Assembly (NCBI RefSeq): GCF_000266885.1
Contig: NC_018020.1
Span: 2,976,001-3,040,000 of the forward strand
DNA: 64,000 bases
Source of the DNA: Turneriella parva DSM 21527
Lineage (GTDB): Bacteria > Spirochaetota > Leptospiria > Turneriellales > Turneriellaceae
Direction of reading: 5' to 3'
Shown one piece after another: positions 1-64,000 of this stretch (position 1 is the stretch's first letter; each line of letters begins with the position of its first letter). Under the pieces are notes generated by a model, which saw only the letters and a program-made list of their open reading frames with translations, was not told the origin of the DNA and searched no databases. The translations under genes were made by a program, and so were the position numbers.

Positions 1-1
1 C

Positions 2-478
2 CAGAGCGCATCGATCAAAGATGTTATCGAACAGGATATGATCGGCCCGCACATCAAAAATTCGCTCGAACAGACCGGTGATGTCTGGGGTTTCGTGATA
101 CGCGATCTGAATAATCTCACGACCACGGTGGCTTCGGCGCGCGCGATCTTCGCCGCGATGAAAGCCGAAGAGAAACGTTTTGTGCTGCTGCCGGCGCGCT
201 ACAACAAGGCTCTCGGCACCACTGCCAACGTTATGGACATGACCAATAAGCGCGTGACCTATGACATGACTGCGATGTGCGCGAAGACGCCTGCCAAAAT
301 CTGGCCGTTCTTGCGCGCCAATTCGGGCAAGGGTGATATGATCGTGAAGTTTCCTGCGAATGCAAAACGCTGCGCGCACACGCTCAGCAAGTCACTCAGG
401 CGCGACGGTAAGTGGGATTTCAAAACCCTCAGCGTCATCTTCGGTTACAAAGAAGTCACGCCCGGTCGCGGCGAATAA
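2..478 (+). CDS. Unassigned protein, 5'-truncated by the window edge
   Basis: The frame is open from the first bases, so the true start lies upstream and the ATG at 38 is probably internal. The visible 158 codons end in TAA at 476-478. I do not recognise the family. The visible part has no obvious membrane segment or signal; it is mixed alpha/beta in composition with basic stretches near the C-terminus (KSLRRDGKWDF) and two cysteines. The next gene lies convergently on the minus strand, 48 bases away. Confidence that it is coding rests on the uninterrupted frame and protein-like composition. Confidence 0.6.
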   Translation, partial: QSASIKDVIEQDMIGPHIKNSLEQTGDVWGFVIRDLNNLTTTVASARAIFAAMKAEEKRFVLLPARYNKALGTTANVMDMTNKRVTYDMTAMCAKTPAKIWPFLRANSGKGDMIVKFPANAKRCAHTLSKSLRRDGKWDFKTLSVIFGYKEVTPGRGE

Positions 479-526
479 ACTTCTGCAGTCGTGGTTGCGG
501 CGCAACCACGACACCTCTAATTGAAA

Positions 527-1276
527 CTATTTCGGATTTTCAACGCGAACTGAGAATTGTCCGTTCTGCAGCGGAATGCGCGTACCGGGTTTCATGCCTT
601 CGTTATAGATCAGCACGCCCGCAAACGTACCGTCGAGTCTGACAAGTTTGCCATTCACGTGCACCGGTGTCAGCCGCACCATAAAAGAGGTATCGCGGTA
701 TTTTTCTTCACGCATGATGCCGTCGCCGGTGTCGATGCGCTGCTGCCGGCTCTTGCCGACCCAGGTGGGCCTGTGCTGCACATACCGCACGCGCACTTTC
801 TTGCGCCGGCGACCGTTTCCATGCCGGGCGCGCAGGCATGCATCTGTCATACCGTTGCCGCACTCTTTGCGGTCTTCGAAAGACCTGTCGTCGGGGTCTA
901 GCTCTGTTTCGTTGGTCTCGATTTCTTCTTTTTTCGTATAGCGCATAAATTCATCGCGCGCGAGAGTCACATGTGGTGCCACGCTGTAGATGCCCTGCGC
1001 ATTGACGATCACCGCCGACACAGCCGAAAAAGCAGAACTGAGGTCGACCGGCGCCTCGAGGCTGTTACCGTCGAGTTCTGCGGTAATCGCAAGCTGGCTG
1101 CGCGCAGCCTGGTCTTTCACGCCAATCACGAGCTGCAGCTTGCCGTGGCGCTTCACCAGCGCCGCCTGTGCACCGGTGAGCGTGTAGCTCTTGCCGGCTA
1201 TCTGGTACGATACCCCACCCTCACCAGCGAAAACCGGCAGGGCGAGCAATAGAAACAATGCGGCGCGCACGAGCAT
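527..1276 (-). CDS. Secreted protein of unknown function
   Basis: A 249-residue protein starting with a clean signal peptide (MLVRAALFLLLALPVFAG, likely cleavage after Ala17), so it is predicted to be periplasmic or outer-membrane associated. The first half of the mature part is beta-rich. The centre (about residues 130-170) is strongly acidic and then strongly basic, with a pair of cysteines (ECGNGMTDAC) and an Arg/Lys cluster (RHGNGRRRKKVRVR). The C-terminal part is again beta-like. I recognise no family. It is followed downstream on the same strand by nothing; upstream lies the large PLD protein, 67 bases away, also on the minus strand. Confidence 0.6.
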   Translation of the reverse strand: MLVRAALFLLLALPVFAGEGGVSYQIAGKSYTLTGAQAALVKRHGKLQLVIGVKDQAARSQLAITAELDGNSLEAPVDLSSAFSAVSAVIVNAQGIYSVAPHVTLARDEFMRYTKKEEIETNETELDPDDRSFEDRKECGNGMTDACLRARHGNGRRRKKVRVRYVQHRPTWVGKSRQQRIDTGDGIMREEKYRDTSFMVRLTPVHVNGKLVRLDGTFAGVLIYNEGMKPGTRIPLQNGQFSVRVENPK

Positions 1277-1343
1277 ACTTAACCATATGAAAATGGCTCG
1301 CGAGGCCTCGCCTGTGCCAATTTAAGAGTAAACAAGTGTTTAT

Positions 1344-4300
1344 TTACCAGGCGGTGTTTGCCGCCGCAGGCGAAAGCGCGGCGGGGGCCGCTGCCGTGCT
1401 CGCCGTGTAGTTTTTCCATGCGGATTTACCCGCGTTACGAATCGTCCCGAGATCTGCGGCTGCGCGGCTGACGCCCCCCCCAGAGTTCGTGCACAGGTAC
1501 GCGGTATTTTCTGCCGTTGTGCTGTCGGCGGCAACACATGCCCCCGCGAGCTGTATCGTTCGGTCGTTTAATCCGAATATCGGCCTCTCGCTGATCGGCC
1601 AGAAAGACTGCAGGTTATAATAGAAATGCGACAGCGGCCCCTGCACCATGCCTTTGGTGAGCGTGCCATCGCGATTGGTGTAGACCAGAGTGTCTTGTAT
1701 GCCCTTGTAAGCAAGATTGCATTCAGCGCGCGTCGTGTCGACAGTGTCATTTTCCCCTGTTGCGCAATACGTCAAAATGAACGTGCCATCGGTTGCATCA
1801 AAACCCGTCGTGTCGCGCAGCTGAATCGCGAGCGGGTAGGCGAGCGTGCCGCTGGTGCGATCGCCCTGCACGAACGAACCCTGCGCAATACCGATCGCCA
1901 CGATTGAACCCGTCGTTGCATAGATATCGCCGAGTTCGTATACGAGTCTCAGATCTTCGTCGTTATAGTAATACAGTTTTAATCCGCGCAGCGAGCCGTT
2001 ACTTGTGGCCTTGACCTCAACCCAATCTTTGTCGCCAAACGGCGCAGCAGTCTGCGTGCCGGTGACGCGCACTTCGTTAATTATCGCCGTCGCTAATGAG
2101 GATGTATAGCCGTTCAGGTGCAGTTCGCCCGATGTTGTGACACCTGTCACGTCGTTGCTACCCAAGCCGTCGCTGGTGGTGCGGTTCGTAAAACTAGTGC
2201 CGCCATTGGTTGAAACCGCAAGGCCAGCGGCAGTGGCTGCTAAAATTGTATCGCCGACAGAAGAGACGCTTCGAACATTATTACTCGCTAATCCATTTGC
2301 AGTTGACCGATTTGTGAAAGTGGTTCCCCCATCGGTTGATATTGAAATGCCACCTGTGGTTGCAGCCAAGACAAGATTTCCAGAGACATGCACGTTCTGA
2401 ACATCGTTGCTACCCAATCCGCTTGCGGTTGTGCGGTTTGAAAAGCTAGTGCCACCATCTATCGAAACGCCGAGGCCAGCAGCAGTGGCCGCAAAAAACC
2501 GATTGCCGGAAAAGGCGATGCTTCGCACATCATTGCTGCCAAGACCGTTTGCAGTAGTTTGATTAATAAACGATGAACCGTAGTTTGTGGAGATTCCAAG
2601 ACCATTGGCGGTAGCGACAAAGACCTGACTGCCGTATGTGCGCACTGCGCGAATATCGTTTGAACCAAAACCAGACGTGGTTGTGCTCAATGCATAGGTT
2701 GCGCCCGCGTTAGAAGAAATGCTCAGGCCGGCATCGGTCGCAACATAATAATAATTACCCCATGCATCGGCCATGCGAACATTATTACTGCTCAACCGAC
2801 CAGCACCGGCAGTCAGGTTGCTGAAGGTTAAAGTTCCGTTGACGGAGATGCCAAGTCCGCTGGCAGTCGCAGCAAAGACTGTGCTGTTTAAATCTGTGTC
2901 TGTTGCGCCCACGCGGTTTATTGAAACAATTGTATTGGCGCCAAGACCATTTGCTGTGGTTCGGTTTGTGAACGACGTGCCACCATCCAAGGACGTAGAA
3001 ACGCCGCCCGCTGTCGCGACGGCCATGATTAGTCCCACGCGTCTGCCGGCAGAATCGAGGCAGGTTGCATTTGCCCCGATGCTGTAGCGGCAAGTGGGGG
3101 AGACCATTGCCGCACTTGCCAAGGTTAAAATGACTTCTGAACTATTAGCTCCGGCTGAATGGCTCGAAATACCTGGTGTTGGGCACAGGCTGCTGGGGTC
3201 TTCAGTTTCTCGAATGGTTATTGCCCCCGTGCTGAGACAATTATTGGGGCCAGCAGCGCCCGAAACATTTCCGTCAAACGTCACGCGAATCTGGCTCGTT
3301 GAAATGGCCTGCACCTTCTTGATCTGTGGGTTCGCTTCGGCCGTATAGATGTAACCGGCAGACGAAAATGTCTGAGCAGATTTCGAAAGGCAGCCGTCGG
3401 GTGGCGCGCTCGCGCTGTAATCTTGTCTGCTCGAGCAGGTATATGGCTGCGCAGCGGGGTGTGTGAACCATGCCGATTGCAGCCGCCCAGACTGCTGTGT
3501 GGTGAAACGCTGCGTGCCGCTGTTATATCCCCGCCTCTCCATTGAATAGGTTGAGAAGGTGCCACCTGTCGGGTAATCGACAATTGCCCCCGCTGGCGCC
3601 TTTTCGCCGTCGCCGGCCTCGTCTATGAGGTTCATCGCCTTGTCGTAGAGCCTGATCTTGAAACTCGCGTCCGAAATCTTGAAGTTCTTTGTGCCCGAAA
3701 ATTTAAAGTGTTCGGTTGAAAGCGAACCGCCGGTGGAGCTGTTGATTTCTGCGCCTTGGTCATTATAGGTAATTACTTCATCAGCGCCAGTCTCTGCAAA
3801 GGCAGAAGGTTTCTTATTGTAAAAGAGGCGAACCTGACCCGCACAGATGATGTTCGGCAACGCGGTCGTATAACCCGCAACCCCACACGACTCCAAATTT
3901 TCATAGTACCAGTTATGGCTGTCGGGCACCGGGTATAGGTTACGTTTGTCGTTCGTACCCCACTGTATCGCCCAATGCGAGAGGTCGATCGGGTTGTTGG
4001 TGTTGTTGAAGATTTCTATGAAGTCGTCGCCGCGGTCGACCGAACTGCCGTCTGAAGAACCTGCCCAGCCAACCTCTGAAATAATGACATCACCTGCTGC
4101 CGCAGTATGACCCCGCAGGCGAACCCGAAGCGCCATGTCGTTCGCGATACCCCATGCGCCCTTAAACTGTTCGTAGATGGTATTCACGACGCGCGCCTGG
4201 TTTACGATGATAACATTTTCGTCGTTGTTGTTGATTGCATTATTCGACCAGTTGAAAGATCCGGTTGCCATGCGCGCATTGGGTGTACCGGCATCGACGA

Positions 4301-5270
4301 GCACCGTTTTGCAGTGCATCTTGCCGCCGTGGGCAGGGTTGTTCTTGATCGAGGTGTTCTCGTTGCCGTCCCATCTTATGAAAGGGCCGGTTGCCTGCAG
4401 GGTACCGCTGTTGTTAAAGCCTGCCGAATATATTTTCGGCGCTTCTTCTGAAACGCCCGAGACGAATGTCGAATCGTGAATGCCGTAAACGGGAATTCCC
4501 CTCTGCCGCGCCATCTTGATCATCGCGGCATTCAGTTCGTCGTGCGTGTGCGCAAAGATCATGTAGTGAATGCTGGTTGTCGCCGATTCGACCAGCGCAA
4601 TTATCCGGTCCATCGCTTCGTCACCCTGATAGGGTGAAAAATAGACTTCGAGCGGCGAGTTATTCAGAATAATCGTTGTGGATGCGGCGCGCTGCCGCTT
4701 TTGTGAGGCGAAAAGCCCGTTGTGCATCTGCAAGAATTCATCTTTATAAAGTTTTACCAGGGCATCGTTCTGAATTATATACCAGTTGTTATTGTTGCGC
4801 ACCATGTCTGTCTCAGAAATATTGCCGGTACCCATGAAGACATATTTGTCGTCGACCACGGCGAATTTATTGTGCTGAATGCCGTTTGCATTACCTAGCG
4901 TCATGTTGATGTTGCTGTGGTACATCGTCTGGTAGCCACTCGTGTAGAACTCGTCGATGTCGCCCACAACTCGCACGTCGATGTTGCGCTGAAACGCGCG
5001 CAAGACGGCCTGAACCACCGACGTTTTGTTGAAGTTGTAAACCGAGAAGTACATATAGCGCTCGGCGCCGTCGATCAGCCGCACGAGCTCGTCATCGACC
5101 TTGCGGTCGATCATGGTGTCCTGGTCTTTGCCAGGTTCAGAATAAAAGACTGAAAAGCGTTCACGGCCGTCGCCGAGGCCCGGGTCGCCAAAACCGAAAT
5201 TCGCGGAGCAATAGTTCAGCGTGAACAGGGGTAGAAGCACCCAGATCGCATGTGAGGTAAAACGCCGCAC
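1344..5270 (-). CDS. Large surface protein: phospholipase D domain, two lamin-tail-like domains, seven-repeat beta-propeller
   Basis: This 1308-residue protein begins with a hydrophobic export signal (residues about 8-20) followed by Cys21; Tyr at -1 makes it a poor lipobox. Residues 45-380 form a phospholipase D-type catalytic unit with two HKD motifs: H133/K135/D140, then GTGN, and H319/K321/D326, then ATGSFNWS. Residues about 393-560 look like a lamin-tail domain (VIISEVGWAGS...DFIEIFN). Residues 745-1041 hold seven repeats, mostly of 42 residues, of the type AATAAGLGVS-DGGTSF-NRTTA-GLGSNDV, expected to close into a seven-bladed propeller. A second lamin-tail-like segment starts near 1062 (AIINEVRVTG). 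The start codon is GTG with no clear ribosome site. Family knowledge: HKD enzymes cleave phosphodiesters (lipids or DNA). Substrate is unknown; a secreted nuclease or lipase is equally possible. Confidence 0.82.
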   Translation of the reverse strand: MRRFTSHAIWVLLPLFTLNYCSANFGFGDPGLGDGRERFSVFYSEPGKDQDTMIDRKVDDELVRLIDGAERYMYFSVYNFNKTSVVQAVLRAFQRNIDVRVVGDIDEFYTSGYQTMYHSNINMTLGNANGIQHNKFAVVDDKYVFMGTGNISETDMVRNNNNWYIIQNDALVKLYKDEFLQMHNGLFASQKRQRAASTTIILNNSPLEVYFSPYQGDEAMDRIIALVESATTSIHYMIFAHTHDELNAAMIKMARQRGIPVYGIHDSTFVSGVSEEAPKIYSAGFNNSGTLQATGPFIRWDGNENTSIKNNPAHGGKMHCKTVLVDAGTPNARMATGSFNWSNNAINNNDENVIIVNQARVVNTIYEQFKGAWGIANDMALRVRLRGHTAAAGDVIISEVGWAGSSDGSSVDRGDDFIEIFNNTNNPIDLSHWAIQWGTNDKRNLYPVPDSHNWYYENLESCGVAGYTTALPNIICAGQVRLFYNKKPSAFAETGADEVITYNDQGAEINSSTGGSLSTEHFKFSGTKNFKISDASFKIRLYDKAMNLIDEAGDGEKAPAGAIVDYPTGGTFSTYSMERRGYNSGTQRFTTQQSGRLQSAWFTHPAAQPYTCSSRQDYSASAPPDGCLSKSAQTFSSAGYIYTAEANPQIKKVQAISTSQIRVTFDGNVSGAAGPNNCLSTGAITIRETEDPSSLCPTPGISSHSAGANSSEVILTLASAAMVSPTCRYSIGANATCLDSAGRRVGLIMAVATAGGVSTSLDGGTSFTNRTTANGLGANTIVSINRVGATDTDLNSTVFAATASGLGISVNGTLTFSNLTAGAGRLSSNNVRMADAWGNYYYVATDAGLSISSNAGATYALSTTTSGFGSNDIRAVRTYGSQVFVATANGLGISTNYGSSFINQTTANGLGSNDVRSIAFSGNRFFAATAAGLGVSIDGGTSFSNRTTASGLGSNDVQNVHVSGNLVLAATTGGISISTDGGTTFTNRSTANGLASNNVRSVSSVGDTILAATAAGLAVSTNGGTSFTNRTTSDGLGSNDVTGVTTSGELHLNGYTSSLATAIINEVRVTGTQTAAPFGDKDWVEVKATSNGSLRGLKLYYYNDEDLRLVYELGDIYATTGSIVAIGIAQGSFVQGDRTSGTLAYPLAIQLRDTTGFDATDGTFILTYCATGENDTVDTTRAECNLAYKGIQDTLVYTNRDGTLTKGMVQGPLSHFYYNLQSFWPISERPIFGLNDRTIQLAGACVAADSTTAENTAYLCTNSGGGVSRAAADLGTIRNAGKSAWKNYTASTAAAPAALSPAAANTAW
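2150..3038 (-). repeat. Seven tandem propeller repeats inside the PLD protein gene
   Basis: Seven consecutive in-frame repeats, most of 126 bases (42 codons), encode residues about 745-1041 of the PLD surface protein. Each carries the core GLG-S-DGGTSF-NRTT. The second repeat is longer (about 50 codons). Repeats 4 to 7 are most alike at DNA level, which suggests recent internal duplication. The repeats resemble BNR/YCF48-like propeller blades. Confidence 0.8.
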
Positions 5271-5315
5271 GCCACGTTAATCTCAGGCGCATACAGGCGG
5301 GCGTCAAATAGTATT

Positions 5316-7649
5316 TCAAACTAACCTGGTAACATGATTCGGGCGTATTTCTTCGAGCCGTGAAATACCCAGAACGCGCATCGTCTGCCTCAGCTCTGCG
5401 ATATAGTGGTTCATGAGGCTCTGCACTCCGACGCGCCCTAGACCTACCGCCATGATTGCGATGGGCCTGCCGATGAGCACCGCGTCAGCACCGAGCGCGA
5501 GCATACGAAATATATCGGCGCCTGAACGAATGCCGCCATCGGCGAATACCTGCATCTGGCCTGCATGTTGTTTCACCCATGCGCTGATAGCTGGCAGCAC
5601 GCGTGCCGTACCGGGCATGCCGTCAAGCACGCGTCCGCCATGGTTGCTCACGACAATCGCGGCAGCACCGGCTGCGGCGGCCGCTTCGGCGTCTGCAATC
5701 GACATGACACCCTTGATAACTGCCGGCAGTTTCGTCGCCCGCACAAGTTCTTTAAGTTCAGCCGGTGTCTTGCGCGACGTTGCGGCATTCTTGAGCACCA
5801 TGGTCTTGAATGAAACGCCGTCGATGTCGATTCCCCACGCAACCGCGCCGGCGCGTTCGGCTTCGGCGATGCGACGCAGCAGTTCTTGTTGATCGGTGCG
5901 CGGCTTAAAAACCGGAAACCCGCGTCCGATAAGTTCGATCGCGTGCAGACCGACACGGTATTTGTCGGCAGAGGCGCCGTCGCCAAAGGTGGGCATGAGG
6001 CCGAGCGACGCCATCGCGCTGCCCGTTTCGATCGCGTAGTCGAACTCAGTAATCGAGCCGCCCATATTCGTGACGCTGCCGGTGATCGGTGCCGACAAAA
6101 TGGGTGCCGCGAGAGTGAGCGCGTCACGCCCGAAAAGTTTCAGCGTCGTATCGACCTCTGCGACATTCGAACTTGAGGATAAATAACCTGGTACAATTTT
6201 GTACTCAGCGAGTGCCTGCACGTTATCCCGAAACGTGTTCATTTCGCCGCGCGCGCCCATGCCGGGCACGCCCGAAGCGCAATAGCCGCCATCGCAGACT
6301 TTGCAGACCCAACAGAAGCTGTTGTTAAAATTCTCGCGTGCAATCTTGGCCATCGCGCGCGCGTTGTAATCGGGCGTTTTGCTCGCGAATGCGAGTTTCG
6401 GTTTGATTTCAGCAAACAACGCTTCGGCTGCGGCGAGCGTTTGCGAGCGTATCACCGTATGGTAAACCTTGCCGATATTGTTCTGCAAATTCTGCACGCT
6501 ATCGCCGCTGCGGTAATTGCCGTGAACCAGAATTAATCCGCGCTCTTTGTATTCTGCCTGCAGCGCATCGAGTTCGGCACGTGATTTGATGCCAGCCAGC
6601 TCACCGGGTTCGGCGTAGAGCGAGCGTTCAATCGCAATTGCCTGCGTTGCAGTGTCTTCGCCCGCAGGCGCCATGATGCTACGGTCAAACATCATAAGCC
6701 TTATGAACAGCTGCATCAGGTTCTTGCCGTGCGCTGCGGGGTAGGTGTGCGTGCTCATGAAACCACCCGACAGTCTGCCGGCGATTTCTCCGATTACAAT
6801 TTCGCCGGACGCCGTGAGCCGCAGGTCGCCCTTCAGGGCGCCGTGGTATGCTTTTCCCGACAGTGCCGAGAGAGAGTCTGCGTAGCGCTGCAGTGTTTCA
6901 CGAATGGTATCGAAATTCTGGGGCTTTATATCTGCAGGCAAAGTGTGGCCATTCTCGATAAAGAAGTGCGCGTCTTTGATCTCTATCAGGCGATCGGCTA
7001 CGCCCGTCAGCATCACACGACCTTCGAAGCAGAGCGCATCGACTGAAATTTCGCGCGCGGGTACAAAATGCTCGACGATGACCTGTGCATTCTGCGCATT
7101 GGGCCCGGCGGCGGCCGCTGAAAACTCGAATGCGTAGGCCAGGTCGTCGGCGTTCTTTATGAGCATCACGCCGCGCGCACCCATATTCTGCACGGGCTTG
7201 ATCACAAACCCATCGGCGCAGTGATTCGCCCGCATAAAGGCGGCGAGTTCGTCTTTCGATTCAGAAAAGGTATAGGGCGGGTGCAGATGTCCATGTGCCT
7301 TGCAGAAATCGCGCATCTTACCCTTGTGTGTCAGAACTTCACCTTGCTTTGTCGTCAGCCCGGGAAGTTGCAGCGCGTCGTTGACGCAGCCGACGATGTG
7401 GGAAAAATCGGTTGCGACGGTTGTTACGAACGCCAGCTGCCCGGCGAATGGTTTGAGCGCTGCGATGACCGCATCGGCATCGGCGATCTGCACGTGCAGA
7501 AATTCAGAGGCCGTTTCGCGACCCACCGCAGCATGGTTCTGGTCGAGCGCCAGAACCCTGAAGCCCAGCTCGCGCGCGGCCTGCATGAACGGAATCTGCA
7601 AAAGCCCGGCACCGAGCAGGACGATAGTGTTTTTTTCGTTGCCCGCCAT
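5316..7649 (-). CDS. Fusion protein: ATP-grasp ligase domain plus FMN-dependent alpha-hydroxy-acid dehydrogenase
   Basis: A 777-residue protein with two enzyme halves. Residues 1-420 are ATP-grasp like: a nucleotide-binding-type start (IVLLGAGLLQIPF), Lys151 in GFVIKPVQNMGARG, Glu193 in VEHFVPAREISVDA, and the metal-binding segment GEIVIGEIAGRLSGG (about 282-296). Residues 441-777 are an FMN-dependent hydroxy-acid dehydrogenase barrel: Lys646 in VIKGVMS, the catalytic SNHGGRVLDG at 668-677 (His670, Arg673), and the FMN phosphate loop VFADGGIRSGADI. Between them sits a four-cysteine cluster C446-x2-C449-x2-C452-x4-C457 followed by GVPGMGARGE. That cluster also occurs at the N-terminus of stand-alone members of this dehydrogenase subfamily, as I recall. 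The start is ATG. Substrates are unknown; the fusion suggests an alpha-hydroxy or alpha-keto acid that is also ligated to an amine or carboxylate. Confidence 0.85.
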   Translation of the reverse strand: MAGNEKNTIVLLGAGLLQIPFMQAARELGFRVLALDQNHAAVGRETASEFLHVQIADADAVIAALKPFAGQLAFVTTVATDFSHIVGCVNDALQLPGLTTKQGEVLTHKGKMRDFCKAHGHLHPPYTFSESKDELAAFMRANHCADGFVIKPVQNMGARGVMLIKNADDLAYAFEFSAAAAGPNAQNAQVIVEHFVPAREISVDALCFEGRVMLTGVADRLIEIKDAHFFIENGHTLPADIKPQNFDTIRETLQRYADSLSALSGKAYHGALKGDLRLTASGEIVIGEIAGRLSGGFMSTHTYPAAHGKNLMQLFIRLMMFDRSIMAPAGEDTATQAIAIERSLYAEPGELAGIKSRAELDALQAEYKERGLILVHGNYRSGDSVQNLQNNIGKVYHTVIRSQTLAAAEALFAEIKPKLAFASKTPDYNARAMAKIARENFNNSFCWVCKVCDGGYCASGVPGMGARGEMNTFRDNVQALAEYKIVPGYLSSSSNVAEVDTTLKLFGRDALTLAAPILSAPITGSVTNMGGSITEFDYAIETGSAMASLGLMPTFGDGASADKYRVGLHAIELIGRGFPVFKPRTDQQELLRRIAEAERAGAVAWGIDIDGVSFKTMVLKNAATSRKTPAELKELVRATKLPAVIKGVMSIADAEAAAAAGAAAIVVSNHGGRVLDGMPGTARVLPAISAWVKQHAGQMQVFADGGIRSGADIFRMLALGADAVLIGRPIAIMAVGLGRVGVQSLMNHYIAELRQTMRVLGISRLEEIRPNHVTRLV

Positions 7650-7715
7650 TTAGACCCATGCGCGCGTCGAATTATTCCGCAGTTGCGCGCACCCCCGGCT
7701 AGAGATCATGGTGCC

Positions 7716-8441
7716 TTAACTGTGTTTGTATTCGGGCTGAAAAGGGGCATTCAGTACCGAATAGCCGGGCAGATTTTTTGCCTCAGTCGCGACCAGCGAA
7801 GCGCCGAAATGGCGTGCGAGCCCCAGGCGCAGGTTGTGCATCAGCTTGGCCCGGCTATAGCAGGGCAGCACATTGGTCATAAATTCACGATGCGGGCGGC
7901 CCGCCCGGTACGCAGGTTGTTTGGGTGGCATTTTCAGATACCATGGAATTTGCCGCAATGCCTGTTTGGCATAGACGAGTGTGCCGTGCAGCATTAGCCA
8001 GCCGCGTTTGCGGCATTGCGCATTACCCGAGAACTTGCGCACATCGCCCCGAACACCGTAACCCAGATCAGAGTAGCCGCGGACGGCGACGTTTTTGCCG
8101 ATTGCTGCCGCGATGGCGGTGAGCAGTTGGTCGTAAGACAGCGAGACGTTGAAGAGTTCGGGGTAGTCGTCGAGCGACAAAAAGAGCGCATAGTTAAGGT
8201 TGCCCGCAGTGTGCAAGACAGTGCCACCACCTGAGATGCGGCGGTAGACATTGGGTACCCGCTTGTGCAGGCAAACCTCTTCATCGAGGGTCAGGGATTT
8301 GCCGAGCACGATTGCCTCTCTGTTCTCATAAAAAACCAGATAGGCGGTGCTGGCCGGTTTCACAGCCGCAAAAAAACTTTCTTCAAACGCGAGGTTAACC
8401 GCACAGCACTGCGACGGCAAAAAGGCAGTGATCAGCTTCAC
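7716..8441 (-). CDS. lplA: Lipoate-protein ligase A family protein
   Basis: A 241-residue protein of the biotin/lipoate ligase fold. Diagnostic motifs are RRISGGGTVLHTAGNLNYAL (about residues 67-86), where lipoyl-AMP binds, and KFSGNAQCRKRGWLMLHGTL (about 136-155) with the family Lys. It should attach lipoate (or octanoate) to E2 and GcvH proteins in the cytoplasm. It is shorter than E. coli LplA and lacks the long C-terminal accessory domain, so an octanoyl/lipoyl transferase role is also possible. The GTG start overlaps the TGA stop of the upstream channel gene as GTGA, implying translational coupling. Confidence 0.85.
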   Translation of the reverse strand: MKLITAFLPSQCCAVNLAFEESFFAAVKPASTAYLVFYENREAIVLGKSLTLDEEVCLHKRVPNVYRRISGGGTVLHTAGNLNYALFLSLDDYPELFNVSLSYDQLLTAIAAAIGKNVAVRGYSDLGYGVRGDVRKFSGNAQCRKRGWLMLHGTLVYAKQALRQIPWYLKMPPKQPAYRAGRPHREFMTNVLPCYSRAKLMHNLRLGLARHFGASLVATEAKNLPGYSVLNAPFQPEYKHS

Positions 8442-9301
8442 AGGTCTTTTGAAGTTGCCTCGCTATTTTGCATCGCAGCAGATGAGGATTCAGAAATCTT
8501 CTGTACCCGTTCGCCGCAGCGGTGGCAAAAGCGCGAATCGGCGTAATGGTTCTGTTCGCCGCAACGGTTGCATACGATCTGGTTGCGCGTTTTGGCTTCA
8601 AGCATCAGTTTTGTCATCGAGGCACCCAGAACACCCGTCGGTAGCGCAATAATGCCGATGCCAAATATCATCAGAATGCCTGCAATAATTTTGCCCGTTA
8701 CGGTGGCGGGCACGATATCGCCATAACCCACAGTGGTCAGCGTCACAATCGACCACCACAGGGCGTCGGACATTTGCCCGAAACGTTCTGGTTCGAGGGT
8801 ATGCATGAGCGATGCCGACAATACCAGAATCACGAAGATCACAAAGACGAAGGCAGCAAGCACAGACCGGTTCATTTTGAAAACTTCAACCAGGCGGTGC
8901 AGCGCTTCTGAATAGCGGGCCAGCTTTACAATACGAAAAATTCTGAACAGACGCAGAATTCTGAGAACTGCGGTATCGCCTGAACCTGTCAGAAAATAGG
9001 GCAGAATTGCTAATGCGTCGATAATCGAGAAAGGTTTGAAGATAAAGCGAATGACGTTGCCGTCAAACGCAATGAGCCTCAGCAGATATTCGGCGACAAA
9101 AGCAACCATCGCGACGTTTTCGACAAGACGAAAGATGTGACCAAAACGGGCCGAAAGGTCTTTGTCGGTATCGAGAAGCCAAGAAAGAATTGATGCCAGA
9201 ATCAGCAGCATCATAGTCACGTTGAAGATGCGCGCTACGGGCTTTGTGGTGTCTTCACACAGCCACCAGGCTGCGTTGCGTATGCGCTTCAGAATTTTCA
9301 T
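8438..9301 (-). CDS. Voltage-sensor-type potassium channel with C-terminal zinc ribbon
   Basis: A 287-residue six-helix ion channel. Helices run through residues about 26-225. An S4-like segment with Arg/Lys every third residue (RILRLFRIFRIVKLAR, 114-129) precedes the pore helix and the K+ selectivity filter TVGYGD at 190-195. After the last helix, C244-x2-C247 and C259-x2-C262 form a compact zinc ribbon (CNRCGE...FCHRCGE), which is not part of the classic Kv module. The gene lies 2 bases downstream of the glycosidase-like gene and overlaps lplA, so it is the centre of a three-gene operon. The role is probably K+ flux or membrane potential control; the ligand or partner for the zinc ribbon is unknown. 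Confidence 0.88.
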   Translation of the reverse strand: MKILKRIRNAAWWLCEDTTKPVARIFNVTMMLLILASILSWLLDTDKDLSARFGHIFRLVENVAMVAFVAEYLLRLIAFDGNVIRFIFKPFSIIDALAILPYFLTGSGDTAVLRILRLFRIFRIVKLARYSEALHRLVEVFKMNRSVLAAFVFVIFVILVLSASLMHTLEPERFGQMSDALWWSIVTLTTVGYGDIVPATVTGKIIAGILMIFGIGIIALPTGVLGASMTKLMLEAKTRNQIVCNRCGEQNHYADSRFCHRCGERVQKISESSSAAMQNSEATSKDL

Positions 9302-9303
9302 TG

Positions 9304-11649
9304 CTATGCAGTGGTCGGCAAAACAATACGAACTCTGGCTGAATGTTTGTGGTTGTCGATCAGAAAATAGTCGCGTTCGGCAGAGACCGAGCGGCCAATA
9401 ATTTCATGCGACACCCGCGGCAGGGGTGAGCTATTGTCTGCTCCCATGACCAAAGTGCCTGCAGGCACAGAAACAATCTGCTTGGCTGAATTTGAAATTC
9501 CGCCGATTTCGAGCAGACCCTCTTGCAGCGAGGCCGAGGCTACCGACCATGGCGTGTAGATATTGGTCGCAGAGATCTTTTGCTTCAGCCATTTTTCCCT
9601 GAAACCGCTGAGCCACACAATCGCCTCGCTGCCATCGGCCAGCACGACCTCGCGTGCAATCAGGTTACGAATCAGAATCAGCGATTCTGCTGAGGCCCAC
9701 CCGTGAAAGCCGTCGCCCATGCAGCCGCCGCCGGTGCGCACGTGAATCGCCTCGGGAAACGTATATGCTTTTTGCGCGCGGTCTTTGATGCTGCGCACGA
9801 TCTGCCTCGCCTGCCGCGTGCGGCCGAGGTAAAGGTAACTCTCGGCCATCTGCAATGTCAGGTAGGGGTTCAGCCCTGAATGGATGTTATCCTGAAAAAA
9901 GCAGCCTTTGAAAAAATAGTTATCGCGTATCAGGTCGAGCGTGCGCAGCATGCGGCTGTCACAGAACTCCGCAACCTGCAACGGGTAGGCAGCGGCGATA
10001 GAGCCAATCATGCCGGCGTCTTTGCCGCGGCCGAGGGCCGCCGGCAGATACGAATATTCGGCGAGGTAGCGGTTGAGCGAGCCGGCGAGGCGGTCGTGCT
10101 GCTTCAGCGCCCGCTCTTCAAGACCGATCGGCTTCAGAAAAGGCGCGATCTTTTTCAGGCCGCCGAGCGCCCAGAAGTTGTCCCACAGATACCAGTCGGC
10201 GGGGCCAAGGTGCTCGGCGCTGAAGCCCGGCGGCAGCACCCCGCCGTATTGACCTGCAGATTTCTCAATCCAGCTGATCATCTTTTCAATCTGGCCTTTC
10301 ATGCGCAGAATGATACTCGAATCATGCGTATAGCGCACGTACTGTGCGAGAATCCACAATGCCTGGCCGTTGGCATCCCATTCGCCGGTCTGTGATTCGA
10401 AAAGACCCGATGAGCGCACCATGCCGGTGAAGCGTTCGATAATCGGCTTCACTGCTTTCTTGGCGCCCATGAGCAATAGGGCATACATCATGATCACCGC
10501 GTCGCGAATCCAGAAGTGGTGGTAGGTGTAGCTGCCGGGTTTGATCGAGTCGAAATCCCACAGCGCGATCAGATGGTTCTTGGCATGGGCGAGCCATTCG
10601 CTGTATTCACCGGGAAGTTCGGCGCTCAGCGAGTTCTCGAAATATTCACTGATAATGTGTTTCGCGCTTTTGCCTTTCAGCGGCGCGGGCAAAGCATCGT
10701 GCTGGTGATCGGCAATTTCGGCTTCGCAGTTGTCGGCGCGTGCGAAGTAAAATGCTGCAGTTGTGAGCCCGATCGCGTCTTTCGCAGAGTGCCGCTCATG
10801 GCTGTGCTGTTTGCCGTTGCGCAACCTGCGCACGAGTGGACCGATGCGGCGCAGGGCGTCGCCGTTTTTCCAGTCTGAGACGAGACTGAAGTCGGGTGAT
10901 TTGTCAAACGTCAGGTCGGCGCCGCCGCTCAGATGCTTTTTTTTCTCTGCGAATGCAAGGCGATAGAGCAGAGCGGGGCCCTCGAAGTTAAAAGGTCTGA
11001 TGGCGATGAGCACCGGCTTGTTGCCCGACGCTCTGACGCGGACGCCGTGCTCGGTTGCGATATATTCAACCGCGATGCCGCGCCAGGTACAGTGTACTCG
11101 CTCAGGCCCTTTGAGCACGAGCTTCACCTCGGCCGAGCGGTTTTGCGGACGAATAACGCGGCCACCTTCAACCGTGGCAAATTCAACGGTATACGAGCCG
11201 GGAAAAACCATCAGCGCGCCCGCCATGTCAACCGACGCTTCGATCGACCGGCCCGGAAAACCAATGCCGACCCAGTTGCGCTGCGTCTGGTTCATCGAGA
11301 GAATGTTGTGCGAGCGCGGCAGAAACGATTCAGATTCGGGGTTGTATTGTTCGACTGCCCAAAGCGGCGGCAAAAACTTTCGGTTAAACTGAAAAAAGCT
11401 GTAGTTCCAGAAACCTGAGGCAAAAAGGCGCGAGTTCATCGGCAGCGTTTCAGCGGGCCATTCGGTCTTGGTCGGGTTGCCGAGTTTCATCGCTGAGCGA
11501 ATCATGTCGGTCGCGTCGTGCGGTACGCCAAAGCGGCGCATCAAGAATCTGACGACCGATAGTTTGAAGCGTGACCAGCGTGAGTCGTGCGGCAGCAGGT
11601 AGTCGGTCTGGCGGCGCAGCGGTGCGCGCGGGGGTTTGAGTGGTTTCAT
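9304..11649 (-). CDS. Six-hairpin glycosidase-like protein (GH15/debranching-enzyme type)
   Basis: About 781 residues. The C-terminal two thirds resemble (alpha/alpha)6-barrel glycosidases: YHHFWIRDAVIMMYALL (near residue 380) matches the WxRDA motif, and later motifs include GEWDANGQALWILAQYV, GWASAESLILIRNLIA and helical repeats typical of glucoamylase or glycogen-debranching enzymes. The N-terminal third is beta-rich and probably a supersandwich-like domain. No export signal is evident, so it likely acts in the cytoplasm on a storage or envelope glycan. The ATG at 11649 is preferred over a TTG seven codons upstream because neither has a strong ribosome site and ATG is the commoner start. 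It is the first gene of a tight operon with the K+ channel (2-base gap) and lplA. Confidence 0.7.
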   Translation of the reverse strand: MKPLKPPRAPLRRQTDYLLPHDSRWSRFKLSVVRFLMRRFGVPHDATDMIRSAMKLGNPTKTEWPAETLPMNSRLFASGFWNYSFFQFNRKFLPPLWAVEQYNPESESFLPRSHNILSMNQTQRNWVGIGFPGRSIEASVDMAGALMVFPGSYTVEFATVEGGRVIRPQNRSAEVKLVLKGPERVHCTWRGIAVEYIATEHGVRVRASGNKPVLIAIRPFNFEGPALLYRLAFAEKKKHLSGGADLTFDKSPDFSLVSDWKNGDALRRIGPLVRRLRNGKQHSHERHSAKDAIGLTTAAFYFARADNCEAEIADHQHDALPAPLKGKSAKHIISEYFENSLSAELPGEYSEWLAHAKNHLIALWDFDSIKPGSYTYHHFWIRDAVIMMYALLLMGAKKAVKPIIERFTGMVRSSGLFESQTGEWDANGQALWILAQYVRYTHDSSIILRMKGQIEKMISWIEKSAGQYGGVLPPGFSAEHLGPADWYLWDNFWALGGLKKIAPFLKPIGLEERALKQHDRLAGSLNRYLAEYSYLPAALGRGKDAGMIGSIAAAYPLQVAEFCDSRMLRTLDLIRDNYFFKGCFFQDNIHSGLNPYLTLQMAESYLYLGRTRQARQIVRSIKDRAQKAYTFPEAIHVRTGGGCMGDGFHGWASAESLILIRNLIAREVVLADGSEAIVWLSGFREKWLKQKISATNIYTPWSVASASLQEGLLEIGGISNSAKQIVSVPAGTLVMGADNSSPLPRVSHEIIGRSVSAERDYFLIDNHKHSARVRIVLPTTA

Positions 11650-11890
11650 TTCGTCTCTAAAAGGCAGCAATGAGCACCGCGAAAAACGGCGACCAGAGCC
11701 TTGAGCGTCGGCATATAGCTCTCAATCAGCCGTTCAATCATAAATTAAGGAGGAAAGTTAGCTAATAAACCATCAATCGCCTTTTGTGCATCGCGCCATA
11801 TGTGGATTTGTGCGAAATACTTTGCCGCTTTTTCTCTCCTTTTTCTGATCAGGATTGACGTAATGTGACATAACATTATTTGTGGCCCTG

Positions 11891-11926
11891 AGATAAAGCG
11901 GCGGGCGATGCCCGCCTTTATTATCT
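11891..11926 (+). promoter_or_regulatory. Leader hairpin upstream of nrdJ
   Basis: An inverted repeat lies just before the nrdJ ribosome-binding site (GGGGGAG, 11928-11934). The core GCGGGC-GAT-GCCCGC is GC-rich and the outer arms AGATAA/TTATCT also pair, with a small bulge between. A TTGACG hexamer at 11855-11860 could be a -35 element but no convincing -10 follows at normal spacing. The hairpin could protect the mRNA or modulate initiation. It lacks the features I would need to call a cobalamin riboswitch. Confidence 0.45.
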
Positions 11927-11942
11927 TGGGGGAGAACCACTT

Positions 11943-14900
11943 ATGAAAATCGCGCGCCACTTTACACAAAAGGGAAAAGACATTTATTCAGATATTATTT
12001 TTGAGAAACGTACATCGAAAATCACGAATACCGACGGCTCGGTTGCTTTCGAAGCCAATGAGGTGGAGGTTCCGTCGTCATGGTCCAATGTCGCGACCGA
12101 CATTATGGCGCAGAAATATTTTCGCAAAGCAGGGGTGCCGCGCGCGCTGAAACCCGTTGCTGAAGAAAATATTCCCGATTGGCTGCGCCGCCAAGAGGCT
12201 GACGAAGAGCAGCTCGCCAAGTTCCCCAAAGAAGAGCGCTACACGCGTGAAATGTCGGCGAAGCAGGTGATGCACCGCCTTGCCGGCACCTGGACTTACT
12301 GGGGCTATAAGCACAACTATTTCACCACTGAAGAAGACGCGCGTGCATTCTATGACGAGCTCTGCTATATGCTGATGAACCAGATGGCGGCGCCGAATTC
12401 GCCGCAATGGTTTAACACCGGCCTGCACTGGGCATACGGCGTTGATGGCCCTTCTCAGGGGCACTTCTACATCGACCCGGTCACGGGTAAACTCGTGAAA
12501 TCAAAATCATCGTACGAACACCCGCAGCCGCATGCGTGCTTTATTCAGGCAGTCGACGACGATCTCGTCAACGCCGGCGGCATCATGGATCTGTGGGTGC
12601 GTGAAGCGCGCCTCTTTAAATATGGTTCAGGCACCGGGTCTAACTTTTCGGCGCTGCGCGGTGAGAACGAGCGCCTTTCGGGCGGCGGCAAGAGTTCGGG
12701 ACTCATGAGCTTTCTCAAAATCGGCGACACAGCCGCCGGTGCGATCAAGTCGGGAGGCACCACGCGCCGCGCGGCGAAAATGGTCTGCCTTGACATCGAT
12801 CACCCCGATGTCGAGCAGTTCATCGACTGGAAAGTCACAGAAGAAGCTAAAGTCGCGAGTCTGGTCGCAGGTTCGAAGGCAATCCGCAAGGTTATCAACG
12901 AGGTTTTTGGCGCGGTCAATGGCTGCGTGAAACAACCTTCGCTGCTTGACCCAAAGCAGAATAAAAATCTGGCGCTCGCGCTGAAAAAGGCACGCGCTGC
13001 AAACGTGCCCGACAGCTATGTGCAGCGTATTATTCACCTGGCGCGCCAGGGCTTTACCGAAATCGACTTTGAAGAGTACGATACCGACTGGACATCAAAG
13101 GCATACCTCACGGTTGCTGGCCAGAATTCGAATAACTCGCTTCGCCTTTCGAATGCATTTCTTAAGGCAGTAGAAGAAAATAAAGATTGGGAGCTCGTAC
13201 GCCGTATCGATGGCAAGGTTCACAAGACGATGCCGGCGCGCGATCTGTTCGAGCGTCTCTCGTATGCTGCCTGGTCTTGCGCAGACCCGGGCCTGCAGTT
13301 CGATACGACAATCAACGAATGGCACACCTGCCCTGAAGACGGCCGCATCAATGCGTCAAACCCTTGCAGCGAGTACATGTTTCTCGACGACACGGCCTGC
13401 AATCTCGCATCACTGAACATGATGAAGTTCTACGATGCGGCGAAAAACCGCCTCGACGTAGAAGCGTATAAGCATGCAATCCGCATCTGGACGGTTGTAC
13501 TCGAAATTTCAGTGCTCATGGCGCAGTTTCCGTCGCAGCGCATCGCCGAACTTTCTTATAAGTTTCGTACGCTGGGCCTCGGCTACGCCAACCTCGGCAC
13601 CTGGCTCATGGTTTCGGGAATTCCGTACAACTCGGCGCAGGCAAACGCAATTACGGGCGCTGTCACGGCGATTCTGACCGGCGTCAGTTACAAGACTTCG
13701 GCCGAGCTCGCCTCAGAGCTCGGGCCGTTTCCGGGTTTTGAGAAAAACCGCGAGCACATGCTGCGCGTTATTCGTAACCACCGCCGCGCTGCGTACAACA
13801 GCCCCGACAGTGAGTACGAAGGTCTCAGCATTTTCCCGATGGGCATCAACGGCAAGTTCTGCCCCGATTACCTGATCAAAGACGCCAAAACCGCATGGGA
13901 TGACGCGCTCACTCTCGGTGAAAAGCACGGCTACCGCAATGCACAGACGACAGTGATCGCGCCTACGGGTACGATCGGTCTTTTGATGGACTGCGACACA
14001 ACCGGTATTGAACCCGATTTCGCGCTCGTGAAGTTTAAGAAGCTCGCGGGTGGCGGCTATTTCAAGATTATCAATAAGTCGGTTCCGCAGGCGCTCGAAC
14101 ACCTGGGCTACGGTAAAGACCAGATTACGAAAATCATCGAGTACGTCGTGGGCAGCGCGACCTTTGCCGGCGCGCCTCATGTGAACCGCGAGAATCTGAA
14201 GCTGCGCGGCTTCACCGACGAAGTGCTCGATACGGTTGAAGAGTCGCTGCCGACTGCCTTTGATATCAACTATGTATTCAACCGCTATGTGGTCGGCGAG
14301 TCGTTCTTGCTGAACCAGCTCAAAATTCCCAAAGAGGTTTTTGAGCGGCCAGATTTTAACCTGCTGCAACACCTCGGGTTCACGGCAGAACAGGTCATGC
14401 AGGCAAACGAAGCGATCTGCGGTACCATGATGATCGAAGGTGCTCCGTTCTTGAAAGACGAGCACCTGCCGGTATTTGACTGCGCCAACAAGTGCGGTCG
14501 TCGTGGTAAGCGGTTTATACCTTACCAGGCCCACCTCAACGTGATGGCGGCAGCGCAGCCTTTTATCAGCGGCGCAATTTCAAAAACGATCAACATGCCT
14601 TACGAAGCGACGGTAGAAGACGTCAAACAGGCTTACATGGCCTCGTGGAAGCTCATGATCAAGGCGAATGCGCTTTATCGTGACGGATCGAAACTTTCGC
14701 AGCCGCTTTCAAGCGTGAGCGAAAATATTTTTGAAAGCCTCGAAGAATCTGAAGTTGAAGAACTCGTTTCTGCACCGGCGGCGCTCAAGGCGCAGCAGGT
14801 TGCGGAGAAAATCGTCGAAAAAATTATCGTCCGTAAAATGGCTGAACGCCGCCGTCTGCCAGGCCGCCGTTCAGGCTATACGCAGAAAGCGGTGATCGGG

Positions 14901-15497
14901 GGCCACAAGGTTTACCTCAGAACCGGCGAATACGAAGACGGTTCACTTGGCGAAATTTTTCTCGACATGCACAAAGAAGGCGCAGCTTTCCGTTCACTCA
15001 TGAACGGCTTTGCAATCGCCGTCTCTCTCGGCCTGCAATACGGTGTGCCGCTTGAAGAATTTGTCGAGGCGTTTGTCTTCACCAAGTTCGAACCAAACGG
15101 AGTGGTGCAGGGGCATGACCGCGTCAAGATGGCAACATCGGTCATGGACTTCATATTCCGTGAACTGGCGATTACGTACCTCGATCGCAACGATCTGGCG
15201 CATGTATCACCTGAGGCGCTTGTCGTAGACCAAACCACGACGAAAGATGAAGTTATCGATGAAGAAGAGCTGACTGATCTTGTTGAACCCATCGGCAATC
15301 CAGAGCCGGCGATTAGCGTGGGTAAAACCACAACGCGTTCAGGACTGCAGGTCAAGGTGAGTGCAAACCAGATTCAAGAAGCCCGCATAAAAGGTTATGA
15401 AGGTACTTCATGCCCTGAGTGCAGCTCGATGACTCTGGTACGCAACGGCTCGTGCCTGAAGTGCGAAACGTGCGGAGCGACAACAGGTTGTTCTTAA
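11943..15497 (+). CDS. nrdJ: Adenosylcobalamin-dependent (class II) ribonucleotide reductase
   Basis: A 1184-residue enzyme reducing ribonucleotides to deoxyribonucleotides with a B12-generated thiyl radical. Visible marks: [10 protein letters not shown] in the substrate-entry region (about residue 150), the radical cysteine motif NPCSEYMF (Cys near 473), [17 protein letters not shown] in the barrel, and a C-terminal cysteine-rich tail TSCPECSSM...CLKCETCG with redox and zinc-ribbon cysteines. Length suits the long bacterial NrdJ subclass. The ATG is preceded by a strong GGGGGAG. No NrdA/NrdB genes are in the window. The gene is monocistronic, closed by a hairpin at 15510-15534. Confidence 0.96.
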
Positions 15498-15509
15498 AAG
15501 GGGGATTCA

Positions 15510-15534
15510 TAAGGGGATACGCAGTATCCCCTTA
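15510..15534. terminator. Hairpin between convergent nrdJ and ppnP
   Basis: A perfect 11-bp stem with a 3-base loop (TAAGGGGATAC / GCA / GTATCCCCTTA), 13 bases after the nrdJ stop and 10 bases from the ppnP stop. The flanks are A/T-rich but lack a clean T-run. Position between convergent genes suggests a bidirectional transcription stop. Confidence 0.7.
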
Positions 15535-15543
15535 AGATAATAT

Positions 15544-15828
15544 TTATTCTGGAATAAATTCACACAGATACGCCGCGTCGGCGGGTATCTTGAGCTGAAA
15601 CTTAGAATTCGCAGGCACTTCGAACTTGCTGCCGGCTGCAAAAGTCTGCCATGAAGCACCGGGAAGCTGCACGTCCATGCTACCCGCGACGACTGTCATG
15701 ATTTCTTTGAGACCTGTATTGAATTCGTACTCGCCGGCGGCCATCACGCCGCAGGTGGCTTTATTACCAGCAACCGTCAGTGCGAGAGATTTCACTTTGC
15801 CGTCGAAATATTCGTTTACGTTGATCAT
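15544..15828 (-). CDS. ppnP: Pyrimidine/purine nucleoside phosphorylase (YaiE type)
   Basis: A 94-residue single-domain cupin. The N-terminal [13 protein letters not shown], the central [12 protein letters not shown] and [13 protein letters not shown], and the C-terminal AYLCEFIP match the PpnP/YaiE family, which phosphorolyses various nucleosides to free base and ribose-1-phosphate. Length equals that of E. coli PpnP. It faces nrdJ convergently. Assignment is from recalled family sequence. Confidence 0.9.
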
Positions 15829-16173
15829 GGGTTAAAATCGAAACCCGCGACAGAGCGTCGCGTTGTGTTCAGGTTCCCGTGCGGCGAAAGAGCAGGTAGA
15901 AGAGATCTTCAACTCTTTCCTGGTGGCGAATCGTTCGCGGTTCAAGAATCAGCGCCTGACCGGCTTTTGTATTTACCGCACCTGCTTTTTGTGCAGGTGG
16001 CGCGAACACCCTGGAAAATTCAATCAGTTTACCATTCACGTCATTTTGCATAGATTTGCTCTGCGGCCTTCAGGTATAAGGTCAGGCCTGTTATATTATC
16101 GGCAGGCGCGGCCAGTTGCCCGACAACTTTTTTGAAGCTTGACGGCTGAGCGCCTGAAGTGTAGGGGCGGCGG
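15829..16173. other. Gene-poor interval between ppnP and lpxD
   Basis: No confident gene is seen in these 345 bases. The minus strand carries two short, overlapping protein-like frames: one ending at 16041 (…LYLKAAEQIYAK) and one at 16051-15869 (60 codons). Neither has a good ribosome site, and the first would have to start inside lpxD. The interval must contain the divergent promoters of ppnP (minus) and lpxD (plus). Confidence 0.5.
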
Positions 16174-17244
16174 ATGGTTTTGGCAGAGCTTGCGGGGCGC
16201 ATCGGTGCCCGCGTACAGGGAGACTCGCAAAGGGCGGTCAAGGGAGTCGGCGATCTTGAGCTGTTGCGCGTTCGTGACACGCAGAGGCGTCCCGATCGCG
16301 ACCTGATTTATTATGTCGAAAGCAAAAAGGTTCTCAACGAGAACCCGGTCGCACGCGAATGCGAGGTAGTCCTGACGACAGAGGCTCTTGCTGCAAATTT
16401 TCAGATTGCACTCGTTGTACCAGATCTTGAGCCGCGGCTGGCCTTTATCCGGCTGCTCGAATTTTTCGAGGCAGTGCCCCCTGCTGTTCACGCGCCTGAG
16501 CCGCTGCTCTTTGTGCACCCGACGGCAAAAGTACATGAATCGGCGGTGCTTGGCCCTGGCGTTGTAATTCTCGGCGATGCAGTCGTCGGCGCAGGCTGCA
16601 TTATCCATGCCAATTCAGTGATCGAGCAGAATGTGCAGATTGGCGCCGGTACGGTTATACATCCTCATGTTGTGCTCAAATTCGGTACTCGCATCGGTGA
16701 GCAGTGCATCGTGCACAGTGGCACGGTGATCGGCGCCGATGGCTTTGGCTTCTACGATAAAAATAACAAGCGCTATAAAATTCCCCAGATCGGCAATGTC
16801 GAAATCGGTTCGCACGTCGAGATCGGGGCGAGTGTTACTATCGACCGTGCAACGATCGAGTCGACTCGTGTGGGCAATTACACGAAACTTGACGACCAGG
16901 TTCACATCGGGCACAACTGCCAGGTGGGAGAATATGTCTACATTGCGGGTAACACTGTTCTCGCGGGTTCTGTTATCGTCGACGACCATGTGACCATGGG
17001 CGGGCAGTCAGCCATTTCGGGAAGGGTGCGGCTGGCAAAAGGTACTTTTGTCATGGGGCTTACGGGTATGGCGCAGAGCTCAGAGCCCGGGGGCATGTAT
17101 TTTGGCATTCCTGCACGGCCGGCCCGCGAAATGCATAAGATCAACAATGCGCTGGGTTATTTGCCCACGCTCTTGAAGCGCGTCGCCCACCTTGAAGAAA
17201 TTGCGGGCGTAGCCCGAGCCGAAGAGCAAAGATCGCCGGATTAA
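16174..17244 (+). CDS. lpxD: UDP-3-O-acylglucosamine N-acyltransferase
   Basis: A 356-residue lipid A enzyme that adds the second acyl chain to UDP-3-O-acylglucosamine at the cytoplasmic face of the inner membrane. Residues 1-100 form the uridine-binding domain. Residues about 105-310 are a left-handed beta-helix of hexapeptide repeats (IGAGTVIHPHVVLKFGTRIG). The catalytic-histidine segment is VHIGHNCQVG and the GADGFGF turn is present. The C-terminal helix follows GIPARPAREMHK. It stands alone, without lpxA or fabZ. Its TAA stop overlaps the stop of the convergent minus-strand gene within a TTAA palindrome. Confidence 0.93.
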   Translation: MVLAELAGRIGARVQGDSQRAVKGVGDLELLRVRDTQRRPDRDLIYYVESKKVLNENPVARECEVVLTTEALAANFQIALVVPDLEPRLAFIRLLEFFEAVPPAVHAPEPLLFVHPTAKVHESAVLGPGVVILGDAVVGAGCIIHANSVIEQNVQIGAGTVIHPHVVLKFGTRIGEQCIVHSGTVIGADGFGFYDKNNKRYKIPQIGNVEIGSHVEIGASVTIDRATIESTRVGNYTKLDDQVHIGHNCQVGEYVYIAGNTVLAGSVIVDDHVTMGGQSAISGRVRLAKGTFVMGLTGMAQSSEPGGMYFGIPARPAREMHKINNALGYLPTLLKRVAHLEEIAGVARAEEQRSPD

Positions 17245-18065
17245 CGCGGTTTGGCTTTGTTTTCTTGTGAGGTGCTCATCTCTGAGACGAACGCTTCGAA
17301 TTCATTGCGCTTGCCGTTATTGATATAACCGTAGTTGTCAAAATGGTGAAAAAAGAAATTGTAATTGTTTACCACGAGCTTGCGATTGATGAGATTAATG
17401 AGGCGTGACTGCACCCGGTCGAAGTCACGCTGTTTTTCGGGTTCGGGTTTATTGAAGTAGTCGTCGATCGTTTGCTGTTTAAAGTCGTCTTTATCGGCGT
17501 AGGGCGTCTGGCTCTCGATAATCGCGAGAAAAGCGTAGCGTTTTGCCTGGCGCGCATATTTGATGGCGTCGATATAAAACCAAATCTTCGTGGAATAGAG
17601 GTGCTTGTTGTGGTTGAAGCCTTTGCCTTCATAAATTTCTGAAACCTTTAGATCGCGGTAGCCGAGCCGCATAAAATGCGCAGCGCGCACATCTTTCGTT
17701 TCGATGATCATGGCAGAGTTGCGTTCGAGCAGCTCGCGGGTATCTTTCTGGTAGTAGTCGTTGAGTACGCCGAGGTACAGGTCTTTGAGAATATTCTGAG
17801 ACTCTCTGATGTGAGCGTGGGTTTCTTTGTAGTGCCCTGAGAGATATTCCTTATGCGCTTTATAGTGCTCGAGCGCGGCGGAGCGAAAAATTTTCAGGTG
17901 ATCGGCGCCTGCGAAGTTTGAAATACCTGAATTGATAAAATCAATAAAGTGCTTATTTTCGCCGAGTATTTTTTCACAAAACGCGCGGTCGGGTGAGTTG
18001 GCCAAAGCTGGCGAGAGGCAGAGAAGAAGCAAAAAAGCGGCTTTTGTGGCGACGCGCGGTTTCAT
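17241..18065 (-). CDS. Secreted helical protein of unknown function
   Basis: A 274-residue protein with a signal peptide (MKPRVATKAAFLLLLCLSPALA, likely cleaved after Ala22). The mature part is almost all helical, rich in His, Tyr, Lys and Asp/Glu, and resembles a helical-repeat protein in composition. I recognise no family. Its ATG overlaps the TGA of the upstream iron-ADH-like gene by one base (TGATG), so the two are co-translated. The paired context suggests a shared pathway across cytoplasm and periplasm, but nothing specific can be said. Confidence 0.7.
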   Translation of the reverse strand: MKPRVATKAAFLLLLCLSPALANSPDRAFCEKILGENKHFIDFINSGISNFAGADHLKIFRSAALEHYKAHKEYLSGHYKETHAHIRESQNILKDLYLGVLNDYYQKDTRELLERNSAMIIETKDVRAAHFMRLGYRDLKVSEIYEGKGFNHNKHLYSTKIWFYIDAIKYARQAKRYAFLAIIESQTPYADKDDFKQQTIDDYFNKPEPEKQRDFDRVQSRLINLINRKLVVNNYNFFFHHFDNYGYINNGKRNEFEAFVSEMSTSQENKAKPR

Positions 18066-19228
18066 CAGAAGGCGGCGAGCAGAATCGACTCGATTTCATT
18101 GCGCGTGAGCATGCGCGGCGCATTTTCAAGATGGGGAAAAACCGACGCAAGACGTGATATATCCTCAAGTTCGTGTTTTTTGACGTCAAATTCAGAGAGC
18201 CGTGTCGGCAGGTTGACCTCGAGAAACAGGCGGCGCACACCTTCAACAGCCTTGATCGCAGCCTCAATGACCGAGATATCTTTCACGTCTTCGCCGAGCG
18301 CGCGCGCAATGTTGATGTACTGCGCCGGGGCAGCGGTCAGGTAATATTCCATAACGTGCGGCAGAATGAGCGAGAGCGCGTCGCAGAAGTTGACTTTGTC
18401 GTGGGCGTTGAGCGCATTTGCCACAGAAAAGGCGACCCCGACGGGCGACGAAACGGCAGAGATCGAGATCATCGCCGAAGACCAGAGCATCGTTGTGATG
18501 AGTTTGTCATTTTTCGGGTCTTTGTACAGCTGGGGTATGTTTCGGCGCAAGAGCTCGATGGCGCGCAGTGCCAGCGCGCTCGCGATCGGGTTCGATTTAG
18601 GCGACAGCTGGCTTTCGATCGCGTACGCAAGCGTTGCGCCGCCGAGTCTGGCTGCGCTGTCTGACGTGAGGTGCTCGCAAACCTTGGGGTCGTAGAATGT
18701 CGCTACCGGAAAAAGCAGCTCGTGCTCGAAGTATTTCTTGTGCCCATCAGCCGCGTCGCGTATCGTGAAGCTCGGTGAAATTTCTTCGCCGAGCGAAGGT
18801 TCGACAGGCACAGTGATCAGGGGCAGGGGAGCGTTCTTGATTTTCGCGCGGCCGTTAATAACATCAGAGGCAAAGACGGCGTTCGTTACCAGAATGGAGA
18901 CCAATTTGGCGGTCGCAAAGGTTTCCATCGAGCCGAACGCGACGATCGCGTCGGCGTGCGCCTTTTTAGTAAAGTAGGCGGCTGAGTCGACCTGATCGCT
19001 CGTCGGGTCTGCCGTGAGATCGTCGTAAAGAATTACCCCGTCAGAATGTTTCGTGAGGCCGTTTTTTAATACCGTGAGCTCAGACGGGTTCTTGTTCTCC
19101 GATTTGAGGTTTAGCAGCAGTATGCGCGTGCCGAACTGCTTGACGTAATTGCCGATTTTGAAAATGGAATCGCTTTCAAACTGAATGCGCGTCGGTATTG
19201 AAAACTGTGCCCAGCTGATACCTTGCAT
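18065..19228 (-). CDS. Iron-containing alcohol dehydrogenase homologue lacking metal ligands
   Basis: A 387-residue protein with the fold-level pattern of group III (iron) alcohol dehydrogenases: an N-terminal beta/alpha dinucleotide half (ADAIVAFGSMETFATAKL), then the helical half with AYAIESQLS and LSLILPHVMEYY. The expected GGGS nucleotide loop is degenerate (AFGSMETFATAK). By eye the four metal-ligand positions (Asp and His in GMDALTHAIE, His in VHALAH, His in HGLANA) read Ala, Tyr, non-His and Asn. It is therefore probably a catalytically altered or non-enzymatic member. It starts with ATG and is coupled to the secreted protein downstream. Confidence 0.72.
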   Translation of the reverse strand: MQGISWAQFSIPTRIQFESDSIFKIGNYVKQFGTRILLLNLKSENKNPSELTVLKNGLTKHSDGVILYDDLTADPTSDQVDSAAYFTKKAHADAIVAFGSMETFATAKLVSILVTNAVFASDVINGRAKIKNAPLPLITVPVEPSLGEEISPSFTIRDAADGHKKYFEHELLFPVATFYDPKVCEHLTSDSAARLGGATLAYAIESQLSPKSNPIASALALRAIELLRRNIPQLYKDPKNDKLITTMLWSSAMISISAVSSPVGVAFSVANALNAHDKVNFCDALSLILPHVMEYYLTAAPAQYINIARALGEDVKDISVIEAAIKAVEGVRRLFLEVNLPTRLSEFDVKKHELEDISRLASVFPHLENAPRMLTRNEIESILLAAF

Positions 19229-19235
19229 GAAAACC

Positions 19236-19267
19236 TACAAAAAAAAGGCGGCTGACGCCGCCTTTTT
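19236..19267 (-). terminator. Rho-independent terminator of flgM
   Basis: A perfect 11-bp stem (AAAAAGGCGGC / TGAC / GCCGCCTTTTT) flanked by A-runs on the plus strand, so the minus-strand transcript has a GC-rich hairpin followed by about nine U residues. It lies 59 bases downstream of the flgM stop and just before the iron-ADH-like start. Confidence 0.9.
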
Positions 19268-19325
19268 CGGTTGCTGATAAAAGGGAATTGGCGAGATATG
19301 CCCCTCTATAAGACTTTTGGCCGGC

Positions 19326-19631
19326 CTACTGGCCCGCTTTTACTGCAGTGGTGAGTTTCGCTGCGATGTGGCCCAACACTTCGTTTGAAGGGTTGTCGTA
19401 TTCGCCGCGCGCCAGTTTCTCTTTAACTTCACGCACGCGGTCAGCGCGCACGTCGCTTGCTGAAGAGACGGCCTTCTGCACCTGCGCCGCTTCACGTGCC
19501 TGCAGTGCGGCCTGTGAAATCGAGACAGTGTCGTTACCCAGAGCTGGGCTCTTGGTTTCTTGCGCTTTGACGCCCGTTTTGTCGTTCAATGCCTGAACTT
19601 GCCCGGCATTGTTAATTTTGTCTATATTCAT
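19326..19631 (-). CDS. flgM: Anti-sigma-28 factor FlgM
   Basis: A 101-residue protein with the family layout: a disordered N-terminus, the DTVSISQAALQAREAAQ motif at about residues 34-50, and the sigma-binding helices SASDVRADRVREVKEKLARGEYD (about 57-79) followed by VLGHIAAKL. FlgM holds the flagellar sigma factor FliA inactive until hook completion. It is monocistronic, with its own terminator at 19236-19267. No other flagellar gene is visible nearby. Confidence 0.88.
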   Translation of the reverse strand: MNIDKINNAGQVQALNDKTGVKAQETKSPALGNDTVSISQAALQAREAAQVQKAVSSASDVRADRVREVKEKLARGEYDNPSNEVLGHIAAKLTTAVKAGQ

Positions 19632-19738
19632 GGTCTCCCTCGCCAGCTACGGCCCCTTGTTTCAGGTAGCCTATAACTCTGTATTCAATATCGGCAGGAC
19701 AAGCAGTTTTTTAAAGCAAAAAAAATGGCCCCGTGGGA

Positions 19739-19781
19739 TTTCTTGCCCTTTTGGCTGCCGGGTGCCAAAAAGGGCAAGAAA
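19739..19781 (+). promoter_or_regulatory. Long stem-loop in the 5' leader of the outer-membrane-type gene
   Basis: The arms TTCTTGCCCTTTTGGC and GCCAAAAAGGGCAAGAA pair over 16 bp with a single bulged A, enclosing an 8-base loop. It lies about 95 bases upstream of the start at 19875 and about 110 bases from the flgM start, in a divergent promoter region. No T-run follows, so it is not a simple terminator. It may act as an mRNA stabiliser or a regulatory element. Confidence 0.55.
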
Positions 19782-19874
19782 ATGCTTGAGCTTATGAACC
19801 GGCAAGGGTATTGGGTGTCATGGCTGGTGGCATACCGACCGAAAAAGCTGCTTGCTCGCAACAGGAGATATAGA

Positions 19875-20912
19875 ATGAAGAAATATTCATTATTCGCAAT
19901 AATGGCTACAATAGCTACCATTTCACAGGCACACGCAGCTATTGTTTTAGATGTCAATACGGGTGATGCGACTGCCAATGCGGTCTTGAAAGCTGAAATC
20001 GAGAAGCAGTTTCAGGTTCCGACTATGACTGACTTTCTTGGGCGCATGTCTAATGCACAGTCTCTTTCGAATAAGGGGCAGGGTGTTTCCTATGCCACAG
20101 ATCACAGCCTTTTTGTCGTTGGCGGCAGCGGTGGTGTAGGCTTTAGTAGTGCCTCAGGCTTTGACGTGCAAACCAGCGGCAATGGTCTGCCACCGGTCGG
20201 TATAGGTGTTCAGGGTTCAATAATGGCCGGTATGTCTTTGTCAAAACTACCCGTGCCTGCATTAGGCCCGGTAGACCTCAAGAAGCTAACCATTTTCGTC
20301 AATTTCATGGGATACTCCAATGACTCGATCGTCAGCAGCCTCAGTGTGAAGACCAACACCTTTGGTATTCACGCGCAATATAAGTTTATCGACGGCAAAA
20401 ATATTGGTGGTTTGGGCCTTTTGAACTGGGGCGGTGTGGCCTTTACTACTGGCTTCGATGTCAGCAGCAATTCGCTTACCTATAAGGTCGGACAGAGCAT
20501 ATCACCATCTTCGGGTGGGATCACCTACAATTGGACGCCCAATTCTAACAGTAACTTAGTGCTCGAAGCCAATTCATTCAGTGTTCCGCTCGAAATTTCG
20601 ACGAGCGCGAGGCTCCTCTATATTCTCTCAATATTTGGCGGCGCTGCGGTAGACTTGAATTTCGGAAATTCCAAAGTTGCAGCAAACCTCAACGGTCCGG
20701 TGACCAGTACACCTGCTGGTGTAAACGGAACAGCGAGTCTCACCGGCAGCGAAGAACAAGGGCCTGCATTTGGTCACCTGCGCTTTTTCGCGGGGCCGCA
20801 GCTCAACCTCGTGCCGCTGAGAAATACTAACCTGCTTAGCATTTACGCGCAGGGTAATGTATCTTTGGGCGGCAACTACGGCGTACACGCAGGTATAAGG
20901 GCAGCCTGGTAA
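19875..20912 (+). CDS. Predicted outer-membrane beta-barrel protein
   Basis: A 345-residue exported protein. The ATG at 19875 is chosen because AGGAG lies 7 bases upstream and the peptide then begins with a proper signal sequence (MKKYSLFAIMATIATISQAHA). The mature part alternates polar and hydrophobic residues with many Gly, Ser, Asn and aromatic residues, and ends …GVHAGIRAAW; a terminal aromatic residue is the usual Bam-recognition signal. It resembles surface proteins of the leptospiral outer membrane in general character, but I cannot name a family with confidence. The leader carries a large stem-loop. Confidence 0.75.
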   Translation: MKKYSLFAIMATIATISQAHAAIVLDVNTGDATANAVLKAEIEKQFQVPTMTDFLGRMSNAQSLSNKGQGVSYATDHSLFVVGGSGGVGFSSASGFDVQTSGNGLPPVGIGVQGSIMAGMSLSKLPVPALGPVDLKKLTIFVNFMGYSNDSIVSSLSVKTNTFGIHAQYKFIDGKNIGGLGLLNWGGVAFTTGFDVSSNSLTYKVGQSISPSSGGITYNWTPNSNSNLVLEANSFSVPLEISTSARLLYILSIFGGAAVDLNFGNSKVAANLNGPVTSTPAGVNGTASLTGSEEQGPAFGHLRFFAGPQLNLVPLRNTNLLSIYAQGNVSLGGNYGVHAGIRAAW

Positions 20913-20978
20913 ACATTCAGAGAAATAACTTTTCGTGCGGGGGCGCGCATAGCACCTAACGATCTTTCGCCCGCCCAG

Positions 20979-22367
20979 ATGCGCGACGCTGTTCGCGTGC
21001 AGTTTCTTGGCGCGGCCGGTTTTGTGACCGGCTCGCGCACTCTTCTTGAATACCAGGGTTACCGTGTTTATATCGACTGCGGTCTCTATCAGGGGCCCAA
21101 GTATGTCGAGGCACGCAACTACCTGCCGCTCGAAAGCCACCCTGAAACGATCGACGCGATCGTGCTCACGCACGCGCACATCGACCATTCGGGTTTGATA
21201 CCGCGGCTTGTGCGCGAGGGGTTTCGCGGCAAGATCTACTGCACGAAACCTACCGCGAAGTTGCTCGAAATTATTCTGCCCGACGCGGGCAACATTCAAG
21301 AAGAAGAGTTTAGGCAGCTTTCGCGCAAAGAAGTCAAGAAGCTCGGTCTCGACGCCCCGCTCTTCACCAAAGAAGACGGCGAAAAAGCGTTGGATTTTTT
21401 GGTTACTGTCGGCTATAACCGCAACTTTCGGGTCGGCCCGTTTCGTTTCTGCTATACGTGGGCCGGTCACATTCTTGGCGCCGCTCACCTGAACGTCTGG
21501 CGCAAAGGATTCAGCATGGTGTTCAGCGGCGATATCGGGCCTGAATCCACCTTTTTTCATAAGCCACTCAAAAGGCCGCCGATGGCGCAGAACGTGGTGA
21601 TCGAGTCAACGTACGGCGACCGGCTGCGTGTCGAAGAAGATTACCAAAAGAAGATCGCCGACGCGGTGCGCTATGTCACCGAACGGCGCGGCATTTTGCT
21701 CATGCCTGCGTTCGCGATCGGCCGCGCGCAGATCGCCCTCTACGTTCTCTACCGCATGATGATGGAGAAGAAGATACCGACGATGCGCATTGTGCTCGAT
21801 TCGCCGATGGCGGTGAAGGCGACGCAGGCGTACAGTCGCTTCAAGAGCGAGCTCGTCGCCGAGGTTGCCGGCTCAGGCTTTTTTGAGTTTCTCAAATCGC
21901 GCAATATGATTCTGGTGAAGAACGCCGATGAGAGCCGCGCACTCGTCGAAGCGCCGGGCCCGATGATCGTCGTGAGCGCATCGGGTATGTGTACCGGGGG
22001 CAGGGTGGTGCACCACCTCGAGCACCGGCTGGGTGACTCGCGCAATTTTGTGCTCTTTACCGGCTATGCAGGCGAAGGCACGCTCGCACACCAGATTATG
22101 ACAGGGGCAAATCGTGTGAATATCTATGGCAAAGAGGTGCCGGTGCGCGCGATGGTCGCGCAGCTGCAGTCGTTTTCTGCGCACGCCGACCTCGCAGGCC
22201 TCATCGACTGGATGCGACCTTTCAAGGGCGAAGGTGTAGAGCGCATCTACATCAACCATGGTGAAGATGCTTCGCGTGAGAATCTGGCGAAGAATCTGAA
22301 TTTCATGAGCGGCGCGCAGATCGAACTGCCGAGGTATCAAAGCACTTACTACTTACCCTGCGGGTAA
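20979..22367 (+). CDS. Beta-CASP metallo-beta-lactamase-fold RNA hydrolase
   Basis: A 462-residue protein of the CPSF/Ysh1-like family. The metal-binding motif THAHIDHSG is at about residues 67-75. Further ligands are the His in WAGHILGAAH and the Asp in FSGDIGPE. The beta-CASP domain follows (about 210-370) with IVVSASGMCTGGRVVHHLE, and the last His of the active site is in SFSAHADLAGL. Such proteins are endo- or exonucleases acting on RNA. The ATG at 20979 lacks a strong ribosome site. It is followed by a palindromic repeat and convergent dinG. Confidence 0.88.
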   Translation: MRDAVRVQFLGAAGFVTGSRTLLEYQGYRVYIDCGLYQGPKYVEARNYLPLESHPETIDAIVLTHAHIDHSGLIPRLVREGFRGKIYCTKPTAKLLEIILPDAGNIQEEEFRQLSRKEVKKLGLDAPLFTKEDGEKALDFLVTVGYNRNFRVGPFRFCYTWAGHILGAAHLNVWRKGFSMVFSGDIGPESTFFHKPLKRPPMAQNVVIESTYGDRLRVEEDYQKKIADAVRYVTERRGILLMPAFAIGRAQIALYVLYRMMMEKKIPTMRIVLDSPMAVKATQAYSRFKSELVAEVAGSGFFEFLKSRNMILVKNADESRALVEAPGPMIVVSASGMCTGGRVVHHLEHRLGDSRNFVLFTGYAGEGTLAHQIMTGANRVNIYGKEVPVRAMVAQLQSFSAHADLAGLIDWMRPFKGEGVERIYINHGEDASRENLAKNLNFMSGAQIELPRYQSTYYLPCG

Positions 22368-22374
22368 TGGCCAT

Positions 22375-22427
22375 GGTTCGACAGGCTCACCATGACCAGT
22401 TGTCACCCTGAGCTCGTCGAAGGGTGA
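22375..22427. repeat. Palindromic intergenic repeat between convergent genes
   Basis: Two near-inverted segments, GGTTCGACAGGCTCACCATG and the TCACCCTGAGCTCGTCGAAG segment, face each other across five bases and can fold into an imperfect stem of about 20 bp. The second half is itself partly palindromic (TCACCCT…AGGGTGA). Similar palindromes recur in many bacterial genomes from memory, usually between genes. Only one copy is seen here. It may end transcription from both sides. Confidence 0.6.
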
Positions 22428-22431
22428 CGCA

Positions 22432-24606
22432 TTAGTCCTGAGAGTATTTCAGCAATCCAAATTTGTCATTTGCCCGTTCGAGCTCGGCGAATGTGCGCAG
22501 CACCTGCACACGCGGCAGGTTCGCGATGAGAGTCTTGCCATAGGTCTTCTGCCAGATGCGGCTGTCGAGCAGCGCGATGACTCCTTTATCGCGTTCGGTG
22601 CGAATGAGACGGCCAAACGCCTGGCGCAGCATCGTTGAAGCGTGCGGCAGCGACAGGTCGAAAAAAGGGCGCTTGCCTTTCGCTTCGAGAATTTCTGAAC
22701 GCGCCTTGAAGATCGGGTCGTCGGGCGGCGTGAACAAGAGTTTTGTGATAATCAAGAGCCGCAGGCCGTCACCTGCGACGTCGATGCCCTGCCAGAACGA
22801 TTGCGACCCTAATAGAATTGCCTCTTTGTTGCGGCGAAAGCGGGCAAGCGAATCTTGTACGCCGTCTTCGAGCTGTGAAATGACCTCGAGGTCGGTCATG
22901 GTCACGAGCCTCTCGGCAATCTGTTGCAGGTTGTAGTTCGATGTAAAAAGCACCAAAGCCCCGCCGCCTGAAACCGACGTCAGCGCCGCGATCTCTTCTG
23001 CCAACCGGTCGAAATATTCGGCCTGTACGTGCGGCGGTGAGCCATGCTCCGGTATCAGCAGATGCTCGGGGGCATAGAGCGCCGCATGTTCGCGGTAGTT
23101 AAAGGGAGAAAAGAAAATATTACAGTCGACGCTGCCTTCTTCGGCGAGCGGCAGCGCGTCTCCCAGAAAGCGGTTAAAAAAACCGCGCTGAATCAGATCA
23201 GATTTTCGGGACGGAAAATCGGCGAATGGCCAATAGCCGATCGTTGCCGAAGTATAGAGGCGAAGTTCGGGCATGAGGTCGGCGAGGGTTTCTCCCAGAT
23301 TCAGCCTGCACGCCTGCAACAGAAAACGGTCGTCGCGCTTTTCTGCCCAGTAGACAATGCCCTGAGAGTCGAACTTACTGTACATACCCGCGAAAGCCGC
23401 CATTTTACGAATCTGTTTAAGTTGCGCGTTGATTGTACCCAGTAGCGAAGCCTCAGTGTCTTCTGTTTTGAGAGAATCGTAGCGCTCGGCGAGTTCGATC
23501 AGCGGGGCGTTGATTTCGGGAGTGTCGGCAATGTTCGCCCTGATGAGCGCCGTGCCCGAATTCTGAAAAACCATGTCGGTTTCGACCTCCCACCTTGAGA
23601 AGAAAGTTTCCCAGCGGGTGAGGCAGGCTGCGGTGACCTCTTCGATTTCTTGTTTGAGTTCGCCCTGAATGCCCGTATGCGAAATCAGCAGTTTATCGAT
23701 GCCCTTCTTCAGGTCGGCAAAATCATTGCGGGCAAAGCTGGCAGTGAAGATGCTGTAACCCGTACGGATAAGCCCGTGCGCTTCGTCGATGACAACCGCA
23801 CCATATTCGGGCAGCGTGTGTTTGTCGTTCAGCAAATGAAACAGCAACAGGTGGTGGTTCGCGACCAGCAGTTGCGCATCGCTCCACTTTTTGCGTTCGC
23901 GGTAATAGTTGCAGTTGCCGTAATGCGGGCAGCGGTTTGCCGGGCAACCATCGCTGTCGCGCGTCACGAGCCGCCACACCGATTCGGGAATTTTGGGGGT
24001 ATCTTCGAACCGGCTGCCCGAGCGTGCAAAGTCGGTCATGACTTCACCTGCCCAGGCGCGCACTTCGGCGAGTTTGTCTTCTTCGATCAGATCGCGAAAG
24101 CTACCCTCGTTGATCATCTGCTCGTAGCGCAGGCGGCAGAAATAATTTGCAGAGCCGAGGCAAAGCTCGAAACGCAAATCAGGGTCGAGTGCGCGGCGAA
24201 TGAAGGGCAGGTCTTTTTCAAAGAGTTGCCACTGTAATGCTTTGGTCTCGGTCGCGATAAGCACGCGTTCGCCCGTGAGGTAATTGTAGGCCAAAGACGC
24301 AACGACATACGCAAAAGACTTGCCGACGCCCGTCGCGGCTTCGATCACCGCGTTACGCTCGCGGTAGAACGAGCGCAGAATCTGCTGCGCCATCTGCACC
24401 TGCGCATCGCGCATCTGGTAGTCGGGCAGTGCCGCACCGATGCGTTCAAACGCGGCTGCGCAGACGGCACCCAGGGCAGCCGTGCCGACCGAATGTTCTG
24501 CTATCGCAACTTCAATCGAATCACCCTGAATTTCGGTGAGTTCATCGGCATTGCACCAGGGTGGTAAACGGCCCGACGGTAGCTCGTCTTGATCTTCTTC
24601 TGCCAT
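22432..24606 (-). CDS. dinG: DinG-family ATP-dependent DNA helicase
   Basis: A 724-residue superfamily 2 helicase of the XPD/DinG type, unwinding DNA 5' to 3'. Walker A is EAATGVGKS (89-97) and Walker B is VIDEAH. Four cysteines for a 4Fe-4S cluster are visible: the Cys in ANYFCR and three in GCPANRCPHYGNC. The late motif RQAFGRLIRTERDKG is motif VI. The ATG at 24606 is preferred over one 24 codons upstream because it lies 7 bases after the rnhA stop, whereas the earlier one falls inside rnhA. Repair of R-loops or stalled forks is the likely role, fitting the rnhA neighbour. Confidence 0.92.
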   Translation of the reverse strand: MAEEDQDELPSGRLPPWCNADELTEIQGDSIEVAIAEHSVGTAALGAVCAAAFERIGAALPDYQMRDAQVQMAQQILRSFYRERNAVIEAATGVGKSFAYVVASLAYNYLTGERVLIATETKALQWQLFEKDLPFIRRALDPDLRFELCLGSANYFCRLRYEQMINEGSFRDLIEEDKLAEVRAWAGEVMTDFARSGSRFEDTPKIPESVWRLVTRDSDGCPANRCPHYGNCNYYRERKKWSDAQLLVANHHLLLFHLLNDKHTLPEYGAVVIDEAHGLIRTGYSIFTASFARNDFADLKKGIDKLLISHTGIQGELKQEIEEVTAACLTRWETFFSRWEVETDMVFQNSGTALIRANIADTPEINAPLIELAERYDSLKTEDTEASLLGTINAQLKQIRKMAAFAGMYSKFDSQGIVYWAEKRDDRFLLQACRLNLGETLADLMPELRLYTSATIGYWPFADFPSRKSDLIQRGFFNRFLGDALPLAEEGSVDCNIFFSPFNYREHAALYAPEHLLIPEHGSPPHVQAEYFDRLAEEIAALTSVSGGGALVLFTSNYNLQQIAERLVTMTDLEVISQLEDGVQDSLARFRRNKEAILLGSQSFWQGIDVAGDGLRLLIITKLLFTPPDDPIFKARSEILEAKGKRPFFDLSLPHASTMLRQAFGRLIRTERDKGVIALLDSRIWQKTYGKTLIANLPRVQVLRTFAELERANDKFGLLKYSQD

Positions 24607-24613
24607 GGAAAAC

Positions 24614-25060
24614 TCAGGGTGTGTCGAGCGCGCGGTTGGCGAGAAAGTCGGCGATCTGGTTCTTCTCACGCGGAACATGCACCAGCTGCGGCTTCACCAC
24701 CGCCGCGAGTCTGAGCGCTTCGGCATACGGGCCCTTGAGATTTTCTCCCTTAACTTTGTAGCGCCCCTGCAGCTGTCTGATCACCAGCTCGCTGTCAGAG
24801 ATCAGTCGCGGCGCCTCAATTTTCAGTTCAATACATTTATTCAGCGCCGCGAGAATCGCAGCGTATTCGGCCTCGTTATTCGTTCTGTTGCCGAGTTTCT
24901 GTTCTATGGTGAAAAGAGCTGTCTTCTCGTCGTTCTTGAAACGGCCCAGGGAGACATCCTCATTACCCGAAAAGGCGGCAACACCGAACGAGGCAGGCCC
25001 CGGGTTGCCGCGCGACGCGCCATCGCAATAGATGTTTATCGGTTCAGACACGGGGTTCAT
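24614..25060 (-). CDS. rnhA: Ribonuclease HI-family protein
   Basis: A 148-residue RNase H fold protein that degrades RNA in RNA-DNA hybrids. The catalytic acids are visible in order: Asp in IYCDGASRGNPGPA, Glu in RTNNEAEYAA, Asp in LISDSELVIRQL, and the final Asp in NQIADFLANRAL. The gene starts 7 bases after the oppD-like stop and is followed by dinG after 7 bases, so the three form an operon. Together RNase HI and DinG would clear R-loops. Confidence 0.92.
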   Translation of the reverse strand: MNPVSEPINIYCDGASRGNPGPASFGVAAFSGNEDVSLGRFKNDEKTALFTIEQKLGNRTNNEAEYAAILAALNKCIELKIEAPRLISDSELVIRQLQGRYKVKGENLKGPYAEALRLAAVVKPQLVHVPREKNQIADFLANRALDTP

Positions 25061-25067
25061 CGCCAGT

Positions 25068-26051
25068 TCAGTGAATGCAGCGCCAGGTACGGCTGCCGTC
25101 GGTCTGCATCGCCACGGGGGTGTCGCAGCGGTCTTCTTTCAGGGTGCAGCGCGCGGCGAATGCACAGCCCGCGGGGCGAGCCGTGAGCGTCGGCGGGGCG
25201 CCGGGTATCGCGTTGAGTTTTTGCCCGCGTTCGGCGGTGTTGACAGAGGCAAGAAGTGCACGTGTGTAAGGGTGCCTGGGTGATGCAAAAATTTCAGCGA
25301 CGCTGCCCAGTTCGACGATTTCGCCCGCGTACATGACTGCGACGCGGTGCGCAAGCTTTGCGACAATGCCAAGGTCGTGCGTGATAAACATCATCGCCGT
25401 TCGTTCGGTCTCATTAATTTCTCTGAGTAATCTCAAAATCTGCGCCTGAATCGTCACATCGAGCGCCGTCGTGGGTTCGTCGGCAATGATGAGTTCGGGG
25501 CCGGCGGCAATTGCCATCGCAATCAGAATGCGCTGCCGCATACCGCCCGAAAGCTGAAATGGATAACTCTTGAGGCGCAGCGCAGGTTCGGGAATACCCA
25601 CCTTTTGAAACAACTGAATGGCGCGGGCTTCGGCCGACTCACCCTTGAGGCCGGCGTGCAGCGATAGAATTTCGAGAATCTGGTAGCCCACGGTGAAAAC
25701 CGGGTTCAGCGCGGTCATCGGCTCTTGAAAAATCATCGCGATGCGCCGACCGCGGTACTTTCGCATCGCTTCTTCATCGAGTGCGAGCAGGTTTTTACCA
25801 CCCATATTCGCTTCGCCAGAGACGCGCGCATTCTTGCCATGCAGGCCGAGAATGCTGAGCCCCGTCACCGACTTGCCACTGCCCGATTCACCGACGATCG
25901 CGAGAATTTCGCCGGGTGCGACGTCGAGGTCGATACCGCGCAGCGCGTAAACCGACCGGCCTGGTGCTTCAAATTCGAGGCGTAAATTGCGGATTGAGAT
26001 CAGCGGGGCGGTCATTGCGGGTGTTTCAGAGGTCAGGGCACTGGTTGTCAT
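25068..26051 (-). CDS. Oligopeptide/dipeptide ABC transporter ATPase (OppD/DppD type)
   Basis: About 327 residues. Walker A GESGSGKSVTG, the Q-loop MIFQEPMTALNP, signature LSGGMRQR, Walker B LIIADEPT and H-loop FITHDLG are all intact. The C-terminal oligopeptide-type extension contains HPYTRALLAS and three to four cysteines (GCAFAARC, KEDRC) typical of OppD/DppD. It should drive peptide or nickel import at the inner membrane. No permease, binding protein or OppF partner is in the window. The ATG at 26051 is taken; a TTG ten codons upstream is possible. It heads the rnhA-dinG operon. Confidence 0.85.
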   Translation of the reverse strand: MTTSALTSETPAMTAPLISIRNLRLEFEAPGRSVYALRGIDLDVAPGEILAIVGESGSGKSVTGLSILGLHGKNARVSGEANMGGKNLLALDEEAMRKYRGRRIAMIFQEPMTALNPVFTVGYQILEILSLHAGLKGESAEARAIQLFQKVGIPEPALRLKSYPFQLSGGMRQRILIAMAIAAGPELIIADEPTTALDVTIQAQILRLLREINETERTAMMFITHDLGIVAKLAHRVAVMYAGEIVELGSVAEIFASPRHPYTRALLASVNTAERGQKLNAIPGAPPTLTARPAGCAFAARCTLKEDRCDTPVAMQTDGSRTWRCIH

Positions 26052-26199
26052 GTAGCTCTTTGCCTTCAGCGAAAGACACAACTTGTCTCGCGCTGTAAAA
26101 CCTTTATGTATTGACGCATTGTCTAATTTTTAGTTTCAGTATAGGCAGACACGCAGGTGTCTTTTTTTATTGCTCAGACCATCGGGCAGTAATTTTTCT

Positions 26200-26286
26200 G
26201 GAGGAGTGGCAGAGTGGTCGAATGCGGCGGTCTTGAAAACCGTTAGGCCTTCACGGGTCTCGTGGGTTCGAATCCTACCTCCTCCG
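26200..26286 (+). tRNA. tRNA-Ser(TGA)
   Basis: Acceptor GGAGGAG pairs with CTCCTCC, the T-arm is GTGGG-TTCGAAT-CCTAC, and a long variable arm is present as expected for serine. The anticodon loop CTTGAAA holds TGA at 26234-26236. The 3' CCA is not encoded in full (GCA follows the acceptor stem). Confidence 0.95.
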
Positions 26287-26294
26287 CAATTATC

Positions 26295-26330
26295 AAAACA
26301 CGCACCCCGCTAAAGCGGGGTGCGTGTTTT
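26295..26330 (+). terminator. Strong hairpin between two tRNA-Ser genes
   Basis: A perfect 16-bp stem (AAAACACGCACCCCGC / TAAA / GCGGGGTGCGTGTTTT), 8 bases after tRNA-Ser(TGA). It ends in four T residues, so it likely works as an intrinsic terminator and separates the first tRNA from the next. It could equally serve as a processing signal. Confidence 0.8.
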
Positions 26331-26343
26331 GGTGAAAATTAGT

Positions 26344-26432
26344 GGAGTGGTGGCAGAGTGGTCGAATGCGATAGTTTGCTAAACTGTTGTACTGGGTAAC
26401 CGGTACCGAGGGTTCGAATCCCTCCCACTCCG
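26344..26432 (+). tRNA. tRNA-Ser(GCT)
   Basis: Acceptor GGAGTGG pairs with CCACTCC, the T-arm is GAGGG-TTCGAAT-CCCTC, and a long variable arm is present. The anticodon loop TTGCTAA holds GCT at 26378-26380. The 3' CCA is not encoded. Its D-arm is almost identical to that of tRNA-Ser(TGA), as expected for isoacceptors sharing one synthetase. Confidence 0.95.
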
Positions 26433-26457
26433 AAAAAGGGTTTATGCGGCTCGCGAA

Positions 26458-26610
26458 CCGACTGAGCTGCGTAATCTCTTGGCCCACATAGCACCTCCGC
26501 GAAATGCAGAGCATCTCGCTCCGGAGATCGAAGACGATCACAGTCGGCAGGCCGACTGGCTATGTGGGTGAAATGCCCCTCCGGGGCATTTGCCCACATA
26601 GCTCAGTCGG
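26458..26610 (+). repeat. tRNA-derived direct and inverted repeats upstream of and into tRNA-Thr
   Basis: Three pieces match the 5' part of tRNA-Thr. Positions 26458-26468 are the exact reverse complement of 26600-26610. Positions 26482-26492 directly repeat 26592-26602. Positions 26552-26579 are an almost complete reverse complement of 26583-26610, giving a stem of about 27 bp with a 3-base loop (TCC) that includes the first 19 nucleotides of tRNA-Thr. This looks like debris of tRNA duplication or recombination, or a regulatory foldback. Confidence 0.7.
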
Positions 26611-26664
26611 TAGAGCGTTTCCATGGTAAGGAAGAGGTCACCGGTTCGATTCCGGTTGTGGGCT
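26592..26664 (+). tRNA. tRNA-Thr(GGT)
   Basis: Acceptor GCCCACA pairs with TGTGGGC, D-arm GCTCAGTCGGTAGAGC, T-arm ACCGG-TTCGATT-CCGGT. The anticodon loop ATGGTAA holds GGT at 26625-26627. CCA is not encoded. Its 5' half can alternatively pair with the palindrome just upstream. Confidence 0.95.
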
Positions 26665-26716
26665 AAACAGAAGCATATTGAGTTCGGCGCAGCCGAACAC
26701 GTTATGTGAAATTATT

Positions 26717-26787
26717 AGGGCAGTAGTTCAACGGTAGAACGACGGTCTCCAAAACCGTTAATGAGGGTTCGATTCCTTCCTGCCCTG
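26717..26787 (+). tRNA. tRNA-Trp(CCA)
   Basis: Acceptor AGGGCAG pairs with CTGCCCT, the T-arm is GAGGG-TTCGATT-CCTTC, and the anticodon loop CTCCAAA holds CCA at 26749-26751. It lies 71 bases upstream of secE, the common bacterial arrangement tRNA-Trp, secE, nusG. The 3' CCA is not encoded. Confidence 0.95.
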
Positions 26788-26858
26788 AAGTGAACGCGAA
26801 GACGAGTCTTTGCGTTGTGTGCGTGAGGCAGTGCCTCCGCCATTGAGAAAGGAGAGAT

Positions 26859-27044
26859 ATGAAAAAGATTTGGACATTTCTCGCAGAAGCCCGCGCCGAA
26901 TTGCGCAAGGCGACCTGGCCATCGTGGGACGAAGTATCGCGTTCGACTCTCGTCGTGTTTGTCACCGTTATAATCTTCGCTGTTCTCATTTATCTCGTCG
27001 ACGGCGGGGTCGAGCGGGCGCTCAGCGCCCTGATTGGCGGCTGA
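26859..27044 (+). CDS. secE: Preprotein translocase subunit SecE
   Basis: A 61-residue single-span inner-membrane protein that clamps SecY. The amphipathic helix LAEARAELRKATWPSWDEV carries the conserved Lys-x-x-x-Trp-Pro motif, followed by the membrane helix at about 31-50. It is the minimal form found in many bacteria. AGGAGAG sits 6 bases before the ATG. Its TGA is one base from the nusG ATG. Confidence 0.95.
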   Translation: MKKIWTFLAEARAELRKATWPSWDEVSRSTLVVFVTVIIFAVLIYLVDGGVERALSALIGG

Positions 27045-27045
27045 T

Positions 27046-27582
27046 ATGGCAATGCAGTGGTATGTCGTGACGACGCTGTCGTCGCATGAAGACAAGGTCA
27101 AGAAGCTGCTCGAACGGCAGAAAGACAAGTGGCCAGACGGCTCAAAAGTCGGCCAAATCAAGATTCCGCTGCACGAAATGGCAGAGCTGCGCGGTGGCAA
27201 AAAGCGCATCGTTAAGAAAAAGCTCATGCCCGGCTATGTATTTATTGAATGCGACCTGACCGACGAGCTGCAGCACCGCATTCGCGCGCTGCCCGGCATT
27301 ATGGGCTTCGTCAGTGCCGGGGCTGAGCCTCAGGTTCTAAGCGAAGAAGAGATGCATGCTCTCTTCACCGAAATGGGCTCGGCTGCGGCAGAAGAGAAGC
27401 AAACAACGCGTATTTTCTTCACAGAAGGCGAAATTGTGAAGATTATCGACGGTCCTTTTGCCAATTTTCAGGGTACAGTCGATGATGTGAACCCAGAAAA
27501 GGGCAAAGTTCGCGTCAGGGTAGAGATTTTCGGCCGGGCAACCCCGGTAGAGCTCGATTACCTGCAAGTAAGTAAAATATAG
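27046..27582 (+). CDS. nusG: Transcription termination/antitermination factor NusG
   Basis: A 178-residue protein: the N-terminal NGN domain (MQWYVVTTLSSHEDKVKKLLE… KLMPGYVFIECDL) binds RNA polymerase, and the C-terminal KOW domain (FTEGEIVKIIDGPFANFQGTVDDV) binds Rho or S10. The ATG at 27046 is chosen because it starts one base after secE and gives the standard length; upstream in-frame codons lie inside secE. It belongs to the secE-nusG-ribosomal protein-rpoBC cluster. Confidence 0.96.
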   Translation: MAMQWYVVTTLSSHEDKVKKLLERQKDKWPDGSKVGQIKIPLHEMAELRGGKKRIVKKKLMPGYVFIECDLTDELQHRIRALPGIMGFVSAGAEPQVLSEEEMHALFTEMGSAAAEEKQTTRIFFTEGEIVKIIDGPFANFQGTVDDVNPEKGKVRVRVEIFGRATPVELDYLQVSKI

Positions 27583-27642
27583 TTTGCGGCATGTCACAAT
27601 TTTGGAAAATGGTAGCTCGCAAGTTCACTTAAGGCATTATTT

Positions 27643-28071
27643 ATGGCAGCAAAAAAGATTATCGCGCAGGTAAAACTCCAGATTCCGGCAGGCAAGGCAA
27701 ACCCTGCGCCACCGGTCGGTACCGCTCTCGGCCCGCAGGGTGTCAACCTGATGGAGTTTTGTAAGCAGTTCAATGCAAAAACCCAGGCTCAGGCTGGGAG
27801 CATGATACCGGTAATCGTCACAGTATTCTCAGATCGCTCGTTTACGTTCATTACTAAGGTGCCACCCGCGAGTGACCTCATTAAGAAGGCAGCTAAAATC
27901 GAGAGCGGTTCAAAAGTGCCACATAAAGAAAAGGTCGGTTCGCTCACCCAGGCGCAGCTCGAGGCTATTGCGAAGCAGAAAATGCCTGACCTCAATGCAA
28001 ATGATATCGAAGCAGCGAAGCTGATTATCGCAGGTACGGCTCGCTCAATGGGTGTAACGGTTCAGGGGTAA
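27643..28071 (+). CDS. rplK: 50S ribosomal protein L11
   Basis: A 142-residue protein with the family start [32 protein letters not shown] shown here in part: the proline-rich [16 protein letters not shown] loop, then the RNA-binding C-terminal domain ending [12 protein letters not shown]. It binds the GTPase-associated centre of 23S rRNA. Length is standard. Its TAA abuts the rplA start with one base between, so the pair is co-translated. Confidence 0.97.
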
Positions 28072-28072
28072 T

Positions 28073-28756
28073 ATGGCAAGTCACGGCAAAAAATACCGCG
28101 CAGCGGCTGAAAAAGTAAATCCTGATAAAGAGTATTCATTGCTCGATGCAATGAAATTGCTTAAAGAACTGACTTATACGAAATTCGATTCAACCCTCGA
28201 AGGTCATTTTAACGTTCGCTACAAGAGCTCGCAGAATGTGCGCGGCATTGTGCAGTTGCCGCATGGCACTGGCAAGAAGGTGAAGATTCTCGTCTTTGCA
28301 AAAGGCGACAAGGCTGAAGAGGCAAGGGCAGCTGGTGCCGACTACGTGGGTGACGACGACATGATTCAGAAAGTTCAGGGTGGCTGGGTAGATTTCGACT
28401 TCGTTGTCGCAACGCCTGACATGATGAAAGATGTCGGTAAGCTCGGTCAGGTACTTGGTAAGCGTGGCCTCATGCCGAAGCCAAAGTCGGGCACGGTGAC
28501 AACTGACATGAAGGGTATTATCGCGCAGCTGACTTCGGGCCGCATCGAATACCGCGCCGACAAAACGGGTGTGGTTCACGTTCCCATGGGGCGTCTCTCG
28601 TTCAACGCAGACCAACTGAAAGACAATGCCGAAATGGTGTTCCAGGCAATACTGAAAGACAAGCCGTCAGATGCGAAAGGTGACTACGTAGTCGGCATGT
28701 ACGTCGCCGGCACGATGACTCCGGCTATCAAAATCAACATCAAGGAAATGCGCTAA
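28073..28756 (+). CDS. rplA: 50S ribosomal protein L1
   Basis: A 227-residue two-domain L1-stalk protein. Family segments include [35 protein letters not shown] and the C-terminal [13 protein letters not shown]. In many bacteria L1 also represses translation of the rplK-rplA message; no specific L1 target is identified here. It starts one base after rplK and ends one base before rplJ. Confidence 0.97.
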
Positions 28757-28757
28757 T

Positions 28758-29285
28758 ATGCCATCAGCAGTTAAAACTGACCTCAAGGCCGAATACGCAA
28801 ACGAGCTGAAAAGCCATCCAAATTTCATTGTGACCCAATACCAGGGTCTCGATGTGGCGCAGATCAGCACATTGCGCAAAAAATTGCGCGAAGCAGGTGC
28901 TTCGTACAAAGTCGTAAAGAACAACGTTTTCAGCATTGCGCTGAAAGAATCGGGAGTCGCCGGTGAATTTCCGTTTGATACGACGCTGCGCGGGCCCAAT
29001 GCAATCGCATTTACTGGCGCTGATGTGCCAGCGATTGCAAAAGTACTTCGTGATTTCAGCAAAGAAAATGAGAAGCTCAAGGTGACCGCAGCGGTCATGG
29101 AGAACACATATTTCGATGCAAAAGGTGTTACAGCGATTGCCGATCTGCCAAGCAAAGAGCAGATTCTGGCTCAGATCGCTGCAATGCTCAATTCACCCGC
29201 GACCAAAATCGCTGGTACACTTAACAATGTCATCGCGTCACTGGCGCGTGGCATTCAGAGTGTCGCCGAGAAGAACGGCAAATAA
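28758..29285 (+). CDS. rplJ: 50S ribosomal protein L10
   Basis: A 175-residue stalk base protein. The N-terminal domain binds 23S rRNA (IVTQYQGLDVAQISTLRKKL; YKVVKNNVFSIAL) and the C-terminal helix (about 135-175) carries L7/L12 dimers. In other bacteria the L10(L12)4 complex represses its own mRNA leader. The gene starts one base after rplA with no separate leader, so such control would have to act elsewhere. A 54-base gap with AAGGAG separates it from rplL. Confidence 0.96.
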   Translation: MPSAVKTDLKAEYANELKSHPNFIVTQYQGLDVAQISTLRKKLREAGASYKVVKNNVFSIALKESGVAGEFPFDTTLRGPNAIAFTGADVPAIAKVLRDFSKENEKLKVTAAVMENTYFDAKGVTAIADLPSKEQILAQIAAMLNSPATKIAGTLNNVIASLARGIQSVAEKNGK

Positions 29286-29339
29286 TTGTCTTAGTAGAGA
29301 TACTTAGAGAAACGAATGGGGAAAGTTTAAGGAGTTAGT

Positions 29340-29714
29340 ATGGTACAGGAACTGTTAGACAAAATTGGCTCGCTCACGATAGTGCAAGCGGCAGAACTCG
29401 TCAAGGCGATGGAAGATAAATTCGGTATTTCAGCGGCAGCACCCGTAGCGGTTGCAGCTGTTGCAGCACCAGCGGCCGGTGGCCCTGCAGCTGAAGAAAA
29501 GACTGAATTCAATGTTGTACTCGAAGGATTTTCAGGCGATAAGAAAGTAGACGCAATCAAGAAAGTGCGTGAAATCACAAACCTTCCCCTGATGGACGCG
29601 AAGAAGCTCGTTGAGGGCGGTACAGGCGTTCTGAAAGAGGGCGTTTCCAAAGAAGAAGCTGAAAAAATTAAGAAAGAAATTGAGGCCTTGGGCGGCAAGA
29701 TCGCGCTCAAGTAA
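29340..29714 (+). CDS. rplL: 50S ribosomal protein L7/L12
   Basis: A 124-residue protein with an N-terminal dimerisation domain, an Ala-rich hinge (about 36-55), and a C-terminal factor-binding domain ([24 protein letters not shown] … [22 protein letters not shown], given as separate family segments). It recruits EF-Tu, EF-G and IF2 to the ribosome. A consensus AAGGAG is placed 6 bases before ATG, stronger than its neighbours, in keeping with its four-to-six-fold ribosomal stoichiometry. Confidence 0.97.
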
Positions 29715-29747
29715 TGCAGCTTTTTCTTCCTTACAATTTTCTTTATT

Positions 29748-29810
29748 AACCTACCGGCTTTTTGGGGGTGGCATTGTTGCCCCCGGGGAGCCGCTAGGTT
29801 TATGTTGTTT
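29748..29810 (+). promoter_or_regulatory. Attenuator-like hairpin between rplL and rpoB
   Basis: AACCTACCGGCT (29748-29759) pairs with AGCCGCTAGGTT (29789-29800) with one mismatch, and an inner stem GGGGG…CCCCC adds stability. A T-rich stretch follows (TATGTTGTTTTT). It resembles the partial terminator or RNase III site between rplL and rpoB of other bacteria, which sets a lower output of rpoBC than of ribosomal proteins. Confidence 0.65.
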
Positions 29811-29833
29811 TTAGCTTAGGTCAGAGGAGCAAA

Positions 29834-32800
29834 ATGTCAGATTCTAATGTCGTCCGAGTAGGCGAGGATACCTCGTCGTTCAAGATTGTCAATTTTGGGA
29901 GCATCAGCAAATCGCTGGATATCCCGCCTCTTATCGAGGTGCAGACTGCTTCGTATAACGAATTTCTGCAGGTAGACACGTCGGCGGCCAAGCGCAAGCG
30001 CATCGGTCTGCAGTCAGTCTTTGAAGATAGTTTCCCGATCGAAAGCTCAAACGGCGACGTTGTGCTTGAATTTGTCGAGTATACTCTCGGCGAACCAAAA
30101 CGCGACATCTGGGATTGCAAAGTAAACGGATTAACTTACGCTGCGCCGCTGAAGGCGACAATTCGCCTCATCGCGATTGAAACCGGCGAAGTGCGCGAAC
30201 AAGAAGTCTACATGGGTGATCTGCCGATGATGTCGCCAACCGGCACATTCATCATCAATGGAGCTGAACGCGTTATTGTTAACCAGCTTCACCGTTCTCC
30301 AGGTATCTTTATTTTCTTTGATGACGCGAAGAATATTTTCTCATCGCGCATTATACCTGACCATAAAGGTTCATGGCTCGAATTCGAAATGGACGCCAAA
30401 GGCCTCTTGATTGCGCGCATCGATCGCCGCAAGAAGTTCCCTTTCACGCTGCTGTTGAAAGCGCTCGGTTACGGAACCAACGAGCAGATTCTGCGCCTCT
30501 TCTACGAGTCAGAATCAGTGACGATCAAAGGCGTACAGTCAAAAGCGTTGCAGAAATTTATCGGGCGCCGCATTCTCACAGACGTCGCCAACCCTGAAAC
30601 GGGTGAAATACTCATAGAAGCAGGTCAGGCGCTCAACGAAGATAACCTTGACATACTCAAAGACGCCAAAATTGACAAAATCGAAGTAATTGTGAACAAG
30701 GGTGCGGTAGACCACCGCGTTGTGTTTCAGTCGCTCGACAAAGACGGCGTCAATTCAACCGAAGAAGCGCTGATGGAGTTCATCAAGCACCAGAAGCCAC
30801 TCGACTACAGTCCCGACCACGGTGACGCTGAAAAGCGTGTGAAGAACATCGAACGGGCGAGTGCAGAGCTGCACCGCCTGTTCTTCGACCCAAAAACCTA
30901 CAACATGGGCAGCGTCGGTCGTTACAAGATTAATGCACGCTTCAAGCACCTGAACAGCAAAGAGTTCGGCGAAAATGCGGACACGCAAACCCTGCGCCCC
31001 ATCGATATCGTCGAAACCTGCAAGTACATGGTGAATCTGATTCATGAAGTTCCTGGTTACCAATACGACGATATCGACCACTTGGGTAACCGCCGCGTGC
31101 GCACGGTGGGCGAACTTCTGACCACGCAGATGAAGGCCGGCTTCACGCGCATGGAGCGTGTGGTGAAAGAGCGTATGAGCATGAATGACGTCGATATCAT
31201 GACGCCGCAGCTGCTCATCTCGATTAAGCCAATTACAGCGGTCATCAACGAATTTTTTGGTGCGAGCCAATTGTCTCAGTTCATGGACCAGACGAACCCC
31301 CTGTCTGAAATTACGCATAAACGCCGCCTCAACGCTCTCGGGCCAGGTGGCCTCACGCGCGAACGCGCCGGTTTCGAAGTGCGCGACGTGCACTACACGC
31401 ATTATGGCCGCCTCTGCCCGATTGAAACCCCAGAAGGCCCAAACATCGGCCTCATCACTTCAATGGCGACGTACTCGCGCCTTAACCCCTACGGTTTCGT
31501 CGAAACACCCTACCGTGTTGTAGAGAAGGGTAAAGATACCGGCAAGACGATGTTCTTGTCTGCCAACGAAGAAGACCATTACGTCGTCGCTCAGGCAAAC
31601 GCAAAGTTGGGCGAAGACGGTGCATTTCTCGACAAACTTGTCAGCTGCCGCTATCGCGGTGACTTTCCGCTGAAGTCGCCTGAAGAAATTCAGCTGATGG
31701 ATGTAGCCCCGACACAGGTTATTTCGCTCTCCACGAGCCTTATTCCGTTTCTCGAACACGACGACGCCAACCGTGCGCTCATGGGTTCGAACATGCAACG
31801 CCAGGCAGTGCCTCTTCTGACCCCCGATATGCCGTTTGTCGGCACGGGTATGGAACTGCCCATTGCCTATGATTCGGGCGTGTGTGTGATTGCAGACCGC
31901 GACGGTGTGGTGACGAAAGTCGACGCTGACGCGATCGAAGTCGAACGCGAAGATGGTACCAAAGATAAATACCGTCTCGTGAAGTTCAAGCGCACGAACC
32001 AGAGCACAACGCTCAACCACCAGGCGCTCGTCGGGTGCCACAATGCGCCCGAAAACGGCAAAATCATTTCGATCTCCAAAACGGAAATGCGCCTCGAAGC
32101 TGAGAACGGCAAAATCTTCAGCTTTCCGATGGTGACATTTCAGGGCAGCATGAAGCCGTTCGTACAAGAGGGCGCTTTTGTATACCGCGGTGACCTGCTC
32201 GCAGGTGAAATCATCAAAGGCCGTCTCGACCAGCCCAACCGCAACAATGCGCGCAAAGCGACAATTCTCGCTGACGGTCTCGCGACGAAGATGGGCAGGC
32301 TCGCGCTCGGCAAGAACATCACCGTGGCCTTCATGCCATGGGACGGTTATAACTTCGAAGATGCGATCATTCTTTCAGAGAAGCTCGTGAAGAATGACAC
32401 ATTTACGAGTATTCACATTGAAGAATTTGAGATTCAGGCCCGTGAAACCAAACTCGGCCGGGAAATCATCACCCGTGATATTCCGAATATCAGCGAGCGT
32501 GCATTTCGCGATCTCGACGATGAAGGCATCATTCGGGTGGGCGCAGAAGTGCGTGCCGGTGATATTCTCGTGGGCATGGTAACTCCTAAAGGAGAAACCG
32601 ATCTGACCCCTGAATACCGACTGCTGCACTCGATCTTCGGCGAAAAAGCGAAAGAAGTGCGCGACTCATCGCTGCGTGTGCCCAACGGCCATGCAGGTAT
32701 CGTGGTCGATATCGTACGCTTCAAGCGCGACGAGGGCGACGAACTGCCAGCAGGCATTGTCGAAGCAGTCAAGGTTTATGTAGCGCAGAAGCGTAAAATT

Positions 32801-33574
32801 TCTGTCGGCGACAAGATGGCGGGCCGTCACGGTAACAAAGGCGTTATCTCGACCATTCTGAACGAGGCCGATATGCCGATGCTGCCCGATGGCACGCCCA
32901 TTGATATCGTTCTGAATCCCCTCGGTGTACCTTCACGTATGAACCTCGGTCAGATTTTTGAAACGCAGCTCGCGTACATCGGCAAGACGCTCGGTATCCA
33001 TTTTGAAACCCCGGTCTTTGACGGTGCAAAATGGGAAGACGTGCAAGACTATGCGCAGAAGGCAAAGCTTGCTTCGCATTCAAAGATTCCGCTTCGCGAT
33101 GGTCGTACGGGCGACTATTTCTTGCAGCCGGCTTTTGTGGGCACGATCTATATGCTGAAGCTTCACCACATGGTTGAAGACAAAATGCATGCAAGGTCAA
33201 CTGGCCCTTATTCACTCGTCACGCAACAACCTCTGGGCGGCAAAGCGCAGTTTGGTGGCCAGCGTCTCGGTGAAATGGAAGTCTGGGCGCTTGAAGCGTA
33301 CGGCGCGGCACACACGCTGCAAGAGCTTCTGACTGTGAAGTCAGACGACATGCAGGGCCGCGCGCGCGTCTATGAATCGATTGTGAAAGGTATTCACGCG
33401 ATTAAGCCAGGCGTACCCGAAAGCTTTAACGTTCTCATTCGTGAGATACGTTCACTCGCGCTCGATATTACGATTCTCGACTCTGAAGGGAGACCGATCG
33501 AGATTTCAGATATGGATGACGAGTTTTCACGGATCAGACGTCGCATTAAAGTCGATTCGGTAGAGAATACTTGA
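29834..33574 (+). CDS. rpoB: DNA-directed RNA polymerase subunit beta
   Basis: A 1246-residue catalytic subunit. The rifampicin region reads [20 protein letters not shown] then RLNALGPGG: Asn500 (codon 31331-31333) occupies the position of E. coli Ser531, and Thr replaces Asn518. Other landmarks are [17 protein letters not shown], the DGYNFEDAI active-site loop, [12 protein letters not shown] and the C-terminal [20 protein letters not shown] precedes the ATG. Asn at 531 has been linked to natural rifampicin resistance in spirochaetes. It is followed after 28 bases by rpoC. Confidence 0.98.
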
Positions 33575-33602
33575 ACGTGACACGATACAGCACGGAGAAA
33601 AA

Positions 33603-36600
33603 ATGAGAGAGTTTCACGACTTTAACAAAATCAGAATTAAACTGGCTTCGCCCGACAAGGTGCGCGAATGGTCGCACGGCGAAGTCAAGAAGCCCGAGAC
33701 GATCAATTACCGTACGCTGAAACCCGAGCGTGACGGTCTGTTTTGTGAGAAAATTTTCGGTACCACAAAAGACTGGGAATGCTATTGCGGCAAGTTCAAG
33801 TCTATTCGCTACAAAGGCGTCATGTGCGATAAATGCGGTGTTGAAGTTACGCATTCGAAAGTACGCCGCGAGCGCATGGGGCATATTGAACTCTCATACC
33901 CTGTCGCACACATCTGGTATTACCGCACCGTGCCGAGCCGCATCGCGCTGGTTCTCGACATGTCTGCAAACGACATCAAGAGTGTGCTGTATTTTGAGCG
34001 CTACGTTGTCATCGACCCAGGTGAATCTGGCCTGGAACTCAAGCAGCTCATCACACAAGAAGAGCATGGCCGCCTGGTCGAACTCTACGGCGACAAATTC
34101 TACGCTTCGATCGGCGCCGACGCTGTGAAAGAATTGCTCTCGATGGTCAACATCGAAGAAGAGATTCGCCTCATTCGTGCGCGTATCGAATCAAAGAAAA
34201 AGATCAGCGACAAACGAATTCTGAAGCGCCTTGAAATTCTCGAAGCTTTCCGCGACAGCAGCAACCGTCCCGAGTGGATGGTGCTCGACACGATTCCGGT
34301 GCTGCCACCCGAGCTGCGTCCCATGGTTCAGCTCGAGGGCGGTCGTTTCGCAACATCTGACCTGAACGACCTTTATCGCCGTGTGATCAACCGCAACAAC
34401 CGCCTGAAGCGTCTTCTGGGTCTGAAGGCTCCCGATATTATCGTTTCAAACGAAAAGCGCATGCTGCAAGAAGCCGTCGATGCGCTGTTTGACAACAGCC
34501 GCCGCAAAAAGTCGATTAAGGGCAAGGGCAACCGTCCTCTCAAGTCGCTCTCTGACATGCTCAAGGGCAAGCAGGGCCGCTTTCGCCAGAACCTGCTCGG
34601 TAAGCGCGTCGACTATTCTGGTCGTACCGTAATCGTCGTCGGTCCCGAACTCAAAATTTACCAGTGCGGCCTGCCGAAGAAGATGGCTCTCGAGCTCTTC
34701 AAGCCCTTCATTATGAAGTGGCTGGTAGATAAAGAGTACACACAGAACATTAAATCTGCTAAGCGCATGATCGAAAATGAGGAGCGCGAAGTTTTCGAAG
34801 GCCTCGAAGAAGTGATTCATGAGCATCCGGTTCTGCTGAACCGTGCACCGACGCTGCACCGCCTCGGCATTCAGGCGTTCTTGCCGGTTCTCGTTGAAGG
34901 TAAGGCGATTCAGCTGCATCCGCTCGTATGCCATGCATTCAACGCAGACTTCGACGGTGACCAGATGGCGATTCACGTGCCGCTGTCGCCCCGCGCGCAG
35001 CTAGAAGCCTGGCTGCTGATTCTTTCAGCGCATAACCTGCTGAACCCGGCGAACGGCCACCCGATCGTCGGCCCGACGCAAGACATGATTCTCGGCCTCT
35101 ATTACCTGACGGCAGACCTTGCCGGCGCCAAGGGTGAAGGTTTCATCTATGACAATATGGACGAACTGCACTACGCGATCGACCGTGGTATTGTCGAATA
35201 CCGCGCGAAGGTGCGTTTTGCGCAGGCTGACAAAATCTTTGAAACGACACCAGGCCGTTTGATTTTCAACCAGCTGCTGCCCCAGAATTACCCTTACGTC
35301 AATAAGCCGCTCACCAACAAAACAGTGAACGAGATCATCGCTGATCTCTATAAACTGAAAGGCGCGGCGGTAACCGTACGTTTTCTCGATGCGATCAAGA
35401 AGCTCGGCTTTCAGTCGGCGACGAAATTCGCGCCGACGATTTCAATCGAAGACGTGAAAATTCCCGAGTCGAAGGCACGCATCATCGATAAGGCCAACAA
35501 AGAAGTCGAACGCGTTGAGACCGAGCACCGCAAGGGTGTAATCACAAACGAAGAGCGTTACAAGAAAGTTATCGATATCTGGACAAACGCGAACGAGAAG
35601 ATTACTGAAGATCTTTTTGCTCTGCTCAGTGAAGACCAGGGCGGATTTAACCCGATCTACGCCATGGCGATATCGGGTGCAAGGGGCTCGCGATCACAGA
35701 TTCGCCAGCTCGCCGGTATGCGGGGCCTTATGGCCAAGCCATCGGGTGACATTATCGAACTCGCAATTCGCTCGAACTTTAAAGAAGGTCTCGGCGTTCT
35801 CGAATTCTATATCTCAACCTCAGGTGCACGCAAGGGTCTTGCCGATACGGCCCTGAAGACTGCCGATGCAGGTTATCTGACACGCCGCCTCGTTGACGTT
35901 TCACAAGACGTTATTGTGCGAGAAGAAGACTGCGGCACGAACGAAGGCTTCAACATGAGCGCCGACAAAGAAGGCGAAAAAGTCATCGTGACACTGCGCC
36001 AGAAAATTTCGGGACGCTACCTGCAACAAGACATTAAAGATCCGAATACTGACGAAGTGATCTACATTCGCAATACCCTCATTACCGATGAGATGGCAGC
36101 GCAGATTGAAACTTTGGGTTATGAAACCGTAAAAGTGCGTTCGATTCTGACCTGCGAGTCGGTGACGGGTGTGTGTGGTTGCTGCTATGGCATCGACCTT
36201 GCGACACTGCAGCCGGTCGAGAAGGGCGAAGCGGTGGGCATTATTGCCGCGCAGTCAATCGGTCAGCCGGGTACACAGCTGACGATGCGTACTTTCCACA
36301 TTGGTGGTACAGCGACGACCAAATCGGCTGAGAGCACTATCAAAGCGCCATATGACTCCGTGGTCTTGCAGATTCAGGGCCGCCAGGTTGTGAATCGCCA
36401 GAAACAGCGCATACTCGCAAAACGCGGTTCGGTGGTGATTGCACAGATTCTCGGTCGCTACACCAAGAATCAGTTTGCAGAATTCACTCTCGAAGCCGGT
36501 GCTAAACTCATTAAGGGTGAGGTTCTCGGTAAGTTGAAAGACAAACAGGGCCCCGACGCGATGCTGTATTCGCCGGCTGCCGGTACGATTTTCGTCGAGA

Positions 36601-37901
36601 AGAACGATATTTACCTGCTTGGCCCTGAATACGCAATTCAGCTCGGTGCGGGTTCGGTTCTGCACATCGAAGAGAATCAGGTTCTCAAAGCGGCGCAGCT
36701 GCTCTGCGAGTACGACCCATACAACGCTCTGATTATTGCGACACACAGTGGTCGCCTTGAGCTCGTAGACGTTGAAGACGGCAAAAACCTGCGTATCGAA
36801 GACACGGGAGACCGCACTGTAGGCAAGCTCAAGAAGATTGTCGCTTACAAGAACGAAAAACTCGTGCCGCGCGCGCACATTTATGAGAAAGGCAAACTCG
36901 TCGCTGAAACCCCGCTGCCCGTGGGTGCGATTCTGACCATCGACAACGGCAGCACGGTACAAGAAGGCGATATTCTCGCGAAGATCGAATCGAAAGCCGA
37001 GAAAACCCGGGATATTACCGGTGGTCTGCCGCGCATCGACGAACTTTTCGAGGCACGCCACCCGAAAGATCCCTGCCATCTGGCTGACATCGACGGCCTG
37101 CTGCGCGATACCGGTGAAATCGTGCGCGATAAGCGCGTGCTCAGAATAATTCCTGAGGGGCTCAAAGGCGAAGATGCAGAAGAAAATGCAGTTTCGATCT
37201 CTATCCCCATGCACAAGCAGATTCAGGTTCACGACGGTGAAATGGTCATTCGCGGCGAACCGCTCGACGACGGCGTGATGGATCCGCACGATCTGCTGCG
37301 CATCATGGGCGAAGAGCTCACACAGCGGTATCTGACGCGGGAAATTCAAGAAGTCTACCGCCTTCAGGGCGTGTATATCAACGATAAGCACATCGAGATC
37401 ATTATCCGCCAGATGATGAGAAAGGTCGAGGTGACTGATCCAGGCGACACAATATTTGTGCCGATGAGCCAGGTCGACCGTGCGATATTCAAAGCAGAGA
37501 ACCTGCGTGTTCAGCGGGATGGTGGTGCCGAGGCGACTGCAACCCCGATTCTGATGGGCCTGACGAAGGCCTCTCTGAACTCTGAAAGCTTCTTGTCTGC
37601 GGCGTCTTTCCAGGAAACCACCCGCGTACTGACCGATGCGGCGATTAAGGGCAAAGACGACCCACTCGAAGGTCTGAAAGAGAATATCATCATCGGGCAC
37701 CTGATACCTGCAGGTACGGGTATGCGAGATTACCGCGATATTCGCGCCTATAAGGCTGTCATGGGCGACCTTTTCTATACCGAAGAAGAGCTCGATCAGC
37801 TCTACCAGGGTGGCGAAAAGCCAGAAGAAGTAGCGGCGTTAGCCCCTCCCGGCAGGGCAGTGGGTGAAGACGCTGAAGAAGAAGAGTCTGATGAGGAATA
37901 A
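33603..37901 (+). CDS. rpoC: DNA-directed RNA polymerase subunit beta'
   Basis: A 1432-residue subunit. The N-terminal zinc ribbon is ECYCGKFK…MCDKCGVEV. The clamp and lid lead to the active-site magnesium triad [10 protein letters not shown] (near residue 449). The bridge helix and trigger loop follow ([19 protein letters not shown]-like; [17 protein letters not shown]), and the second zinc site is CGTNEGF with [11 protein letters not shown]. The C-terminus is acidic ([12 protein letters not shown]). ATG follows GGAG by 6 bases. Confidence 0.98.
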
Positions 37902-37958
37902 TGGCAGATGCATTGACGGTGTGTCGAAAGTTCAATCTCTGCCCACTTAAGGAAAAGT

Positions 37959-38333
37959 ATGCCAACAATTAACCAGTTGATCCGGTTCGGCCGGGAAAAA
38001 ATGACGACGAAGACCAAGTCTCCGGCGTTGCGGGCGAACCCGCAGAAGCGTGGAGTTTGTACCCGCGTTATGACGGCGACCCCCAAGAAGCCCAACTCGG
38101 CGCTGCGTAAAGTTGCGCGCGTGCGTTTGGTGAATGGCGTTGAAGTCACGGCATACATTCCCGGAGAAGGCCACAACCTTCAAGAGCACTCGGTTGTGCT
38201 CGTGCGCGGCGGCAGGGTGAAAGACCTTCCCGGTGTGCGTTATCACATCGTGCGCGGTTCGCTCGATACACTCGGTGTCGACAAGCGCCGCAAAGCGCGC
38301 TCTAAGTACGGCACGAAGCGACCGAAAGCTTAA
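37959..38333 (+). CDS. rpsL: 30S ribosomal protein S12
   Basis: A 124-residue decoding-centre protein. The conserved [17 protein letters not shown] and [17 protein letters not shown] segments are intact; the lysines at the two classic streptomycin positions (E. coli 42 and 87) are present, so no resistance allele is visible. The gene directly follows rpoC after 57 bases, joining the beta and str clusters. Confidence 0.97.
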
Positions 38334-38360
38334 TCGGCAGAACAGGTTTAAAGAGGAACA

Positions 38361-38834
38361 ATGGCACGACGCAGAACTAAGAGCCTCACCCGCGAAATCA
38401 ACGGTGACGGCGTACACAACAGTATACTCGCCCAGAAATTTATCAATTCGATGATGCTTGATGGTAAGAAGTCGACCGCATCACAGCTCTTCTATGACGC
38501 GCTTGAGCGCGTTCAGCAGAAGACCGGTGTCGCGGGCATCGAGCAGTTTTTCAAGGCAATCGAAAACATTAAACCACAGGTCGAAGTAAAATCACGCCGC
38601 GTGGGTGGCGTGACTTACCAGGTTCCCGTAGAGGTTTATCCTGCCCGCAAACAGTCGCTGGCAATTCGCTGGCTCGTCGGCGCGGCGCGTGACCGCTCGG
38701 GCAAAACGCTGTCAGATAAGCTGGCGAATGAAATCATGGATGCCGTGAACAATAACGGCGGCGCCGTGAAGAAAAAAGAAGAAGTCAAGCGCATGGCCGA
38801 AGCCAACCGCGCATTCTCTCATTACGCCTGGTAA
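38361..38834 (+). CDS. rpsG: 30S ribosomal protein S7
   Basis: A 157-residue head-assembly protein that binds 16S rRNA. Family marks: KFINSMMLDGKKSTA, NIKPQVEVKSRRVGG, YQVPVEV and the C-terminal MAEANRAFSHYAW. In E. coli S7 represses its own operon; a hairpin lies in the gap to fusA here, but no S7-site likeness is claimed. AGAGGA sits before the ATG. Confidence 0.97.
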   Translation: MARRRTKSLTREINGDGVHNSILAQKFINSMMLDGKKSTASQLFYDALERVQQKTGVAGIEQFFKAIENIKPQVEVKSRRVGGVTYQVPVEVYPARKQSLAIRWLVGAARDRSGKTLSDKLANEIMDAVNNNGGAVKKKEEVKRMAEANRAFSHYAW

Positions 38835-38870
38835 TCTTGCCAGATGCGTCGTCAGAATCGATGCATGCAG

Positions 38871-38896
38871 ACGGTGGCTGCTTTGTGAGCCACCGT
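38871..38896 (+). promoter_or_regulatory. Hairpin between rpsG and fusA
   Basis: A perfect 9-bp stem ACGGTGGCT / GCTTTGTG / AGCCACCGT, followed by TTGTG, in the 128-base gap before fusA. It could be a weak terminator or a regulatory structure for fusA. The gap is much longer than others in this cluster. Confidence 0.5.
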
Positions 38897-38962
38897 TTGT
38901 GCCCAACAACTGAATATTCGACAATCATTCTCAAAATCAAAAATTAACAAGAAGAAAAAATA

Positions 38963-41074
<2,112 letters not shown>

Positions 41075-41121
41075 ACCGGCGTTTGTACAGCGGATTTTTA
41101 CCGCGAGGCAAGCAGAGTCGG

Positions 41122-42225
41122 TTAATCAGGGCATGGTGCAGCAGCTGCCTGGGCAGCGCTCAGCCATGCCTTTCTTTTTTCAGGGGTGCAGCTCTGCAAT
41201 TTGTCGAGCTCAGAGAACCAGCAGACATATTTGCCTTCAGGCTTTTTGAGGCAGGCGTCGTAGGTCCGTTGCAGAGCGGCATTGACTGCCGCATAGCGCC
41301 TGAATTGAATGAGCGTCGCATTGTTGATTTCCGGGCGCTGCGCTAGCTCACGCGCTGCACCCACCTGCGCAAATTCGCTCTGGCGCTTCTTTAAAACGTC
41401 TTGAAAGGCCCGAAACACCGCGCGCTTTTCGGTGAGTTTTTTCGCAGCGGGCAGGTCGGTTTTGTACAAATCTTCGAGCCGCGCTTTCAGAGCATCTATC
41501 AGGCCATAGAATTCTTTTGCTTTGGCCTGTGCGCGCGCCTGTTCGCGCTCATCGGGAAAGGGCTGACCCTCGGCTATCAGATAATCGGCCGCTATCTTGC
41601 GTTCAATGAAAGAAGCCAAAAGCTCTGAACTCGTCGTGTCGCCCTTGAAATAGAGGCGTTCGTGCGCGATTTCATGGCCGAGCAGTCTGGCAAGACCATA
41701 GTCACCCCAGTCGAGCTGGCTTGAATAGAGCGGGTCTTCAAACCAGCCGAGTGTCGAATAGCCGCCTATCTCAGAGATGTGCACATCGAAACCCGCTTCG
41801 CGGTACCTCTGCGCCCACGCTTCGGCAAGATCTCTGTCAAAAAAGCCCAGATAGTCGAATTTGCCAAAGGGAAAAAAGTTGAATGATTCGGCTTTGAGGG
41901 AAAAGGCGGGGGCGAGCGTGATGTTGAACCCCAGCTCGGCGCGGCCGAGCGCGAAGTAAGATCTATAGCTTTTTGAGTCAGTGATCGCGTAATGCTTTTC
42001 GATGAAAGCCCGTATTTTTAACGTCGATTCCAGGGCCCTGCGTTCGGCCATTGGCAAGTTGGTAGCGAGCAGCCTTTCGGCGATAGGCTCTTTGTAGAGT
42101 ATGACTTTACTCTGGTGTTTGGCGAGCTGGTACAAATAGGGTAACCAGCGCCAGTTGACCCCAATGAGCACAGCGGGCACGATCAGAAAGATCAATATCG
42201 TTATACGCCGTCGCCTCGAGCTCAT
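41122..42225 (-). CDS. Putative membrane-anchored zinc aminopeptidase (COG4324-like)
   Basis: A 367-residue protein with an N-terminal anchor helix (residues 9-24) after a basic start. The zinc motif HEIAH at 184-188 is followed by [20 protein letters not shown], with Glu201 as the likely third ligand. This arrangement matches the predicted aminopeptidase family of COG4324 (PF10023), as I recall it. The rest is helical, with a C-terminal cysteine pair (…[15 protein letters not shown]). It faces fusA convergently and diverges from lepA. Activity has not been shown for most members. Confidence 0.8.
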
Positions 42226-42383
42226 GCCGCAACCAAGGGTTGGTCTGCCGCGAAGCTGTCAGTCGTTTATCCCTTTACCGCGGGTCAAAAATCCCTGAAA
42301 GTGCTATCAGTTTACTGAAAAAGGAAACTCATAGCGGGCTTACGGAGCCAGCGAGAGAGTTTTTCTCAGGAAAAGACGTTCAC

Positions 42384-44195
42384 ATGCCCGATATTCCCCG
42401 TTCGCACATACGCAATTTTTCGATCATTGCCCATATCGACCACGGCAAGAGCACGCTCGCCGACAGGTTACTCGCGCTGGGTAAACTGACAGACGAGCGC
42501 ACGGGTAAAGATCAGATTTTAGACAGTATGGATATCGAGCGCGAGCGCGGTATCACCATCAAGAGCAATTCTGCATCCTTCTACTGGAAAGGTGAAAACG
42601 GTGAGACATACCTTTTTAACCTGATAGATACCCCCGGCCACGTCGACTTCACATATGAAGTCTCGCGCTCGCTCGCTGCCTGCGAGGGAGTGTTGCTGCT
42701 CGTCGATGCGACGCAGGGGGTGCAGGCCCAGACTCTGGCCAACTTCTACCTCGCGCTCGAAGCCGATCTCTACATTTTGCCCGTCATCAACAAAATCGAT
42801 CTGCCGTCTGCCGATGTCGAAAAGACGCGCGCGCAGATCGAGAAATCGCTGGGCCTCAGCGGAACCGACGCAGTGCCCGTATCGGGTAAGTCGGGCATTA
42901 ATGTCGAAGCGTTGATGCAGGCGATTATCGACAAGATACCCGCCCCGCGCGAGCAAGACGCGGCTCAGGGGGCACGCGCGCTGGTCTTTGATGCGTATTT
43001 CGACACATACCGCGGGGTCGTTGAAAAAATCCGCGTCTTCGACGGTGAAATCAAGAAGGGCGACCAGATCAGCTTTATGCGCAAAGGCGGGGTTCACCCG
43101 GTAAACGAAATCGGCATTTCGCAGCTGCGCCTTGTGCCTCAAGATTCGCTCAAAGCGGGTGAGGTGGGTTATGTCGTTACCGGCATCAAAAACGTCGCTG
43201 AAGTGATGCTCGGCGATACGATCACGCTCGCGGCGAAGCCTGCGTCGGTACCGCTGTTTAAATATAAAGAAGTGAAGCCGATGGTTTTCTCTGGCCTTTT
43301 TCCGGTGAATGGCGATGACTATCCGCTGCTGAAAGAGTCGATGGATAAGCTTGCGCTGAACGACCCGGCTCTGATCTACGAACCCGAAAGCTCTGAAGCG
43401 CTCGGCTTTGGTTTTCGCGTCGGTTATCTCGGCCTCTTGCACATGGAAATTGTGCAAGAACGCCTCGAGCGCGAGTTTGGTCTTGCGCTGCTGACAACCG
43501 CGCCGTCGGTCACTTACCACATCTATTTTCAGCACAAGCCGATGATGACGCTCAATAATCCGGCGGAGTTTCCTGATCCCGGTGACATTGACCGTATCGA
43601 AGAGCCTTATGTCAAGGTTGCGATTATTTCACCGAGCGAACACATGGGCGCGATTCTGCAGCTGCTCGCCGACAAGCGGGGCGAGAATGTGTCGATGAAC
43701 TATCTCGACACCACAACCGTACAGATTATATACCTCGTGCCGCTCGCAGAAATGATCTTTGAGTTTTACGACAGGCTTAAGAGCGTTTCGCGGGGTTATG
43801 CGAGCCTCGACTATGAGTTCGCCGAATACCGCAGAAGCACGCTGGTTAAGCTCGATATTCTCGTGCACGGCAACAAAGTCGACGCACTCTCGATGATCGT
43901 ACACAAGTCGGCGGCCGAAACGCGCGGGCGGCAGGTGATCGAGCAGCTCAAAGAGCACATTTCAAAGCACCAGTTTGTGATTGCGATTCAGGCGGCTGTC
44001 GGCGGCAAGGTGATTGCGCGCGAAACCATCAGCGCGCTCAGAAAAAACGTCACCGCAAAGTGTTATGGTGGGGATATCAGCCGCAAGCGTAAGCTGCTCG
44101 ACAAACAGAAAGAAGGCAAAAAACGCATGAAGATGATCGGTTCGGTTGAAATTCCGCAAGAAGCTTTTCTCTCTGTACTCAAAACCGGAGACTGA
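42384..44195 (+). CDS. lepA: Elongation factor 4 (LepA)
   Basis: A 603-residue ribosome GTPase that back-translocates or rescues stalled ribosomes. G1 AHIDHGKST, switch [18 protein letters not shown]4 NKIDLP. The LepA-specific C-terminus reads [18 protein letters not shown]. The ATG at 42384 is chosen over one 48 codons upstream because it gives the standard length and starts at the conserved [11 protein letters not shown] block; AGGAAAAG lies some 10 bases upstream. pgeF follows after 3 bases. Confidence 0.96.
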
Positions 44196-44198
44196 GAC

Positions 44199-44885
44199 TT
44201 GCTGCGGCTGCGGCATGAAACCTCTGCGGGTGTAATCGAAGCCCGCTTCTATGGTGCCGAGCGTGCAGGGTTCGGCGTCAATTCACCCGAGACGTATAAC
44301 GAGATTCTGAATTCTCTCGAATTTGTTTCGGCGCTGCGCTACCTCGAACAGGTGCATGGCGACCAGGTGCATGAGGTCAGTGCGGATGACGCCCGCATTA
44401 AACTCGTGGGCGAGGGTGATGCGATGATCACGCGCGACCCCGGCACAGCGCTGGTGATTCGCACGGCGGATTGTATTCCGATATTGATCTGTTGCCGCCA
44501 GAGTGGCCTTATCGCTGCCGTGCATGCAGGTTGGCGCGGCCTTGCAGCCGGCATCGTCGCAAAAACTGTGACAAAACTCTGCGCCGATCAAGGGGCCGCA
44601 AGGGATTGCCTGCAGTTTTTCGTCGGGCCTTGTATAGCTGCAGATTCATATGAAGTGGGTCACGAGGTCGCCTCGCAGTTTTCTGCGGCCGCCAGCAGGC
44701 AGCGACCCAATGGAAAATATTCTTTAGACCTGCTCTATGCACTTAAAGAACAGCTTAGAGCTCTTTCGATCGGTGAGCCACAGATTGATTTGCATGTGGC
44801 CGATACATTCACCTCGACCGAATGGTATTCTGCCCGGCGGGGTGACAAACTGCGAAATTTTGCGGTAATCGCAAGGCATGCATAA
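44199..44885 (+). CDS. pgeF: Peptidoglycan editing factor / multicopper polyphenol oxidase-like protein
   Basis: A 228-residue YfiH/PgeF family protein. Conserved motifs with zinc or copper ligands: LEQVHGDQV, IRTADCIPIL, AAVHAGWRGLAAG and FVGPCIAADSYEVG. In E. coli PgeF removes L-Ser wrongly placed in peptidoglycan precursors. The start is TTG at 44199, three bases after lepA, with GGAG 8 bases upstream inside lepA; the nearby ATG at 44215 is out of frame. Coupling to lepA is therefore likely. Confidence 0.9.
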   Translation: MLRLRHETSAGVIEARFYGAERAGFGVNSPETYNEILNSLEFVSALRYLEQVHGDQVHEVSADDARIKLVGEGDAMITRDPGTALVIRTADCIPILICCRQSGLIAAVHAGWRGLAAGIVAKTVTKLCADQGAARDCLQFFVGPCIAADSYEVGHEVASQFSAAASRQRPNGKYSLDLLYALKEQLRALSIGEPQIDLHVADTFTSTEWYSARRGDKLRNFAVIARHA

Positions 44886-44910
44886 GCAGGCTCCGGAAAA
44901 GCTCATGCAT

Positions 44911-44949
44911 GACTGCTAACAGGTTTCTTTTTCGCGAACCTGTTAGTCG
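44911..44949. terminator. Hairpin between convergent pgeF and an envelope gene
   Basis: TAACAGGTT pairs with AACCTGTTA, extended by GACT/AGTC across a 2-base bulge, with a T-rich loop (TCTTTTTCGCG). The stem contains the stop codon of the minus-strand gene (44943-44945). It probably ends transcription from both sides. Confidence 0.7.
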
Positions 44950-46001
44950 ACCGTCAGTAGCTTCATACCCACTGCAAAAAGAATCGTCGAATAGCCGCCC
45001 GAGAGCGAATCAGCACCGGGTGCGACATCGAAGCCGACGAAATGCCGGTAGAACGAAACGTCGGCAAATATAGTGTGCTGCTCATCGAAGTGGTAGCGTA
45101 TCACTAAACCTGGCGCGATGCTAAATGAATCGCTCATTGCGGGCTTTTCACCCGAATAGCGAGTAGCAGCGTAGTGGGTGAGGTTGTCGTAGCCGACACC
45201 GAGCGATGCGAGCAGCGAGAAGGCCGAAAACCGCAGAAAATCATAACGCAGATCGCAGCCCATATAAAGAGAGTTCACGCGGCTGGTCTGCTGCAGCGAA
45301 TTGCTGTTGGGGTTAAAGTAGGCGTAAGGCCCGGGCGATTCACCAAAACGGAAATCGAGTTTCATGCCGATGGAGATCCTCATCAGCGAAAGAGACAGCA
45401 GCATGCCGATGCTTGGTTGGTTACCGAGGCGCGCAAGGTTGTTCGAGGGCAACCAGGTGCCGCCTGAAACAGACATCTCATACGCCAGGTTATCAGAACG
45501 TTCGATCAGGTCTTCGTGCGCCCATTCGCGCAGTTTACCCCCGCGCGCGGCCTTCAGCTCAGCCGTGTAGGCAAAATAGCCATTCATGAGCCAGGCTCTG
45601 ACGATTTTGCCGTCTTCGGTCGTCACCGTTGCCGCTTCAGCTTTGCTGCGCAGCAGTTCTCTGAAGGCATCGGGCAGCGTGTCGCCACGGCGAGCAGCAT
45701 CGAGGCGAGCCTTGAGCCTTCGATCGATGGGCGCTTCAGCTGACCCATCGGGTTCGAATGCGAGCTGGTAGAGTTTCCATTCGTCGCTGTCGGCACACTC
45801 CCGAGACCATGCCCGGGTCACCTGCCATTCGGGAAATTCTGCCTTGTTGATGAGGGTTGCCGCGTTTATCGCAGCTTCTGCACATAAATTATTTCTATTC
45901 TGCGAAGTAAATATAAGGTGATCTATGTCAGTCGAGGCCTGCGCAACAGGGGGATTTATCAATGCAACGGCAAGTGCTGCCCTGCACAAAACATGGCGCA
46001 T
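44943..46001 (-). CDS. Predicted outer-membrane protein of unknown family
   Basis: A 352-residue protein. The ATG at 46001 is preferred to one 39 codons upstream because the peptide then opens with a signal sequence (MRHVLCRAALAVALINPPVAQA). The first half of the mature part is helical with three cysteines. The second half (from about residue 180) has short amphipathic strands separated by Gly/Asn/Ser turns (SLSLMRISIGMKLDFRFG, FSLLASLGVGYDNL) and looks like an outer-membrane barrel. The end (FAVGMKLLTVD) has no terminal aromatic residue. No family is recognised. Confidence 0.65.
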   Translation of the reverse strand: MRHVLCRAALAVALINPPVAQASTDIDHLIFTSQNRNNLCAEAAINAATLINKAEFPEWQVTRAWSRECADSDEWKLYQLAFEPDGSAEAPIDRRLKARLDAARRGDTLPDAFRELLRSKAEAATVTTEDGKIVRAWLMNGYFAYTAELKAARGGKLREWAHEDLIERSDNLAYEMSVSGGTWLPSNNLARLGNQPSIGMLLSLSLMRISIGMKLDFRFGESPGPYAYFNPNSNSLQQTSRVNSLYMGCDLRYDFLRFSAFSLLASLGVGYDNLTHYAATRYSGEKPAMSDSFSIAPGLVIRYHFDEQHTIFADVSFYRHFVGFDVAPGADSLSGGYSTILFAVGMKLLTVD

Positions 46002-46185
46002 ATGTCTGGTGGGGGCTTTGACCACAAAGGCAGAGCGCGCAAAACCTGCCTGCCCGTCAACACCAAGCCCTGCACGAAACTGATTGATTTTTTGCGGCGC
46101 GCGCGCAAGGTGCCGCACGGGTAACCGTCACGCACCGCCAGGGGAAACGGGCGCGGGGTAATTTTCCCCAAAAGAGAGAGGTATC

Positions 46186-46704
46186 ATGAAAAAAATGTTT
46201 TTGATAGCGGGTGCGATTGCCACAGTGGGCGGCCTCGTTTTTGCCGACGCAATGCGCACGCACACTGACCGCAAAGCGAAGTTTACAATTCAGCATCCCG
46301 GCAGCTGGAAAAAGACCGTCAATCAGGGAGGCACCAACGTCACTTTGGCGACAAAAGACAATCTGGCGATGGTGCAGGTAATTCGCGCAGACGTTGAAGC
46401 CGGCACGACGACCGACGCGTTTCTGAAAGAAGTCGAAAAGCAGATCGGTGAAACCCACGTGAACCAGCTGCCCGAAGACAAGCGCCATGCCCCTGCCGAC
46501 GATCTGGCAAACATGAACGCTGACGAAGGTTCTGCGGGCTATTACGATCTCGACCACGAAGGGCAGAAGATTCACCAGTTCATTATGGTATTGCGCAAGG
46601 CAGAAGTTGTCTATGCCGTCACGGTAACTTTCGCCGATCTTGCTACGGATAAATATAAAGACGTTGCGATCAAAATCGCTGATTCTGTTAAGATTCTGAA
46701 TTGA
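46186..46704 (+). CDS. Secreted PsbP/DcrB-like protein
   Basis: A 172-residue exported protein (signal MKKMFLIAGAIATVGGLVFA). The mature part starts with FTIQHPGSWKKT, continues with alternating strands and helices and ends with YKDVAIKIADSVKI. This FxIxxPxxWxxx … F…S pattern is typical of the PsbP/MOG1/DcrB fold, so a periplasmic binding or envelope role is inferred. AGAGAGG precedes the ATG. It is flanked by the divergent envelope gene and convergent nadA. Confidence 0.72.
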   Translation: MKKMFLIAGAIATVGGLVFADAMRTHTDRKAKFTIQHPGSWKKTVNQGGTNVTLATKDNLAMVQVIRADVEAGTTTDAFLKEVEKQIGETHVNQLPEDKRHAPADDLANMNADEGSAGYYDLDHEGQKIHQFIMVLRKAEVVYAVTVTFADLATDKYKDVAIKIADSVKILN

Positions 46705-46725
46705 AATCGGCTCTGAAAGCCCCCG

Positions 46726-47697
46726 TCAGACAACGGCGAGCATGCGGTCAAGCGACGCGCGTGCTCGCTTTATCGTGTCGTCGCTCAGTTCAATCTCGTA
46801 TTTTTCGTCGCGCAGAGCGTCGCGCACCTTCTCGAGTGTAATCTTCTTCATGTGCGGGCAGGTTTGGCATGATGAAATGAAGCTCACTTTGGGAAACTCA
46901 GCCCTGAGGTTGTCGCCCATGGAACATTCGGTCATGAGCAGAACCTGATCGGCACCCGATTCACGAATGTATTTGCCCATCTGTGAAGTCGAACCTGTAA
47001 AATCAACCTTTGCGGTAACGGTCTCTTTGCATTCGGGGTGAGCGATTATCTTCGCCTGCGGAAAGCTCTTGCGTGCCACGTCGACGTCGAATTCTGTATA
47101 GAGCTCGTGTACCATACATTTACCCGGCCAGGGAATAATTTTCTTCTTTGTCTGTTTCTGTATGTTCTGTGCTAAATAGCCGTCGGGAACGACGAGCACG
47201 GTATCTGAATCGAGGCTCTCGACGATTCTGACAGCATTGGCGCTCGTGCAGATGATATCGACTTCGGTCTTCACGTCTGCCGTGCAGTTGATATACGAGA
47301 CAATCGGCACACCCGGATACTGCCGCCGCAGTTGCCGCACGTCTTCACCCGTCATACTTTCGGCGAGCGAGCAACCGGCTTTCAGATCGGCGATGAGCAC
47401 CTTGCGCGACGGGTTCAGAATCTTGGCAGTTTCGGCCATGAAGTGAACCCCATTAAAGAGTATAATGTCAGCATTGCTTTCTTTCGAGCGGCGCGCCAGT
47501 TCGAGTGAATCGCCGACGACGTCTGAAATGCCGTGGTAGACGTCGGGAGTCATGTAGTTGTGGCCCAGAATTATGGCATTCTTTTCTTTTTTGAGCTCAA
47601 GAATTTCGCGCACCAGCGGTTCGCGCGCGTCGAGCTCTTCGGGCAGGTAAACCTTACCCGCACCCTCTCGCCATTTCTGAATTATTTCGTTTGTCAT
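46726..47697 (-). CDS. nadA: Quinolinate synthase
   Basis: A 323-residue 4Fe-4S enzyme condensing iminoaspartate with dihydroxyacetone phosphate to quinolinate for NAD synthesis. Family marks: [38 protein letters not shown] (first cluster Cys), [28 protein letters not shown] and [10 protein letters not shown]. Length suits the shorter NadA form. The ATG has no upstream ribosome site and is buried in an 18-bp inverted repeat. nadB and nadC are not in the window. The gene follows an envelope gene on the same strand after 37 bases. Confidence 0.95.
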
Positions 47698-47733
47698 GCT
47701 TCAGCCAGCAGAGCCGGCTGAAATATGACAAAC
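47689..47733 (-). promoter_or_regulatory. Large hairpin that includes the nadA start codon
   Basis: GTTTGTCATGCTTCAGCC (47689-47706) pairs with GGCTGAAATATGACAAAC (47716-47733) except for two central mismatches, around a 9-base loop. On the minus-strand transcript the stem covers the whole leader between the upstream gene and nadA and includes the nadA AUG (47697-47695). It could be a translational switch or an internal terminator. Confidence 0.65.
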
Positions 47734-47734
47734 C

Positions 47735-48460
47735 TCAAAACCGATCGAGGTATTCAAACACAATCATGCGATTGGTTTTCTGGCCGATGCCCATCATGAA
47801 GTCGATTTCGAACGCGAGGTGGTCGAAAAAATCAAAGCGCAGACCCACGTTAAACAGTGTTTCTTTGAGCCGATTGCTGTCGAAAAACACGCGCTGAATC
47901 TCGAAAATCGGCACGAACTGGCCTATCGGAAAATCGAGACCAAAGTAGAGTTCGGTGTCTTCGGGGGTATACGTCGGTTGAATCGGGGTACGAATACCGG
48001 TGTGCAGGTGTTGCTCTTGCCCGAAAAGATATATGGGCTTGGTAACCGTAAAGTAGGGGCCCAGAATCATACGATTGTACGGGTTTTCGTTCTGCGCCTT
48101 GCCGCGCCTGCCGGCATAGAACGCATCGTAACCCACTGCGAGCAGAATCGGGAAATCCTGCCAGCCGTCGGTGAGTTTCACCTTGCCGAGAACCCCGGGA
48201 ATATTGAATCGGGCGTTGTTCTCGCCAATGGCATTTTCGGCATCGAAGGCGACACCCAGATAGACATTGTCATGCACGCCCAGAATGTTGCGGTTCAGAA
48301 GGCCACCGCCATCGTAGGCGCTGACAGCGACGTCAAATTCGCCGCGTTTCAGGGTCACGGCGGTTTGCGTGTTCACGGCATCGATCAGCGGCACTGTCGC
48401 ACCCAGGGTACCAGCGCCAAGACAGGCGCAAAGTATGCTAATGGCGAGTTTATTTCTCAT
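47735..48460 (-). CDS. Predicted outer-membrane protein
   Basis: A 241-residue protein with a signal peptide (MRNKLAISILCACLGAGTLGA). The mature part contains amphipathic strands (RGEFDVAVSAYDGGGLLN, VYLGVAFDAENAIG, LFNVGLRFDFFDHLAFEIDF) and ends …MIVFEYLDRF with a terminal Phe, as in outer-membrane barrels. No family can be named. It is upstream of nadA on the same strand with the start-codon hairpin between them. Confidence 0.68.
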   Translation of the reverse strand: MRNKLAISILCACLGAGTLGATVPLIDAVNTQTAVTLKRGEFDVAVSAYDGGGLLNRNILGVHDNVYLGVAFDAENAIGENNARFNIPGVLGKVKLTDGWQDFPILLAVGYDAFYAGRRGKAQNENPYNRMILGPYFTVTKPIYLFGQEQHLHTGIRTPIQPTYTPEDTELYFGLDFPIGQFVPIFEIQRVFFDSNRLKETLFNVGLRFDFFDHLAFEIDFMMGIGQKTNRMIVFEYLDRF

Positions 48461-48550
48461 GGTTCTGAAAATGGCGCGGCTAAGCGCTTAAGTTACGTAT
48501 CGTCCATAAATCCCACTATGGAAAAGAAAAAATATCGCCGAAAATGATAC

Positions 48551-50548
48551 ATGGCGCGAATTACAGACATCAGCGATTCAGGGGATTTCGAATCGCCACG
48601 GTACCGGGGTGAGGGCGATTCTGGTCGCCGAAAAACCCTGCTGCTCTCGGCCGCTGTGGTGCTGCTCATCGCGCTCATTGCCGGCGGGGTATATTATATT
48701 CTGTGGCAGAAAAAGCAGACGCTCGACCAGACGCGCCTTAAGGTATCATCTGATTTTGAAGACGCCAATTCGCGCAAGATGGCGCCCGACCAGCTGCCGC
48801 AAGACGCCGAACTGAGAAAAGCCGTCGAGATGTATAACCGCGGCTACCTGAAGCCCGCTCAGGCAGAGTTTCAGCAGCTGGTTGAATCGTCAAAACCGAA
48901 CGATGTCAAGAGCATGGCGCTGACGTACCTCGGCATCATGGCCGACGATGAAGGCAAGTTCAATCTCGCGGCGGACTTTTTTGGCCGTGCAATCAAGTTT
49001 GACAGCCAGAATTTTTACGCGCATTACAATCTTGCGATTGCGTTACGCCACAAAGGGCTCTACCGTGAAGCGCTGTCTGCGCTCGAAAACGCGCAAAAGC
49101 TGCGGCCCGATCTTGTCGAGGCACAGAATCTGAAAGGGCAGCTACAATACCAGAATCAGGATCTCAAAGGTGCTGAGTCGACGCTGAAGCAGGCGATCGA
49201 AACCTCAAAAGACCCGCTGGCATATTACAATCTGGGTATGGTCTATAAAAAAGACGGAAAGTTCGCCGAGGCAAAAGCAGCTTTTCTCGATGCATTGAAC
49301 GGTGCGTCGGCCGGTGAAATCGCATACAAAGCGGCGACTCAACTGGGTATGCTACACGCAACGCAGGGCGACCTGCCGAACGCAAAATACTATTTTGAGC
49401 GGGCAGTCGCCCTGTCGCCGGGCAATGCGAAGTACCATTACAATCTTGCGCTGATTCTGCACCAGACGGGTGAAAACGAACGCGCTCTTGCCGAACTGGG
49501 CGAAGCGATAAAGCTTGGCAGTGAAAATCCGCAGACCTATATGTATGTGTCGAGACTCTACGCCGAGCTCGGCAAGCCAGACCTCGCCGAAGCCGCGCTG
49601 CGGCGCGCGCTCGCCGAAGCGCCGAAAGACCCGGTTATCTTGTCGCAGATGGGCGACATGCTTGTCGCGCAGGCAAAATGGGCGCCCGCAATTCAGATTT
49701 TTCGCGAGTTCTACGAATCAAGCCCGCGCACGCAAGAAAAGGCGCAGGCTCTGTATAACCTGGGTAAGGTCTACATGGGGCTCAGGGACTACCGCAACGC
49801 AGCACAGGCGCTCGAGTCGGCGCACCAGCTCGACATGCTGAACGAAGACGCGTTGGTTCTCTTGGGTGAAGCGCATGTGCAGAACGGGCAGGCGCACCGG
49901 GCCGTGAGCCTCTACAAAGAAGCGCTTCGGATTAACCCTGACAATCTGAAAGTTCTGAAAGGGCAGGCGCAGCTCTATCTGAATCTGGGCGAACTCACTG
50001 AAGCTGAAGCGGCTCTCAAGCGGCTCAGCGATCACCCGAATCGCCGCAGCGACGATGCCTACTTTGCCTCGCAGATGCTCGGCGACCTCTACATGAAGCG
50101 CAAGGCATACGACACGGCGATGCAATATTACGAAAAGGCATCTCAGTCGACCGATGCGAATGTGCGCTACAATACGCTGCTGTCGCAGGCCGATGCGATG
50201 CTGCAAACTGAAAGACCGGTACAGACTGTTTATCCGCTGCTCGTACAGGCAATTCAGCTGAGACCCGCGGCCGACGAAGCGCGCTTTATGCTCGCGCGCG
50301 CGCTGATGCGCGAAGGAACAATGTCAGCGCAAGATAAAGCAATCGAAGAGCTGCGGCTCATTACCGCAGAAGTGCGTTCGGTGCCGCTTGCGTCACGCGC
50401 GCATACACTGATGGGAATCATCTGGTTTAAGCAGGGCCAGCTCAACCGCTCGCTCGATGCGTTTAACCGGGCGCTCGAGCTCGACCCGGCCAACTCAGAA
50501 GCGTTTCAGAACCGCCGGTCGGTGGCCGACCGCCTTGAAAATGGATAG
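48551..50548 (+). CDS. Membrane-anchored TPR protein
   Basis: A 665-residue protein: a short polar N-terminus, one membrane helix at about residues 29-52, and then TPR repeats to the end (AMTYLGIMADDEGKFNLAAD, AHYNLAIALRHKGLYREAL, AYYNLGMVYKKDGKFAEAK, ALVLLGEAHVQNGQAHRAV and others, about fifteen in total). It is expected to be a periplasmic-facing or cytoplasmic scaffold; positive-inside reasoning (GRRK before the helix) puts the TPRs in the periplasm. The hybrid kinase gene follows after 30 bases, so the two may be co-transcribed. Confidence 0.8.
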   Translation: MARITDISDSGDFESPRYRGEGDSGRRKTLLLSAAVVLLIALIAGGVYYILWQKKQTLDQTRLKVSSDFEDANSRKMAPDQLPQDAELRKAVEMYNRGYLKPAQAEFQQLVESSKPNDVKSMALTYLGIMADDEGKFNLAADFFGRAIKFDSQNFYAHYNLAIALRHKGLYREALSALENAQKLRPDLVEAQNLKGQLQYQNQDLKGAESTLKQAIETSKDPLAYYNLGMVYKKDGKFAEAKAAFLDALNGASAGEIAYKAATQLGMLHATQGDLPNAKYYFERAVALSPGNAKYHYNLALILHQTGENERALAELGEAIKLGSENPQTYMYVSRLYAELGKPDLAEAALRRALAEAPKDPVILSQMGDMLVAQAKWAPAIQIFREFYESSPRTQEKAQALYNLGKVYMGLRDYRNAAQALESAHQLDMLNEDALVLLGEAHVQNGQAHRAVSLYKEALRINPDNLKVLKGQAQLYLNLGELTEAEAALKRLSDHPNRRSDDAYFASQMLGDLYMKRKAYDTAMQYYEKASQSTDANVRYNTLLSQADAMLQTERPVQTVYPLLVQAIQLRPAADEARFMLARALMREGTMSAQDKAIEELRLITAEVRSVPLASRAHTLMGIIWFKQGQLNRSLDAFNRALELDPANSEAFQNRRSVADRLENG

Positions 50549-50578
50549 ACCCCGCCGCTCGCGGCTCTAACGCATCGT

Positions 50579-52741
50579 ATGCAGCCGCTCGGGCGGCTAT
50601 ATCGCAGCATCGCATTTCGATTTAAACGTCGGCTTGGCCGGCGGTACCTGCCGCTCTGGCTGAAGGGCACAGTCATCATGACTGTGTTTTTCTTGCTGCC
50701 TTTTCTGGGCTTAAGCTACTATTCAGTCACACAAAGCACCGAGCGCGAACGCGAATCGCTGTTTCAGAATTTTTATCTGCGCGCGCATGCCTTTTCGCTC
50801 GAGGTGCGCACCTTTCTCAAAGACAAGGTAGACCTGCAGCCGGGTAACCTGCACCTGGTGTCGCGGGGGGCTTTTGCCACCGCATACGATTTGCCCGTGC
50901 CAGATTCGGTGCGGCTGAACGTGCAGGCCTGGCTGGCGTCAGACGCCGGCGGAGCTTCGCTCGTCGAATTCTATATCGACGGCGAAAAAGGATTTCCCCG
51001 GATTCTATACCTTGAGCGGCAGCGGCAGAGGCTCTACCTGATTTTTGAAGCGGCGTTTCTCTCTAAGCTGCTCGATGTTTCGCCGAATATCGGCACCGAC
51101 GACCGCATATTTCTCTACAATGCGCATGAGCAACCTTTTCTTTCGAATACAATCGAAGAAGAATACCGTGTGCCGGCCGACTGGCAGGCAGGCATTCACA
51201 AGCTTTTCTGGGAAAACCAGATCAATGGCGTGCAAGACCTGACGATCAGGGGTACGCGGTTTATTGTCGCACGCTACAGGCTGCGCGACCTGCCACTGCT
51301 CGTGTACCTCGCGCGCCCTTATGCGCTGGCGATGCAGCCGGTTGAAAAGACGGCAATCGAAATCGCGGTCATTTTTTTGTTGGTGGGATTGATAGTTTTC
51401 ATGTTGATGATGTACTTTTTTCGCGACCAGCTGAGAACCTTACAAAAATTGCGGCTCTTTATTGATGGCAAGCTCGCCGCCATAAAGGCACGCCGCGCGT
51501 TTCAGATTCGTGACGAGCGTACCGAGATTTTTTCTGATATCATTGCCATTCGGCATAAAGAGTTGCGGGCCCGTTTAGAGAGAGACGATGCCGAGCGGCG
51601 TACCCAGGCGAAGGCCGATTTTCTGGCGAGCATGAGCCATGAGATACGAAATCCGCTGAATGCAATTCTGGGTATCGCCGACCTTCTGCGTGACCGTTCA
51701 ACCGATGCCGATTCGCGGCGCTATCTGCAGCTGATACGCGATTCGGGCGACAGCCTGCTGCAGATCATCAACGACATTCTCGACATATCAAAGATCGAGA
51801 AAAACCGCATGACGCTCGAATCGGCCGAACTGGATCTCGCAGCGATGCTGGCCGACCTGCAGCTGTTTTATGCCGAAAAGGCACAGAGGCAGCGCAGCCG
51901 CATCGTCGTTGAAATCGCACCCACTGCCGGTGCCCGAGTTCTGGGCGATGCGACGAGAATTCGCCAGATCATCGTAAATCTGCTGAGCAATGCGCTGAAA
52001 TTCACCGAGGCAGGTCAGGTGACGCTGCGGCTGCGCCGCACACCCGGTTCTGACAAGGTTCGCCTCTATGTACACGATACCGGCATCGGCATCTCACGCG
52101 AGCATATTCGCCGCATTTTCGCTGCGTATGAACAGGCAGAAAAGTCGACGACAAGGCTTTATGGCGGTACCGGGCTCGGCCTGAGTATCGCTCTGAGGCT
52201 CGCCTCGCTCATGAGTGGTTCGCTGAGTTGTCGCAGTAAACCCGGCAAAGGCACGACCTTCATGTGCACGCTGGCATTGCCGCAGGTCTCGGCGAGACTC
52301 GAAACGGTCACCAGTGAAAAGGGCCCCGGCGTGCCTGAGCACCTCGCTAGGCTCAGCATATTGGTCGCCGAAGACAATGAAATTAACCAAATGCTCATGA
52401 CAGAAAACCTGCAGACCCTCGTCGGGCGGGTCGTGATCGCTGAAAACGGTGCGCAGGCGATCGAAAAGTTCAGCCACGAGAACTTTGACCTGATCTTTAT
52501 GGATATTCAAATGCCCGAAGTTGACGGACTCGAAGCGGCGCGCGAAATCAGAAAGCGAGAGGCAGAAGGCGGTAAAGCCCGCACCCCGATTGTCGCGCTT
52601 TCTGGAAATGCCATGGCCGACGATGTCGAAGCTGCCCGGCAGGCGGGCTGCGACGCGCATCTCGCGAAGCCGGTGCGGCGCGACCAGCTTATCGCTTCTC
52701 TCGTGCAGTTTTGTCCGGCTGAAACTCAAGCGGAACGCTGA
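50579..52741 (+). CDS. Hybrid sensor histidine kinase with receiver domain
   Basis: A 720-residue membrane kinase. Helix 1 spans about 29-50, a periplasmic sensor region 51-258 follows, and helix 2 spans about 259-281. The H-box is SMSHEIRNPL with His354. The ATPase domain has the N-box NLLSNALKF (Asn471), DTGIGIS and GGTGLGLSIALRL. The C-terminal receiver has the acidic pair in VAEDNEINQ, phospho-acceptor Asp642 in FMDIQMPEVDG, and Lys697 in AKPVR. The sensor part is not a recognised PAS or Cache by eye. Its last 53 bases overlap the convergent minus-strand gene. Confidence 0.92.
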   Translation: MQPLGRLYRSIAFRFKRRLGRRYLPLWLKGTVIMTVFFLLPFLGLSYYSVTQSTERERESLFQNFYLRAHAFSLEVRTFLKDKVDLQPGNLHLVSRGAFATAYDLPVPDSVRLNVQAWLASDAGGASLVEFYIDGEKGFPRILYLERQRQRLYLIFEAAFLSKLLDVSPNIGTDDRIFLYNAHEQPFLSNTIEEEYRVPADWQAGIHKLFWENQINGVQDLTIRGTRFIVARYRLRDLPLLVYLARPYALAMQPVEKTAIEIAVIFLLVGLIVFMLMMYFFRDQLRTLQKLRLFIDGKLAAIKARRAFQIRDERTEIFSDIIAIRHKELRARLERDDAERRTQAKADFLASMSHEIRNPLNAILGIADLLRDRSTDADSRRYLQLIRDSGDSLLQIINDILDISKIEKNRMTLESAELDLAAMLADLQLFYAEKAQRQRSRIVVEIAPTAGARVLGDATRIRQIIVNLLSNALKFTEAGQVTLRLRRTPGSDKVRLYVHDTGIGISREHIRRIFAAYEQAEKSTTRLYGGTGLGLSIALRLASLMSGSLSCRSKPGKGTTFMCTLALPQVSARLETVTSEKGPGVPEHLARLSILVAEDNEINQMLMTENLQTLVGRVVIAENGAQAIEKFSHENFDLIFMDIQMPEVDGLEAAREIRKREAEGGKARTPIVALSGNAMADDVEAARQAGCDAHLAKPVRRDQLIASLVQFCPAETQAER

Positions 52742-53507
52742 AGCGCAGGTTCGCCGCGGGAAAAACGCGGTTGCGCCGTGTGGCCACGGGCACAATCTGC
52801 ATCGTTGCCACAAAGGTCTTCAGCACCTCAGCGCCGCGCAGCAGCATCAGCGACCGGTAGAAGCCGCGCTTGCCGTTTTGCATAATAAACTGCCATTCGT
52901 CGATTTCTGCCGCGAGCGCGGGAAACTTCTCAGCCAAAGCCTGCCATACACTGCGCGTCTGCGTCGGGGCCTTTAGCTTCAATCGCACCGGGTGGTGGTC
53001 GGCGGCCCAGATGTAAATCGCCAGGGCCCGGTCGAGCGGGTGTTTCTCGTGGCTAAGGGCTTCGCGCGAACGGTGCGACCTGGCAAGCAGTGCGCGCAGC
53101 GACTGCTGCTCTACCTCGGGCATTTTGTAAAGAAGCTGAAACAGGTGGCCCTGCGGCACAAGGTTGTTCTGGGGCATCAGGGTTTTAATAATTTCGTATG
53201 GGATAAAGTAGCCGCCATGCGGGTGCTGCAGCACCCACGGAATCTTATTCTCTAACTTCTGGTAGCGAGGCTTAATTGCGCTGCGCGTATCATGCGCAAA
53301 CTGCTTCAAAAGTGTGTTGAAGGTTTTTCTGTCGGTGGCGCTGAGCCGGGGCAGAACCAGACGGGGGTGGTATTCGACGATCAGGTGCTGCCAGAAGCGG
53401 TGAATGAACTCGCTCTTGTCGCGGGTTATGAGATACTGCGTCTTGCGCGAAAGGTATTTGAGGTAGTGCGCATCGTCATGGCGTAATATTTCACCCAGAG
53501 ACTGCAT
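52689..53507 (-). CDS. Basic helical protein of unknown function
   Basis: A 272-residue protein without signal or membrane segment, strongly basic and rich in Leu, His, Arg and Gln. Segments such as YLKYLSRKTQYLI, GGYFIPYEIIKTLM and RALLARSHRSRE suggest an all-helical fold. I do not recognise it. It ends inside the 3' end of the hybrid kinase gene (52689-52741 on opposite strands) and starts 9 bases downstream of the purD stop, so it forms an operon with purD. Confidence 0.65.
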   Translation of the reverse strand: MQSLGEILRHDDAHYLKYLSRKTQYLITRDKSEFIHRFWQHLIVEYHPRLVLPRLSATDRKTFNTLLKQFAHDTRSAIKPRYQKLENKIPWVLQHPHGGYFIPYEIIKTLMPQNNLVPQGHLFQLLYKMPEVEQQSLRALLARSHRSREALSHEKHPLDRALAIYIWAADHHPVRLKLKAPTQTRSVWQALAEKFPALAAEIDEWQFIMQNGKRGFYRSLMLLRGAEVLKTFVATMQIVPVATRRNRVFPAANLRFSVPLEFQPDKTAREKR

Positions 53508-53516
53508 TCTCTGCTT

Positions 53517-54821
53517 TCACACCGATGCGGCAATATCTTCGCGCCAATAGAGACGATCGGTCACGGTGCTGTTCGCTTTTGAGAATTCTTCGAGGTATGC
53601 GTAAACACGCGCACGGGCATCATCTCGGTCTTTGCCCCAGGCGACCACGTTGGCGATGCGTCCCGAGGTCGATAGCAGTTTGCCGCCCTGGCTTTCGATA
53701 CCTGCACCCGTCACATGCAGCTCTGCCGAAGAGGGCTCTGGAAACACCAGCGGAATGTCTTTGGCAATGGCGCCGGGATACCCCTTCGCGGCGAGCACCA
53801 CATTCACCACCGAGCCCCGCCGGTAGGGCACTAGTCTTGCCGAACCCGCTTTGATCAGCGGAAAATTCTGCGGCTGCGCGTCGTCTGTCCACAGCAGGTA
53901 TTCGAGCAGGTCACCCTCGATCAGATGCAGAATCGATTGCGTTTCGGGGTCGCCAAAACGGCAGTTGAACTCGACCACCGCAAGATCGTCGGCCCGTTCG
54001 CTGCGTATCATGAGGCCGACGTAAAGCAGGCCGCGGTAGGCGAATTTTTTCAGAACGGGTTCGATAATCTTTTCATGGACGTAGATCTTCTGCGCTTCGG
54101 TCAGATGTTCACCGGGGCAATATGCGCCCATGCCGCCGGTGTTGTCACCGAGGTCTCCTGTGAGGGCGCGCTTATAGTCGCGCGCAACCGGCAGCAACAT
54201 TGCCTCCCGCCCATTGCAGAGCGCAAAGAGCGATGCTTCAGTGCCGTGCAGAAATTTTTGCAAAAGCACGCGGTTACCCGAATCGCCGAAAATACGCCCA
54301 TCGAAAATTTCTTTGAGCTTTTCTTCAGCCGATTTCAGATCGTGGTGAATGCTCACACCTTTGCCGGCAGCCAGACCGTCAGCTTTGAGAACGAGCGGCA
54401 GATCTTGTGAGGGCAGCGCGGCCAGGGCCGCAGCGAGCGAATCGGCGATGACACTCGTGCCATGGGGTATTTTCGCCTCGCGCATGAAGTCGTCAGAAAA
54501 CGCTTTCGAGCCTTCGAGTTGCGCACCCAAAGCGTCGGGGCCGAAGACCGGGTGACCGGGAAATCGATCTTTCAGAAAATCGCGCACCCCGGCGACGAGC
54601 GGGGCCTCGTTACCCACGACGGTGAAATCTATTTTCTCGCGCGTAATGAATTCGGCGAGTTCGGTGAAGCTATCGGCCACAGCTTTCGATCGAACCCTGT
54701 CTTCTGCAGGTATCAGACCATTACCCGGCCACACGAAAACTTTTCTCGCATGGCTCGACTCTTTGATTTTGCGGTATAGCGCATGTTCACGCCCGCCAGA
54801 ACCCAAAATAAGAATGCGCAC
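53517..54821 (-). CDS. purD: Phosphoribosylamine-glycine ligase
   Basis: A 434-residue ATP-grasp enzyme joining glycine to phosphoribosylamine in purine synthesis. Family motifs: the start RILILGSGGREHAL, PLVLKADGLAAGKGVSI (ATP lysines), DYKRALTGDLGDNTGGMGAYCP, and EFNCRFGDPETQSILHL. The GTG at 54821 is chosen since the conserved block starts at once and GAGAG lies about 9 bases upstream; an in-frame start 21 codons earlier adds non-conserved residues. The neighbouring basic protein gene follows after 9 bases. Confidence 0.95.
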   Translation of the reverse strand: MRILILGSGGREHALYRKIKESSHARKVFVWPGNGLIPAEDRVRSKAVADSFTELAEFITREKIDFTVVGNEAPLVAGVRDFLKDRFPGHPVFGPDALGAQLEGSKAFSDDFMREAKIPHGTSVIADSLAAALAALPSQDLPLVLKADGLAAGKGVSIHHDLKSAEEKLKEIFDGRIFGDSGNRVLLQKFLHGTEASLFALCNGREAMLLPVARDYKRALTGDLGDNTGGMGAYCPGEHLTEAQKIYVHEKIIEPVLKKFAYRGLLYVGLMIRSERADDLAVVEFNCRFGDPETQSILHLIEGDLLEYLLWTDDAQPQNFPLIKAGSARLVPYRRGSVVNVVLAAKGYPGAIAKDIPLVFPEPSSAELHVTGAGIESQGGKLLSTSGRIANVVAWGKDRDDARARVYAYLEEFSKANSTVTDRLYWREDIAASV

Positions 54822-54956
54822 AGGTGCAACTCTCGCAATCAGCCGGCGCGTAAATAGATTTAGGGAAGTACACGGCAATAGCAATGCGACCGAAATATGC
54901 CCATGCCTTCAAATCGATTGACATCCTAACTTCGGCACCGGGGCATCGGATACAAA

Positions 54957-55433
54957 ATGAGGATGTCTCGCATACATAACGCGGCCCGGCTCTTGCTGAT
55001 TGCAGGCTTCGTAACGCAGGCGGCAGGCTGTGCGCAGGTTGCCGACCCGACCCTCGAATACATAAATCCCCCTATTAACCTTTCGATTGCGCTCGTCGCC
55101 ACACAAACCTACCAGTTGAGTTTTTACTCTGACAACCGCGAGGGTGGTTTTGCGGGATACGGCGTTTTTACCGGCGCGAGCGCCGCTTCGGTTTCAACAG
55201 CCGCGAAGAATATGTCGACCGACATTGCAGCCGCGCAGGGTTTTTGCAGCGTGCCGCAGCAGGCAGAATACAGGCTCGTGCGTACAATTCAGGTGGGCCC
55301 CAATGCCACCGGCTCGACCATTTGCGACATCACCACGCTCACGCTTGTTTCAGGACAGTGGGTGGGGCTGCGCGCGCGCGTTGAGCGTCCCGAAGAGCCG
55401 TGGTCGGCGGCGGCGTTTGTTCAGGTTCCCTGA
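54957..55433 (+). CDS. Predicted lipoprotein of unknown function
   Basis: A 158-residue protein with a lipoprotein signal: hydrophobic ARLLLIAGFVTQAAG followed by lipobox AAGC (Cys25). The mature part is short and beta-like, with a pair of cysteines (GFCSVPQ, TICDITT) that may bond, and ends EEPWSAAAFVQVP. It looks like a fibronectin-type or similar small sandwich, but no family is certain. ATG at 54957; a second ATG two codons later is possible. Its end overlaps the convergent cyclase gene by 13 bases. Confidence 0.68.
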   Translation: MRMSRIHNAARLLLIAGFVTQAAGCAQVADPTLEYINPPINLSIALVATQTYQLSFYSDNREGGFAGYGVFTGASAASVSTAAKNMSTDIAAAQGFCSVPQQAEYRLVRTIQVGPNATGSTICDITTLTLVSGQWVGLRARVERPEEPWSAAAFVQVP

Positions 55434-56770
55434 ACCTTGTGGATCGCCATCGGCTGCTCGCGCCCGCGAATTTTCACGAGGCCAATTTTGCTGTGGACTA
55501 TTTTGTCCTGCACGAGGGAAGCGACGGTTTCAGAAATCAGGAAATCGGCCTGGGCTTTCTTACACAGGTGCTCGATGCGTGAAGCGGTGTTGACGACATC
55601 GCCAATAACTGTGTATTCGAGCTGGCCTTCACCGCCGAGGTTACCGGCAAAAACTTCGCCTGCGTGAATGCCGATACCGATGCGTATCGGGGCCTTGCCC
55701 TCAGCGCTGCGTTTTTCGTTGAAACGGGCGAGGGCGGCGCGCATCGCGAGGCCCGCTGCGCAGGCATTCTGTACGTCTTGGGCAAATGTACCCGATGAGC
55801 GCGGTGCGCCGAAGACTGCCATGATCGCATCGCCTATAAACTTGTCGACCATGCCGCCATTTTCGAAAACTGCCTGCATCTGTATTTGCCGCAGTTCTGA
55901 TAGCATCGACGCGACCTCGTGTGGGGCCATGTTTTCTGAGAGCGCCGTGAATGAGCGAATGTCGGCAAACAGCACCGCGACCTCGCGGCGCTCGCTGCCG
56001 GCAAGCGACATGCCTGCCGACCCGCCCGCGGTGATTTCTTCGACGACCGCCGGTGAAAAATAGCGCGACAACTGGCGGCGTTCACCCTCAATTTTGCCGA
56101 TTGCCATCACCATGCGAATCGAGCGGAATATGGCGTAAGCGACCAGCGAGGTGACCGTCAGGGGCAAGAGCAACCACAGACCTAACCACGCGGGGTAGAT
56201 CAGCGCATCACCGAGAATATAGCTTGTCCAAGATTTCGTACCCGGGGCCCCGCTGATGAGAGCAAAGGCGAAAAAACAGCTGACGATCAAGACAAAGACG
56301 ACCCCCGAGAAAAATACCAAAGTATGCCTGAACTGCACCATGGTCGTGAGCGTCGGTATCAGCATGAGCACCATGTACGGCGATTTCATCGCATGGTTAA
56401 AGTTATCGGGTGAATAAGTTTTGTAATAGAAAAACAGAAGGCTCGCGAACAGCAGATGGTCGGCGGTGATCAGAAAATAGTTAAAGCGGTGCATAGCCCG
56501 GTGCAGATTCTTGCGCTGCAGGTACCATTGCATCATCACGATGACTGCATAGACCAGGCAGAAGGCCAGATTCGCAATGACGTCAATGAGTTCGCTGGGT
56601 GCTGTGGCGCTCGCGATCACGAACACAAAGAAGAGCGCGAAGCGAAAAGCCAGCAGGGCCCTTGCCCCGTTCTCTTCTTCGCGCACGAGCGCATCGCGCA
56701 CCGCGGGTTCGAGCTGACCGCTCTGCATCGCGCGCATATCGCAGGCAAATTGCCTCAGACGTGAAAACAT
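55421..56770 (-). CDS. Membrane-bound class III adenylate/guanylate cyclase
   Basis: A 449-residue protein. The N-terminal half has about six membrane helices (about 40-215). The catalytic domain follows a short linker (RRQLSRYFSPAVVEEI): metal Asp270 in LFADIRSFTALSE, Lys310 and metal Asp314 in VDKFIGDAIMAVFG, and the base- and ribose-binding GDVVNTASRIE (Asn394, Arg398). All catalytic residues appear present, so cAMP synthesis is likely; substrate choice is not certain. The ATG at 56770 is chosen because the 55 upstream residues are low-complexity and overlap the divergent gene's leader. Confidence 0.9.
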   Translation of the reverse strand: MFSRLRQFACDMRAMQSGQLEPAVRDALVREEENGARALLAFRFALFFVFVIASATAPSELIDVIANLAFCLVYAVIVMMQWYLQRKNLHRAMHRFNYFLITADHLLFASLLFFYYKTYSPDNFNHAMKSPYMVLMLIPTLTTMVQFRHTLVFFSGVVFVLIVSCFFAFALISGAPGTKSWTSYILGDALIYPAWLGLWLLLPLTVTSLVAYAIFRSIRMVMAIGKIEGERRQLSRYFSPAVVEEITAGGSAGMSLAGSERREVAVLFADIRSFTALSENMAPHEVASMLSELRQIQMQAVFENGGMVDKFIGDAIMAVFGAPRSSGTFAQDVQNACAAGLAMRAALARFNEKRSAEGKAPIRIGIGIHAGEVFAGNLGGEGQLEYTVIGDVVNTASRIEHLCKKAQADFLISETVASLVQDKIVHSKIGLVKIRGREQPMAIHKVQGT

Positions 56771-56849
56771 GCACAAAGCTTTTCGTCGCGGCGGTCGGGG
56801 CAACCGAAATTTACTTGCGCTTGAGTCATGCGGCGCCGCTTTAACGAAA

Positions 56850-57788
56850 ATGCCGGCGAACCCAAAAGCTCTGGTGGTTCTGGCGCTCGCGCTGATGTCG
56901 GGTGCATGCCGCGCCGTTGCCGAAGCGAATGCCACCGCGCAGAAGCCGAGGCCATCAGGTGAATATAGCTTGCACTACCAGGGCCGCAACAGAACGTACA
57001 CAATCCGCCTGCCGCAGGGGCGAGAAAGTGAAGTGGGTCTGCCCCTCGTTGTCGCACTGCATGGCGCACCGGGCGACGCGGCAAATTTGGAACAGTTCAC
57101 AGCGCTCACCGAAAAGGCGGGTCGCGAAGGTTTCATTATCGTCTACCCGAACGGCACGAGCGCAGAAAGTAAAACTTTTCTCAACTGGAACTCCGGCAGC
57201 TGCTGCGGTTATGCATGGCAGAACAAAGTCGACGATCTGGGTTTTTTGCGGCTGCTCGCGATTCGCCTGACTCAGGAATATGAGGTGGATAGAGAACGCA
57301 TCTATGCCCTGGGTTTCTCAAAAGGCGGCATGCTCGCGTACCTGCTCGCGTGTGAAGCAGCGGATATCTATACGGGTTTTGCCGACATCGGCGGCGCATT
57401 CAATTACGGCGACTGCCGGCCGGCGCACGAAACCGAAATGCTGATCGTGCACGGGCGCAAAGACCCGGCGATTCCCTTTGGTACCGGAGTTCCCGATCGC
57501 AGAAGCCCGCTCGCCGACGATGAAAGCCGGCCCGTCGAGTTCGCGGTCGACTTCTGGCGCCGTTTCAACGGCTGCGTCGCGCAAAAAACGAAGCACGAAA
57601 AGGGCGCAGAAATCACCCGCTATGCATGCGAGCGCGGCAAATTGCGGCTGATTGTTTTTCCCGAAGACGGGCATGTGTGGCCGGGTGCGCTTGCGGGCCT
57701 CGCGGGGGCAGAGCGCGCGAGCAGTTCTTTGAGCCTGAATGATGCCATCTGGCAGTTTTGGCGCGAACCCAAAAAGCCTTTACGCTGA
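56850..57788 (+). CDS. Exported PHB-depolymerase/feruloyl-esterase-like hydrolase
   Basis: A 312-residue alpha/beta hydrolase of the LpqC/PHB depolymerase family. ATG at 56850 gives a signal with a possible lipobox (ALALMSGAC, Cys20). The oxyanion region is VVALHGAPGDAAN, followed by IIVYPNGTS. The nucleophile is the Ser in GFSKGGMLAY, the Asp probably in HGRKDPAIPF, and the His in PEDGHVWPG. Four to six cysteines (GSCCGY, GDCRP, RYACERG) suggest disulfides in an oxidising compartment. It diverges from the cyclase gene; its substrate is unknown (polyester or aryl ester). Confidence 0.82.
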   Translation: MPANPKALVVLALALMSGACRAVAEANATAQKPRPSGEYSLHYQGRNRTYTIRLPQGRESEVGLPLVVALHGAPGDAANLEQFTALTEKAGREGFIIVYPNGTSAESKTFLNWNSGSCCGYAWQNKVDDLGFLRLLAIRLTQEYEVDRERIYALGFSKGGMLAYLLACEAADIYTGFADIGGAFNYGDCRPAHETEMLIVHGRKDPAIPFGTGVPDRRSPLADDESRPVEFAVDFWRRFNGCVAQKTKHEKGAEITRYACERGKLRLIVFPEDGHVWPGALAGLAGAERASSSLSLNDAIWQFWREPKKPLR

Positions 57789-57789
57789 G

Positions 57790-57812
57790 TATAATGATAT
57801 TTCGTTATCGTT
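57790..57812 (+). promoter_or_regulatory. -10 element and likely Fur-family operator before merC-like gene
   Basis: TATAAT at 57790-57795 is a perfect -10 hexamer, with a poor -35. Overlapping it is AATGATATTTCGTTATCGTT, an AT-rich imperfect repeat resembling a Fur/Zur box (GATAATGATAATCATTATC type). A metal-bound Fur-family repressor here would block the promoter. The start codon at 57813 is only about 11 bases beyond the expected start of the transcript. Confidence 0.5.
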
Positions 57813-58259
57813 ATGGCGGTTGCCGCCCTTGAAACAAAACACGACGACGCTGTGAAACCAAAGTTTTCCGTTTTCTCCCTCGCCTGGGACAGGCTCGGCG
57901 TCATCATGTCGGGCCTCTGCCTCATTGATTGCCTGGTGCTGCCCGTTGTTTCGACGCTGCTGATCAGCCTGCAGTCTTCGATCGGTTGGGTGAAAGAGCT
58001 GCATTGGTACCTTCTGCCGGTGATCGGCATTACCGGTGGTATTGCATTTCACCACAGCTTCAAGGCGCACCGGGCCTATTCGATTGTTGCGAGCGGCGTC
58101 GTAGGTTACCTGATGCTTGCTTTCGGCGAGCTTTTTGAGCCGGCTTTCGGCTTTAAATCGATCAACTATGTGAGCGTTACCGGTTCTGCACTACTGATTT
58201 CTGCGCATGTGCGCAATCTGTTGCTCCATAACCGCGGGCACGCGCATCACGAGCACTGA
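57813..58259 (+). CDS. MerC-domain membrane protein
   Basis: A 148-residue protein with four membrane helices. The first contains the metal-binding pair C36 and C40 in SGLCLIDCLVLPV, as in MerC mercury transporters. A His-rich tail (HNRGHAHHEH) suggests binding of a divalent metal such as zinc. With a Fur-family gene next to it and a Fur-type box in its promoter, a role in zinc or other metal uptake is more likely than mercury resistance. No merA, merP or merR is nearby. No ribosome site is visible, so leaderless translation is possible. Its end overlaps the convergent fur gene by 13 bases. Confidence 0.8.
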   Translation: MAVAALETKHDDAVKPKFSVFSLAWDRLGVIMSGLCLIDCLVLPVVSTLLISLQSSIGWVKELHWYLLPVIGITGGIAFHHSFKAHRAYSIVASGVVGYLMLAFGELFEPAFGFKSINYVSVTGSALLISAHVRNLLLHNRGHAHHEH

Positions 58260-58636
58260 GCGCACGCACCGTAAAAAGTAAATTCGTGCGCCGAAAGGCG
58301 AAAACCGGGTGGCAGAAATTTCTGTAATTCGATTCCCGGGCAACCCGGCAGGTCATAGACCTTGCCGCAGGTATTGCATTTGAAATGGTGGTGGTGGTGC
58401 AGGTGTGCTTTTTCATACAGCGCCTCGCCGCCCGGCATCTGTACAGCCTGAATTTCGTTGGCTTCGAGCAGTGCATTGACTGTTCTGTAAATCGTCGCCT
58501 GGCCGATCTTGGGTTGCTGTTCTTGAGCGAGCGTGACGAGGTTGGCAATTGTCAGCGGCCGGTCTGACTGCATGATGATTTCGTGTATAATAGATCGCTG
58601 TTTGGTCTGTCTTTGACCGATTTTCAGCTTCGACAT
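58247..58636 (-). CDS. Fur-family metalloregulator (Zur/PerR/Fur type)
   Basis: A 129-residue repressor. The winged-helix half carries IGQATIYRTVNALLEANEI, the DNA-recognition helix. The dimerisation half has LHHHHHFKCNTCGKVYDL and ends GACAQC: two CxxC pairs (Cys87/90 and Cys125/128) for structural zinc, and a His cluster for the sensing site. The pattern fits Zur or PerR better than classic Fur, but the metal is not certain. The ATG at 58636 is preferred to one 9 codons upstream. It lies convergent to and overlaps the merC-like gene, and diverges from tsaE. Confidence 0.88.
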   Translation of the reverse strand: MSKLKIGQRQTKQRSIIHEIIMQSDRPLTIANLVTLAQEQQPKIGQATIYRTVNALLEANEIQAVQMPGGEALYEKAHLHHHHHFKCNTCGKVYDLPGCPGIELQKFLPPGFRLSAHEFTFYGACAQCS

Positions 58637-58696
58637 GCGGATACACAACCAATCAGGGGACAAGGCAGCAATTTCTTATTGATCCGCCGCGCGCCG

Positions 58697-59185
58697 ATGA
58701 GAATGGCCGTAGGTCGATATTGTTCTTTGCGCCCTGTCTCGAACGGGCATGCTTCACGCAGAGTGACATTTGAGGCTCATGACCTTGCCGGCTTTGAGTC
58801 TGCTGCCCGAAAATTGGGTGAAACCCTGAGCGCGCCTGCTCTGGTGCTGCTGAGCGGCGACCTTGGCGCCGGCAAAACAACTTTTGTGGCTGCTCTGCTC
58901 AAAAGCCGCGGCATTGACTCTGTGACATCCCCGACATTCAATTTGCGCAATGATTATGCCGCAGGTGCCTGGCGCGCCGTGCACATTGACTTCTATCGAT
59001 TGAAAGAAAGCGACAGTGCCTTCGACCTGCTGCCGCCTGATGAAGACTATTCCGATGCATTGGTTTTTGTCGAGTGGCCAGAAAAGGCGCCGCCGCAGTT
59101 ACTTGCTCCGTTCGGGCAAAAGCTGCAGGTCAACATTGCCCTAAAGGCAGATGGCGGCCGCAGCATCAGCTGGCAGAGCGCATGA
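58697..59185 (+). CDS. tsaE: tRNA threonylcarbamoyladenosine synthesis ATPase TsaE
   Basis: A P-loop ATPase needed with TsaB and TsaD for the t6A37 modification of tRNAs that read ANN codons. Walker A is LLSGDLGAGKTTFV, then VTSPTFNLRNDY and VHIDFYRLK, and late FVEWPEKAP. The start is uncertain: ATG at 58697 gives 163 residues, but conserved sequence starts near the GTG at 58763 (VTFEAHDLAGFE). The stop overlaps the tsaB start as ATGA. Confidence 0.88.
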   Translation: MRMAVGRYCSLRPVSNGHASRRVTFEAHDLAGFESAARKLGETLSAPALVLLSGDLGAGKTTFVAALLKSRGIDSVTSPTFNLRNDYAAGAWRAVHIDFYRLKESDSAFDLLPPDEDYSDALVFVEWPEKAPPQLLAPFGQKLQVNIALKADGGRSISWQSA

Positions 59186-59835
59186 AACTGCCGGCGCTCA
59201 TCATCGACACTTCGAGTCGCTACCTCGTCGCGGGCAGAATCGAAAACACGGGGCCGTTAAAGCTCACCGCAGCGGAGAGCATGGTGCAGGGCGAAGACGC
59301 AGTCGACAACGCTGTGCATGCACTTTTTCCCGATCTGCGCGACCTGCAATCGCTTTTGCTGGGGCAGGGCCCGGGCTCGTTTGTGGGGCTCAGGTCGTCA
59401 TTTGCCTATGCGCGCATGCTCGTGATGCTCAGAAATGTGGAGTGCAGAGTTTTCTGGTCGTCGTTGCTGTGGCGGCAGATATTCTCTGTACCCGACGACG
59501 CGTGGCTACTCACCCGCACGAACGCGAAACTCTATTATGCTGACCGTTTCGCACCCGAGCGCGAGGCGCTTGCGGTAGAAGCTGATGCTGCGCTCAGCCT
59601 GGGCGGAGGGCTCTACTGTGTGCAAGACAGTTGGCTACCGCAGGCGAAAAATGCCGCGGGCACAGCACAAACCAAAATCGGCATCATGCTCAACATGGCC
59701 GAATCCAGCTGGTCATTGCCAGACGGTTGGCTCTCTCATGTGAATCCCGGTGAACCGCTGCAGCACGATGCGCTGCAGCCAGTCTACGGGCACGATCTGA
59801 ATCTCAAACTGGCAAAAGGAAATAATGATGGATAA
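59182..59835 (+). CDS. tsaB: tRNA threonylcarbamoyladenosine synthesis scaffold TsaB
   Basis: A 217-residue ASKHA-fold protein. The start PALIIDTSSRYLVAG and the segment LLLGQGPGSFVGLRSSFAYARML are the TsaB marks. TsaB holds TsaD and TsaE together. It is somewhat diverged (EDAVDNAVHALFPDL, few conserved residues in the C-terminal half), yet in the expected place. It overlaps tsaE by 4 bases and rnr by 11 bases, so all three are translationally linked. Confidence 0.85.
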   Translation: MKLPALIIDTSSRYLVAGRIENTGPLKLTAAESMVQGEDAVDNAVHALFPDLRDLQSLLLGQGPGSFVGLRSSFAYARMLVMLRNVECRVFWSSLLWRQIFSVPDDAWLLTRTNAKLYYADRFAPEREALAVEADAALSLGGGLYCVQDSWLPQAKNAAGTAQTKIGIMLNMAESSWSLPDGWLSHVNPGEPLQHDALQPVYGHDLNLKLAKGNNDG

Positions 59836-62032
59836 ACAAACTGAAAAACTTATAGACCGGTGGCTGTTTCACGCCGCCAAATCGGGCGATCTGAAGCTGC
59901 CATTGTCCCGGGGCAATGAACGGCCTGAGCCGAAGGCAGAAAACACTGTACCTGCGAAAAAAAGTTCGCGCCGGGCAAAAAAGAAGAATCCCGAAGTCGC
60001 CAAGGCTGTGCAGGTCACTTTTGACCGGCACACCACCGAAGCGCTGAATTTTCTCATGGCTGCCGGTGTCGTGACGCTGAAGAACAACCAGTACTTCATT
60101 CAGAACCAGTTTACCGGGGCATTCAGCGCGGCGAAGTCAGGGGTTGGCTTTGTGCCCGCTGCTTCGCGTGTCGAGGCCGTCGTGCCTTTTGCAGAACGCG
60201 GCGGGGCTCTGCACCGCGATAAGGTGCGCATTCGCGTCACGGGTTTTGGCCGTGGCCGCATGACCGCGCGGGTCGAGGCGATTGTTGAACCATTTTCGGG
60301 TGAATACCTGGCACGGCTTTCGGGCCCGGCACGAGGGGCCGATGAGCTGCAGCTTGCAGAACTCGTCGACTTACCCGACCGCCCTTATGTACTCGTGGCA
60401 AAGTCTCGGCACGCAGCGAAGAAGAAACGCAAGGGTGACGCCGATGAATCGCTGATCTACCTGACCCGAACCACGCAGCAAAAGCAGTATATGCGCGAGC
60501 ATTCATCGGGTGGTTACAGCCGGGCGCAGGCATTCGTCTTTGAACCTTCGGGCAGGGCGGTGCGTGAAGACCGCCGCGGCGATCTCGAGAGGCTGCGGCT
60601 CAGGTTCATGCTGCCCGAAGACTTTGGCAAAGAGCTGATACCGGCAAAAAGCGAGCTGAACCGCATGGTGAAAGCCGAAATGAAGAATAAGTCGCGCCAG
60701 CGCGTGACCGACCGCTATATCTTCACGATCGACGGTGAAGACGCGAAAGACTTTGACGATGCAATTTCGGTGACCAAAAGGCCGAATGGCTATGAACTCG
60801 ATGTGCACATCGCCGATGTCTCGTTTTTCGTGAAACCCGGCACGAAACTTTTCGACGAAGCTTTGAGGCGCGGCAATAGCTATTATCTCGCCGGTGGCGT
60901 GATACCGATGCTGCCCGAAATACTGTCGAATGAGTTCTGCAGCCTTAAACCCAAGACAGACAGACTTGCGTTTACCGCCCGCATGTTTTTCGACGCGACG
61001 GGCCGCATGACAGGCCATGAAATTTTTCGCTCATCGATATTCATCAACAAGCGCTACACCTATAAAGAAGCGCACCTCGATCTGAAGAAAAAATCGTCAT
61101 TGCTGGCGCCCGCGCTTGAACTCGCCAACGTGCTGATTCAGCGGCGCGACCGCGAAGGGCGCATTGACCTCAATATCGCCGAGCAAAAGGCCGTCTATGA
61201 CAAACAAGGGCGTTTTCGCGGCATCGATTTGCAGCAACGACTTGATTCACACCGGCTTGTCGAAGAATGCATGCTGAGTGCCAACCAGGCGGTGGCAAAT
61301 TATGCCAACCGCCATGGAATTCCCGTGTTGCACCGCAACCACGAAAGCATGCCGCCCGAAAAACTTGAGAAGCTGAACCGCTATCTCGAGAAATATGCCT
61401 CGCGCCTCAAGATACGCGCCGTCGACCAGAAAGAGATCGGTCGCGTGCTCGCGCACGAGGGGCTTGACCCGGTGCGCGAAGTCTTTCAGTTCTTGCTTTT
61501 GCGGTCGTTCATGCAGGCAAACTACATGCCCGAGTCAAAAGGGCACTGGGGCCTGGCTTTTGAAGAATATGCGCACTTCACGTCGCCGATTCGCCGCTTT
61601 GCCGATCTGGTGACGCACCTGCAGCTCGCATCGCACCTGGAAAAACAAAAACGCACCTTCAACATGGGTGAGCTCGAATACTTTGGGCGAGAAGCTTCGC
61701 GGCTCGAGCGCATTGCCTTTGAGGCCGAAAGGTCTGACAAAAAGCTGCTCGCTGTCCGTTCTATGGGCAACCGCATCGGTGAATCATTCAATTGCTGGCT
61801 AAGCGGATTTACCCCTGACCGGCTGTTTGTCGCCCTGACTGATTTTCCCGCTGAAGGCGAGATCAGCGCCATGGCGGTCGACCGCCGCGGCGAAATTCGC
61901 ATTATCGATGACTTCAGCGTCTACGCCGGTAAGCTGCAAAAAACGCTCTCGTTGGGCGATAAATTCAAGGTACGGTTATTGCGGGCAGACCCAATCGAGA
62001 TGGCGCTGCAGTTCGAACCCGAAAGGTTCTGA
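59825..62032 (+). CDS. rnr: Ribonuclease R (RNase II family exoribonuclease)
   Basis: A 735-residue 3'-5' exonuclease. The N-terminus is basic and Lys-rich (about 38-60), followed by cold-shock-like domains, then the RNB catalytic domain with the acidic active site IDGEDAKDFDDAISV and YLAGGVIPMLPEILSNEFCSL, and FTSPIRRFADLVTHLQL. A C-terminal S1-like domain ends the protein (FNCWLSGFTPDRLFVAL). It is involved in mRNA and rRNA decay. The start overlaps tsaB; two ATGs in tandem (59825, 59828) are possible. Confidence 0.94.
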   Translation: MMDKQTEKLIDRWLFHAAKSGDLKLPLSRGNERPEPKAENTVPAKKSSRRAKKKNPEVAKAVQVTFDRHTTEALNFLMAAGVVTLKNNQYFIQNQFTGAFSAAKSGVGFVPAASRVEAVVPFAERGGALHRDKVRIRVTGFGRGRMTARVEAIVEPFSGEYLARLSGPARGADELQLAELVDLPDRPYVLVAKSRHAAKKKRKGDADESLIYLTRTTQQKQYMREHSSGGYSRAQAFVFEPSGRAVREDRRGDLERLRLRFMLPEDFGKELIPAKSELNRMVKAEMKNKSRQRVTDRYIFTIDGEDAKDFDDAISVTKRPNGYELDVHIADVSFFVKPGTKLFDEALRRGNSYYLAGGVIPMLPEILSNEFCSLKPKTDRLAFTARMFFDATGRMTGHEIFRSSIFINKRYTYKEAHLDLKKKSSLLAPALELANVLIQRRDREGRIDLNIAEQKAVYDKQGRFRGIDLQQRLDSHRLVEECMLSANQAVANYANRHGIPVLHRNHESMPPEKLEKLNRYLEKYASRLKIRAVDQKEIGRVLAHEGLDPVREVFQFLLLRSFMQANYMPESKGHWGLAFEEYAHFTSPIRRFADLVTHLQLASHLEKQKRTFNMGELEYFGREASRLERIAFEAERSDKKLLAVRSMGNRIGESFNCWLSGFTPDRLFVALTDFPAEGEISAMAVDRRGEIRIIDDFSVYAGKLQKTLSLGDKFKVRLLRADPIEMALQFEPERF

Positions 62033-62085
62033 CAAAAAAACCGACAAGTAATTGACAGCGCGCGGCGCGGTAAGGGTTATTCATT

Positions 62086-62430
62086 GTGGTCGAGATGCAT
62101 GAAAGAGACGGCATACCGTGCGCGCGCATTACCGCGGCGCAGTTGCACATGTACTTTATTCCCGACCTGAAAGAGAAGCTGCTCGATACGGTGAGCAGCG
62201 AACCCGATAACCTGATTATTGATCTCACCCGGGTCGAATATCTTGATTCTTCGGCCATGGGTGTACTGTTTCAGGTGCAGAAAAAAATGCACGCGTATGG
62301 CGGCGCCCTCTATCTGGTGGGCATAAATGCCACGATCGAAATGGTGTTTAAGCTGACCAAGTCAGACCAGCATTTCACGGTTTTTGCCGACGAAAAAGCG
62401 GCAGTCGCCGCAATTCAGTCAAAACGCTAG
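62086..62430 (+). CDS. STAS-domain anti-sigma factor antagonist
   Basis: A 114-residue SpoIIAA-like protein. The phosphorylation loop is VEYLDSSAMGVLFQ (Ser about residues 59-60), preceded by LIIDLTR and followed by LYLVGINATIEMVFKLTK. In partner-switch systems the unphosphorylated form sequesters an anti-sigma kinase. No RsbW-like kinase is in the window, so the partner is elsewhere. The start is GTG at 62086 (AAGGG 9 bases upstream) or ATG at 62095. A TTGACA hexamer at 62052-62057 could be its -35. The stop codon is part of the terminator stem. Confidence 0.88.
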   Translation: MVEMHERDGIPCARITAAQLHMYFIPDLKEKLLDTVSSEPDNLIIDLTRVEYLDSSAMGVLFQVQKKMHAYGGALYLVGINATIEMVFKLTKSDQHFTVFADEKAAVAAIQSKR

Positions 62431-62463
62431 CAGGTGCCTCAAAAAGCAACCTGCTAGTTTTTT
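62427..62463 (+). terminator. Rho-independent terminator of the STAS gene
   Basis: CTAGCAGGT / 13-base loop / ACCTGCTAG, then TTTTTT. A perfect 9-bp stem with a T-run; the TAG stop codon of the STAS gene (62428-62430) lies inside the 5' arm. Confidence 0.9.
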
Positions 62464-62469
62464 AGTCTC

Positions 62470-62817
62470 TCAGATTCGTGCGCGCAATGCGTTGATGCGA
62501 TCGATCAGGTCTGCCTTGTTTTTCGCATCGCTGAAGTGGTGCGCCACCCCCGCGAAAATCACAAAAAAGACCGCGACGCCCGAAGAAATATTCAGCACAA
62601 GCAGCATCGCTTCGGAATAAACCAGCGTCCGTCCGAACAGGTAAAATGAGAGTGGCGTCGCCAGTAGCAGCACGACGGCCGCCGCAAATTTCCACGGTTG
62701 CATCAGCGGAATACGCATCAACTCGTGAATCTTCAGCCGCAATGACTCAGGTGCCCTGCGGGTATATTCGTCACCGACCGCGCGGTGTACGGCATCAGGA
62801 TATTTGTACTTCTTCAT
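62470..62817 (-). CDS. Two-helix membrane protein, possible anti-sigma factor
   Basis: A 115-residue protein: an N-terminal cytoplasmic part (MKKYKYPDAVHRAVGDEYTR), helices at about 43-62 and 68-92, and a C-terminal helix with charged residues (HHFSDAKNKADLIDRINALR). It follows an ECF sigma gene after 54 bases on the same strand. Position and topology suit an anti-sigma factor, but the usual zinc-binding (HxxxCxxC) motif is absent, so this is inference only. Confidence 0.6.
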   Translation of the reverse strand: MKKYKYPDAVHRAVGDEYTRRAPESLRLKIHELMRIPLMQPWKFAAAVVLLLATPLSFYLFGRTLVYSEAMLLVLNISSGVAVFFVIFAGVAHHFSDAKNKADLIDRINALRARI

Positions 62818-62871
62818 ATTACCCCTTCGCCAACGTGGCCCTTTCGACAGTATTAATATACAATTTGCCCT

Positions 62872-63378
62872 TCATTTTTCCATTTTTTGGCGCAAGATAT
62901 GCTTCGCCCGGTGCACGTTTGCCTTGAGCGTGCCTTCTTTCATACCGGTAATTTCTGATATCTCACTGTATGGCATATTTTCAAAGAATAGCAAGATCAG
63001 CGGAATGCGGTAATTGTCTGGCAGCGTGGCAATGTGCTGCCTCAATTCGGTAATTTCGTCTTCGTCGAATGAGGTTTCGGGCTCATGGGCGGCGATGTCG
63101 AAGTTTTCAATAGTTTCGGTGACGAAGCGTTTCTTGCGCCGCAGGTCTTCGAGGCCAAAGTTCCAGGCGAGGCGGTAGAGCCAGGTTGAAAATGCCGAAC
63201 GCCCGGCGAATTTGCCGAGTTGCTTCAAAGCAAAGACGTAGACCGACTGCGCAAAATCTGACGCATCGTCTTCATTGCCGCGGTAGAGTTTCAGGCCAAT
63301 CGAATAGATCATATCGAGAGCCTTCTCGAATTCACGGTCGTACTCGTCTTTTGCAAGAAGCGGCTCATTTGCCAGCAT
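62872..63378 (-). CDS. ECF-type RNA polymerase sigma factor
   Basis: About 168 residues. Region 2 (DASDFAQSVYVFALKQLGKFAGRSAFSTWLYRLAWNF, given as the segments DFAQSVYVFA and STWLYRLAWN) recognises the -10. Region 4 (LPDNYRIPLILLFFENMPYSEISEITG, with MKEGTLKANVHRAKHIL as the helix-turn-helix) recognises the -35. The ATG at 63378 is preferred over a TTG 13 codons upstream; it overlaps the end of the preceding membrane-protein gene. Membrane proteins on both sides suggest signal-controlled release. Confidence 0.9.
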   Translation of the reverse strand: MLANEPLLAKDEYDREFEKALDMIYSIGLKLYRGNEDDASDFAQSVYVFALKQLGKFAGRSAFSTWLYRLAWNFGLEDLRRKKRFVTETIENFDIAAHEPETSFDEDEITELRQHIATLPDNYRIPLILLFFENMPYSEISEITGMKEGTLKANVHRAKHILRQKMEK

Positions 63379-63763
63379 GTGCTCCGGCTTTGCGATCTGA
63401 TAAATAGTAGAACACAACGAGGCCTATACCTGCGCAAAGCGGTATCAGCCCCCCCAGAATGCCGGGGTTAGCAGGGCGGGTAAACAGAAAGAACAGAGTC
63501 AGCGGCAAACCCGCCGAAAAGCTGAGGCAGCCGGTGAGCAGGCTGATAAAGCGCAGATGGTCTCTCGCGCTGTCAGTAGGTATCTGCAGCCTGATCTTCT
63601 CTTTGCGCAGGCGGTAGTTATAGAGCATCAGAAAAAACACAAGAACAGAGCCAAAAACCACCGCGACCATCGGCACGATAGAGAGAATAATATCGCCCGT
63701 ATGCGAGGTGCTGATGCAGCGTTCGAGCATCGCCTCAAGACCTTTTATATTTTGAGAATCCAT
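63365..63763 (-). CDS. Two- to three-helix membrane protein linked to an ECF sigma factor
   Basis: About 132 residues: a polar N-terminus, membrane helices at about 28-48, 72-93 and 98-118, and a basic linker (YNYRLRKEKIRLQIPTD) between the first two. The ATG at 63763 is favoured because AGGTGG lies 6 bases before it; a GTG three codons upstream is possible. The last 14 bases overlap the sigma gene. Small membrane proteins beside ECF genes often act as sensors or anti-sigma factors, but I recognise no family with certainty. Confidence 0.65.
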   Translation of the reverse strand: MDSQNIKGLEAMLERCISTSHTGDIILSIVPMVAVVFGSVLVFFLMLYNYRLRKEKIRLQIPTDSARDHLRFISLLTGCLSFSAGLPLTLFFLFTRPANPGILGGLIPLCAGIGLVVFYYLSDRKAGAHAGK

Positions 63764-63839
63764 ACGAACCACCTGTTAGATGCAGATTTGCCCCCGAAGG
63801 TTGCAAATAAACGCGCCACAATGGCGATGCGGCGTAAAG

Positions 63840-64000
63840 CTAAGGTGAGGATATCAACTGCGCGAAGGCTGTGATCGAAGTTCGGGCCTCGGCGCTGAGT
63901 TCTAATGTGTCGGCGGTCACATAGGTATCGACATGTGCCTCGACCACGTTCACCGAATGCTCCTGCGCGTGGTGTTGCATGAACGGCAGAATCTCGCCGA
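63840..64000 (-). CDS. C-terminal part of an unassigned protein, cut by the window end
   Basis: A minus-strand frame is open from the window's end to TAG at 63842-63840, giving 52 codons beginning GEILPFMQHHAQEHSVNVVE and ending ITAFAQLISSP. Composition is protein-like (Val/Thr/Ala/Glu, no low complexity). The family cannot be told from this piece. It lies 76 bases upstream of the ECF cassette on the same strand and could be its first gene. Confidence 0.55.
   Translation of the reverse strand, partial: GEILPFMQHHAQEHSVNVVEAHVDTYVTADTLELSAEARTSITAFAQLISSP

Follow-up and report, generated by a model that had tools for sequence, protein, structure and literature searches.

One gene of the spirochaete Turneriella parva DSM 21527 encodes an ATP-grasp ligase fused to an FMN-dependent 2-hydroxy-acid dehydrogenase, and on balance we favor the view that this fusion is a conserved spirochaete enzyme in the synthesis of the glycan, a modified nonulosonic acid of the pseudaminic type, that decorates FlaB, the flagellin of the periplasmic flagella. 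The link between the protein and the flagellin nonulosonic-acid pathway is well supported by gene context and distribution; we infer the exact chemistry of the fusion from the structure of the T. denticola glycan. An earlier note, made from the DNA letters alone, had recognized the fusion; it left out the phylum-wide spread of the protein and its tie to flagella, which emerge from gene order and distribution.

The fusion is encoded in one uninterrupted reading frame

Within the 64,000-nucleotide stretch of the T. parva genome analyzed here (the window), the fusion gene spans positions 5316..7649 on the minus strand, with its ATG at 7649 and its stop codon ending at 5316. The gene is present in single copy in the genome (4,409,302 bases; main contig 4,384,015), and its 777-residue frame is uninterrupted, as the earlier note had claimed. 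Residues 1-425 (6375..7649, minus strand) make up an ATP-grasp ligase half of the L-amino-acid-ligase type, assigned by profile and conserved residues, and residues 426-777 (5319..6374, minus strand) make up an FMN 2-hydroxy-acid dehydrogenase half, assigned by the FMN_dh profile. K151, E193, GEIAGRLSGG, SNHGGRVLDG and the cysteines C446, C449, C452 and C457 all lie where the note had placed them, and the domain search that it had suggested finds both families above their curated Pfam cut-offs. ATP-grasp_4 matches residues 148-300 (E=1.1e-11, 45 bits against a cut-off of 27), and FMN_dh (PF01070) matches with E=1.1e-54 and 186.2 bits against a cut-off of 24.9, its best stretch covering residues 619-774 and a second stretch adding to it. 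By sequence and alignment, two catalytic residues typical of FMN_dh proteins, His670 and Arg673, lie in the SNHGGR motif at residues 668-673 (5631..5648, minus strand).

The fusion is conserved across Spirochaetota

In the class to which T. parva belongs, 44 of 48 genomes contain a match to the fusion, 40 of them full length and four partial; the full-length matches cover about residues 5-776 of the query at 36-65% identity and lack internal stops. Across Spirochaetota, 308 of 393 genomes match, many at full length and in other families too. Because full-length matches occur in independent genomes of the class and in many other families, the fusion is not an assembly artefact, and its conservation across Spirochaetota likewise rules out a local oddity. 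The idea of a true fusion of two usually separate families is borne out by the Pfam assignments and the full-length homologues phylum-wide; no frameshift or stop divides the halves, and the homologues in independent genomes are free of internal stops. The literature that we searched yielded no publication on such a fusion.

We counted residue conservation over 63 distinct aligned fusions, including the window protein. The ATP-grasp catalytic columns are kept in 62-63 of the 63, and the conserved residues of the ligase half comprise K109, K151, E193, E200, D275, E288 and R292. Among the catalytic residues of the FMN half, K646 is kept in all 63 fusions, R673 in 61 and H670 in 58; all four cysteines are kept in 61. 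Two Brachyspira-type fusions (L060, 7842-9992, and L061, 8119-10290, both minus strand) have a degenerate flavin half that lacks the cysteines and the flavin-site and catalytic residues, with the ligase half intact. That these members have lost the flavin site and kept the ligase counts against our preferred explanation. The reverse case is a member of family f21 (L145, 5399-7561, plus strand), in which the ATP-grasp catalytic residues are changed and the four-cysteine flavin half is intact; its genome also has a separate, intact ligase (L131). These opposite patterns of decay indicate that the two halves can be uncoupled. In a further genome (G057; L054, 8157-9359, plus strand), a TGA follows the ligase half and the match runs on into the cysteine region; the gene may have split recently, its tail may have decayed, or the sequence may contain an error.

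The flavin half belongs to a four-cysteine subfamily

Judged by its sequence, the flavin half belongs to a four-cysteine subfamily of FMN_dh proteins that also occur as stand-alone enzymes in clostridia and treponemes. The motif C446-x2-C449-x2-C452-x4-C457 (6279..6314, minus strand) lies at the N-terminus of this half and is conserved in fusions and stand-alone homologues alike, most of the stand-alone homologues that we fetched having CxxCxxCx4C near the N-terminus of the flavin domain. The earlier note had named the motif as the N-terminal mark of one FMN dehydrogenase subfamily, and the stand-alone clostridial and treponemal members agree with this. It had also taken the cysteines for a special hinge joining the halves; since stand-alone homologues carry the motif, the cysteines belong to the flavoenzyme half, and a bespoke hinge is ruled out. 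The stand-alone proteins, annotated as 'alpha-hydroxy-acid oxidizing protein', share the CxxCxxCxGxxC and SNHGGR motifs with the fusion, but they are unfused, and in the tree most of them cluster together with support, separately from the fusions.

By profile, the flavin half falls into the same family (PF01070) as lactate oxidase, glycolate oxidase and flavocytochrome b2, and it shares with these FMN 2-hydroxy-acid dehydrogenases the catalytic Lys, His and Arg. It differs from them in the ligase attached to it and in having the four-cysteine motif instead of the N-terminal lid: in a hand alignment, the cysteine segment takes the position of the lid that, in lactate and glycolate oxidases, contains an active-site tyrosine. 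The active-site columns appear to differ as well, the equivalents of glycolate oxidase Tyr24, Tyr129 and Arg164 (columns 456, 582-584 and 615) not being Tyr, Tyr and Arg in this hand alignment of a divergent region. A structure predicted from a four-row alignment reached a mean pLDDT of 66.6 and is unreliable in the cysteine segment (pLDDT about 30).

The earlier note had inferred that one polypeptide oxidizes an alpha-hydroxy acid and ligates it or its product, perhaps with channeling. The retention of the catalytic Lys646, His670 and Arg673 would suit an enzyme of general metabolism, unrelated to flagella, that acts on lactate or a similarly small 2-hydroxy acid, oxidizing it and ligating either the acid or its oxo product. 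We regard this as very unlikely, given that the substrate-binding tyrosine and arginine columns appear not to be kept (again by hand alignment of a divergent region), that the distribution of the protein tracks flagellin, as described below, and that both halves are retained in a treponeme genome of 1.14 Mb.

The ligase half resembles L-amino-acid ligases

The ligase half is closest to the L-amino-acid ligases, matching the L-amino-acid ligase 3vot by profile (E=5.9e-38) and also by fold. It has in common with BL00235 (3vot), RizA (4wd3) and BacD the ATP-grasp fold and the catalytic residues, but gene context suggests an amino sugar as its acceptor, not an amino acid. In addition, the LAL_C2 domain (PF18603) was detected in four relatives of the window protein (L052, L056, L060 and L062), whereas the Pfam search did not detect it in the window protein itself. 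The top Foldseek matches were to pyruvate carboxylase, which combines an ATP-grasp domain with a barrel and superposes poorly; we did not accept these as homologous fusions. A second ATP-grasp gene, near a FlaB gene in the window genome (L005, L229), is PurT-like and unrelated.

In a ligase tree with distant Bacteroidota and Desulfovibrio homologues as the outgroup, the stand-alone ligases of Treponema-type spirochaetes fall among the fusion ligases. This nesting suggests that the Treponema-type ligases have lost the flavin half; they have a different extension at the C-terminus.

Ligase and flavoenzyme follow flagellin and its glycosylation sites

Flagellin was found in 351 of the 393 Spirochaetota genomes. 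Outside f38, a Borrelia-like family with genomes of about 0.9-1.9 Mb, a match to the ligase or flavoenzyme is present in 306 of 315 flagellated genomes, the nine misses being mostly incomplete drafts; within f38, none of the 36 genomes has a match. Matches are likewise absent from 40 of the 42 flagellin-less genomes, and an orthologous ligase from all 42, the two exceptions holding a stand-alone flavoenzyme (G359) and a pair of distant ATP-grasp genes (G386). The radical SAM/SPASM protein spiroSPASM shows the same pattern as the fusion and ligase, as does a methyltransferase in the 32 genomes tested; class-wide matches to this methyltransferase are weak and involve the methyltransferase domain only. 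The flagellin-less groups f45/g94 and f50/g158, which stand beside flagellated relatives, provide two cases of loss besides f49. Independent losses are few, and the counts are therefore not independent trials.

In T. denticola, FlaB carries a 450.2-Da glycan that is required for filament assembly (PMC9481697). The T. denticola glycosylation motifs, VEVSQL and DRIAS, are shared by Leptospira, with substitutions in Borrelia (PMC7431986). Among the sampled flagellins of genomes that carry the ligase or flavoenzyme, both serines are mostly kept, with small changes nearby (NRIAS, DRVAS); this does not hold, for example, for one of the flagellin copies in the window genome (DRIGT) or for the Brachyspira-type flagellins (VEINQL). 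In all five sampled f38 flagellins, E replaces the first serine and D the second. Thus, over a limited number of independent losses, the presence of the ligase or flavoenzyme follows both flagellin and the acceptor serines. In Leptospira, the flagellin glycan has been proposed to hold the sheath. Putative glycan densities have been described on L. biflexa FlaB1 (PMC13144727); the report of no detectable nonulosonic acid in L. biflexa (PMC3438082) counts against the favored role.

Homologues lie among nonulosonic-acid and flagellar genes

Fusion genes mostly lack neighbors conserved across families. Linkage to nonulosonic-acid or flagellar genes comes from stand-alone homologues and, through a methyltransferase, from two fusions, and not from the window locus: in the window genome, the fusion, spiroSPASM and the methyltransferase homologue are encoded at scattered sites, none of them in a flagellar or nonulosonic-acid cluster. 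In several families, we found the cluster spiroSPASM (TIGR04321)-Y-CTP_transf_3-PseG/methyltransferase-ligase-Amidase_3-Germane-FlaA. Its CTP_transf_3 gene is CMP-sugar synthetase-like, the PseG-like part is similar to PseG of C. jejuni (match to 3hbm, E=3.7e-7), and protein Y has no clear family, with a weak match to glycosyltransferase 2. In 16 genomes, the stand-alone ligase comes directly after a PseG-like/methyltransferase gene. In the treponeme with the 1.14-Mb genome (G097), it is the four-cysteine flavoenzyme that shares an operon with spiroSPASM, Y and the CTP/PseG-methyltransferase genes, with a HAD hydrolase between. With the ligase in the cluster elsewhere and the flavoenzyme in this operon, each half therefore occurs alone with the same partners. 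As for the two fusions, the methyltransferase gene adjoins the fusion in G049, where a polysaccharide pyruvyl transferase lies upstream, and stands in the same gene run in G056. Another genome with a fusion, G050, has the cluster minus the ligase gene, and a distant ligase homologue occurs in a pseudaminic-acid cluster of Solidesulfovibrio (pseB/pseC/pseF).

The same gene order bears on a rather unlikely alternative, a cell-wall or dipeptide enzyme. Its ATP-grasp half would produce or recycle a short peptide that peptidoglycan needs where the periplasmic flagella cross the wall, and the flavoenzyme would supply an altered amino or hydroxy acid. Such a role would agree with the fold and profile kinship to L-amino-acid ligases, with the Amidase_3 gene that follows the stand-alone ligase in many genomes and with the M23 peptidase gene that precedes the fusion at two loci (L092 and L098). 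However, the immediate upstream partners are PseG-like/methyltransferase and CMP-sugar synthetase-like genes rather than genes of cell-wall synthesis, and flagellin-less spirochaetes have walls and lack the ligase.

The presence of spiroSPASM also recalls mycofactocin, where the radical SAM/SPASM protein MftC is paired with the FMN enzyme MftD, much as a SPASM protein is paired here with an FMN_dh-family enzyme. One could picture a similar system here that yields a modified peptide or a cofactor derived from one, in which spiroSPASM acts as maturase and the flavoenzyme as an oxidase akin to MftD. Such a system would be consistent with the parallel distributions of fusion and spiroSPASM, with the operons that spiroSPASM shares with the separate halves and with a weak MftD match of the FMN half. 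We consider it quite improbable: the ligase and sugar genes stand here in place of a precursor peptide, and the PseG-like and CMP-sugar synthetase-like partners and FlaA point to a flagellin sugar. Identity of the flavin half with pre-mycofactocin synthase MftD (TIGR03966) was rejected, as its score of 91.5 falls below the cut-off of 470.85.

Three loci (L245, L246 and L247) show a tidy spiroSPASM-Y-CTP-PseG/MTase-ligase cluster, to which L246 and L247 add the amidase, Germane and FlaA genes; as a side reading, this cluster could mark the locus of a flagellar glycan pathway in spirochaetes. We also considered the co-transcribed flaA operon of T. denticola (TDE1716-1712) as a home of the ligase and rejected it, as the published primers correspond to the genes for FlaA, Germane, the amidase and two further proteins; the T. 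denticola ligase gene lies outside this operon.

A proposed route to the flagellin glycan

The nonulosonic acid of T. denticola reportedly bears a 2-methoxy-4,5,6-trihydroxyhexanoyl group at N7, and we found no account of how the acyl group of the flagellin glycan is made in the literature searched. Such a group would call for a methyltransferase, a flavoenzyme acting on 2-hydroxy acids and a ligase that forms amides, and this is the basis of our chemical assignment. In the favored flagellin-glycan role, the FMN half would convert a sugar-derived acid between its 2-hydroxy and 2-oxo states, the four cysteines beside the flavin may hold a metal or Fe-S site for electron transfer, and the partner methyltransferase would methylate a hydroxyl in either the acyl group or the sugar. 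The ATP-grasp half would activate a carboxylate as an acyl phosphate and from it form an amide bond to an amino group, either on the nonulosonic acid itself or on its precursor. The activated sugar would be finished by the PseG-like hydrolase and the CMP-sugar synthetase-like protein encoded in the cluster, ready for transfer to Ser/Thr residues of FlaB.

More tentatively, and with clearly less confidence than in the general role, we propose a phylum-wide and undescribed bifunctional enzyme that makes a 2-hydroxy(methoxy)-acid acyl group and also joins it to the flagellin nonulosonic acid: an Fe-S-assisted FMN domain would act with an ATP-grasp amide ligase that replaces the acetyl-CoA-dependent N-acyltransferase of the known pathways, alongside a radical SAM/SPASM partner. 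The PseB-C-H-G-I-F pathways for pseudaminic and legionaminic acid on flagellin have the PseG-like hydrolase and CMP-sugar synthetase-like genes in common with the spirochaete cluster. Relative to them, the spirochaete set adds the methyltransferase, the radical SAM/SPASM protein, the ATP-grasp ligase and the FMN enzyme, and the ATP-grasp enzyme would take the place of the acetyltransferase-type N-acylation step. If the favored role is correct, the ligase, the flavoenzyme and the partner genes of the spirochaete flagellin glycan can be named across the phylum, their absence from Borrelia-like and flagellum-less spirochaetes is explained, and the pathway is directly testable in L. biflexa or T. 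denticola.

Genes flanking the fusion

Directly upstream of the fusion gene in the window lies an LplA-like lipoate ligase gene (7716-8441, minus strand), which takes the same position in close relatives and adjoins the fusion repeatedly only within the window's class. At L071-type loci, the gene before the fusion encodes a longer LplA-like protein that also has a DUF309 domain. On the other side, positions 1344-5270 (minus strand) encode a protein of 1308 aa in which two PLD-like domains and a lamin-tail domain occur together with internal repeats of the GLGSNDVRSV...GTSFTNRTTA type.
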